Positions 1-36,845 of a stretch of DNA of 36,845 bases are shown in pieces. Both the position numbers and the translations under genes were made by a program. Positions within the stretch are counted from its first letter, which is position 1, and each line of letters begins with the position of its first letter. The notes beneath the pieces were generated by a model that saw only the letters and a list, made by a program, of their open reading frames with translations, was not told the origin of the DNA and did no database searches. The stretch comes from Natronohydrobacter sp. (GTDB lineage Bacteria > Pseudomonadota > Alphaproteobacteria > Rhodobacterales > Rhodobacteraceae), in assembly GCA_007125005.1 (NCBI GenBank), contig SLDY01000143.1:1-36845 (forward strand). Reading direction: 5' to 3'.

Positions 1-31
1 CAGCGCCGGGGGCATCGAGCCCCCGGCGCTG
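1..31. other. Strong GC-rich hairpin downstream of fliP
   Basis: A perfect 13-bp inverted repeat (bases 1-13 pair with 19-31) encloses a 5-base loop. It lies 39 bases past the fliP stop, where a terminator for the minus-strand flagellar operon would be expected. The bases that would form the U tract of a minus-strand transcript are off the left edge of the window, so terminator function cannot be confirmed. There is no T run on the plus-strand side. Confidence 0.6.
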
Positions 32-69
32 GCGCTGGCGCGGCATTCCCGCACAGGTCTGGGAATAAT

Positions 70-822
70 CTAGAAATAACTGCGCACCAAGGCTTCCGAG
101 ATCAGCCGCCACCCATCTGCGATGACAAAGAATGACAGCTTGAAGGGCAGCGACACAATCGCAGGAGGCACCATCATCATGCCCATCGACATCAGCACCG
201 CCGCCACCACCAGATCAATGATCAGAAAAGGCAGGAAGATCAGAAACCCGATCTGGAATGCGCGTGCCACTTCGCTGAGCATGAAAGATGGCACCAGCAC
301 CGAAAGCGGCGCATCAGGGGAAAGTTCTGGCGAGACATCGGGGCGCAGGCTGGCGAGACTGGCGAAAGTTTCCGGCTCCACACGCGCAGTCATGAAGCGG
401 CGGAATGGATCAACCGCTTGCACAAAGGCCTGATCGAGCCCGATCTCACCTTCATTCAGCGGCACGATCCCCCCCTGCCACGCGGCGACAAAGACAGGCT
501 CCATGACAAAATAAGTCAGAAACAACGCCAGTGAAACGATCAGCATGTTGGGCGGCGATTGCATCAGCCCCAATGCCTGCCTCAGGATCGCGAGGACAGT
601 CACAATGAACGGAAAGCAGGTTACCATTACAAGGATGCCCGGCACGAGGCTGAGCAAGGTCAGAAGCACCAGAAGCTGCACCGCCCTTACCCCAAGCGCG
701 CCCTCATCGCCGAAATCAAGCCGGATGTCCTGCGCCAGCACAGCACTCGCACTGAACAGCCAGATCGACAGCCCCAAGACGGCCAGTGTCAGCCCTCGCT
801 GTCGCATCGTTCTAGAGCGCAT
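70..822 (-). CDS. fliP: Flagellar export gate protein FliP
   Basis: FliP is a membrane subunit of the flagellar type III export gate, assembling with FliQ and FliR inside the MS ring. The 250-residue protein has an N-terminal signal-like hydrophobic segment ending near SAVLA (about residue 30). A transmembrane segment follows around 50-80. The family's conserved C-terminal block is clear: LSEVARAFQIGFLIFLPFLI, then a Met-rich MSMGMMMVPP stretch and SLPFKLSFFV. Length matches the family (about 245-250). The first ATG overlaps the fliN stop by 11 bases, which suggests translational coupling; an ATG five codons later (807) is an alternative start, and neither has a clear Shine-Dalgarno sequence. 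It is the last gene of the minus-strand fliF-fliH-fliN-fliP run. fliQ, fliR and flhB are not in the window. Confidence 0.95.
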   Translation of the reverse strand: MRSRTMRQRGLTLAVLGLSIWLFSASAVLAQDIRLDFGDEGALGVRAVQLLVLLTLLSLVPGILVMVTCFPFIVTVLAILRQALGLMQSPPNMLIVSLALFLTYFVMEPVFVAAWQGGIVPLNEGEIGLDQAFVQAVDPFRRFMTARVEPETFASLASLRPDVSPELSPDAPLSVLVPSFMLSEVARAFQIGFLIFLPFLIIDLVVAAVLMSMGMMMVPPAIVSLPFKLSFFVIADGWRLISEALVRSYF

Positions 823-1084
823 CGCGCAGGTCGATGATCTCGGTCAGGCGCACACCAAGATAACCCGCCTGTGCTCCTTCGATCTCTTGCAACTCTCCGC
901 GCGCGATAAGCTTGTCACCGATGAAAAGCTCGACCGGATCATCGATTCGTCGATCAAGCGTCAGGACCGAGTCGCGTCTGAGCTTCATCAGATCGCGCAC
1001 CATCGGTCGCGCGCGCCCAACCGAGATTACGATCTCGATAGGCACCTGATTGAGAATTCCGGTATTGATTTCAGCATCATCCAT
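812..1084 (-). CDS. fliN: Flagellar motor switch protein FliN
   Basis: FliN forms the lower C-ring of the flagellar switch together with FliM and FliG. The 90-residue product is essentially one SpoA/FliMN-C domain, with the conserved pattern VPIEIVISVGRARPMVRDL, then DDPVELFIGDKLIARGEL and a closing GVRLTEII. An in-frame extension upstream to 1183 exists, but the ATG at 1084 is preceded by CAGGAG at 8 bases and the extension lies wholly inside fliH, so the short start is chosen. The start overlaps the fliH stop by 8 bases (ATGGATGA), typical of coupled genes. It is at the short end of the family because it lacks the variable N-terminal region of enterobacterial FliN. Confidence 0.92.
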   Translation of the reverse strand: MDDAEINTGILNQVPIEIVISVGRARPMVRDLMKLRRDSVLTLDRRIDDPVELFIGDKLIARGELQEIEGAQAGYLGVRLTEIIDLRDAL

Positions 1085-1676
1085 GCTGGCACTCCTGTTG
1101 AACATGTGATCCGGCCTGGCCCAGCAGCTCTGCCAGTGCTGCGAGCACAGTATCGAGATTGATCTCGCGCTCTTGTATCCCAAGCCGTAGTGCTACCTGT
1201 GCATCCGAAAAACTCGGCTCCGCCACGACCGCCATCCCGGCATGCCCGCTGTCCAAGACAACCTCTTTCAGCGAAGCCACGACAGAAGGTGCACAATGGA
1301 TCTCGGTTTGCACATCGATCGCTCGGGCAATAACAGCGGCGAGCTCTTCAGCCAGCAAGCCCGGCAGGGCAGCGCGCGCTGCAGATGGCAAGACCTTGGC
1401 AAGCATGGCCTCACTCAGCGCCAGAAAACTGGCCGAAAGTGCCTGATGTGCCTCGGCATAGCTGAAACGGACCGCCTGTAACGCCTCTTCCGCAGCGACC
1501 CGGCGCAGGGCATCCTCGTCACGCATCTGCTCCAGCGCATCCTGCCAACCCGCTGCATATCCCTGCTCATAAGCGGCCTCACGAAGCTTTTCGGCCTCGG
1601 TCCGGCTGATGGCGCAGGGCGCGTCCTGATGGTTGCCTGTTTCGAAGACTTCGAGCCTGAGCGCGGCATGCCTCAT
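1077..1676 (-). CDS. fliH: FliH-like flagellar export stator protein
   Basis: FliH binds the flagellar export ATPase FliI and tethers it to the C-ring. The 199-residue protein has a helical, Ala/Glu-rich N-terminal half with AAYEQGYAAGWQDAL at about 34-48, resembling the ExxxGxxxG-type repeats of FliH. A C-terminal domain follows (about 100-190). Sequence conservation in this family is low, so the call depends partly on its place between fliF and fliN, where alphaproteobacteria usually carry fliH. Its ATG overlaps the fliF stop in an ATGA, and its stop overlaps the fliN start, so the run is probably one transcript. fliI is not in the window and must be encoded elsewhere. Confidence 0.8.
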   Translation of the reverse strand: MRHAALRLEVFETGNHQDAPCAISRTEAEKLREAAYEQGYAAGWQDALEQMRDEDALRRVAAEEALQAVRFSYAEAHQALSASFLALSEAMLAKVLPSAARAALPGLLAEELAAVIARAIDVQTEIHCAPSVVASLKEVVLDSGHAGMAVVAEPSFSDAQVALRLGIQEREINLDTVLAALAELLGQAGSHVQQECQHG

Positions 1677-3241
1677 GACCGCTCCTTCCGTTCGTCCATC
1701 CAGTGCCGCAAGACATGCACTGCCTCCTGACCACGCGCATCAATAAGCTTTTGCAGGCGCGCGACGGGGTCTTCATCCTCGGATTGCTGAGCGTCTTGCA
1801 TTGGTGCGAGACCATTCGCATCAGGTTTCTCGCTGCGCGGCAGGGCGGCAAATTCCTGACCCGGTGGGAGCATCGGCGCCTCTTGCGCGCTGCGCCCGAG
1901 CGCCTTTAGAACAGGCCGAAGGCCAAACAGGCTGATAAGCAGCAGCGCAAGCAGCAGAAACGCCCATTTCAGCAAGGTCATAAGATCAAGGCTCGTGGTC
2001 GCAAAAAGACCACCGCCCGCCTCTGAACCGAGCGCTGCCACAGGTTCGAACGGGAGCGAGCGCAGCGTGATTACATCTCCGCGGCTCTCGTCAAAACCGA
2101 TCGCCGAGGCAACGAGGTCACGCAGGGCCTCAAGCTCCTCCGCCGGGCGCGGTGCCCATCGCAACTGACCATCTTCACCTGCGACCTGCTGCCCGTCAAT
2201 CAACACCGCGACTGTGATACGCCGCACAGCTCCCGGCAACCGCTCGAGTTCGCGCCGAGTCTCGGTGAGTTCGAAATTCGTGCGCTGCCGGGTCTGGGTT
2301 TCACGCGCCTCGGCCGTACCGTCTGCCCCGGCGGCATCGCCATCGGGCAGGTTGCTGGCAACAGTCACACCCTGGCGGCGGGTGTCTGTGCTCGTGACAC
2401 TATTCTCCTCAACTTCCGTGCTGATCGCTACGCGGGCCTCCGGATCAAGCCGTCGCTCGTGAATATGCTCACGATCGGTCACAGTCTCGACGCTTACCTC
2501 GACCACGGCACGACCATGCCCGACATGAGCTTCCAGCAAGCGTTCTACATTGCGGCGCAATTGCTGCGCACGATCGCCACCCGTGGCAGAGATCGCGAGA
2601 TCGGAATCCGGCCCGTACACCAAACCGCCATTGCCATCGATCACTGAAACATCGTCAGGTGCCATCCCGGCAACCGCAGAGGCCACCAGAAAGCGCAGCG
2701 CACGCGCTTGCGTGGGATTGAGCCCAGCCCCTGTTGTCACCACTGTTACCGATGCGGTAGGGGAGATCTCTCGCCGAAAAGGACTGCTGCCAGCTTGCGC
2801 GATATGAACCCGCGCCGTGCGGATATGGGGGCTTGCAACAATTGTCCGGGCCAGTTCGCCTTGCTTGGCGCGCCAATAGGCCGCATCGAACATCTGTGAC
2901 GTCGTCCCGAAACCCGAGAGATTCTCAAGTAATTCATAGCCTGCATAGGTATTGGTCGGCAGGCCGCTTGCCGCCAGCATGAGACGGGTTTCATCGCGCG
3001 AATTGCTCGGCACAAACACAGCATCGCCTCGCACCGCGTAGGGGATGCTGCGGGCTTCCAGCGCCTGAATCACCTCGCCTGCCGCAGCATCTTCCAGCCC
3101 CGCATAGAGCAGCGACATGCCCGGAGAGGCCGCGATGCGCCCCAGGATCACGACCATCGCGACCAGCGCAAGGGCGCTGCCGACCAGCAGACCACGCCGC
3201 CGCATATCCAATGAATCCCAAACAGACTGAAGCTGTTGCAC
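1673..3241 (-). CDS. fliF: Flagellar MS-ring protein FliF
   Basis: FliF builds the MS ring in the inner membrane, the base on which the rod, export gate and C-ring assemble. The 522-residue protein has a first transmembrane helix near residues 18-38, then the periplasmic ring-building domain (LLYAGLEDAAAGEVIQALEA, ASPHIRTARVHIA). A low-complexity Glu/Thr-rich stretch lies around 270-320. A second transmembrane helix is near 425-445, followed by a cytoplasmic FliG-binding tail. The start is GTG, supported by GAAGGAG eight bases upstream. It is the first gene of the minus-strand operon and diverges from fliL across 114 bp. The tail is somewhat shorter than in enterobacterial FliF (about 550-560). 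Confidence 0.96.
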   Translation of the reverse strand: MQQLQSVWDSLDMRRRGLLVGSALALVAMVVILGRIAASPGMSLLYAGLEDAAAGEVIQALEARSIPYAVRGDAVFVPSNSRDETRLMLAASGLPTNTYAGYELLENLSGFGTTSQMFDAAYWRAKQGELARTIVASPHIRTARVHIAQAGSSPFRREISPTASVTVVTTGAGLNPTQARALRFLVASAVAGMAPDDVSVIDGNGGLVYGPDSDLAISATGGDRAQQLRRNVERLLEAHVGHGRAVVEVSVETVTDREHIHERRLDPEARVAISTEVEENSVTSTDTRRQGVTVASNLPDGDAAGADGTAEARETQTRQRTNFELTETRRELERLPGAVRRITVAVLIDGQQVAGEDGQLRWAPRPAEELEALRDLVASAIGFDESRGDVITLRSLPFEPVAALGSEAGGGLFATTSLDLMTLLKWAFLLLALLLISLFGLRPVLKALGRSAQEAPMLPPGQEFAALPRSEKPDANGLAPMQDAQQSEDEDPVARLQKLIDARGQEAVHVLRHWMDERKERS

Positions 3242-3295
3242 TGCGATTCTCCTTCAATTCGGCTTCTGCCGTGAACCGGTTTTCGCAGGCAGGGA

Positions 3296-3310
3296 TTAAC
3301 ATTCGGTTAG
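3296..3310. promoter_or_regulatory. CtrA-like box between fliF and fliL
   Basis: The sequence TTAACATTCGGTTAG matches the alphaproteobacterial CtrA consensus TTAA-N7-TTAA at 7 of 8 fixed positions. It lies 46 bases upstream of the fliL ATG and 55 bases upstream of the fliF GTG, so it could serve either or both divergent operons. Established knowledge: CtrA directly or indirectly activates flagellar genes in Rhodobacterales. I saw no convincing sigma-54 or sigma-28 element in the same interval. Confidence 0.5.
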
Positions 3311-3355
3311 TGACCTTGTGGCAAAACAGGATATCGATCGAGAGTATGAGACCCC

Positions 3356-3841
3356 ATGACGGATATAACACAACCCACTGGTGAGGCCCCGGAACCAGCC
3401 CGCAAGAAAAGCCTCTTACGCCCTGTTCTGCTTGGTTCTCTGGGCGCCTTGCTACTTGGTGCGCTGGCCTTTTATGCAGTGTTCTCCGGGCTGATTCTCA
3501 CCAACCAGGAACCGGCAAAACCCGGCAAGGCGGCAGTAGCAGACACTGTTTTTCTTGCCCTCGATCCGATCACGATCTCCCCACCACCACAACGCGGTGC
3601 GCGATTTGTCCGCTTAGGCGTACAAATCGAGGTGGCGCGCACATCGCAGGCAGAGATGTCGCGGCTCGAACCAAGGTTCGTTGATATGATCAACACATAT
3701 CTCCACGCGGTTGATCTGGACGATCTTCGCCAGCCTGCCGCACTGATCAAGCTGCGATCTCAATTGCTTCGCAGATTTCAGCTTATCGCGGGTGAAGGGC
3801 ATCTCCGCGATATCCTGATCACAGAATTTATCATCGATTAG
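3356..3841 (+). CDS. fliL: Flagellar basal body-associated protein FliL
   Basis: FliL is a single-pass inner-membrane protein that surrounds the stator units and supports torque generation. The 161-residue product has a short basic cytoplasmic N terminus (EPARKKSLLRPV), a transmembrane helix at about 23-46, and a periplasmic stomatin-like domain. That domain shows the family's FLALDPITISPP and FVRLGVQIEV strands and a closing ILITEFIID. It opens the plus-strand arm of the flagellar locus; the next gene starts 8 bases after its stop. No strong Shine-Dalgarno precedes the ATG. Confidence 0.93.
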   Translation: MTDITQPTGEAPEPARKKSLLRPVLLGSLGALLLGALAFYAVFSGLILTNQEPAKPGKAAVADTVFLALDPITISPPPQRGARFVRLGVQIEVARTSQAEMSRLEPRFVDMINTYLHAVDLDDLRQPAALIKLRSQLLRRFQLIAGEGHLRDILITEFIID

Positions 3842-3849
3842 AGGGTCTG

Positions 3850-4266
3850 ATGGAAATCATTATTGATATTGTCATCGCAATCGCAGCCTTTGTTGCTGCG
3901 GCTTATTGTCTGGTTCTGTCACGCAGATTGCGCGCCCTCGCCCGCCTCGACGGCGATCTGGGGCGTGCGATCGCCATCCTGTCACAACAGGTCGATGGAT
4001 TGAGCTCGGCGCTTGCCAGAGCGCAGACCTCCACAAAGGCATCCGAGCAGGCGCTCGCAGAAAAAATCGCGGAGGCAGAGACCACGGCGCGCCGTCTTGA
4101 ACTGCTCATGGCGGCCTATCGCCCCCCTCCCCCCGAGACTACAAGCGGGCTGACATCGCCCCGCGAAACGGATGAGTTCACGCCAAGCATCCGTCAGGGA
4201 TCGAGAGCGCCTGAACGCACCCGGCGTGTCTTGCGACATCGCGAATCACATGGAGTAGCACCATGA
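3850..4266 (+). CDS. Small membrane coiled-coil protein in flagellar operon
   Basis: I do not recognise a characterised family with certainty. The 138-residue product has an N-terminal membrane anchor (residues 3-23, IIIDIVIAIAAFVAAAYCLV) and a basic stop-transfer RRLRALARL. A heptad-like coiled coil follows at about 35-92, then a Pro/Arg-rich disordered tail. This layout resembles the small proteins next to fliL in other alphaproteobacteria (DUF6468-type), but that match is from memory. The position between fliL and the MotE-like gene, and the ATGA overlap with the latter, argue for a role in motor or stator assembly; that role is inference. Confidence 0.75.
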   Translation: MEIIIDIVIAIAAFVAAAYCLVLSRRLRALARLDGDLGRAIAILSQQVDGLSSALARAQTSTKASEQALAEKIAEAETTARRLELLMAAYRPPPPETTSGLTSPRETDEFTPSIRQGSRAPERTRRVLRHRESHGVAP

Positions 4267-4841
4267 TATCTTCTGGGCGCTATCGGTGGTTGGGTGTATC
4301 TGGCCTGTCGATCCTCGCCCTGATCCTCATAGGTGCAGGCATGTCGCGGCTCGGGCTGGGGATTGCAGTTGTTCTGGCAGGCGAAGAGGTGACACTCGAA
4401 ACCGGGCCAGAGCTGCACATTGCTGACACTCAAGAGGATCTGGGTGATTTGTTCCAAGCACTTCGAGAGCGTGCGCGGGCCCATGATGCGCGCGAAGCAT
4501 GGCTCGAAGAGCGTGCCGAAGAACTCAGAGCGGCGGAAGCCGAACTCGCCAGACAACTGGAGATGCTGGCACAGGCCGAGGCGCAACTTGCCGCAACGCT
4601 CCAGATCACGGAAACAGCTTCAGAAAAGGACCTGCAACATCTGACAACTGTTTTCGAGAGTATGAAGCCAGCCCAGACTGCTGAACTTTTCCAGCAAATG
4701 GACATAGAATTCGCTGCTGGTTTCATCGCGAGATTACGCCCCGAAATTGCCGGCGAGGTTATGTCAGGGCTCGATCCGATGATTGGCTACGCGATCAGTG
4801 CAGTCCTCGCTGGCCGGCATGCCCGCACTCCGACAAGGTAA
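4263..4841 (+). CDS. motE: MotE-like flagellar motor chaperone (MgtE N-domain type)
   Basis: The 192-residue protein has an N-terminal membrane or signal segment (about 9-36), a long Ala/Glu-rich coiled coil (about 60-120), and a C-terminal helical domain with FESMKPAQTAELFQQM and FAAGFIARLRPEIAGEVMSG. This is the arrangement of the MotE family (COG3334). In Sinorhizobium meliloti, MotE is a periplasmic chaperone that folds the motility protein MotC. Here the gene sits just upstream of motA and of a 774-residue secreted protein that could be its client. The start overlaps the previous stop (ATGA). The family assignment is good; the MotC-chaperone function is inferred. Confidence 0.8.
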   Translation: MISSGRYRWLGVSGLSILALILIGAGMSRLGLGIAVVLAGEEVTLETGPELHIADTQEDLGDLFQALRERARAHDAREAWLEERAEELRAAEAELARQLEMLAQAEAQLAATLQITETASEKDLQHLTTVFESMKPAQTAELFQQMDIEFAAGFIARLRPEIAGEVMSGLDPMIGYAISAVLAGRHARTPTR

Positions 4842-4948
4842 AGACTGCGCAGGCGCATAGTTGAAGGAAATTCTTAAATCTTTGATGCAACACTGGCCTG
4901 AGAGCGACAGCAGGAAGTCTGTCACAGCGTATCGAGGGGAGTTGTGTC

Positions 4949-5818
4949 GTGTTTGCGATAATTGGAATTGTCATTGTCCTCGTAATGGTGTTCGGCGGCT
5001 ATCTGGGCTCTGGCGGCACGATGGGCATCATCCTGAAGGCGTTACCATTCGAAATGGTCATGATCGGCGGGGCTGCGCTTGGCGGGTTCATCCTTGGAAA
5101 TGACATCACCACGATCAAGGCAACAGGGCGCGATGTTGCGCGCGTCTTCAAAGGCGCCAGATGGTCGCCCTCCGATTATCGCGACCTGCTCTGCTTGCTG
5201 TTTGAACTTCTCTGGCTGGCGCGTCAGAACCCTGTCGCTTTGGAAGAGCATGTAGAAAGCCCGGAATCGTCTGCAATCATCACGCGCTATCCGCGTATCG
5301 CAGCAGATCATGAGGTGATCGAGCTTATCTGTGATACCCTCCGGGTGGCCTCCATGAACTACAATGACCCACATCAGGTTGAAGAAGTGCTCGACAAGCG
5401 TCTGGAGGTGCGAAAAAACCATGCACTCCATACAAGCCATGCGATCCAGATTGTCGCGGATGCACTGCCCGCGCTCGGGATCGTTGCCGCAGTCCTCGGG
5501 ATCATCAAGACAATGGGCGCGATAGATGAGCCGCCTTCAATCCTTGGCGCCATGATCGGCGGCGCCCTGACCGGAACCTTTCTGGGAGTTTTCCTTGCCT
5601 ATTGCTTTGTGGGTCCGATCGCCAGCCGCATGCGTATGATCGTCGAGGAAGACGATCATTTCTATCAACTCATCCGCGAAGTGCTCGTGGCCAATCTGCA
5701 CGCGCATCCGGCCAATATCTGTATCGAAGTAGGCAGACAGAACACGCCACATAGCAATCGTCCGGAATTCAACGATATCGACTCGGCAATGCGCGAAATA
5801 AAAAAGAATGCGGCCTGA
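4949..5818 (+). CDS. motA: Flagellar motor stator protein MotA
   Basis: MotA pairs with MotB to form the proton-conducting stator that drives the flagellum. The 289-residue protein starts with a transmembrane helix (FAIIGIVIVLVMVFGGYL) and the second helix PFEMVMIGGAALGGFILGND. A large cytoplasmic loop follows, then helices three and four: ADALPALGIVAAVLGIIKTM carries the conserved channel Pro, and the last is ALTGTFLGVFLAYCFVGPIA. Start is GTG with GAGGGGAG about 7 bases upstream. A 107-bp gap from the MotE-like gene may contain a separate promoter. No motB is adjacent, so the partner must be encoded elsewhere. Confidence 0.96.
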   Translation: MFAIIGIVIVLVMVFGGYLGSGGTMGIILKALPFEMVMIGGAALGGFILGNDITTIKATGRDVARVFKGARWSPSDYRDLLCLLFELLWLARQNPVALEEHVESPESSAIITRYPRIAADHEVIELICDTLRVASMNYNDPHQVEEVLDKRLEVRKNHALHTSHAIQIVADALPALGIVAAVLGIIKTMGAIDEPPSILGAMIGGALTGTFLGVFLAYCFVGPIASRMRMIVEEDDHFYQLIREVLVANLHAHPANICIEVGRQNTPHSNRPEFNDIDSAMREIKKNAA

Positions 5819-5821
5819 GCC

Positions 5822-8146
5822 ATGAGGTGGTTCGTTTTTATTTCTTTGCTCTGCGCCAGCTTCGCCTTGCCTTCGCGCACAACTGCAGAACCTGCGTCGG
5901 TCAAGGTACATGCCGGCGAGCATAAGGACTATACAAGGTTGCTCATGCAGTTGCCCGATGGGCTGTCTTGGAGCCTGACCAGAACAGGAGGTATCGCAAG
6001 TCTGGAAATCGATGGAGGCGCCATAGATTTCGACGTTTCGCAAACTTTTGCACGTATTCCGCGAACGCGCCTGAAATACATTCAACAGATCGGCAATGGT
6101 ATTGAATTGGAGCTTCTATGCGCCTGTGATGTCATGGCCTATGAAGACGTTCCACAATTCCTCATCATTGATATCAAGGGAACGGTCTCGGATGGCAGCC
6201 TCGCACCGACAACATCATTGCGACCATTCCCCCGTCGCGACATGGGAATCACCACCGGTTCCGAAGCTGCGTTTGAGCCAACACGTGCAGGTCAGGCATT
6301 GGCACAGCGATTGAGACGTGTTGATGCAGAGGCGAGCCCGCTCGCGTCACTGGCCTTGAATGCCATCATGGACATGCGCGCACCGCTACACAGAGAGCCC
6401 CGGCCGGAAGATGCAAAGACAGATCGCATGACCGGGTCGGCTACTGAAAATGAGTTGACTGAAGAAATCATTGAAGTGCTCAGAGGCGCCGTCATATCAG
6501 GGCAATTGGAGCCCCCGTCTCTCGATCAGGTTTCCCGGGCGCGTTCGGATGAGTGGCAAAAGAGGGCGCCAGACGAGCTGCGCCTCACTGATATCGAGCC
6601 GCATATATCTGTCATCGGGCTGATAGAGGGGCATTTACGCACAGCCAGCACTGAGGCGATGCCAGATACATGCCCGAATCCGGAGGCGCTCGATATCGCA
6701 GCATGGTTTGAGAGGGTTGGCTCAGAGAAGAATTCAGATTTGCTGCACGCCTTGACTGATGAATTCGGGCGAGTTTCGAATGAAGGAGCTCTCCGGCTCG
6801 CGCAATCTTATTTGGCGCTTGGTTTCGGTGCCGAGGGGCGGATGCTGCTGTCGCTGATCGCACCGGAGGAAAATATCCCTCCGGAACTGGTAACGATAAG
6901 CTATCTTCTCGATCTCGAAACCCCGCCAAAGCGCATGCCCGCCGGCGCAGAAAATTGCGGGAAAATGGGGGTTTTATGGGATTTCCTCGCAGATCCGCCG
7001 CGTGATCAGCTAGCGCAGGCGCGCCTTGATAAGCTGGTACACGCGGTAAAGGCTCTGCCCAGGCATCTCAGGATGCAGCTGGGCCCCAGTGTGATCGGCC
7101 CGCTTTCGGCTTTAGGGCACATCGAAGAAGCGCGTGTCCTGCGTCAAGCTGTTGAGCGCTTGGGAGACGACTTGAAATCCGAATTCGCTCTCACCTTCGG
7201 CACTCACGAGCCAGAGACGGTGAGGGCTGAGCGATCCATGAGCATCAATCAACTCCAGCCTACAGCCTTGTCGGATAAGGCATTGCTCAGCGAGTTGTCA
7301 CGCAGCCACCTCGCTGCACCGACAGACCGCGCGGCCATTCTTGAGCGCGCCAGCTTGCGGCAGTTCGATCTGCGCCATAGCCCTGAAGGCGACCGATTTG
7401 CGGAGCAAATCATCCGTGCTCATGCCCGCGCGGACGATTTCCAGAATGCTTTCGCGATGCTTGATGGGCGCGAGAGCGGGTTGGACAGCGACCTGCGAGA
7501 GATGCTCAGGCAAGATCTGCTTGCCGCACTTGTGCAAAGGGCCGAAGATACCGATTTTGTGATCAACATTTTCGCTCAGGCACCATGGACGCGATCAGGT
7601 CTCGAAGAGGCGACATCGCAGGCCATCGCGCGCAGGCTCACCGAACTGGGCTTTGCGGATCAGGCCAGACTGATGGAGCAGTCGCGAAAGACAGCGGCAA
7701 ATGCGGTCCGCAACCAGATCCTCGGCGCTCAAGCGATAGATGCCACAACGCTGGAACCCACCCTCTTGTTGGATGAAATAACCGCAGCACCACCAACTGC
7801 CGGCCAAGACGCGGCTCCAGACGGACCGACTGAGGGGACAGCCGGAACCACTGCGGATGCAAATACTGTGCGCGCCCTGAACGCGGTCGCGGCCTTGCGG
7901 CAGGAAGCGCTTGCCGAACGCGCACCGAGAGCGGCGGGCGCTGACCTTACGCAAGGAGCAACGGGCACACTGGAGCCCGACACAGAGCGAGCTTCAGGCC
8001 AGCCGGCAGAAGCCGCTCTTGCGACCGGGAGTGAAGAACCCACGCGCAATAGCGAAATACTGGCACAGAGCGAACAGGCTCTTGAAGAGAGCGTCGCGCT
8101 GCGAGCGCGCATTCAAGCCTTGATCGGCACCACAGCATCACAATGA
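5822..8146 (+). CDS. Large secreted protein of unknown function beside motA
   Basis: I do not recognise a named family for this 774-residue protein. It has a Sec signal peptide (residues 1 to about 22, FVFISLLCASFALPSRTTAEP). A beta-rich N-terminal domain follows (about 25-120: HKDYTRLLMQLPDG, FARIPRTRLK, LLCACDVMAYED, LIIDIKG) that reads like an AMIN-type or related beta-sandwich domain. The middle (about 270-620) is helical and TPR-like, with repeats such as LRLAQSYLALGFGAEGRMLL. The tail (about 640-774) is low-complexity and Ala/Thr/Glu-rich, ending in a probable coiled coil. It starts 3 bases after the motA stop, so the two are almost certainly co-transcribed. Its export, its position and the nearby MotE-like gene suggest a periplasmic stator-supporting protein, by analogy with rhizobial MotC. 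I see no alignment-level similarity to MotC. Confidence 0.85.
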   Translation: MRWFVFISLLCASFALPSRTTAEPASVKVHAGEHKDYTRLLMQLPDGLSWSLTRTGGIASLEIDGGAIDFDVSQTFARIPRTRLKYIQQIGNGIELELLCACDVMAYEDVPQFLIIDIKGTVSDGSLAPTTSLRPFPRRDMGITTGSEAAFEPTRAGQALAQRLRRVDAEASPLASLALNAIMDMRAPLHREPRPEDAKTDRMTGSATENELTEEIIEVLRGAVISGQLEPPSLDQVSRARSDEWQKRAPDELRLTDIEPHISVIGLIEGHLRTASTEAMPDTCPNPEALDIAAWFERVGSEKNSDLLHALTDEFGRVSNEGALRLAQSYLALGFGAEGRMLLSLIAPEENIPPELVTISYLLDLETPPKRMPAGAENCGKMGVLWDFLADPPRDQLAQARLDKLVHAVKALPRHLRMQLGPSVIGPLSALGHIEEARVLRQAVERLGDDLKSEFALTFGTHEPETVRAERSMSINQLQPTALSDKALLSELSRSHLAAPTDRAAILERASLRQFDLRHSPEGDRFAEQIIRAHARADDFQNAFAMLDGRESGLDSDLREMLRQDLLAALVQRAEDTDFVINIFAQAPWTRSGLEEATSQAIARRLTELGFADQARLMEQSRKTAANAVRNQILGAQAIDATTLEPTLLLDEITAAPPTAGQDAAPDGPTEGTAGTTADANTVRALNAVAALRQEALAERAPRAAGADLTQGATGTLEPDTERASGQPAEAALATGSEEPTRNSEILAQSEQALEESVALRARIQALIGTTASQ

Positions 8147-8365
8147 CAGGCGCGTCGGCAGATCAAAGGTGCGCGGTTGCGTCGATTGGTGAAGAGCGGG
8201 TGCCCCCAGTTCCGAAGACATGCCAGATATGATGAACAGGGGCTGGCATATGAACAGGCATCTTCCTTGGTGCTTGTGGGCTCTGATCCCGGGATTGCCG
8301 GGCAGCGGGCTCATGAGCGACAATCATCCAGGCTGGATCGCGCTCCGCGAACCACTGGCGCAACA

Positions 8366-8435
8366 CCCAAAAAAGGCGCGATCCATATCTCCTGTGAGGA
8401 TATGGATCGCGAGCAGACCCACTATAGCCCTGCTC
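8366..8435 (-). ncRNA. Candidate small RNA ending in an intrinsic terminator
   Basis: Read on the minus strand, a 6-bp hairpin (8435-8430 with 8416-8411) is followed directly by a perfect 13-bp stem with a 9-base loop (8411-8399 with 8389-8377). Then come two bases' C and a run of six Ts (complement of 8369-8374). This is a good intrinsic terminator, yet no minus-strand gene ends here: the flanking genes are both on the plus strand. A short minus-strand RNA of about 70-80 nt would explain it. I could not find a clear promoter for it, so it may instead be an operator or a terminator for antisense transcription from the kinase gene. Confidence 0.35.
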
Positions 8436-8465
8436 CGCGTTGACACCTGGTTCTGGTGGCCAGCC

Positions 8466-8494
8466 TTGTGACCTGCACAAACAGCGCATATGCT
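8466..8494 (+). promoter_or_regulatory. Predicted promoter of the histidine kinase (leaderless)
   Basis: TTGTGA (8466-8471) and TATGCT (8489-8494) are separated by 17 bases, a good sigma-70-type match. Transcription would begin 6-7 bases downstream, at or next to the ATG at 8501, giving an mRNA with no 5' leader. The absence of any Shine-Dalgarno sequence before that ATG fits this. Confidence 0.5.
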
Positions 8495-8500
8495 GCCGAC

Positions 8501-9841
8501 ATGCCGCCAAAACACCTTGCCCGCATCTTGCCTGCCAGCTTCTATGGTCGGGCTGTTCTGATCCTGATCATACCGATCATGGTGATCCAGATTGTGCTTT
8601 CAGTTGTTTTCATACAGCGCCACTATGAGCGGGTTACCGCGCAGATGACGACAAATATCCTGCGCGACATTCGTTTTCTGACCACCCGTCTTGATGCGGC
8701 CCAAAGGCCGGAGGACATCCTTGCGGAATTCGCAGATCTGATCGACATCCTGCAGATCGAAATCCGGCTCCCCGAGACTGCTGGCGCACCGCCCGATACT
8801 TTCACGCTCTCGCGGTTCGATCTGGCAGGGCAAGAGATCATCCGGGTGCTTGAAGAAGAATTGCCAACATATCTCGCAGCCGATCTCACAACGCAGCCAG
8901 GTGTCCTGCGTCTGTGGGTGCAAAGTGAGCATGGTGTGCTCGAACTGCAATTGTCGCGACGTCTGGTGACGACCTCCAATCCGCATCAGTTGCTCGTGAT
9001 CGTCTTTCTGGCTTCGGCCCTGATGACCCTGATCGCGTTTCAGTTTCTGCGCCTGCAAATCCGCCCTATCCGTCGGCTAGGGGCGGCCGCTGAAGCCTAT
9101 GGGCGCGGAGAGCGCGTTGCCCTGCGTGCCTCGGGTGCGCGCGAAATCCGGGCGGCCGCCCATGCCTTTATCGACATGCGCAACCGGATCGAGCGGCAGC
9201 GCGCTCAGCAGAAAATCATGCTTTCGGGGATCAGCCATGACATGCGCACGCCGTTGACACGGATGCGGCTGATCCTGTCGATGATGCAGGAAGATGAGGA
9301 CAGGGCGGCCCTTGAAGCGGAGATCACCGATCTGGACAAACGTCTTGCCGGTTTTCTGGATTTCACGCGCGGTCAGATGACCGAAAATATTCAGATGTCC
9401 GATCCTGCAGCATTAATCGGCGATCTTGTTGCACGGTATCACAGTGCCGGTTACGCGATACGCCTCACAGAAGGACGCAATCTCCCAAAGCGGATGCAGT
9501 TGGACCCGGATGCAATTTCGCGTGCGCTCGACAATCTGATCAGCAACGCCCTGCGCCACGGAGTGCAGGTGGAAATTCATGTCGAGGCCGCGCAGGGCAA
9601 TCTGAAGATCAGCATTGATGACGATGGACCCGGCATTGACCCGGAAGACCGCGAGCGGGCCTGCGAACCATTTGTAAGGCTTGATGAGGCACGCAACTCC
9701 GATAGCGGTGGTCTGGGGCTGGGCCTTGCCATTGCAAGCGAAATCGCGCGCGCACATAAGGGCCAGCTGTGCCTTGAGCGCAGCCCCTCGCTGGGTGGGC
9801 TGCGCGCCGTCTTGGAGCTTCCATTGGCTCAGAGCTTGTAG
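8501..9841 (+). CDS. EnvZ-like sensor histidine kinase (orphan)
   Basis: A two-component sensor kinase of 446 residues in the inner membrane. It has a first transmembrane helix at about 17-40 and a periplasmic sensor region of about 110 residues. A second transmembrane helix at about 165-185 is followed by a HAMP domain (FLRLQIRPIRRLGAAAEAYG). The dimerisation domain has ISHDMRTPLTRMRL with phospho-acceptor His246. The ATPase domain has the N box DNLISNALRHG, G1 box DDDGPGIDPED and G2 box GGLGLGLAIASEIARAHKG. The ATG at 8501 is preferred over an upstream in-frame GTG (8456), because the homologous part begins after it and a promoter ends just before it. Enzymes of this type are normally next to an OmpR-like regulator gene; none is present. 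The 3' end overlaps the convergent carboxypeptidase gene by 13 bases. Confidence 0.93.
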   Translation: MPPKHLARILPASFYGRAVLILIIPIMVIQIVLSVVFIQRHYERVTAQMTTNILRDIRFLTTRLDAAQRPEDILAEFADLIDILQIEIRLPETAGAPPDTFTLSRFDLAGQEIIRVLEEELPTYLAADLTTQPGVLRLWVQSEHGVLELQLSRRLVTTSNPHQLLVIVFLASALMTLIAFQFLRLQIRPIRRLGAAAEAYGRGERVALRASGAREIRAAAHAFIDMRNRIERQRAQQKIMLSGISHDMRTPLTRMRLILSMMQEDEDRAALEAEITDLDKRLAGFLDFTRGQMTENIQMSDPAALIGDLVARYHSAGYAIRLTEGRNLPKRMQLDPDAISRALDNLISNALRHGVQVEIHVEAAQGNLKISIDDDGPGIDPEDRERACEPFVRLDEARNSDSGGLGLGLAIASEIARAHKGQLCLERSPSLGGLRAVLELPLAQSL

Positions 9842-11298
9842 AGCTCGGCAAATTTCGTCTCCAGATACGTCATCAGCGGGGCTTCATCCGGCTGGAAACC
9901 GCAGGCATGGGCAATCGTGTCGCGTGGGCCACGCAATGCACCGAAAGTTTGCAGGTGTTCACGCAGCCAATTCGTCGCAGAACTGGTATTGCCCTGTGCC
10001 AGCGCTTCAGACAGATCAGGAACATCCGCGCTCAGGGTCTGATAAAGGCAGCCGGCATATATATTCCCCAACGCATAGGTCGGGAAATAGCCAAAAAGCC
10101 CGACGGACCAATGCACATCCTGCAAGACACCATTGGCGGGCTTATCCACGGGGTAACCGAAATCAGCTTCGAACCGGGTGTTCCATGCCTCTTCCAGGTC
10201 CTCGGCATCGAGGGTGCCGCGTATCAAGGCGCGCTCAAGATCGAAGCGCAGCATGATATGGAGGTTGTATTGAACTTCGTCAGCTTCGGTACGGATATAG
10301 CCTTTGTTCACACTGTTCACAGCAGCGTAGAAATCATCCGGATCCGGCAGGCTAAGGGCACCGAACTCCTGCACCATGGCCGCATGGAGCCAATGGGTGA
10401 AGGCCCGCGAGCGACCGAGTTGATTTTCATAGATGCGGCTTTGGCTTTCATGCACCCCCATGGACACACCACGCCCGAGCGGGGTCAACCGATGTTCGAG
10501 CGCTACGCCCTGTTCGTAAGCGGCGTGGCCCACCTCATGGATGGTTGAATAAAAGCAGTTGAAGGGCTCTTCGACGACCACGCGGGTGGTTATGCGCACA
10601 TCATCGCCGGAACCGGATGAGAAAGGATGCACGGCAAGATCTATCCGGCCACGCGTGAAATCATAACCGAAATGCTCGGCCAGCCTGCGCGATACGCGCA
10701 ACTGGCCTTCTTGCGGAAAATGCCCTGTCAGAGCGGGAGGGCTGTCTGCACCAAGGATCGCTTCGCGCAGCGCTACGAGGCGCGGACGCATCCGGGCAAA
10801 AGTGGCCGCCACTGTCCCGGAATCGGTCTCGGGCTCGTAATCGGCCATCAGCGCGTCATAGGGATCGCCCCCTGCGGCGATTGCCTCGCCCTCTTCGCGG
10901 CGCAGGGCAATCATCTGCTTGAGCCACGGCAAAAAACTCGCGACATCGCCTGCAAGCCGTGCCTCCTCCCACGCAGTCTGCGAGAGCGGAGTGACACGCG
11001 CCAGTTCAGCGGCCAGTCTCGCTGGCACCTTGGTGTTGCGCGTATAGTCGCGCCGGATCTCGCGCAGATTGGCGACCTCGATCTCGTTACGCGGTGCGGC
11101 GCTCTCCAACCAGGCGCCGATACGTGGATCGGTACGACGCGCATGGAGGATCTCTTCGAGCGCCGCCATTTCTTCCGAACGCTGCCCATTGGCGCCGCGC
11201 GGCATCATGGTCTGCTGATCCCAGCCCAGACGGCCCGAGACCTGTGCCAGCGCCTCTGTCTGGCGCGTATGCGCCATCAATTCTTCATAGGCAGTCAT
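9829..11298 (-). CDS. M32 family metallocarboxypeptidase (Taq type)
   Basis: A cytoplasmic zinc carboxypeptidase that removes C-terminal residues from peptides. The 489-residue length is standard for M32. The zinc motif HEVGH is at residues 254-258 and the family's second signature HESQSR at 283-288. The N-terminal LGWDQQTMMP and the closing WLREHLQTFGALR are also typical of the family. The ATG overlaps the ctaA stop (ATGA) and has AAGGAG about 6 bases upstream, so it is co-transcribed with ctaA, although there is no known functional link between them. Its 3' end overlaps the histidine kinase gene tail to tail. Confidence 0.93.
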   Translation of the reverse strand: MTAYEELMAHTRQTEALAQVSGRLGWDQQTMMPRGANGQRSEEMAALEEILHARRTDPRIGAWLESAAPRNEIEVANLREIRRDYTRNTKVPARLAAELARVTPLSQTAWEEARLAGDVASFLPWLKQMIALRREEGEAIAAGGDPYDALMADYEPETDSGTVAATFARMRPRLVALREAILGADSPPALTGHFPQEGQLRVSRRLAEHFGYDFTRGRIDLAVHPFSSGSGDDVRITTRVVVEEPFNCFYSTIHEVGHAAYEQGVALEHRLTPLGRGVSMGVHESQSRIYENQLGRSRAFTHWLHAAMVQEFGALSLPDPDDFYAAVNSVNKGYIRTEADEVQYNLHIMLRFDLERALIRGTLDAEDLEEAWNTRFEADFGYPVDKPANGVLQDVHWSVGLFGYFPTYALGNIYAGCLYQTLSADVPDLSEALAQGNTSSATNWLREHLQTFGALRGPRDTIAHACGFQPDEAPLMTYLETKFAELYKL

Positions 11299-12449
11299 GC
11301 TTTTGCTCCTTGCGCGCGCAGGCTGTCAAATCTTGGATATTGCGCCAGATGCCGTGCGCGGATGATGAGCACCCACAAAAGCACCGCGGTCGCCTGATGC
11401 GCAATGCCCAATTGCCAAGGTGCGCCATGCAAGACAGTCACAACTCCCAGCACGATCTGGGCGAGCATCACGACGAACATTGCGTTGAAGGCGGCGCGCG
11501 TCGCCGAATGGCTGGATTTACGCCCTCTGAGCCAAACCACGAGCGCGAAAATCACCAGCAGATATCCGGCTTTTCGGTGGATGAATTGCGTGGTTGCAGG
11601 GTTCTCGAAGAGATTGACCCAGCGCGGTTGCATCGCGAACAATTCGGGCGGGATGAACACACCATTCATAAGCGGCCAATCCGTGTAACCGCGCCCGGCA
11701 TCAATTCCAGCAACCAGCGCGCCAAGGATGATCTGCAGAAACGCGAAATGCATCAGCCCGCTGGAGAGCGAAAAGACACGCCCTTCGCGCGCGCGTCGCG
11801 CGGCGATGAGTTCAGCCTCGGGGCGGTTGAGCAGGAAAGTGTACCACGCGATCAGCCCGAGGATGACAAAGGCCAGCCCGAGATGCACGGCAAGCCGGTA
11901 GGAGGCCACAGCGGTCATGCCTTCGGTCAGGCCAGAGGCGACCATCCACCAGCCGATTGCCCCTTGCAGCCCGCCTAATGCGCCAAGGCCAAGTAGGCGC
12001 TGCGTCCAACCAGTGGGAATGCGTTTGGTGAGCCAGAAAAACAGAAAGCCCAGGCCCCAGACGAGCCCGATCACCCGACCTAGCTGACGATGCCCCCATT
12101 CCCACCAGTAAATGACTTTGAATTCTTCCAGCGTCATACCCTGATTCATCAGGCGATACTGATCTATCTGGCGGTATTTCTCGAACTCCTCCTGCCACAT
12201 CTCGGCAGTGAGTGGGGGGATGGCTCCGGTAACCGGGCGCCATTCGGTAATCGACAATCCGCTATCCGTGAGCCGCGTCATACCGCCCACCACAATCATC
12301 ACGCAGACCAGCGCGAAAAGGAACATGAGCCAGAGACGGATAGCCCCGCGCGCACCGGGTTTCGCACGGTCAATCACACCGCCCTGCGGCACGGGTTTCG
12401 CGGCAGTCTTATCTGTGACTTCCTCGAAAATCGCGCGTTTCTTGGCCAT
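11295..12449 (-). CDS. ctaA: Heme A synthase, COX15/CtaA type
   Basis: Converts heme O to heme A for aa3-type cytochrome c oxidase, in the inner membrane. The 384-residue protein has about eight transmembrane helices. It carries the alphaproteobacterial/mitochondrial signatures GGMTRLTDSGLSITEWRPV, WWEWGHRQLGRVIGLVW, VNLFENPATTQFIHRKAGYL and the late IAHQATAVLL; the histidines in these are the heme ligands of the family. The ATG at 12449 (MAKKRAIF) is chosen over an upstream extension because CAGGAG lies 6 bases before it and the extension overlaps the predicted promoter. ctaB and the oxidase genes are not nearby. Confidence 0.95.
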   Translation of the reverse strand: MAKKRAIFEEVTDKTAAKPVPQGGVIDRAKPGARGAIRLWLMFLFALVCVMIVVGGMTRLTDSGLSITEWRPVTGAIPPLTAEMWQEEFEKYRQIDQYRLMNQGMTLEEFKVIYWWEWGHRQLGRVIGLVWGLGFLFFWLTKRIPTGWTQRLLGLGALGGLQGAIGWWMVASGLTEGMTAVASYRLAVHLGLAFVILGLIAWYTFLLNRPEAELIAARRAREGRVFSLSSGLMHFAFLQIILGALVAGIDAGRGYTDWPLMNGVFIPPELFAMQPRWVNLFENPATTQFIHRKAGYLLVIFALVVWLRGRKSSHSATRAAFNAMFVVMLAQIVLGVVTVLHGAPWQLGIAHQATAVLLWVLIIRARHLAQYPRFDSLRAQGAKA

Positions 12450-12475
12450 CTGTGTCTCCTGTCTGATCGCCGGGC

Positions 12476-12504
12476 AAGCTAGTGCGGGCATGGGCGGGGT
12501 TCAA
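12476..12504 (-). promoter_or_regulatory. Predicted promoter of ctaA
   Basis: On the minus strand TTGAAC (12504-12499) and TAGCTT (12481-12476) are spaced by 17 bases. Predicted transcription start is near 12469, about 20 bases before the ctaA ATG. It suggests that ctaA and the carboxypeptidase gene are transcribed separately from trmJ. Confidence 0.45.
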
Positions 12505-12548
12505 GCGGCTTGGGCAAGCGTGATCGCATTGCGCTACAGCCTTATGCC

Positions 12549-13319
12549 CTATCCATCACCCCTGCGCGCCAATTGCCGTAACATGCCGTGAAAAGTTTGC
12601 ACATCGGCACGGGTCAGCCCAAGCCGCGACCACATATTGCGCAAATTCAGACGCATGTTGTCGGCTTTTGCCGCCGGAAAGAAGAATCCGGCTGCCTCAA
12701 GCCGCTCTTCGAAATGATCCCCCAGCTTCTCGCGCTCAACAGCACTTGCAAGAGCAGTCCCGGCCAGCGCCATCACGTCGGGTGGGGCCTCTGCGCCAAG
12801 ACGGTTGAATTCATAAGCCACCAGCAGCACGCATTGCGCGAGATTGAGCGAGTAGAAAGCCGGGTTTACAGGCACTGTGATGATGGCATTGGCGCGCGCC
12901 ACATCCTCGTTCTCGAGCCCTGCCCGTTCCGGCCCGAACAGAACAGCCACGCGCTTGCCTGCTTCAAGCATTGCACGTGCTTCAACCATCGCGCGCTCAG
13001 GTGTCAGAACCGGCTTTGTGAGGCCACGCCCGCGCACCGTTGTGGCATAGACATAATCGCAATCTCCGATCGCGCCTGAAAGATCATCGAAAAGCCCGGC
13101 GCGCTCCAGCACGCGCGAGCCTCCCGAAGCCATCGCAACGGCCTTGGGGTTGGGCCAGCCATCGCGTGGTTCCACCAGACGCATCCGCGCGCAGTTGAAA
13201 TTCAGCATGGCGCGGGCGGCGGCCCCGATATTCTCGCCCATTTGTGGGCGCACGAGCACCATGATCGGGCTCGGGGCATCGAAAAGCGGATCATCGAGCG
13301 GGGTCATTGTCCCATCCAT
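12549..13319 (-). CDS. trmJ: tRNA (cytidine/uridine-2'-O-)-methyltransferase TrmJ-like
   Basis: A SPOUT-fold (SpoU) RNA ribose methyltransferase of 256 residues. The TrmJ branch methylates position 32 of tRNAs using S-adenosylmethionine. Visible motifs are motif 1 RPQMGENIGAAARAMLNF near the N terminus, motif 2 VAVLFGPERAGLENEDV (about 130-146), and motif 3 NPAFYSLNLAQCVLLVAYE (about 155-173). A C-terminal extension (about 180-256) is characteristic of TrmJ rather than TrmL. Starts at 13319 and 13307 are both possible; neither has a strong Shine-Dalgarno sequence. A promoter candidate sits just upstream, shared back to back with the ThiE-like gene. Confidence 0.9.
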   Translation of the reverse strand: MDGTMTPLDDPLFDAPSPIMVLVRPQMGENIGAAARAMLNFNCARMRLVEPRDGWPNPKAVAMASGGSRVLERAGLFDDLSGAIGDCDYVYATTVRGRGLTKPVLTPERAMVEARAMLEAGKRVAVLFGPERAGLENEDVARANAIITVPVNPAFYSLNLAQCVLLVAYEFNRLGAEAPPDVMALAGTALASAVEREKLGDHFEERLEAAGFFFPAAKADNMRLNLRNMWSRLGLTRADVQTFHGMLRQLARRGDG

Positions 13320-13335
13320 CTGCAAAACTCGTGCT

Positions 13336-13364
13336 GACTTAGCTTGCCTTCAAGGATGCTTCAA
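13336..13364 (-). promoter_or_regulatory. Possible trmJ promoter
   Basis: On the minus strand TTGAAG (13364-13359) and TAAGTC (13341-13336) lie 17 bases apart, with a predicted start near 13329, ten bases before the trmJ ATG. The -10 match is weak. The -35 hexamer falls in an 11-bp tandem repeat, so a second copy of it lies immediately downstream. Confidence 0.3.
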
Positions 13365-13369
13365 GGATG
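13348..13369. repeat. Perfect 11-bp tandem repeat
   Basis: The unit CTTCAAGGATG occurs twice in a row (13348-13358 and 13359-13369) in the non-coding interval between trmJ and the ThiE-like gene. It could be a paired binding site or a simple slippage duplication. Confidence 0.8.
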
Positions 13370-13376
13370 GCCACGC

Positions 13377-13405
13377 TTGTCTCGACCATGGGTGCGGGAT
13401 ATGAG
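13377..13405 (+). promoter_or_regulatory. Predicted promoter of the ThiE-like gene
   Basis: TTGTCT (13377-13382) and TATGAG (13400-13405) are separated by 17 bases. Transcription would start near 13412, 24 bases before the chosen ATG at 13436, leaving room for the CGAGG ribosome binding site. This also argues against in-frame starts upstream of 13400. Confidence 0.4.
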
Positions 13406-13435
13406 AGCACGACCAAGAGCCAAGCGAGGCGCATG

Positions 13436-14053
13436 ATGAGCACGGACACCCCCCAGCTTTACCTGATCACCCCGCCCGTGATTGATCTCGGGGTATTTCC
13501 ACCCCTGCTGTCGCGCGTTCTCGATGCGCAGGAGATTGCCTGCCTGCGCCTTTCGCTGGCGGCCCGCGACGAAGACACGATCCTTCGTAGCGCCGATGCC
13601 CTGCGCGAGATCGCCCATGCCCGCGATATTCCGCTGGTGATCGAGGAGCATGTGCTGATGGTCGAGCGACTGGGCCTTGACGGCGTGCATCTGCGCGAAC
13701 CTGCCGCGCGGATCCGCAAGCTACGCGAGAGCCTTGGTGCTGATGCAATCATCGGTGCCTATTGCGCTCAATCACGACATGACGGCATGAATGCAGGCGA
13801 GGCAGGTGCGGATTATGTGAGTTTCGGGCCGCTCGGGGCAAGCGCGCTTGGTGACGGCCAGCTGGCCGCGCGCGATCTCTTTGAATGGTGGTCGGCAATG
13901 ATCGAGTTGCCCGTCGTCGCCGAAGGCGCGTTAAGCCGCGATCTGATCGAGGCATTCACGCCTGTGACAGATTTCTTTGCCATTGGCGAAGAGATCTGGA
14001 CCGCAGATGATCCCGTCGCAGCACTTGCAGCACTGACGGCACCTTTGCGCTAG
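13436..14053 (+). CDS. ThiE/TenI-like protein with altered active site
   Basis: The 205-residue product has the thiamine-phosphate synthase TIM-barrel outline: QLYLITPP at the start, LGLDGVHLREP at about 79-89, IIGAYCAQSRHDG at about 105-117, and ADYVSFGPLGAS at about 125-136. Genuine ThiE uses Asp residues in an N-D-R stretch and in a G-Q-E/D-D stretch to bind magnesium. Here those places read IEEHV and LREPA, and the usual Asp after LIT is Pro. It may therefore not be a true thiamine-phosphate synthase. The ATG at 13436 is chosen for its CGAGG at 6 bases; 13433 is also possible. No other thiamine gene is adjacent. It abuts the convergent olsA stop with no spacer. Confidence 0.8.
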   Translation: MSTDTPQLYLITPPVIDLGVFPPLLSRVLDAQEIACLRLSLAARDEDTILRSADALREIAHARDIPLVIEEHVLMVERLGLDGVHLREPAARIRKLRESLGADAIIGAYCAQSRHDGMNAGEAGADYVSFGPLGASALGDGQLAARDLFEWWSAMIELPVVAEGALSRDLIEAFTPVTDFFAIGEEIWTADDPVAALAALTAPLR

Positions 14054-14872
14054 CTAGACGGAGCGGACAAAGCCTGCGCGAACACTGTCTTGGCAGGCTT
14101 TTGTCAGTGCCTTGCGATCGGGCCATTGTGCAACCTCCAAGGCTGGGTGGAAGACTACATCCACCCGTCCCGGTTTTTTCTCGGCCAGAACCTGCAGAAG
14201 ATGTTGGACAAAACCCATATCGCCCCACCAGCCATAGAAGCGTGGATCGCGATCCGCAGGGCTGTGGTAGCGCAGGCTAACCGGCTGGATATGAAGAAAA
14301 TCACGCAATTCAGGTGCGAAGAAAGCAGCGAAAAGCGTTGATTTGAATGGCAAAACGCGAAGGCCGTCAGAACTGGTGCCTTCGGGAAAGAACAAAAGCC
14401 TGTGGCCTTCGCGCAGCCGCTGTTCAAGGAGGCGTGTCTGGCGCGCGGCGTCGCGTTTGTCGCGACGGATGAACACAGTGCCTGTGGCGCGGGCGAGCCA
14501 GCCAATACCGGGCCATTCGGCCACCTCGGCCTTGGAGACAAAGAAAACCCGCGTCGCGGCATTGAGCACAAAAATGTCGAGCCATGATCCATGATTGGCG
14601 ACCAGCGCGCCGCGCGCTGCCATGACCTGCCCCCTCACCTGCAAACGCACCCCAAGAATACGCAGTGCATTGCGGCAGACAGCTTGCGTAAGATAGGGAG
14701 TGAAAGGGCGCTTGAGCCCGAAGACGGGTCGCTCCAGAAACCGCAAGAGCAGCTTTATAAGCAGCCCGCCAAAAATCAGCAGCAGTAACACTGTGCCTCG
14801 CCAAAGCACGCGCGGCCATGCGCTTGGCCGGATAGTCATATGTGGGGGCGGTTGATCCGAGGTCCAGGTCAT
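14054..14872 (-). CDS. olsA: PlsC-family acyltransferase, probable OlsA
   Basis: A membrane-bound acyltransferase of 272 residues. The PlsC domain carries the catalytic HX4D motif NHGSWLD (His94, Asp99) and the substrate motif FPEGTSSDG (162-170), after an N-terminal hydrophobic helix (about 28-46). Because it directly follows olsB it is best read as OlsA, which acylates lyso-ornithine lipid to ornithine lipid; in Rhodobacter the equivalent enzyme can also act as a phosphatidic-acid-forming acyltransferase. The olsB TGA overlaps the start: both a GTG (14875) and an ATG (14872) are available, and the ATG is preferred. No strong Shine-Dalgarno is visible, which fits translational coupling. Confidence 0.85.
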   Translation of the reverse strand: MTWTSDQPPPHMTIRPSAWPRVLWRGTVLLLLIFGGLLIKLLLRFLERPVFGLKRPFTPYLTQAVCRNALRILGVRLQVRGQVMAARGALVANHGSWLDIFVLNAATRVFFVSKAEVAEWPGIGWLARATGTVFIRRDKRDAARQTRLLEQRLREGHRLLFFPEGTSSDGLRVLPFKSTLFAAFFAPELRDFLHIQPVSLRYHSPADRDPRFYGWWGDMGFVQHLLQVLAEKKPGRVDVVFHPALEVAQWPDRKALTKACQDSVRAGFVRSV

Positions 14873-15672
14873 CACGATATCGGCCGAGAGGCTGCATGGC
14901 GCGACAGGGCGCGGGCCTGTGCCGACATCGTCGCTGTATCGAGGATTATGCAGACATCAGTTGTCTGAAAGGCATGGTCGATATAGACATCGTCACCCAC
15001 CATGCCACCAAGGCGCAGATAGGCCCGGATCAGGGAGGGCATCTGCATCAATGCTGCCTTGCGATACAGTGTTTCGGGCGCGAGGGGGGTGAAGCCGCTG
15101 GGATGGCGTGCTTGCACACGCAAGGCAGGCGGTGCGCGGTGATGGTGATGCAGCCAACTCAAAGGTTGCACCCAGTGCATCGGGTCTGCGCTGTGAAAAC
15201 TGGCTGCGCCAAAGAGGATTTCGATTTTCTTGCGCAGCACATAATCCGCCAATCCCTGCCACAAATGCAACATTCCGACCCCGCCACGATAGGTAGGATG
15301 GATGCATGATCTACCCAATTCCAACAAACGGCGGTTGGACTGGCGCAGCGGAGTCAGGTCGAACTCATCATCGCAATAAAAGCGCCCCGCAGCCCCAACC
15401 CGCGTATCCGGCAACAACCTATAGACCCCGACAACATGGTCGATACTGCTTTCATCCCTGCGTCTGTCGATCAACAGGAGATGATCGAAGATCGAATCGA
15501 AGGCATCGCATTCGAGTTTGTTGACATGATCGACCATCGGGCCTGTGCCGCCCATCTCCTCGATAAAGACCTGATAACGCAAACGCTGCGCTGCACGAAG
15601 ATCATTCTCATCTTCTGCGAGGCGCACATAGAGGCTGTCATGCTTCGTGTAACCGCTCTGAGTCAGTGTCAT
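14872..15672 (-). CDS. olsB: L-ornithine N-alpha-acyltransferase OlsB
   Basis: Catalyses the first step of ornithine lipid synthesis, transferring a 3-hydroxyacyl group from acyl carrier protein to ornithine. The 266-residue protein has the GNAT-like 'hemolysin' fold signatures of OlsB: AAQRLRYQVFIEEMGG near 28-43, VVGVYRLLP near 82-90, LELGRSCIHPTYRGG near 117-131, and LFGAASFHSADP around 154-165. It is the first gene of the olsB-olsA pair. Ornithine lipids often replace phospholipids under phosphate limitation, but I saw no convincing Pho box in the 118 bp upstream. The ATG has only a weak GGAA before it. Confidence 0.92.
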   Translation of the reverse strand: MTLTQSGYTKHDSLYVRLAEDENDLRAAQRLRYQVFIEEMGGTGPMVDHVNKLECDAFDSIFDHLLLIDRRRDESSIDHVVGVYRLLPDTRVGAAGRFYCDDEFDLTPLRQSNRRLLELGRSCIHPTYRGGVGMLHLWQGLADYVLRKKIEILFGAASFHSADPMHWVQPLSWLHHHHRAPPALRVQARHPSGFTPLAPETLYRKAALMQMPSLIRAYLRLGGMVGDDVYIDHAFQTTDVCIILDTATMSAQARALSRHAASRPIS

Positions 15673-15790
15673 GATTTCCGCAAGCTTACAGATTGTTTTT
15701 CATGATGTGTCGTGTCAGACGCGCTGACGACCCCCAAAAAAGGTTGCAAAAATCAGCTTGTATGCTCGCTATAGTTGTGAAACCCTGTCA

Positions 15791-15967
15791 TTAATCAGGA
15801 TTAACCAAGATGAGAGATACCTGCGCTGCATTAACTACCTTTTTACCTGCATCTGTAAAATTCACAGTGACGCGTTCATCGATGCGGGACTGGACCTGCC
15901 CCAGTCCCCATTGCGGGAAATCAGGGTGGCGTACGAACATTCCGGGAGAGAGGACAAGATGGCTCAT
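15791..15967 (-). CDS. DUF3553 small protein, divergent from chpT
   Basis: A 58-residue protein with the DUF3553 pattern: LSPGMFVRHPDFPQWGLGQV, then RVTVNFTDAGKKVV. The compact beta-rich fold resembles the short CarD/UvrD-type binding modules, but its function is unknown. The ATG at 15967 is chosen because conservation begins there and a promoter candidate ends just before it; an ATG at 15979 is also in frame. Its first 9 bases overlap the first 9 bases of chpT on the other strand, so each gene's promoter must lie inside the other's coding region or 5' leader. A small size does not make it doubtful: the family motif is clear. Confidence 0.82.
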   Translation of the reverse strand: MSHLVLSPGMFVRHPDFPQWGLGQVQSRIDERVTVNFTDAGKKVVNAAQVSLILVNPD

Positions 15968-16612
15968 AATCCGATGCATACTGCGCAGGTGAGCTCAGGG
16001 CAAACAGCAATCTCGCCCTCCGATATCAGCGCGATGGTTGCAGCGCGTATCTGCCATGATCTGGTCAGCCCACTGGGAGCGATCGGAAATGGAGTCGAAC
16101 TTTTGCAAATCTGCGAGTCCGTTTCCGGCGGTGAGCTGGAATTGATTGCGCAAAGTACAGCGAATGCAAGTGCAAAGCTTCGATTTTTCAGGGTTGCCTT
16201 TGGTCCTGTAAGTGACGGTCAGCGCATCTCTTCCACAGAGATACAATCCATCCTTAAGGCATTGGGAGGCCACCAGAAACACACGCTTTTGTGGTCCTGT
16301 GACGGAGACCTGACACGGCGTCAGGTTAAGCTCGCCTTCCTGCTGCTGATGTGCCTCGAAACGGCCCTGCCATGGGGCGGTGAGATTTTGGTGAGCGCTT
16401 CGCATGGGCAGATGACGCTCTGCGCGCGCGCAGACAGGCTCAAAATCGACGACAACCTTTGGACCGCCATAAGATACCGCACACCGATTGCGGAGCTTTC
16501 TTCTGCGCGCATCCAGTTCGCCCTTGCCGTAGCGGAACTGCAGGAACAAGCCCGCAATGTGACAGTTCACGAGCAAGCCAGCAGTCTTACGATCGACCTG
16601 ACTGTTGAGTAA
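15959..16612 (+). CDS. chpT: Histidine phosphotransferase ChpT
   Basis: ChpT passes phosphate from the hybrid kinase CckA to CtrA (and CpdR), the relay that controls motility, the cell cycle and gene transfer agents in alphaproteobacteria. The 217-residue protein shows the ChpT phospho-acceptor helix, MVAARICHDLVSPLGAIGNG, with His33. The pseudo-HATPase domain follows (about 90-215), with LAFLLLMCLETALPWGGEI and a C-terminal helix FALAVAELQEQA. The ATG at 15959 has GAGAGAGGA about 6 bases upstream and is preferred over a much longer in-frame extension that lies antisense to DUF3553. Confidence 0.92.
   Translation: MAHNPMHTAQVSSGQTAISPSDISAMVAARICHDLVSPLGAIGNGVELLQICESVSGGELELIAQSTANASAKLRFFRVAFGPVSDGQRISSTEIQSILKALGGHQKHTLLWSCDGDLTRRQVKLAFLLLMCLETALPWGGEILVSASHGQMTLCARADRLKIDDNLWTAIRYRTPIAELSSARIQFALAVAELQEQARNVTVHEQASSLTIDLTVE
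15975..16003 (-). promoter_or_regulatory. Predicted DUF3553 promoter inside chpT (leaderless)
   Basis: On the minus strand TTGCCC (16003-15998) and TATGCA (15980-15975) are 17 bases apart. The predicted start falls within a base or two of the ATG at 15967, so the mRNA would be leaderless. That agrees with the lack of a Shine-Dalgarno sequence. The whole element lies within the chpT coding sequence. Confidence 0.45.
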
Positions 16613-16776
16613 GCGCCCTCAAAAAAGTATTGGCCAGCACAACCGATTGGACCGAGCAAAAGCGAGTTACCTTCGGTGGATACCTGCTCATGCAAGGATC
16701 AAGGGATGACAAGCGCCACTGATATGATAGTCTTTCATCACAATAGCATATCGGGCACTGCCCGGAAGGAGATGTG

Positions 16777-17049
16777 ATGACGAAACTGATCCCAGCAACC
16801 ATTCTTGCAGCTGTACTCGCGGTTGCAGGGTGCCAAATGACACAGCAGGAACGTAGTATCGTGGGCGGTGTCGCCGGGGCTGCCGGTGGTCTGGCAGTCG
16901 CCAACCTGTTTGGCGCGAATACAAACTGGAAGATCATCGGCACAGTCGCAGGTGCGGCCGCCGGAACGCTTCTGGCACAAAACACACAGACCGGGCGTTG
17001 CGCTTATGCGCGCGGCGATGGCACCTATTACGAGGCTCCTTGCCCGTAA
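16777..17049 (+). CDS. Small glycine-zipper lipoprotein
   Basis: A 90-residue predicted lipoprotein of unknown specific role. The signal peptide ends in the lipobox LAVAGC, with the modified Cys about residue 19. Two Gly/Ala-rich zipper segments follow (VGGVAGAAGGLAVANLFGA and IIGTVAGAAAGTLLA), resembling the 17-kDa antigen/Rickettsia-type and OsmB-like outer-membrane lipoproteins. The tail holds two more Cys and an aromatic patch (GDGTYYEAPCP). The ATG at 16777 has GGAAGGAG about 5 bases upstream. It stands alone, followed by an intrinsic terminator. The 164 bp before it hold no clear promoter that I could identify. Confidence 0.85.
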   Translation: MTKLIPATILAAVLAVAGCQMTQQERSIVGGVAGAAGGLAVANLFGANTNWKIIGTVAGAAAGTLLAQNTQTGRCAYARGDGTYYEAPCP

Positions 17050-17071
17050 GGCATTATCATAGAAACACGGG

Positions 17072-17100
17072 AAGCCCCGGCAAATGCCGGGGCTTTTTCT
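17072..17100 (+). terminator. Intrinsic terminator after the lipoprotein gene
   Basis: A perfect 10-bp stem (17072-17081 with 17086-17095) with loop AAAT ends in a T-rich tract (through 17101). It lies 23 bases past the lipoprotein stop and separates it from the convergent amidohydrolase gene. The minus-strand side lacks a T tract, so it mainly acts on plus-strand transcription. Confidence 0.9.
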
Positions 17101-17109
17101 TTACTCGCC

Positions 17110-18273
17110 TCAAGCGGCAGGCATCCGTTGCTCGGCAAGTTCGACCCAGAAGCTACAACCCGCCGGGATGACCATGTCATTGAAATCATATGCCGGGTGA
17201 TGCACATCGGCCGTATCGCCATTGCCAACAAGAATATAAGCGCCCGGTCGCTCTTGCAGCATATAGGCAAAATCCTCGCCGCCCATGACAAGAGGTGCAG
17301 TTGCACATTGGCCCGAAACGGCCCGCGCAGCCGCCATCGCATGTTCAGTCTCGGTTTCAGAATTGATCATCACTGGGTAGCCACGGCGATAATCCACACG
17401 CGCCTGTGCGCCATAGGCTGTGGCCGTATGCTCTGCCAACGCCTTGATGCGCTTTTCTGCCAGATCACGCATCTCCGGGCTGAGTGTGCGCACAGTGCCG
17501 CGCAAGGTCACATGCTGCGGAATCACGTTGAACGCCTGTGATTCTGTCACGAAGGATGTGACAGAGACCACAATCTCTTGCGTCGGATCGGCATTGCGGC
17601 TCACGATCGTCTGCATGGCGACCACCAGCTGCGCCGCCACAACAGTCGTATCGATGCATTGATGGGGTTTGGCAGCATGTCCGCCCTTGCCCTCGACCGC
17701 GATCTCGAACTGGTCGGTCGCTGCGAAAAACGCACCAGGGCGGATCGCGAACTCGCCTGCGGGTGTGCCCGGCCAGTTATGCATTCCATATACTTCGTGA
17801 ATGCCGAAACGCTCCATCATCCCGTCGCGGCACATCTCATCCCCACCACCGCCGCCTTCTTCGGCAGGCTGGAAGATCACCACCACAGTGCCATCGAAAT
17901 TGCGAGTCTCGGCCAGATAGCGCGCAGCCCCCAGAAGCATTGCTGTATGGCCGTCATGGCCGCAAGCATGCATCTTGCCCGCCTCCTTGGAGGCATGCGC
18001 CGCCCCTGATGCCTCATGTATGGGCAGCGCATCCATATCCGCACGCAATCCGACCACGCGGCCTGAGCCGGTACTCTTGCCCCGGATTACACCAACAACG
18101 CCGGTGCGCCCGATCCCTTCCACGACTTCATCGCAACCGAACTCGCGCAGCTTCTCGGCGACAATTCCGGCCGTGCGGTGGCAATCAAACAACAACTCCG
18201 GGTGGGCATGAAAATCACGGCGCCATTCGGTGATCTCGGGCAGCATTTCGGCAAAGCGGTTTCGGATCGGCAT
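17110..18273 (-). CDS. M20D family amidohydrolase (hippurate hydrolase-like)
   Basis: A cytoplasmic metal-dependent amidohydrolase or aminoacylase of 387 residues. Metal-ligand motifs are MHACGHDGHTAMLL (CGHDGH at about 104-109) and FQPAEEGGGGGDEM. GMHNWPGTPAGEFAIRPG and the late GGEDFAYMLQ with HHPAYDFND complete the M20D signature, and a lid domain sits between about 180 and 290. Members cleave N-acyl amino acids such as hippurate or N-acetylated amino acids; the substrate here cannot be read from sequence. The ATG at 18273 lies 8 bases after AGGGG; an in-frame ATG two codons upstream is too close to it. serB lies 103 bp upstream on the same strand. Confidence 0.92.
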   Translation of the reverse strand: MPIRNRFAEMLPEITEWRRDFHAHPELLFDCHRTAGIVAEKLREFGCDEVVEGIGRTGVVGVIRGKSTGSGRVVGLRADMDALPIHEASGAAHASKEAGKMHACGHDGHTAMLLGAARYLAETRNFDGTVVVIFQPAEEGGGGGDEMCRDGMMERFGIHEVYGMHNWPGTPAGEFAIRPGAFFAATDQFEIAVEGKGGHAAKPHQCIDTTVVAAQLVVAMQTIVSRNADPTQEIVVSVTSFVTESQAFNVIPQHVTLRGTVRTLSPEMRDLAEKRIKALAEHTATAYGAQARVDYRRGYPVMINSETETEHAMAAARAVSGQCATAPLVMGGEDFAYMLQERPGAYILVGNGDTADVHHPAYDFNDMVIPAGCSFWVELAEQRMPAA

Positions 18274-18376
18274 GGTCATTTCCCCTGTTAGCTAGCACCC
18301 GATGCCGGGCTTCGCGCCCAGAATGCCACAGACCCGGATGCTCTGCCAGAAGCCGCAGGAAAAAAACTTCACATGT

Positions 18377-19258
18377 TCAGGCTTCAGCACAAAACTCATC
18401 AGCGCGGTAACCTTGGAGATAGAGCAGCGCCGTCAGATCACCATGATTGATTCGCAACTCGCATTGCGCTGCAACCGCAGGTTTTGCGTGAAGCGCCACT
18501 CCCGCGCCTGCCCGCCCCAGCATCCCGAGATCATTTGCTCCATCGCCCACCGCGATTACATCCTGCGGTGTGATCCCCAGCCGGGCCGTAATTGTCTCAA
18601 GCGCCTGCACTTTGGCCGCACGCCCGAGGATCGGCTCGGCTACAGTGCCACAAAGCATGCCATCAGCGATCTCGAGCGTATTTGCGTGATGCTCGTCAAA
18701 GCCAAGACTTTGTGCGACATGGGCCGTAAACGAGGTGAACCCACCCGAGACAAGCACAGCATAGCCGCCATGCGCCTTCATCGTCGCGATCAGCTCTCGG
18801 CCGCCCGCCGTGAAGCTGATACGCTCCTCCAGCACCTTGGCGATCATGCGCGCATCCAGCCCCTTTAGCAGAGCAACACGTTCGCGCAGCGCATCCTCGA
18901 AGTCCAACTCGCCATTCATCGCACGCGCCGTGATATTCGCCACATAAGCCCCGACCCCGGCTTCATCGGCCAACTCGTCGATGCATTCCTGACCGATCAT
19001 GGTGCTGTCCATATCCGCCAGAAGCATACGCTTGCGCCGCCCTTCAGCAGGCTGGATAGCAAGATCGATGCCCTGCGCCTGCAGATCTTCCCAGACCCGC
19101 CAGCGATTTCCGGGGATTTGCGCAAGCGGGAATTCGGCGGCCACACCGGGATTTAGCCAATCTGCATCTCCCCCGCCCCATGCATTGCGCAGCGCTTCAA
19201 TGATTGGGCGTTCGAGCACGGGTTTGGCAGGATTGGCAAGCAGCGTGGCAATGAACAT
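18377..19258 (-). CDS. serB: Phosphoserine phosphatase SerB
   Basis: Catalyses the last step of serine synthesis, phosphoserine to serine. A 293-residue HAD-family phosphatase: an N-terminal domain of about 75 residues, then the catalytic DMDST motif with nucleophile Asp82 and acid Asp84. VLVSGGFTSFTAHVAQSLGF holds motif II, and AVGDGANDLGMLGRAGAGVA holds motif IV. The ATG at 19258 (MFIATLL) is chosen over a long upstream extension that runs into serC and its leader. It diverges from serC across 153 bp, placing all three enzymes of the pathway side by side. The Shine-Dalgarno sequence is weak. Confidence 0.95.
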   Translation of the reverse strand: MFIATLLANPAKPVLERPIIEALRNAWGGGDADWLNPGVAAEFPLAQIPGNRWRVWEDLQAQGIDLAIQPAEGRRKRMLLADMDSTMIGQECIDELADEAGVGAYVANITARAMNGELDFEDALRERVALLKGLDARMIAKVLEERISFTAGGRELIATMKAHGGYAVLVSGGFTSFTAHVAQSLGFDEHHANTLEIADGMLCGTVAEPILGRAAKVQALETITARLGITPQDVIAVGDGANDLGMLGRAGAGVALHAKPAVAAQCELRINHGDLTALLYLQGYRADEFCAEA

Positions 19259-19266
19259 GGGCAAGT

Positions 19267-19295
19267 TTCCGATCGTGAACGGGCAAGGGTATAAT
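19267..19295 (+). promoter_or_regulatory. Predicted serC promoter
   Basis: A perfect TATAAT (19290-19295) is preceded at 17 bases by TTCCGA (19267-19272), a partial -35 match. Transcription would begin near 19302, giving a leader of about 110 nt before the serC ATG. That length is enough to contain the leader hairpins. Confidence 0.55.
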
Positions 19296-19347
19296 CTGCG
19301 CTCAATCGGCGCTTTAGTGGAATTTTCTGTCTTGTGCCAGCCTCGAT

Positions 19348-19411
19348 CCCGCTCTAGATGCACCAGCGGGACACCCTTCCCCAACGAAGGGCGATTATCT
19401 GGAAGGATACC
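19348..19411 (+). promoter_or_regulatory. serC leader RNA candidate
   Basis: Two hairpins precede serC. The first is CCCGCT (19348-19353) with AGCGGG (19365-19370). The second is CCCTTC (19374-19379) with GAAGGG (19386-19391). CCTTCC (19375-19380) can instead pair with GGAAGG (19401-19406), which is the serC Shine-Dalgarno sequence, so two mutually exclusive structures are possible: one leaves the ribosome site free, the other hides it. This agrees with the known alphaproteobacterial serC motif, a leader upstream of serC-serA whose final stem overlaps the ribosome binding site. The ligand or trigger of that motif is not known to me. Confidence 0.6.
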
Positions 19412-20569
19412 ATGACCAGACCTGCTCAACCGGCCAAGCGCCCGGCTAATCCGCGCTTCTCTTCTGGCCCCTGTGCCAAAATCCCGACATTTTCACTCGA
19501 CCTGCTTGCAGATGCGCCTTTGGGCCGCTCGCATCGCGCGGCGGTCGGCAAGGAAAAGCTGAAAGCAGCGATTGAGGGCACACGCGAAATCCTCGACGTG
19601 CCGCCAGAGTATCGCATCGGGATCGTGCCCGCCTCGGATACTGGCGCGGTCGAGATGGCTATGTGGTCGCTTCTTGGTGCGCGCCCGGCAACAATGGTTG
19701 CATGGGAAAGTTTCGGTGCAGGCTGGGTGACGGATGCTGTCAAGCAATTAAAGCTCAATGCCGATGTGCGCACGGCTGACTATGGCCACATCGTTGATAT
19801 GGACGCGGTCGATTACGATACGGATGTCGTTTTCACATGGAACGGCACCACATCGGGCGTGCGGATGCCGCATGGTGATATGATCCCGGCGGACCGCAAA
19901 GGGCTTACCATCTGCGATGCAACCTCTGCTGCCTTCGCCATGGACCTCCCTTGGGACAAGCTCGATGTCGTGACATTCTCATGGCAGAAGGTGATGGGCG
20001 GCGAGGCCGCGCATGGCATGCTGATCCTGTCACCCCGCGCCGTCGAGCGGCTGGAGAGTTACACACCGCCATGGCCACTGCCCAAGATTTTCCGCATGAC
20101 GAAGGGCGGCAAGCTCATCGAAGGGATCTTCAAGGGCGAGACGATCAATACACCCTCGATGCTGGCAGTCGAGGATTACCTCGTTGCACTTGAATGGGCA
20201 CGCAGCATCGGTGGATTGCCCGCGCTGATTGCGCGCTGCAATGCCAATGCGGCTGTGATCGCCCAGTTTTGCGAGCGCCATGACTGGATCGCCAATCTGG
20301 CAAAGGATCCGGCGACCGCCTCGACCACCTCTGTCTGCCTGAAATTCACGGACCCCGCGATTGCCGATGGCGCTGCCTTCGCCAAGGCAGTTGCTAAACG
20401 TCTGGAGGCCGAAGGCGTTGCTTATGACATCGGCGCCTATCGAGATGCCCCCGCCGGGCTGCGTATCTGGTGCGGTGCCACGGTCGAAACCTCGGATGTC
20501 GAGGCACTAATGGGCTGGCTCGACTGGGCCTACCACGCCGAGCGCGCAGAGCTTTCAAACGCAGCCTGA
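19412..20569 (+). CDS. serC: Phosphoserine aminotransferase SerC
   Basis: Converts 3-phosphohydroxypyruvate and glutamate to phosphoserine; PLP-dependent class V aminotransferase. The 385-residue protein belongs to the longer alphaproteobacterial type. [18 protein letters not shown] is at the N terminus, [18 protein letters not shown] at about 146-163, and the PLP-lysine motif [14 protein letters not shown] near 190. A C-terminal domain includes [19 protein letters not shown]. The ATG at 19412 sits 5 bases after GGAAGGA; upstream in-frame codons lie within the leader structure. It is followed by serA after 81 bp. Confidence 0.96.
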
Positions 20570-20596
20570 CCGCGACCAAGCTATCGTCAATTCCAT

Positions 20597-20615
20597 GCGG
20601 GCGCTCAGCGCCCGC
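20597..20615 (+). other. Hairpin between serC and serA
   Basis: A perfect 8-bp stem of only G and C (20597-20604 with 20608-20615) with a 3-base loop TCA lies in the 81-bp serC-serA gap. No T run follows, so it is not a classic terminator. It may stabilise or process the dicistronic mRNA, or act as a partial attenuator. Confidence 0.6.
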
Positions 20616-20650
20616 CCTCCCCCCGAATTCTTCTCAAGGAGCCTGAACTC

Positions 20651-22246
20651 ATGGCACCCAAGGTACTTGTTTCCGACAAACTCTCCGAAACCGCTGTCCA
20701 GATTTTCCGCGACCGCGGCATTGACGTCACGTTCGACCCCTCCATCGGCAAGGACAAGGAAAAACTCCTTGCCGTGATCGGTGAGTATGACGGTCTTGCC
20801 ATTCGCTCGGCCACCAAGGTCACCGAGAAGGTTCTGGAGGCCGCGACCAATCTCAAAGTCGTAGGCCGCGCCGGGATCGGAGTCGATAATGTCGATATCC
20901 CGGCAGCCTCTAAGAAAGGTGTGATCGTCATGAACACCCCTTTCGGCAATTCCGTGACCACAGCGGAGCATGCCATCTCGCTGATGATGGCCGTTGCGCG
21001 CCAGATCCCCGAAGCCGATGCCTCCACCCAAGCCGGAAAATGGGAAAAATCGCGCTTTATGGGCGTGGAGCTCACCGGCAAGACGCTGGGCGTGATCGGT
21101 GCCGGCAATATCGGCGGGATCGTCTGCGACCGCGCGCTGGGACTGCGGATGAAGGTGATTGCCTATGATCCATTCCTGAGTGAAGAGCGCGCCACCAAAC
21201 TGGGCGTGACCAAGGTCGAACTCGACGAGCTTCTGGCGCGCGCCGATTTCATCACATTGCATGTCCCGCTGACCGACAAGACCCGTAATATCCTGTCGGC
21301 TGCAAACATCGCCAAGACCAAGAAAGGCGTGCGTATTGTCAATTGCGCGCGCGGTGGTCTTGTCGATGAGGCCGCACTCGCCGAGGCGTTGAAATCAGGC
21401 CATGTTGCAGGTGCGGGCTTTGACGTGTTCGAGGTCGAACCGGCAACCGCGAGCCCGCTTTTCGGCCTTTCCAATGTTGTCTGCACGCCACATCTGGGCG
21501 CCTCGACCACCGAGGCGCAGGAGAATGTAGCCCTGCAAGTTGCCGAACAGATGTCAGACTACCTGCTGACAGGGGCCGTACAGAACGCACTTAACATGCC
21601 ATCCGTCACAGCCGAGGAAGCCCGCGTCATGGGGCCATGGCTGAAGCTTGCCGCGCATCTGGGCGCGTTCGCAGGCCAGATGACGGATGAACCAATCAAG
21701 GCAATCAATATCCTCTATGATGGCTCGGTTGCCGAGATGAATCTTGATGCATTGGGCTGCAGCGTGATCGCAGGTGTGATGAAAGCGGCCAACCCTGATG
21801 TGAATATGGTCTCCGCTCCGATCATGGCCAAGGAACGCGGCGTGCAGATATCGCGCACCACGCAAGGCAAAACGGGTGTGTTCGATGCCTATATCAAACT
21901 CACGGTGGTAACCGAAACGCGCGAACGCTCTATTGCGGGGACAGTGTTCTCCGATGGCAAGCCGCGCTTCATCCAGATCAAGGGGATCACGATCGATGCC
22001 GAAATCGGGCAGCATATGCTCTACACCACCAATGAAGACGTCCCCGGCATTATCGGAACCTTGGGTCTGACCATGGGCGAAAATAACGTCAATATCGCGA
22101 ATTTCACACTGGGTCGGTCAGAAGCCGGGAAGGATGCAATTGCGCTTCTCTATCTGGACGCTCCCCCGCCCGAGCAGGTTCTGGACAAGCTGCGCGCAAC
22201 CGGAATGTTCCGGCAGGTGCGACCGCTTGTTTTTGATATTGCCTGA
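20651..22246 (+). CDS. serA: D-3-phosphoglycerate dehydrogenase SerA
   Basis: Catalyses the first committed step of serine synthesis, oxidising 3-phosphoglycerate with NAD. The 531 residues correspond to the long form. The NAD Rossmann motif GVIGAGNIG is at 147-155. Catalytic regions read INCARGGLVDEAAL, FDVFEVEPA and CTPHLGASTTEAQ. An intervening ASB domain (about 320-450) is followed by a C-terminal ACT regulatory domain (about 457-531: GQHMLYTTNEDVPGIIGTLG), which in this family usually senses serine. The ATG follows AAGGAG by 9 bases. It is second in the serC-serA operon and is followed by an intrinsic terminator. Confidence 0.97.
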   Translation: MAPKVLVSDKLSETAVQIFRDRGIDVTFDPSIGKDKEKLLAVIGEYDGLAIRSATKVTEKVLEAATNLKVVGRAGIGVDNVDIPAASKKGVIVMNTPFGNSVTTAEHAISLMMAVARQIPEADASTQAGKWEKSRFMGVELTGKTLGVIGAGNIGGIVCDRALGLRMKVIAYDPFLSEERATKLGVTKVELDELLARADFITLHVPLTDKTRNILSAANIAKTKKGVRIVNCARGGLVDEAALAEALKSGHVAGAGFDVFEVEPATASPLFGLSNVVCTPHLGASTTEAQENVALQVAEQMSDYLLTGAVQNALNMPSVTAEEARVMGPWLKLAAHLGAFAGQMTDEPIKAINILYDGSVAEMNLDALGCSVIAGVMKAANPDVNMVSAPIMAKERGVQISRTTQGKTGVFDAYIKLTVVTETRERSIAGTVFSDGKPRFIQIKGITIDAEIGQHMLYTTNEDVPGIIGTLGLTMGENNVNIANFTLGRSEAGKDAIALLYLDAPPPEQVLDKLRATGMFRQVRPLVFDIA

Positions 22247-22257
22247 GTTGATGATGG

Positions 22258-22283
22258 AACAGCCCCCATAGCGGGGGCTGTTT
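22258..22283 (+). terminator. Intrinsic terminator after serA
   Basis: A 10-bp perfect stem (22258-22267 with 22273-22282) with a 5-base loop is followed by a short T stretch ending TTT, then a second TTT. It lies 11 bases after the serA stop. The T tract is weak, so some read-through into the phosphoesterase gene is possible. Confidence 0.75.
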
Positions 22284-22307
22284 GCCTTTGGAGACGAGGA
22301 GCGGTTC

Positions 22308-23045
22308 ATGCGCAGCTATGCGATTGGCGATATTCACGGGCAACTCGGCCTGCTCGAAGAGGCCCATCGCCGTATCGAGGCGGATCGCAGGGTCCGTCGT
22401 GACCCGGATGCGCCAGTGATCCATCTGGGTGATCTGGTGGATCGTGGGCCAGATAGCGCGGGCGTGATCCGGTATTTGCGCGAGGGCATCGCCGCGGGGG
22501 CGCCTTGGGTGGTGCTCAAGGGCAATCACGATAGGCTGTTCGAGCGCTTCCTCACTGATCCCGGATGGCGCGATCCGCAATTGCGCGAGGGTGTCACCTA
22601 TCTTCATCCTCTGATCGGCGGCGCGGAAACACTGATGTCCTACGGGCTGTTCCGCCCAACCTCATTTCATATCAAGACGGCGCGGGCAGAAGCGCTGAAG
22701 GCCATACCTCCTGAAGACATCGCCTTTTTGCAATCCCGCCCATTATATCACGGCTATGGTTCAGTGTTGCACGTCCACGCGGGCATTCGCCCCGGTGTTC
22801 CGATCGAACGACAGAGCGAGCACGATCTCGTCTGGATCCGTGATCCATTCCTGATGGATACGCGCGATCACGGGCCCCTGATCCTGCATGGCCATACCGC
22901 AATCCCGCGCCCGATGCATTATCGCAACCGTGTGAATATCGACAGCCGTGCAGCCTATGGCGGACCGCTGACCGCCGTTGTCATCGAGCAAAGGGAAGTC
23001 TGGGTTCTGACCGAGGACGGACGCGTTCCCTTGGTGCCGCTCTGA
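22308..23045 (+). CDS. ApaH/PrpE-like metallophosphoesterase
   Basis: A calcineurin-type phosphoesterase of 245 residues with all metal-binding motifs: GDIHGQ (7-12), HLGDLVDRGPDS (about 40-51), LKGNHD (about 70-75), and LHGHTAIPRP with a late VNIDSRAAYGG. Enzymes of this branch are called serine/threonine phosphatases or diadenosine-tetraphosphate-type hydrolases; the substrate cannot be decided from sequence. The ATG follows GACGAGGAG at a normal distance. It stands between the serA terminator and the convergent htpX gene. Confidence 0.9.
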   Translation: MRSYAIGDIHGQLGLLEEAHRRIEADRRVRRDPDAPVIHLGDLVDRGPDSAGVIRYLREGIAAGAPWVVLKGNHDRLFERFLTDPGWRDPQLREGVTYLHPLIGGAETLMSYGLFRPTSFHIKTARAEALKAIPPEDIAFLQSRPLYHGYGSVLHVHAGIRPGVPIERQSEHDLVWIRDPFLMDTRDHGPLILHGHTAIPRPMHYRNRVNIDSRAAYGGPLTAVVIEQREVWVLTEDGRVPLVPL

Positions 23046-23060
23046 AAGCGCCCTGTCCGC

Positions 23061-23951
23061 TCACCCCCAGGGATTGGCGCGCTGAGGGCGACCAGCTTGC
23101 GAAATCCCGTGCTCTTGCGCGAGCTTAACAAGCGCCGCGATGCGGTTTTGGGTGGCGGGATGAGTGAAGAAAAGCTTGTCGCGCTTATGCACATGTAACG
23201 GGTTGATGATGAACATATGCGCAGTTTGCGGGTTTTGCTCCGCGCGATCATAATCGATCCGCGAGGCAAATCCCTGAATCTTCTCCAGTGCCGCAGCAAG
23301 CCAGAGCGGGTTACCGCAGATCTCGGCCCCCACCCGATCGGCCTCGTATTCACGCGAACGTGAGATAGCCATCTGCACAATGGCTGCGGCCAGAGGCGCG
23401 AGAATCATGATTGCAATCGCCGCAATCGCGCCACCTGCACCCTGATTGCGCCCTCCACGGAAGAACATCGCAAAATTGGCCAGCATCGAGATCGCACCTG
23501 CGAAGGTCGCCGTGATCGTCATGATCAGCGTGTCGTAATTCCTGATATGAGCCAGTTCATGCGCCATCACAGCGGCCACTTCCTCTTGCGTCATCCGCTG
23601 CAAGAGCCCGGTGGTCGCCGCCACGGCTGCGTTTTCGGGGTTGCGACCCGTGGCGAAAGCGTTGGGCTGATCCTCGTTGATCACATAGACACGCGGATGC
23701 GGCATACCCGCATCATCCGCGAGCCGATGCACCATACGTTGCAATTCGGGATGGATCTGACTGTTGCATTCCTGCGCATTATGCATCCGCAATACAGCCT
23801 TGTCGGAATTCCAATAGGCATAGGCATTCATGCCCGCAGCCACAGCCAGTGCGAGCACCAGGCCGGCCCCTCCGCCCAAGAGATAACCGACGCCCATGAA
23901 AAGCGCGGTCATCGCGGCCATCAGAATTGCGGTCTTGGTATATCCCATCAT
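23061..23951 (-). CDS. htpX: Membrane zinc protease HtpX
   Basis: HtpX is an M48 membrane metalloprotease for quality control of damaged inner-membrane proteins. The 296-residue protein begins with two hydrophobic segments (about 6-24 and 28-46). [20 protein letters not shown] follows, then the zinc motif HELAH (His131, Glu132, His135). Two further transmembrane segments lie at about 145-165 and 170-195, and [13 protein letters not shown] provides the third ligand. GAGGAG lies about 11 bases before the first of two adjacent ATGs (23951 or 23948). E. coli htpX is stress-induced; here I saw only a CCCATGT heat-shock-like -10 without a matching -35. Confidence 0.95.
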
Positions 23952-23976
23952 TGCAAGATCACTCCTCGTGCATATG

Positions 23977-24006
23977 TTGCCTTTTCTCTGTTAACATGGG
24001 TATTAA
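23977..24006 (+). promoter_or_regulatory. Possible promoter of the small membrane protein gene
   Basis: TTGCCT (23977-23982) and TATTAA (24001-24006) are 18 bases apart, with a predicted start near 24013 and a 39-base leader. The same interval holds the start region of the divergent htpX gene. Confidence 0.4.
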
Positions 24007-24051
24007 GGCGCGCAGTCTTAACTTCCAATTGCATTACCATCAGGAATGAAG

Positions 24052-24534
24052 ATGACTTCCGACAGAGTACAGAAAGCGCAGACAAAGTGGGGAGTCTTCG
24101 AAAGCAACGTTCAACAGTATCGGACTCTAGGCGCTACGGTGCAATCGTTCTTCTTGGCCGTAGGCTCTCTCATCGCAACATCAGCACAAGATGAGCCTCC
24201 CGCGCTGGTAATGACTGCTGTTTCCATCATCGGTATTTTTCATCTGTATTACATTTGGTTCTTACCTTTGCGTGCGCGCCATAAGATCGTCGATTACTAC
24301 AAATTTCAGATAGAATGCGGGCTGGACGACGCAAAGATTGCTCAGCTTGAATCGTTTTGTGGTCAGGAAGAGTATGTAAACAATGAAGCCAAGCGTCGGA
24401 GTGTGAACAAGGATTATTTTGGCAAGCCCGATCTGAAGGTCTTTCGCCAAACTCGTCTTAAGTTCGATAAAGTCGTTCCCACTTTATACGGCCTGATATG
24501 GGGCGTCCTCTGGACTTGGACGGTTTGCCAGTAG
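24052..24534 (+). CDS. Unidentified small membrane protein, lower GC
   Basis: I do not recognise this 160-residue protein. It has an N-terminal helical segment rich in Gln/Lys (about 1-25) and a hydrophobic helix near 30-45 (SFFLAVGSLIATS). A second helix lies at about 52-75 (VMTAVSIIGIFHLYYIWFLPL) and a charged cytoplasmic-type region at about 76-140. A final hydrophobic segment runs at about 143-160 (TLYGLIWGVLWTWTVC). The layout recalls RipA-type octameric membrane proteins, a guess only. Base composition is nearer 50% GC, with codons such as CTA, AGA and TTT that neighbours avoid, suggesting recent acquisition. The start at 24052 has AGGA 6 bases upstream; 24046 is an alternative. It converges on the kinase gene with a 12-bp gap. 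Confidence 0.75.
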   Translation: MTSDRVQKAQTKWGVFESNVQQYRTLGATVQSFFLAVGSLIATSAQDEPPALVMTAVSIIGIFHLYYIWFLPLRARHKIVDYYKFQIECGLDDAKIAQLESFCGQEEYVNNEAKRRSVNKDYFGKPDLKVFRQTRLKFDKVVPTLYGLIWGVLWTWTVCQ

Positions 24535-24546
24535 ACGATCCAGACC

Positions 24547-25521
24547 TCAGAAAAATCGCGCGAAAGCGGCCTGCAGGTCGCTCTTCGGCCGCGCGCCCAG
24601 ATGGCTGATGACTTCTGCCGCCGCGAGCACACCCATACGCCCGGCCGTATCAATGCTGCGCCCGGTCGCCAGCCCATAAAGGAACCCCGCCGCGAATTGA
24701 TCGCCCGCCCCGGTTGCATCGACCGGCATGACCTTGGTCACAGCAATCTCATGGCGTTTTCCGTGTTCGAAGATCCAGACCGGATCACCCGAACGCGTGC
24801 AGATTACCAGATCACAGTCGCGTACGGCTTGCGCAAGTGCATCTTCGAGATCATTGGCCTGATAAAGCGAGACCCATTCCTGCTCATTGCCGATGACATA
24901 ATCCATATCCTGCGCGACCAAGCTGCGGAAATCGGCGCGGTGACGGTCCACGCAGAACGGATCGGAAAGCGCGATGCCCGCGCGCCCACCTGCGCCCCGA
25001 CACGCACGCGCAGCCTTAAGAAACGCCTCTTTCCCTTTGTCCTTATCGAAAAGATAGCCTTCCAGAAACACGATCTCGGAGGCCGCCATGACCTCTGCAT
25101 CCACATCCTCGGAACCGAGCTCGGCGGAGATACCAAGATAGGTATTCATCGACCGCTCCCCATCGGGGGTGACGAAAATCATGCTGCGCGAGGTCGGCAA
25201 CTCGCCCCCTGATACTGGGGGATTGACGAAATCAGCAGACGTATCCGTCGCATAGAAGCGGCCCAGAGCATCATCATTGACACGTCCCACGAAAGCAGCC
25301 CTGAGGCCAAGCTTACCGGCCCCCGCGATTGTATTGGCGACCGATCCGCCCGAAGCTTCGGCGCGATCTTCCATTGCGCCATAGAGCTCTTCTGCGCGGT
25401 CGCGTTCGACAAGCTGCATGATGCCCTTGTGGATATCCATCTTCTCCAGGAAGCGATCCTCGACAGTCGCGATCACATCCACAATCGCATTACCGATGCC
25501 GGCAATCTGATAGCGTTTCAT
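24547..25521 (-). CDS. PfkB-family kinase, adenosine kinase-like
   Basis: A ribokinase-family sugar or nucleoside kinase of 324 residues. Signatures are GIGNAIVDVIA at the N terminus, EASGGSVANTIAGAGKLGLR (about 54-73), the lid segment, and the catalytic anion-hole motif DATGAGDQFAAGFLYG near 270. Rhodobacterales members are generally called adenosine kinase, but fructokinase- or ribokinase-like specificity is not excluded. The ATG overlaps the nth stop (ATGA), so it is the last gene of the DUF2007-trmN6-nth operon. GAGGAC lies about 10 bases upstream of the start. Confidence 0.9.
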   Translation of the reverse strand: MKRYQIAGIGNAIVDVIATVEDRFLEKMDIHKGIMQLVERDRAEELYGAMEDRAEASGGSVANTIAGAGKLGLRAAFVGRVNDDALGRFYATDTSADFVNPPVSGGELPTSRSMIFVTPDGERSMNTYLGISAELGSEDVDAEVMAASEIVFLEGYLFDKDKGKEAFLKAARACRGAGGRAGIALSDPFCVDRHRADFRSLVAQDMDYVIGNEQEWVSLYQANDLEDALAQAVRDCDLVICTRSGDPVWIFEHGKRHEIAVTKVMPVDATGAGDQFAAGFLYGLATGRSIDTAGRMGVLAAAEVISHLGARPKSDLQAAFARFF

Positions 25522-26162
25522 AATGTCTTGTCCTCGAATTGGCATAAGTCGCGGATCAGGCAGGTGCTACAGGCGGGTTTGCGCGCCTTGCAAGTATAGC
25601 GGCCATGCAGGATCAGCCAGTGGTGGGCATGAAGCTGGTATTCAGCGGGCACATTATCCTCGATCGCACGCTCGACCGCATTGACATCGCGGCCGGGACA
25701 GATGCCAGTACGGTTGCCCACGCGAAAGATATGCGTATCCACCGCTTGCGCGGGCATGCGCCACCACATGTTGAGCACAACATTGGCTGTCTTGCGCCCG
25801 ACACCGGGCAACGCCTGCAACGCGGCGCGCGAAGACGGCACCTCGCCGTCATATTGCTCGACCAGAATGCGGCTGAGCTTGATCACATTCTTGGCCTTGT
25901 TGCGAAAGAGGCCGATGGTCTTGATATGCTCGATCACACCCTCCTCACCAAGCGCGAGCATCTTGTCGGGTGTATCAGCGATTTCGAAAAGCCTGCGGGT
26001 GGCCTTGTTCACCCCGACATCGGTGGCCTGCGCCGACAGGGCCACAGCCACAACAAGGGTGAAGGCATTGACATGCTCCAGCTCCCCTTTCGGCTCGGGG
26101 TCTGCCGCGTGAAAGCGAGTGAAGATCTCGCGGAGCGTGGAGTAATCGAGTTGTTTCGCCAT
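25518..26162 (-). CDS. nth: Endonuclease III (base excision repair)
   Basis: A bifunctional DNA glycosylase/AP lyase that removes oxidised pyrimidines. The 214-residue protein has the helix-hairpin-helix LPGVGRKTANVVL, with catalytic Lys124, and VDTHIFRVGNR, with catalytic Asp142. A C-terminal 4Fe-4S cluster has Cys191, Cys198, Cys201 and Cys207 in the exact C-X6-C-X2-C-X5-C spacing. The ATG at 26162 has AAGG 5 bases upstream and is preferred over an extension that overlaps the methyltransferase stop. The gene lies 40 bp after trmN6-like on the same strand. Confidence 0.97.
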   Translation of the reverse strand: MAKQLDYSTLREIFTRFHAADPEPKGELEHVNAFTLVVAVALSAQATDVGVNKATRRLFEIADTPDKMLALGEEGVIEHIKTIGLFRNKAKNVIKLSRILVEQYDGEVPSSRAALQALPGVGRKTANVVLNMWWRMPAQAVDTHIFRVGNRTGICPGRDVNAVERAIEDNVPAEYQLHAHHWLILHGRYTCKARKPACSTCLIRDLCQFEDKTL

Positions 26163-26202
26163 TGCGCCTTCTATGCCCTGTGCTGAGGGCGCCGACAAGG
26201 GT

Positions 26203-26967
26203 TCAGCCGCGTGCCAATTCTGCAAGATCGAGCGCGCCTGCCTCGCGCATCAGCGCGCGCACGGTATCGGTGAAATATTCGCCATCGCCGGGATGATGCG
26301 CGCCCTCATGGATCACCAGCGGGGGCAGAAGCGTGAAGGGTGCCCGCCCCCCTTTGCGCGCCTGCACGATGACCCGCCGCGCGGGCCGCTGCGCGCGCGC
26401 GGCAAGCGGCAGCACAAGGCAGGAGGCACGACCCGCGAAGCCAGCGAGCAGATCAGGCAGGCGTTCGGTCAGATGGATCAGGCTCACATAGCCACCATCG
26501 CGACAGCGCCGCAGCGCAACATCCATCCAGATGGCAAGCGGTGTCGCCTCGCGTAGCGCGCGGTCGCGGCCTGTATCCTGTGCAGCCGGGCCGTGGGCAG
26601 CGTAATAAGGCGGGTTGGCAATGACATGGTCGAAGCTGCGCGCGCGCAAATCGGCGGGCAGAACTGCGAGATCAGCGGCGATCACCTCCATCTCGGCGCG
26701 GTTTTCTGCAGCGTTCCGGCGTGCGAGCGCTGAATATTCGGGCTGAAGCTCCACCCCGGTCAGCCGCAGCCCCTGCACGCGTTCAGCGAGGCAAAGCGAG
26801 GCCACCCCCACCCCGCAGCCCAGCTCCAGCACCGTTTGCCCCGCGCGCGCGGGCACCGAAGCCGCGAGAAACACAGGGTCAGTGGCCGCACGATAGCCTT
26901 TGCGCGGCTGCCAGATCATCACCTTGCCGTTCAGAAACGCATCCTGCGTCAGATCTCCATCAGTCAT
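26203..26967 (-). CDS. tRNA1(Val) A37 N6-methyltransferase-like enzyme
   Basis: A class I S-adenosylmethionine methyltransferase of 254 residues in the TrmN6/YfiC group. QDAFLNGKVMIWQPRKGYRA at the start is a family hallmark. The SAM-binding LELGCGVGVASLCLA is at about 50-64, and the catalytic NPPYY at about 120-124. E. coli TrmN6 methylates A37 of tRNA-Val; the same target is inferred here. The ATG at 26967 overlaps the end of the DUF2007 gene by 8 bases and has no clear Shine-Dalgarno sequence, so translation is probably coupled. Very GC-rich, Arg/Ala-rich C-terminal half. Confidence 0.88.
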   Translation of the reverse strand: MTDGDLTQDAFLNGKVMIWQPRKGYRAATDPVFLAASVPARAGQTVLELGCGVGVASLCLAERVQGLRLTGVELQPEYSALARRNAAENRAEMEVIAADLAVLPADLRARSFDHVIANPPYYAAHGPAAQDTGRDRALREATPLAIWMDVALRRCRDGGYVSLIHLTERLPDLLAGFAGRASCLVLPLAARAQRPARRVIVQARKGGRAPFTLLPPLVIHEGAHHPGDGEYFTDTVRALMREAGALDLAELARG

Positions 26968-27175
26968 GCAGCGGGATGCCGTTTTCACGCAGGATCGAGA
27001 CTGCCATGAAATGATCCTCACGCCGGACCATCAATCGACGCGGCATCATGCCCAATGTGGATTCGAGCGTGTGCATATGGACGTCAATATCAAACACCTC
27101 TATACCCTCGCCTTGCAAGATAGCTGTGGCGTAGGGAATGATCGTGGGATTGGTTGTGCGCAGTAGCTCTTTCAT
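26960..27175 (-). CDS. DUF2007 small protein
   Basis: A 71-residue protein matching the DUF2007 'putative signal-transducing' family, with ELLRTTNPTIIPYATAILQG, a central FDIDVHMHTLE and RRLMVRREDHFMAVSILREN. These are small ferredoxin-like-fold domains with no established biochemical role. It is first in the four-gene operon with trmN6-like, nth and the PfkB kinase. The ATG follows GGGTGA by about 4 bases. It diverges from the prenyl synthase gene across 55 bp. Confidence 0.88.
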   Translation of the reverse strand: MKELLRTTNPTIIPYATAILQGEGIEVFDIDVHMHTLESTLGMMPRRLMVRREDHFMAVSILRENGIPLHD

Positions 27176-27230
27176 GCGGTCACCCTAAGTCCATGAGGAT
27201 AAGTTTGTCGAGACAGGACGCGCAATACCG

Positions 27231-28247
27231 ATGGATACGCAGCACATGACAACGGCACTTGAGCATCAGGCCCCCCACGACCGCCTTGCCAGATATCTGG
27301 AGGCCGATCTGGCGCAGGTAAATGCACTGATCCGGGCGCGCATGGCTTCGGAACACGCGCCGCGCATCCCCGAAGTCACGGCGCATCTCATCGAGGCCGG
27401 CGGCAAGCGCATCCGGCCGATGCTTGTGCTCGCGGCATCGCGATTGTGCAAGTATCAGGGCCATTTCCACCACCATCTCGCGGCCACGGTCGAGTTTATC
27501 CATACCGCAACCTTGTTGCATGATGATGTGGTTGATGAAAGCCAGCAGCGGCGCGGGCGCGCCACGGCCAATCTGCTGTGGGACAACAAGTCTTCAGTAT
27601 TGGTGGGCGACTACCTCTTTGCGCGCGCCTTCCAGTTGATGGTCGAATGTGGCTCGCTGCGTGTGCTCGATATCCTCTCGAATGCGGCTGCCACGATTGC
27701 CGAGGGCGAAGTGCTGCAGCTTACAACCGCGCAGAATATCGCAACCACTGAGGAACAGTATCTGCGCGTGATCCGCGGCAAGACCGCCGCGCTCTTTTCG
27801 GCGGCGACCGAAGCTGGTGCAGTGCTGGCCGGTGCACCCGAAGACAACGTGAAGGCGCTCTTCACCTATGGCGATGCGCTCGGGGTCAGCTTTCAGATCG
27901 TTGATGACTGGCTCGATTACGGGGGTGCAGGCTCAGGGATCGGCAAGAATATCGGGGATGACTTCCGCGAGCGCAAAGTAACCTTACCCGTGATCCGTGC
28001 GATTGCGCAGGCCGATTCCGAAGAGCGCGCGTTCTGGGAACGTGTCATCGGCACTGGCAAACAGCTTTCGGGCGATCTTGAACAGGCTCAGGCGATCATG
28101 ACTCGTCACGGCACGATGGAAAGCACACGGCGCGAAGCGCTCGAGTGGTCGGCAAAAGCGAAGGCAGCGTTAAGCCAACTGCCAGCCGATCCTGTCCGTG
28201 ATATGCTCTCGGATCTGGCCGATTATGTTGTGGCGCGGCTTTACTGA
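27231..28247 (+). CDS. ispB: Long-chain polyprenyl diphosphate synthase
   Basis: Extends farnesyl diphosphate with isopentenyl diphosphate to make the ubiquinone side chain (probably decaprenyl in this group). The 338-residue trans-prenyltransferase has GGKRIRPMLVLAASRLC (about 57-73) and the first aspartate motif LLHDDVVDE (Asp98, Asp99, Asp102). GDYLFARAFQL at about 126-136 follows, then the second aspartate motif VDDWLDYGG (Asp225, Asp226, Asp229). Chain length cannot be read with certainty. The last 7 bases overlap the convergent ispE gene. A second in-frame ATG (27246) is possible. Confidence 0.93.
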   Translation: MDTQHMTTALEHQAPHDRLARYLEADLAQVNALIRARMASEHAPRIPEVTAHLIEAGGKRIRPMLVLAASRLCKYQGHFHHHLAATVEFIHTATLLHDDVVDESQQRRGRATANLLWDNKSSVLVGDYLFARAFQLMVECGSLRVLDILSNAAATIAEGEVLQLTTAQNIATTEEQYLRVIRGKTAALFSAATEAGAVLAGAPEDNVKALFTYGDALGVSFQIVDDWLDYGGAGSGIGKNIGDDFRERKVTLPVIRAIAQADSEERAFWERVIGTGKQLSGDLEQAQAIMTRHGTMESTRREALEWSAKAKAALSQLPADPVRDMLSDLADYVVARLY

Positions 28248-29080
28248 TAGAGAATACCTGTCGATCTGATCCACCACTGCGGACATGCGGCATTCAGTGC
28301 CTCAGCCGCTCTTCGCGCTGCGTCTTCCTGCGCATAAAGCCCGAAACAGGTCGCGCCAGAGCCTGACATGCGCGAGAAAAGGCAACCGGATGATGCCGAC
28401 AGTGCATCAAGCACATGGCTTATTTCCGGCAAGAGGTTGCAGGCGGGGATTTGCAGATCATTGCGTTGTAGCTTCAACCAATCCGACAGCGCTTTTGCAT
28501 CACGCCATTGCGGCAGTTTCGCTGCCATAGGGGGATTGTTGGGCTGCGACAGCGCGTGAAAGACCTTCGGCGTGGAGACTTCGACCCTTGGGTTGACCAG
28601 AACCAGCCAGATATCGGGACAGGGCGGAAGCACCGTGACCTGCTCACCCACGCCCTCCATCCGGCAAAAACGCCGCGTGAGGCAGACGGGCACATCGGCT
28701 CCAAGCATCAGCGCCTGTTCATCTGAAGGCAGTGCCTTGCCTGTCATCTGCGCAATCAGACGCAGACAGGCGGCGGCATCTGAGGAACCACCACCAATAC
28801 CCGAGGACAGGGGCAGAGTTTTGGAAAGCAGAAGTGCCAAGTCTTCGGCACCCATCGCCTGCGCGGCACGCCAAACCAGATTCTCCGGGCCGACGCTCAG
28901 GCCCACTGCCTCTGGTCCCTCAAGGCTGAGCGATAGCCCACGCGCAGGACGCGCCGAAACAATGTCGCCCAATTCCGTGAACACCACCAGAGAATCGAGC
29001 AAGTGGTAACCATCTGCGCGCCGTCCTGTGACATGCAACGTGAGGTTTACCTTGGCCGGCGCAAGCTCGGAGGCAATCAT
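28241..29080 (-). CDS. ispE: 4-diphosphocytidyl-methylerythritol kinase IspE
   Basis: The GHMP kinase of the non-mevalonate isoprenoid pathway, phosphorylating 4-diphosphocytidyl-2-C-methylerythritol. The 279 residues show APAKVNLTLHVTGRRADGYH at the N terminus with the active-site Lys region, the ATP-binding LPLSSGIGGGSSDAAACL (about 91-108), and the late MSGSGATCFGLY near 240-251. The start overlaps the stop of the upstream TPR gene (ATGA). Its 3' end overlaps ispB by 7 bases, so two isoprenoid genes face each other here, precursor supply against chain elongation. Confidence 0.96.
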   Translation of the reverse strand: MIASELAPAKVNLTLHVTGRRADGYHLLDSLVVFTELGDIVSARPARGLSLSLEGPEAVGLSVGPENLVWRAAQAMGAEDLALLLSKTLPLSSGIGGGSSDAAACLRLIAQMTGKALPSDEQALMLGADVPVCLTRRFCRMEGVGEQVTVLPPCPDIWLVLVNPRVEVSTPKVFHALSQPNNPPMAAKLPQWRDAKALSDWLKLQRNDLQIPACNLLPEISHVLDALSASSGCLFSRMSGSGATCFGLYAQEDAARRAAEALNAACPQWWIRSTGILYQ

Positions 29081-30783
29081 TCTGCGCCTTCATGCTCTTT
29101 CAATGCGGCGTCTTTACCGACTTCCAGCTTCCGTCTGACAAGATCGAGATCGAGATCGGGGTGCGGTGCGAAGGACAGCGCCCGACGCCATTGAAACCGC
29201 GCCTCGCGATGGCGCCCCACCGCATAATAGACATCCCCCAGATGGTCGTTCAGGATCGGATCCTCGGGTAATAGCTCCACAGCGCGCTCCATCACCGGAA
29301 CAGCTTCTTCATACCGGCCCAGCCTGTAATAGGCCCATCCGAGTGAATCCACGATATAACCACTTTCCGGGTCGCCATCGACGGCGCGCTCGATCATGTC
29401 GAGTGCCTCCTCGAGGTTGCGGCGCTGCTCGACCAGAGAATAGCCAAGGTAATTGAGCACCTGCGGTTCATCGGGCACGAATTCGAGCACGCGGCGGAAT
29501 TCAGGTTCGGCGCGATCCCATTCTCCAATCCGCTCCAGTGCAATCGCACGGGTATAGAGCAACACCCAATGACGTTCCTCGATCTCATCGATCATATCTA
29601 TCGCGCGCGTATATGCATCTGCGGCTTCTGCATATCGCTCTTCGCGGCGCAGCAAATCACCGAGAGAACTGAAAACGAGCACCGAATCCGGGCGCACCTC
29701 GCTTAGAGCAATCAAGCTTCCGATTGCCTCATCGACCTGTCCGGACTGATAAAGCGCATTCGCACGCCCCAGCTCCGCGCCAAGGTATTGCGGGTTGTCT
29801 TCGGGCATCAGCAGATAGATCTGATCGGCCAGCTCATATTGGCCGGCACGCTCAAGCAATTGCCCGGTCAGCAGGATGGCATCGGCATGATCGGGGCGCA
29901 GACTTAGCGCAAGCTGGCCATAGATGATCGGAAGCCAGTCGCTGCGCTCGCCGATCAGTGCGCCGGATAGCGTGAAATAGACCTCTGCCATACCATCGCT
30001 GGCGGATGCGATTGTGGTAAAGGGCACGGGCTCCTCTGCCTCCAGCGCATTGATAACTTCAGCGACATCATCCTCCGGTGGACTGGCGAACATCGTAGCG
30101 GCAAGCTCACGTGCCTCCTCGAACTGGCCAAGCTGCGACAGGATCGCCATATGCGCCAGAACGCCTCTGCGCGAGAGGCTGACAGGCCCCTCGCCTTCTC
30201 CCGAGAGAATACCGGCAGCGCGCTCCATATCTCCGACCAGTGCCAAAGACAGTGCCTTCTGATACAGTGCGAAAGGCGCAAGCTCTGGGCGTTCATCTAT
30301 CGCACGATCGATGGCATCGAGGGCATCAGACATGCTGCCCTTGCCCAAAACTGCCCAGGCGACCCCCATAGCGTCGGTCAGTGGCCCAGTCCTCTGGCCG
30401 TCTTCCAAGAACCCGGTCACCACGTCATAAGCGCCGCGACGGAACGCATCTGCCTGCAGGATCAGTGCCCCCACCTGCGTTAATTGACCGGCAAGTGCAG
30501 CCTCGGCGGCAAGTCGCACGGCGGGTTCGAACTCACCGCTCAGAAGCCAACCTTGCATGGCTAATTCGCGAAATGTTTCGTTCTCGGGATCAGCCCGCAG
30601 GGCGCGGTCATAGCTCTCGGCCATCTGCAAGAAATCGTCGGTCGCAACCGCGACTCTGCCTGTCAGGAAGGCTCCGGCCAAACCTTGCGGGATGCGCCCG
30701 TCATCGGCGGTTTGCGCCGCTGGCGCGAAAGGCAAGAGGGCTGCGACAGCGAAAGCCTTGACAAGGCGGCCAGAAAAAAACAC
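29077..30783 (-). CDS. Secreted TPR-repeat protein
   Basis: A 568-residue exported protein made of tetratricopeptide repeats. Beginning at the GTG at 30783 gives a clean Sec signal peptide (FFSGRLVKAFAVAALLPFAP, cut near AAQTA), and AAGGAG lies 10 bases before that GTG, so it is preferred over upstream ATGs. TPR units fill most of the protein; the clearest are DAYTRAIDMIDEIEERHWVL, LNYLGYSLVEQRRNLEEALD, DSLGWAYYRLGRYEEAVPVM and LNDHLGDVYYAVGRHREARF. Homologues are common next to ispE and ETF-QO in Rhodobacterales, as far as I recall. TPR arrays mediate protein contacts; the partner is unknown. Confidence 0.88.
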   Translation of the reverse strand: MFFSGRLVKAFAVAALLPFAPAAQTADDGRIPQGLAGAFLTGRVAVATDDFLQMAESYDRALRADPENETFRELAMQGWLLSGEFEPAVRLAAEAALAGQLTQVGALILQADAFRRGAYDVVTGFLEDGQRTGPLTDAMGVAWAVLGKGSMSDALDAIDRAIDERPELAPFALYQKALSLALVGDMERAAGILSGEGEGPVSLSRRGVLAHMAILSQLGQFEEARELAATMFASPPEDDVAEVINALEAEEPVPFTTIASASDGMAEVYFTLSGALIGERSDWLPIIYGQLALSLRPDHADAILLTGQLLERAGQYELADQIYLLMPEDNPQYLGAELGRANALYQSGQVDEAIGSLIALSEVRPDSVLVFSSLGDLLRREERYAEAADAYTRAIDMIDEIEERHWVLLYTRAIALERIGEWDRAEPEFRRVLEFVPDEPQVLNYLGYSLVEQRRNLEEALDMIERAVDGDPESGYIVDSLGWAYYRLGRYEEAVPVMERAVELLPEDPILNDHLGDVYYAVGRHREARFQWRRALSFAPHPDLDLDLVRRKLEVGKDAALKEHEGAE

Positions 30784-30817
30784 GGGCTCGACGCTCCTTT
30801 TGGTCATTCTGGCAATA

Positions 30818-30846
30818 ACACTAGGGCGCGTGGCAGGCGGTGGCAA
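30818..30846 (-). promoter_or_regulatory. Predicted promoter of the TPR-ispE operon
   Basis: On the minus strand TTGCCA (30846-30841) and TAGTGT (30823-30818) are 17 bases apart. The predicted start near 30811 would leave a 28-base leader before the GTG at 30783, with room for its AAGGAG. It makes longer upstream starts unlikely. Confidence 0.45.
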
Positions 30847-30910
30847 TCACCCATCCCCCGAAAGCGGCCCCCTCCTCTCGGATCTCACCAGATCGTCACG
30901 CCCGACCATC

Positions 30911-32557
30911 TCACATATTGGGATAGTTTGGCCCATCGCCGCCTTGCGGTGTGACCCAATGGATATTCTGACTGGGATCCTTGATGTCACAGGTTTTGCA
31001 ATGCACGCAATTCTGGAAGTTGATCACGAAGCGCGGTTCATTGCCTTCTTCTTCCACAACCTCGTAAACGCCGGCCGGGCAATAACGCTGGGCTGGTTCG
31101 GCATATTTGGGCAGGTTAACCTTGATCGGCACTGACGGGTCTTTCAGTGTCAGATGCGCCGGTTGGCTTTCCTCGTGATTGGTGAAGGAATAAGCAACAT
31201 TGGTCAGCCGGTCAAAGCTGAGCACGCCATCGGGCTTGGGGTAGTCGATGGGGGTGTGCTTCTTTGCCTCGCCAGTGGCCGCAGCATCACTCTTTCCATG
31301 ACCCATGGTGCCGAATACCGAAAAGCCAATCGTGTTCGTCCACATGTCGAAGCCGCCGAGCGTGAGCGACGGCAACAGACCATATTTCGACCACATAGGC
31401 TTGACGTTACGCACCTTTTTCAAGTCCTTGCCAACTGCGCCTTCGCGCAGTTCCTTTTCGTAGTCGGACAGTTCGTCGCCTGCACGCCCTGCATTGATCG
31501 CCTGATATGCCGCTTCCGCAGCCGCCTTGCCCGAGAGCATCGCGTTGTGGTTGCCCTTGATACGCGGCACATTCACAAGCCCTGCAGAGCAACCCAGCAA
31601 AGCGCCCCCGGGAAAGACCACTTTAGGGATCGACTGATACCCCCCCTCACTGATCGCGCGCGCGCCATATGCCACGCGCTTGCCCCCTTTGAGCAGTTCC
31701 GCCACCATCGGGTGGTGCTTGAACCGCTGAAACTCATGATAAGGCGAGAGATAGGGGTTTTCGTAGTTCAGATGCACCACAAAGCCCAGATAAACTTGAT
31801 TATTATCAATATGATAAATAAAGCTGCCACCGCCAGCGTTTTTGCCTAATGGCCAACCCATGGTATGGGTGACGGTGCCTTCGCGGTGCTTTTCGGGATC
31901 GATCTCCCAGATCTCTTTCATGCCAAGGCCAAATTTCTGAGGTTCCTTGCCCTTGGACAGGTCGTATTTCACTATGACCTCTTTGGACAGCGATCCGCGC
32001 ACGCCTTCAGAGAGGAACACATATTTACCGTGCAATTCCATGCCCGGCTCATAGCCTTCGCCCGGTGTGCCATCGGGGTTCTTGCCGAATTCGCCCGCTA
32101 CAACGCCCTTAACCCGGTCGCCCTCATAGACCAGTTCCGAACACGCCATGCCGGGGAAAATCTCTACCCCCAACGCCTCTGCCTGTTCGGCCATCCAGCG
32201 GCAGACATTCGCCATCGAGACGATGTAATTGCCGTGATTATTCATCAAGGGCGGCATTGGCCAGTTGGGAATGCGTATCTGCCCCGCCTCGCCCATCATG
32301 TAAAAATTATCCCTACGGACGGGCACAGTGATCGGCGCGCCACGCTCTTTCCAGTCGGGCATCAGCGCATCAAGACCGCAAGGATCCAGCACGGCCCCCG
32401 AGAGGATATGCGCCCCCACTTCAGAACCCTTCTCCAGCACCACGACATTCAGGTCAGCATCGAGTTGCTTGAGCCGGATTGCCGCCGATAGACCTGCGGG
32501 CCCCGCACCGACGATAACAACGTCATATTCCATGGTTTCGCGTTCAATACCGGACAT
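30911..32557 (-). CDS. Electron transfer flavoprotein-ubiquinone oxidoreductase
   Basis: ETF-QO passes electrons from fatty-acid and amino-acid dehydrogenases, via ETF, to ubiquinone at the inner membrane. The 548-residue protein has the FAD dinucleotide fold YDVVIVGAGPAGLSAAIRLK at about 10-30 and GAHILSGAVLDPCGLDALMP. The membrane/quinone-binding region includes GKNAGGGSFIYHIDN, and the C-terminal 4Fe-4S ligands are in YCPAGVYE and NCVHCKTCDIKDPSQNI. Length and ending match mitochondrial and alphaproteobacterial ETF-QO. GAGGAG lies 5 bases before the ATG. The etfAB genes are not in the window. Confidence 0.97.
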   Translation of the reverse strand: MSGIERETMEYDVVIVGAGPAGLSAAIRLKQLDADLNVVVLEKGSEVGAHILSGAVLDPCGLDALMPDWKERGAPITVPVRRDNFYMMGEAGQIRIPNWPMPPLMNNHGNYIVSMANVCRWMAEQAEALGVEIFPGMACSELVYEGDRVKGVVAGEFGKNPDGTPGEGYEPGMELHGKYVFLSEGVRGSLSKEVIVKYDLSKGKEPQKFGLGMKEIWEIDPEKHREGTVTHTMGWPLGKNAGGGSFIYHIDNNQVYLGFVVHLNYENPYLSPYHEFQRFKHHPMVAELLKGGKRVAYGARAISEGGYQSIPKVVFPGGALLGCSAGLVNVPRIKGNHNAMLSGKAAAEAAYQAINAGRAGDELSDYEKELREGAVGKDLKKVRNVKPMWSKYGLLPSLTLGGFDMWTNTIGFSVFGTMGHGKSDAAATGEAKKHTPIDYPKPDGVLSFDRLTNVAYSFTNHEESQPAHLTLKDPSVPIKVNLPKYAEPAQRYCPAGVYEVVEEEGNEPRFVINFQNCVHCKTCDIKDPSQNIHWVTPQGGDGPNYPNM

Positions 32558-32612
32558 TGTTGCTCCTCATCTTGCGCATGGCAGGGGATATGGCTCATAT
32601 TCTTACGCGACA

Positions 32613-32641
32613 CACCTAGCCAGCGGTTTCCCGGAGGTCAA
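32613..32641 (-). promoter_or_regulatory. Predicted promoter of the ETF-QO gene
   Basis: On the minus strand TTGACC (32641-32636) and TAGGTG (32618-32613) are 17 bases apart, with a predicted start near 32606 and a leader of about 50 bases. The remaining part of the 245-bp gap up to greA shows only short hairpins and a six-T run (32778-32783) after an imperfect GC-rich stem. Confidence 0.45.
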
Positions 32642-32802
32642 TGCAGACGCGGCGTCGCAGAAATGCCTTGCAGCATTGCGATGCGGTTGGGCACGCGCAT
32701 TCCTCTTGCAATCTGCACGCGGGTGCGTTCTGATATCTCAAAGCAGTATGACAGCCCCGGCCTTGCCGTGGGCGGTCTTTTTTATCGTGAGGGGACGTAG
32801 AT

Positions 32803-33273
32803 ATGGAAAAGCTGCCCCTGACCCGTGCCGGTCAGCAAATGCTTGATGCCGAATTGCGCAAGCTGAAATCCGAGGAGCGGCCCGCCATCATCCGCGCCAT
32901 CGCAGAGGCGCGCGAACACGGGGATCTCTCGGAGAATGCCGAGTATCATGCCGCGCGCGAAAAACAGAGCTTTGTCGAAGGCCGGATCAAGGAAATCGAG
33001 TCCATCCTGTCGCGCGCAGATGTGATCGACCCGTCGAAGCTTTCCGGATCGATCAAATTTGGCGCAACGGTCACGATCGTGGATGAAGACACTGATGAAG
33101 AGCGCACTTTTCAGATCGTTGGCGAACCTGAAGCTGATCTGGAAAAAGGGCTTTTGAACGTCAGGTCGCCCTTGGCGCGTGCTCTGATCGGCAAGGATGA
33201 AGGCGACAGCGTGGAAGTTCGCAGCCCCGGCGGCGCGCGCTCCTATGAGATCCTGTCCATCGACTTCAAGTAA
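32803..33273 (+). CDS. greA: Transcription elongation factor GreA
   Basis: GreA rescues backtracked RNA polymerase by stimulating cleavage of the nascent RNA. The 156-residue protein has the N-terminal coiled coil with the tip signature [20 protein letters not shown] (about 45-65), including the acidic catalytic residues. The C-terminal FKBP-like domain has [14 protein letters not shown] and [14 protein letters not shown]. The start has GAGGGGA about 8 bases upstream. The next gene begins after a single intervening base. Confidence 0.97.
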
Positions 33274-33274
33274 G

Positions 33275-34246
33275 ATGCCCGCAACAGCGCCCAAGCCCCC
33301 AAAGGCCACCGGTGCAAAGCGCAAGCCGCGCGGCTTGGAGCCGCGCATCGCGCGCGTCGGCGCATTCATCGCCGTTTGCCTTGCTGCCTTGGCCTTTGTG
33401 CTGGTGGCGGATTTCGAGACGATGGATCAGCTAACTCTGATTGCGTTGGGGCTTGCGACGTTCATGCCCGCTGTTGTCATCGCACTGGGGCTTCTGGTCG
33501 CTGCTGCGACATGGTCGCTTGGACGTGAGACCGAGATCCTGCAGGGAAAGCTCGATGAACTGCGCCAGACTTTACTGCAGAAGGAAACCGATGCGGCGCG
33601 GTTGTCGCCGGTCGCGCAAAGCCATCTGGAAACCCTTCAGGCGCGGCAAAAAGCAACCGAAACCAGCCTCACGATGTTCTTTTCACAACGCGGGCGCAAA
33701 CTGACAGGGCGTGACACAGAGCCTGATTCGCAGGCCTCGCTCGGCCTTGACAGCCTTCCTGACCCCACAAGCGAGACATTACCCGCATCCGACCTCATCC
33801 GCGCGCTCCATTTCCCTGAGAATGAAGCCGATCAAGAGGGGTTTGACTCGCTTCGCCTTGCACTTGCGGATCCACGCCTCGCGCCCTTGATCCGCGCCGC
33901 GCAGGATGTGCTGACGCGGCTTGCGCAGGAGGGCATCTATATGGATGATCTGCGCCCCGATCGCGCCCGGCCCGAGTTCTGGCGTGCATTCGCAGAGGGC
34001 CGCCGCGGCCCCGCAATTGCACCACTGGGCGGCATCCGGGACCGCTCCTGTCTTGCAATAACATCGGGGCGGATGCGCTCTGACCCGGAGTTCCGGGCGA
34101 GCGTGCATCTGTTCTTGCGCGAATTCGACCGCGTATTCGCAACCTTTGCGCCCCATGCCGATGATAGCCAGATTTCGGCCTTCGCAGACACACGCTCTGC
34201 GCGCGCATTCATGTTGCTGGGTCGTGTTTCTGGCGTATTTTCCTGA
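33275..34246 (+). CDS. Conserved-type membrane protein of unknown function
   Basis: I do not recognise a named family for this 323-residue protein. It has a basic N terminus (KPPKATGAKRKPRGLEPR) and two transmembrane helices (about 29-48 and 53-78). A coiled-coil stretch runs at about 82-135 (ILQGKLDELRQTLLQKETDA, LETLQARQKATE). A soluble C-terminal domain (about 165-323) contains DLIRALHFPENEADQEGF and EFDRVFATFAPHADDSQI. The ATG lies one base after the greA stop, so it is translated from the same mRNA. The longer in-frame extension overlapping greA is rejected. No catalytic motif is visible. Confidence 0.85.
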   Translation: MPATAPKPPKATGAKRKPRGLEPRIARVGAFIAVCLAALAFVLVADFETMDQLTLIALGLATFMPAVVIALGLLVAAATWSLGRETEILQGKLDELRQTLLQKETDAARLSPVAQSHLETLQARQKATETSLTMFFSQRGRKLTGRDTEPDSQASLGLDSLPDPTSETLPASDLIRALHFPENEADQEGFDSLRLALADPRLAPLIRAAQDVLTRLAQEGIYMDDLRPDRARPEFWRAFAEGRRGPAIAPLGGIRDRSCLAITSGRMRSDPEFRASVHLFLREFDRVFATFAPHADDSQISAFADTRSARAFMLLGRVSGVFS

Positions 34247-34251
34247 GCGGC

Positions 34252-34280
34252 TTGCAGTTTTAGAGACCGCCCGATAAATG
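34252..34280 (+). promoter_or_regulatory. Possible azlCD promoter
   Basis: TTGCAG (34252-34257) and TAAATG (34275-34280) are 17 bases apart in the 98-bp gap before azlC. The -10 match is only partial. Confidence 0.3.
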
Positions 34281-34344
34281 CTTCATCTGTGAAATATCCC
34301 GACGGGGCAGTATCGCGCCCTGTCACGCTGGAAAGGCTCCGATG

Positions 34345-35049
34345 ATGGCGTTGACTCGCGAGTATTGGCAAGGTGTGCGCGATGGCATGCCATTTGTGTT
34401 GGTCATCATTCCATTCGGCGCTGTCTTTGGCGTCGTCGCAACAGAGGCCGGTTTGAACCTTGCTCAGGTAATGGGCTTCACAGTGCTTGTTATCGCGGGA
34501 GCTGCGCAATTCGTTGCGGTGCAGATGATGGTCGAAAATGCGCCGGTGCTGATTGTGCTGGCCGCATCCCTCGCCGTCAATCTGCGCATGGCGATGTATT
34601 CGGCCTCGCTCGCTCCGCATCTTGGCAAGATATCATGGTGGAAGCGCGGCATGGTGTCATATTTCATGGTGGATCAGGCATACGCAGCCTCGATCCTGAA
34701 ATATGAAAACACCCCTGACATGCTGCCCAGTCAAAAGCTCGCATATTACATGGGTGTTGTGACCCCGATCTGCCCGCTCTGGTATGTTTCAACTTGGGCT
34801 GGCGCAGTGCTCGGCACGGCTGTTCCGGCCGGATTACCGATCGATTTCGCTGTCCCCATCACCTTCCTTGCGCTTATCGTTCCAATGCTGCGCAGTGCTG
34901 CGCATGTGGTCGCAGCGCTGGTCTCGATCATTGGCGTGCTGGTCTTTTCTTTCCTGCCCTTCAATCTTGGTCTGCTGATCGCAGCACTGCTTGCGATGAT
35001 GGCAGGGGCCGAGGTCGAACGTCGCATGGCCATCAAGAGGGCAGCATGA
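34345..35049 (+). CDS. azlC: AzlC-family branched-chain amino acid exporter, large subunit
   Basis: The large subunit of a two-component inner-membrane exporter for branched-chain or related amino acids (AzlCD/YgaZH type). The 234-residue protein begins GVRDGMPFVLVIIPFGAVFG and carries the family's AGAAQFVAVQMM (about 50-61) and NLRMAMYSASLAPHL (about 80-94). SYFMVDQAYAAS and about six transmembrane helices follow. The second of two adjacent ATGs is chosen because GAAAGG lies at the better distance. Its stop overlaps the azlD start (ATGA). Confidence 0.93.
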   Translation: MALTREYWQGVRDGMPFVLVIIPFGAVFGVVATEAGLNLAQVMGFTVLVIAGAAQFVAVQMMVENAPVLIVLAASLAVNLRMAMYSASLAPHLGKISWWKRGMVSYFMVDQAYAASILKYENTPDMLPSQKLAYYMGVVTPICPLWYVSTWAGAVLGTAVPAGLPIDFAVPITFLALIVPMLRSAAHVVAALVSIIGVLVFSFLPFNLGLLIAALLAMMAGAEVERRMAIKRAA

Positions 35050-35375
35050 GCTTTACGACAGCGCAAATCTGGACGATCATCATCGGGCTGGGGCTTGGTT
35101 CCTATCTTTTGCGCCTTTCCTTTCTTGGGATTGTAGGCAATCGCGATCTGCCCGAATGGGTGCTGCGGCATCTGCGCTACACAGCCGTTGCGGTCATGCC
35201 CGGGATGATCACGCCGCTGATATTGTTCCCGCAAGCTACAGGCGGCAGCCTTGACGCCGTGCGCCTCGGGGCAGCTGTTGCGACCATCGCCATCAGCCTT
35301 TGGACGCGCAATGCCACGCTCACCATCTTCGGCGGCGCGGCAGTGCTCTTCGCACTTCATTTCACGCTAGGCTAA
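35046..35375 (+). CDS. azlD: AzlD-family exporter small subunit
   Basis: The small partner of AzlC: 109 residues with about four transmembrane helices. The conserved AzlD pattern is GLGSYLLRLSFL near 19-30, then LPEWVLRHLRYTAVAVMPGM near 40-59, and a closing TIFGGAAVLFALHF. The ATG at 35046 lies in the azlC stop (ATGA), so the two are translationally coupled. An open frame extending far upstream is only a frame overlap within azlC. Its last 9 bases overlap the convergent flavoenzyme gene. Confidence 0.93.
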   Translation: MSFTTAQIWTIIIGLGLGSYLLRLSFLGIVGNRDLPEWVLRHLRYTAVAVMPGMITPLILFPQATGGSLDAVRLGAAVATIAISLWTRNATLTIFGGAAVLFALHFTLG

Positions 35376-36776
35376 CACTGCGCCGGGATTCATGATCCCC
35401 CGCGGATCAAGCGCCTGCTTGATCGAACGCATCGCGGCCAGTTTCACTGGATCACCATATTTGACCAGATCCGCCGTCTTGAGCCGTCCGATCCCATGCT
35501 CGGCACTGACCGACCCGCCAAGGCCGTGGACAAGATCATGCACGCACGCCTTGATCGCGTCACGCTCGCTCTCATGATCCGCACGGCTATACCCCGGTAT
35601 TGGAAAGACGTTATAATGCAGATTGCCATCACCGAGATGCCCAAAACAGTTGATCCGATAGTCATTGATTTTCGCCAGTGCCGGTCCGGCCTGCGCAATA
35701 AACGCCGGGATTTCCGAGAGCGGCAGCGAAATATCATGACTAGAGATTGAGCCGATATGACGATTCGCCTCAGGGATGGCTTCCCGCAATGCCCAGAATT
35801 CCGCACGCTGTCCGAGATTTGCAGCGATCACACCATCACTGACCAGATCTGTTTCGACGGCCTCCGAAAAGAGCCGCTCCAAGGCGGCCTCCGGGGCCAG
35901 CCCCTCGGGCAAACCGAGATCTATCAGGACCATCCATTCGGGCGGAATTCTGAAAGGTTGGCGCACCTGCGGCATCGTCTCGCCCAGAAAAGCAAGACCC
36001 ATGCCGCCGATCAACTCGAACGCGGAAATCGCGTCGCCAAGCTGCGCTTGCGCCAGTGCCAGCAGTCGCAAGGCTGCTTCGGGGCCATGGACGACCATCA
36101 GCGCGGCACCCTGAGCAGCAGGCTGCGGTGCAAGGCGCAGACTGGCGGCCGTGATCACCCCCAAAGTGCCTTCAGAGCCGATCAGAAGATGGCGCAGATC
36201 GTAACCGGTATTGTCCTTGCGCAAGCGCTTCAGCCCATGCCAGACTTGCCCATCAGGCAGCACTGCTTCCAGCCCCAGCACCAGATCGCGGGCATTTCCG
36301 TAGCGGATCACATTCACACCGCCCGCATTGCAGCCCAAAAGCCCCCCAATCCGTGCAGACCCCTCTGAGGCAAGCGACAGCGGGAAGAGCCGTCCCGCGC
36401 CAGTTGCGGCTTTTTGCACATCCGCAAGGATCACTCCGGCCTCTGCGATCAGCACATTCTCGGCCGGATGGACCGCGCGAATGGTCTGCATCCGCTCAAG
36501 CGAGAGGACCAGCGGCACCATCCCTTCGCCGGAGACCTGCCCGCCCACCAGCCCTGTGCCCCCACCGAAAGGCACAACAGGAACGCTTGCGCCGTGGCAT
36601 GCGCGCAATATCTTGGCGACCTGTGGCGTGCTGCGCGGCAGGGCCACTGCACCCGCCTGCCCACGCCAACGTCCGCGCGGCTCCTCCAGATAGCGCGGAC
36701 TCGGTTCCACAAGCGTCCCCGGAGGAAGCTCTTCCGCGAGCGCCTCCAGGAACGCAGTATCGCAAGGGGTCAGCAT
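35367..36776 (-). CDS. FAD-linked D-2-hydroxyacid dehydrogenase (GlcD/D2HGDH type)
   Basis: A flavoprotein of 469 residues that oxidises a D-2-hydroxy acid such as D-lactate, glycolate or D-2-hydroxyglutarate. The PCMH FAD-binding domain spans about 40-215, with PFGGGTGLVGGQ (69-80) and GGLLGCNAGGVNVIRYGNAR. The C-terminal oxidase domain has CFGHLGDGNLHYNVFP with the metal/substrate His residues and SAEHGIGRLK near the end. Single-subunit length and HGIGRLK fit the D2HGDH/D-lactate branch; the substrate is undecided. GGAG lies about 7 bases before the ATG. A probable upstream partner gene ends 12 bases before this start. Confidence 0.92.
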   Translation of the reverse strand: MLTPCDTAFLEALAEELPPGTLVEPSPRYLEEPRGRWRGQAGAVALPRSTPQVAKILRACHGASVPVVPFGGGTGLVGGQVSGEGMVPLVLSLERMQTIRAVHPAENVLIAEAGVILADVQKAATGAGRLFPLSLASEGSARIGGLLGCNAGGVNVIRYGNARDLVLGLEAVLPDGQVWHGLKRLRKDNTGYDLRHLLIGSEGTLGVITAASLRLAPQPAAQGAALMVVHGPEAALRLLALAQAQLGDAISAFELIGGMGLAFLGETMPQVRQPFRIPPEWMVLIDLGLPEGLAPEAALERLFSEAVETDLVSDGVIAANLGQRAEFWALREAIPEANRHIGSISSHDISLPLSEIPAFIAQAGPALAKINDYRINCFGHLGDGNLHYNVFPIPGYSRADHESERDAIKACVHDLVHGLGGSVSAEHGIGRLKTADLVKYGDPVKLAAMRSIKQALDPRGIMNPGAVLA

Positions 36777-36788
36777 GAAGACACTCCA

Positions 36789-36845
36789 TCAGATGGTGGC
36801 AGGGGCGACAGAGCGCGCAAGGCCTTGCGGCAAAGCCGCAATGCC
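36789..36845 (-). CDS. 3' end of a minus-strand gene cut by the window edge
   Basis: The last 57 bases read open on the minus strand from the window edge to a TGA at 36789-36791, giving GIAALPQGLARSVAPATI. The stop falls 12 bases before the ATG of the flavoenzyme gene, typical operon spacing. Too little is present to name the product, and a chance open frame of this length is possible. Confidence 0.4.
   Translation of the reverse strand, partial: GIAALPQGLARSVAPATI

Follow-up and report, generated by a model that had tools for sequence, protein, structure and literature searches.

A fliL-pflI-motE-motA-motK operon in Natronohydrobacter sp. and its probable role in placing and holding flagellar stators

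The DNA analysed here, termed the window, is a stretch of 36,845 nucleotides from Natronohydrobacter sp. (contig SLDY01000143.1, assembly GCA_007125005.1). It carries fliL-pflI-motE-motA-motK, the gene order expected for the family, divergent from fliF. The features and the evidence for each are as follows.

1673..3241, minus strand: fliF (MS-ring), divergent from the operon; PF01514 at E 1e-44, PF08345 at E 1e-32
3242..3355, no strand: fliF/fliL divergent intergenic region, with a one-mismatch CtrA-type box, TTAA-N7-TTAG, at 3296-3310
3356..3841, plus strand: fliL; PF03748 over cut-off
3850..4266, plus strand: putative pflI, 138 aa, DUF6468-type; gene order and family alignment A3
4263..4841, plus strand: putative motE, 192 aa; MgtE_N family matches, AF2 model and fold comparison
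4949..5818, plus strand: motA, stator A subunit, 289 aa; NCBIfam TIGR03818, 347.7 bits, above the cut-off of 303.8
5822..8146, plus strand: putative motK, 774 aa; alignments A1 and A4, AF2 model and fold comparison

A gap of 8 nt separates fliL from pflI, pflI and motE overlap by 4 nt, and motK begins 3 nt after motA. An earlier reading made from the sequence alone had described genes packed in one direction with overlapping or adjacent ends; the shared direction holds, as does the tight packing at every joint except motE/motA, where 107 nt intervene. FliF, FliN and FliP of the window lie above their Pfam cut-offs; for the frame at 1077-1676, taken as FliH from its position, Pfam gives nothing at E 0.001. 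The entire block is conserved in 15 of 20 relatives compared, and motE is followed by motA and motK in 75 of 80 named loci; at the locus of Phaeobacter sp. HF9A (L113) the order is the same and motK is interrupted by the contig end. The genome to which the window belongs has one motB, one flhA and one flgI, arranged in blocks that follow the expected order; motB lies on a different contig from motA and motK. Downstream of motK lie an EnvZ-type kinase gene and non-flagellar genes, the SLT gene and flhA being on another contig. A CtrA site between fliF and fliL was considered and rejected: no exact box occurs in the whole window, and one-mismatch boxes number 2 against 1.86 expected, so the box at 3296-3310 lends no support by itself.

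The 138-residue protein, which gene order suggests is PflI, has one N-terminal membrane helix followed by a coiled coil (both judged by eye). It matches DUF6468 at 18.7 bits (E 0.0019; curated cut-off 26.9), and this family is found at E 0.01 or better in 13 of 16 aligned relatives including the window protein, the best at 3e-7. MotE is predicted to comprise a signal or anchor helix (residues 14-40; export was judged by eye), a coiled coil (57-133) and four short ARM-like helices (136-187), in an AF2 model with a mean pLDDT of 83. Taken alone, the window protein scores below the cut-offs of the two models that it matches, MgtE_N (E 8e-5) and FlbB (E 2e-5); MgtE_N is matched at E 0.01 or better by 15 of 15 aligned MotE members. 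Fold comparison gives values up to Z 10.0 against FliG, up to Z 7.3 against MgtE and Z 8.7 (rmsd 23.8) against the FliF-YlxF model 9a67_B. The modelled plan, a coiled coil with an ARM domain, is that of E-ring (FlgY) proteins.

The 774-residue protein appears to consist of a signal peptide (by eye), an AMIN-like domain (25-119), a linker, a TPR-like solenoid (287-643), a low-confidence stretch and a conserved C-terminal helix (743-773); the mean pLDDT of its AF2 model is 75.6. The AMIN-like domain resembles AmiC (Z 11.3, rmsd 2.3 over 96 residues) and PilQ (Z 10.2), and the TPR-like part reaches Z 9-10 against TPR folds, values that are not specific. The single Foldseek match below E 0.001 is chain K of 9hmf, the Campylobacter jejuni periplasmic scaffold (E 1.8e-4, with a TM-score of only 0.17). 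No Pfam or NCBIfam model scores above cut-off on the window protein, and a profile search against solved structures returned weak matches only, the best at E 0.014. Lengths range from 713 to 801 aa in 20 relatives. Alignment A4 holds 84 rows, made up of 63 of the 72 MotK references and 21 rows of A1; it omits over-long frames (L083, L090, L092, L119) and copies or near copies (L075, L091, L125, L142, L144), and rows L070, L101 and L113 were excluded for being partial.

The operon fliL-pflI-motE-motA-motK is described in Cereibacter sphaeroides (PMC10954123). The window shares with the fla2 genes of that species the gene order, an exported coiled-coil MotE and a MotK with AMIN-like and TPR-like parts; its MotK is longer (774 aa versus 652). 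By order, family and modelled fold, rather than by direct alignment to the C. sphaeroides proteins, the 192- and 774-residue proteins are assigned to MotE and MotK. MotE and MotK of C. sphaeroides are reported as periplasmic and polar, binding each other and MotB2 and needed for rotation, and their mutants as paralysed (PMC10954123). The sequence-only reading, which placed this gene set in the flagellar motor and took the large protein for a periplasmic stator partner acting with MotE, finds its support in these data; it came close to published work, the same operon having been published in 2024. New here are a family member of MotE that is free of cysteine, class-wide relatives of MotK and a MotB motif without its Asp.

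The same order is found in Phaeobacter inhibens, where by locus tag fliP-fliN-fliH-fliF is followed by fliL-CP2-CP3-motA-CP4 (PMC12363192). There the block continues into sltF-flhA, whereas in the window the kinase and non-flagellar genes follow. Insertions in CP2, CP3, motA and CP4 abolish motility, and the authors regard CP1-4 as exclusive to fla1-type clusters; the names MotE, MotK and PflI are never used in the main text (PMC12363192). By gene order, pflI, motE and motK appear to be CP2, CP3 and CP4, so that two literatures appear to give different names to the same genes.

The window set resembles the MotE-MotC pair of Sinorhizobium meliloti in that MotE works with a TPR protein of the periplasm that is connected to the stator. 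The sequence-only reading had gone further and proposed a MotC counterpart, which we reject: according to a review MotC has no AMIN domain, whereas MotK has an AMIN fold in its model; MotC is encoded downstream of motB, whereas motK follows motA; and C. sphaeroides is reported to have no MotC homologue (PMC10954123). Domain plan and gene place thus argue against membership, the separation from MotC being drawn from descriptions. There is also a likeness in plan to FlgY-PflA of C. jejuni and FlbB-FlcB of Borrelia, reviewed in PMC13023049, in which an ARM-like E-ring protein is paired with a TPR-rich spoke. PflA, as described for 9hmf, is a beta-sandwich, a linker and a TPR superhelix, a plan that matches window MotK; the profile search found no solved chains of FlgY/PflA or FlbB/FlcB type.

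We consider it highly probable that pflI, motE, motA and motK of the window belong to the archetypal flagellar cluster of Rhodobacterales, and that MotE and MotK place and hold stators. This cluster is the fla1-type in Phaeobacter naming and fla2 in C. sphaeroides. Exported MotE would dimerize through its coiled coil and probably form an E-ring round the MS-ring. MotK, also exported, would set its TPR-like arm like a spoke on MotE, contacting the periplasmic part of MotB, while its N-terminal AMIN domain would grip peptidoglycan. Together they would place, hold and perhaps open MotA5MotB2 stator units. PflI would be a membrane coiled-coil protein, the gene of which travels with motE. We infer the E-ring and spoke geometry, the peptidoglycan binding and any role of PflI with MotE; by analogy with C. 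sphaeroides, window MotE and MotK would be required for rotation and would bind MotB.

A quite improbable alternative sees in MotE no motor part but solely a chaperone dedicated to the large periplasmic protein. It draws on S. meliloti, where the stability of MotC depends on MotE and MotC is degraded without it (review), and the sequence-only reading had likewise cast the large protein as the client of MotE. In C. sphaeroides this dependence is reversed, MotE being lost without MotK and MotK persisting without MotE, and MotE-sfGFP still localizes to the flagellated pole when MotK is missing, with the reservation that the tag may stabilize it (PMC10954123). The FlgY/FlbB-like plan of MotE also speaks against a pure chaperone, as do 10 of 10 compared loci with a divergent MotE, none of which contains a MotK match. 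That the genes serve mainly flagellar assembly or export, rotation being lost secondarily, is unlikely; it is favoured by P. inhibens, where mutants in CP2 and CP3 release FlgH alone, with no flagella detected by EM, and CP4 mutants release fewer proteins (PMC12363192). The motE and motK mutants of C. sphaeroides, however, keep their filaments and have similar amounts of hook protein (PMC10954123), and paralysis and MotB2 binding point to the stator. The lack of visible flagella in the CP2/CP3 mutants and the filaments kept by the motE mutants are not both explained by a role in rotation alone, and this difference between species in the same mutants calls for an explanation.

Envelope proteins often contain AMIN and TPR modules, and the window protein passes the cut-off of no Pfam or NCBIfam model, which would suit a general envelope protein that merely lies beside motA; its distribution makes this very improbable. 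Within a sample of 198 Rhodobacteraceae genomes, MotK is restricted to genomes with FlgI, being present in 132 of 152 of these (20 have no match) and in 0 of 46 without FlgI. MotE occurs in 2 of those 46, the two genomes being 86% and 90% complete, so the homologues are not common in the non-flagellated relatives where the sequence-only reading had looked for a refutation. MotK is present and a MotE match absent in G040, G056 and G061. Larger AMIN proteins related in sequence to MotK are found throughout the class, in the vicinity of MotE and in many cases of two MotB-like genes. Among the matches listed with frames of at least 600 aa (shorter frames, e.g. G294, G487, G383 and G228, being outside this table), FlgI is found in 89 of 92 genomes with a large match, FlgI positions being entered for 80 of the 92, and 79 of 168 FlgI genomes have no large match among those listed. 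For Caulobacteraceae, PMC10954123 reports structural but no sequence similarity; the sequence link between MotK and larger proteins with AMIN domains from other families of Alphaproteobacteria suggests that a stator-spoke component is common to the class.

The cell-wall anchor of the motor looks altered here. MotB of the window genome was compared with the 29 best others, chosen by similarity from 167 family genomes with a match. All of these best 30 keep the channel Asp (YADF), and their OmpA-type GHTD motif is without its Asp in every case, with Arg in 23. The AMIN-like fold is known to bind peptidoglycan. Because MotB lacks the GHTD Asp while MotK carries an AMIN-like domain, stator wall anchoring in Rhodobacteraceae may have moved from MotB to MotK, with MotK as the wall clamp and MotE as its ring-side socket. 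We regard this as a tentative and doubtful proposal; if true, MotK would hold the wall in place of MotB. A tight coupling of the Asp loss to MotK is weakened by 5 of the 30 genomes, which have no MotK match (G028, G030, G032, G069 and G104, with FlgI in G032 and G104).

The disulfide cysteine before the coiled coil of MotE is needed both in C. sphaeroides (C20 of the mature protein) and in S. meliloti (C53), whereas window MotE contains no cysteine. It is missing in 43 of 80 named MotE proteins and so is not family-defining. On a tree of 72 of the 80 loci plus the window (8 loci without fliF or motA were left out), the cysteine state changes at least 7 times, which poses the puzzle of a residue indispensable in two model species and lost on more than one occasion in relatives. 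A replacement partner cysteine in PflI or FliL was rejected, as cysteine counts there do not vary with the state of MotE. MotK proteins with only two cysteines, counted regardless of kinship, number 8 of 36 where MotE bears a cysteine and 1 of 37 where it does not.

The window spans the entire contig C24 of a host genome of 2.83 Mb. Flagellar genes occupy its left part and two further contigs of the same assembly:

left part of the window, - strand: fliP-fliN-(fliH, by place)-fliF
left part of the window, divergent from the fliF block: fliL, the 138-aa gene (pflI, 3850-4266 +), motE (4263-4841 +), motA and the 774-aa gene (motK, 5822-8146 +)
contig C127: motB-flgE-flgK-flgL-flgI (motB, flgE and flgI by Pfam matches, the rest by eye)
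contig C63: SLT gene, flhA, fliR, flhB and later genes (SLT gene, fliR and flhB by Pfam matches, the rest by eye)

Because the host genome has a single copy each of motB, flhA and flgI, and the blocks lie on C24, C127 and C63, the host has one flagellar system, which is of the archetypal Rhodobacterales type and is divided into at least three blocks in the assembly. Between flhB and flgH on C63, a frame (L057:12157-12654) resembles, by eye, another FliL-type protein, as in the Phaeobacter inhibens cluster.

The flagellar gene set around motA that had been noted from the sequence alone is real and well explained: the operon is a further member of an already described system. In C. sphaeroides, the fla2 operon is fliL2-pflI-motE-motA2-motK, encoding a MotE of 185 aa and a MotK of 652 aa, the latter predicted to be AMIN-like at the N-terminus and TPR-like over the rest (PMC10954123). 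Both are periplasmic proteins located at the flagellated pole, and they bind MotB2 as well as one another; motE and motK mutants are flagellated yet paralysed (PMC10954123). In P. inhibens, the locus-tag order is fliF, CP2, CP3, motA, CP4, and mutants of the CP genes are immotile, with complementation (PMC12363192). A word search of the main text of that paper returned none of MotE, MotK, PflI or Velez. Phaeobacter sp. HF9A (L113) carries fliF, fliL, pflI, motE and motA in this order, followed by the beginning of motK. Since P. inhibens, this strain and C. sphaeroides have gene order in common, CP2 is equated here with PflI, CP3 with MotE and CP4 with MotK, an identification based on that order and not on comparison of the P. 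inhibens sequences. What is added here to the described system is the loss of cysteines from MotE, relatives across the class and a MotB motif.

Within the family Rhodobacteraceae, the 774-aa protein as query gave matches in 124 of 198 genomes and a 21-row MotK profile in 132; FlgI is present in 152 and MotE, by its own profile, in 140. Every one of the 132 MotK genomes has FlgI and none is without it, while MotE occurs with FlgI in 138 genomes and without it in two (G028, 86% complete; G113, 90% complete). MotK and MotE occur together in 129 genomes, MotE alone in 11 and MotK alone in three. The complete block adjoins fliF in 15/20 fetched relatives. For the remaining five the fetched stretch gave motA-motK only, which lies between flgI and flhA in the two that were read, and each of the five has fliL-pflI-motE next to fliF at another place in its genome. 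Among 80 named MotE loci, motE is followed by motA and motK in 75; the exceptions either stop at a contig edge (L067, L139) or have MotK elsewhere (L068, L129, L140). The gene order in these 20 relatives and 80 loci thus defines two sub-blocks, fliL-pflI-motE and motA-motK, each of which stays intact. Locus L068, from a MAG relative, has non-flagellar genes after motE and its MotK match elsewhere in the same genome.

The PflI-like and MotE-like genes also stay paired without MotK. Of ten fetched loci with divergent MotE, eight come from the nine FlgI genomes that have MotE and lack MotK (G139 was left out), and the other two hold the second copy of MotE in G088 and in G092. In all ten, the MotE-like gene is immediately preceded by a short gene for a membrane-anchored, coiled-coil-like protein, and no MotK match was found within the fetched loci. 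The PflI profile detects seven of these upstream genes at E <0.05, the other three being placed by position and look alone. CP1-4 are described as confined to fla1-type clusters (PMC12363192); if the remote matches are true homologues, that statement may have to be qualified for CP2 and CP3.

MotE is unstable as a C20A form in C. sphaeroides and as a C53A form in Sinorhizobium meliloti, whereas the window MotE has no cysteine at all. A cysteine directly before the coiled coil, which from its place would be equivalent to C20 and C53, is present in 37/80 named MotE, missing in 43/80, and present in 10/10 divergent MotE. A quick tree built from FliF and MotA (73 rows) puts the window closest to Roseinatronobacter thiooxidans and the Rhodobacteraceae MAG L066; the host is a Roseibaca/Roseinatronobacter-type organism. 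On this tree the cysteine state changes at least seven times, three of the changes being required by starred branches, against a mean of 24.7 after shuffling. Cysteine-free MotE fills one starred clade of 17 rows including the window and another of 15 rows with Phaeobacter, Sulfitobacter, Tateyamaria and Sedimentitalea. The change count by itself cannot separate gain from loss; repeated loss is suggested by the fact that both model species and every one of the ten divergent MotE have the cysteine.

A MotE model (15-row alignment, mean pLDDT 83, pTM 0.45) has a helix at 14-40, a coiled coil at 57-133 and four short helices up to 187; its fold matches are FliG (Z up to 10.0), MgtE (up to 7.3) and a FliF-YlxF model (Z 8.7, rmsd 23.8). 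The MotK model (84-row alignment, mean pLDDT 75.6, pTM 0.42, 202 residues <50) comprises a beta-domain (25-119), a solenoid (287-643) and a C-terminal helix (743-773). The beta-domain matches the AmiC AMIN domain with Z 11.3 (rmsd 2.3 over 96 residues), and small heat-shock proteins reach Z 8.3 on it; the solenoid matches TPR superhelices at Z 9-10, a range rated unspecific by the comparison tool. Foldseek gave a single match at E <0.001, to the C. jejuni scaffold 9hmf (chain K; E 1.8e-4, TM 0.17). C. jejuni PflA is built from a beta-sandwich, a linker and a superhelix of 16 TPRs (PMC12222027), and MotE has already been grouped with FlgY, and MotK with PflA, in a preprint (PMC11870540) and a review (PMC13023049). 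In the 84-row alignment, C284 and C379 are kept in 84/84 rows and C100 and C102, which form a CxC motif within the AMIN-like domain, in 77/84 each; beyond residue 22, exactly four cysteines occur in 75 rows and exactly two in seven. These four conserved cysteines make two disulfides in MotK likely.

Across the Alphaproteobacteria, the 84-row MotK profile matches in 125/289 genomes, chiefly over the AMIN part. Matches in frames near 400 aa, probably AmiC amidases, were left out of the large-frame counts. Among the matches listed, 92 genomes (three of them from the family) have a frame of >=600 aa; 89 of these have FlgI and three do not, namely G211 (99% complete), G423 (57% complete) and G301, whose locus still holds MotE and FliL matches. 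Conversely, 79/168 FlgI genomes fall outside the list of large-frame matches. Of 80 placed large-frame genes, 50 lie within 20 kb of flgI, five farther away on the same contig and 25 on another contig. A large AMIN frame was recovered in 19/20 fetched loci, with MotE in 17 of the 19, two tandem AMIN matches in nine and a CheZ-like gene nearby in ten. TPR matches were found in six of seven large proteins scanned and AMIN or AMIN-like matches in six, several below cut-offs; the L195 protein has neither. In these other alphaproteobacterial families, two MotB-like genes precede the AMIN gene in 12/19 loci (L178, L179, L182-L185, L187, L189-L193). The one adjoining it has the channel-type Asp in most; in the farther one this Asp is missing in 6/12, present in 1/12 and unread by the pattern in 5/12. 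A wider scan found an Asp-bearing MotB-like frame in L181 as well. In Pfam searches all 9 of the MotB-like proteins scanned matched MotB_plug, two of them below the cut-off, and the single CheZ-like protein scanned matched CheZ.

The host MotB (L056:11585-12361, on C127) keeps the YADF channel motif and scores 15.5 bits against the OmpA model, for which the cut-off is 27.2; the MotB of another family locus, L039, scores 26.9. Peptidoglycan is contacted through the Asp of the OmpA-type GHTD motif. Aligned to 2zvy, a MotB of known structure, the host protein has AHTRGF in place of GHTDDF. Among the 30 best family MotB matches (the host L056 and L198-L226), the motif Asp is present in none, replaced by Arg (23), Gln (3), Ser (2), Lys (1) or Pro (1), while the motif Arg and YADF are kept in 30/30; three more family loci (L039, L040, L044) also lack the Asp. 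In MotB-like proteins beside AMIN proteins in other families, it is kept in 7/8 with a readable motif. Mutations in the motif abolish motility in other species (PMC9093738). For five of the 30 best matches the genome gave no MotK match, so that Asp loss is not shown to be strictly coupled to MotK. Clear MotB matches also occur in family genomes without a FlgI match (G030, G069, G115, G117, G129, G140, G141, G154 and G158), where they may be remnants or reflect another use of MotB.
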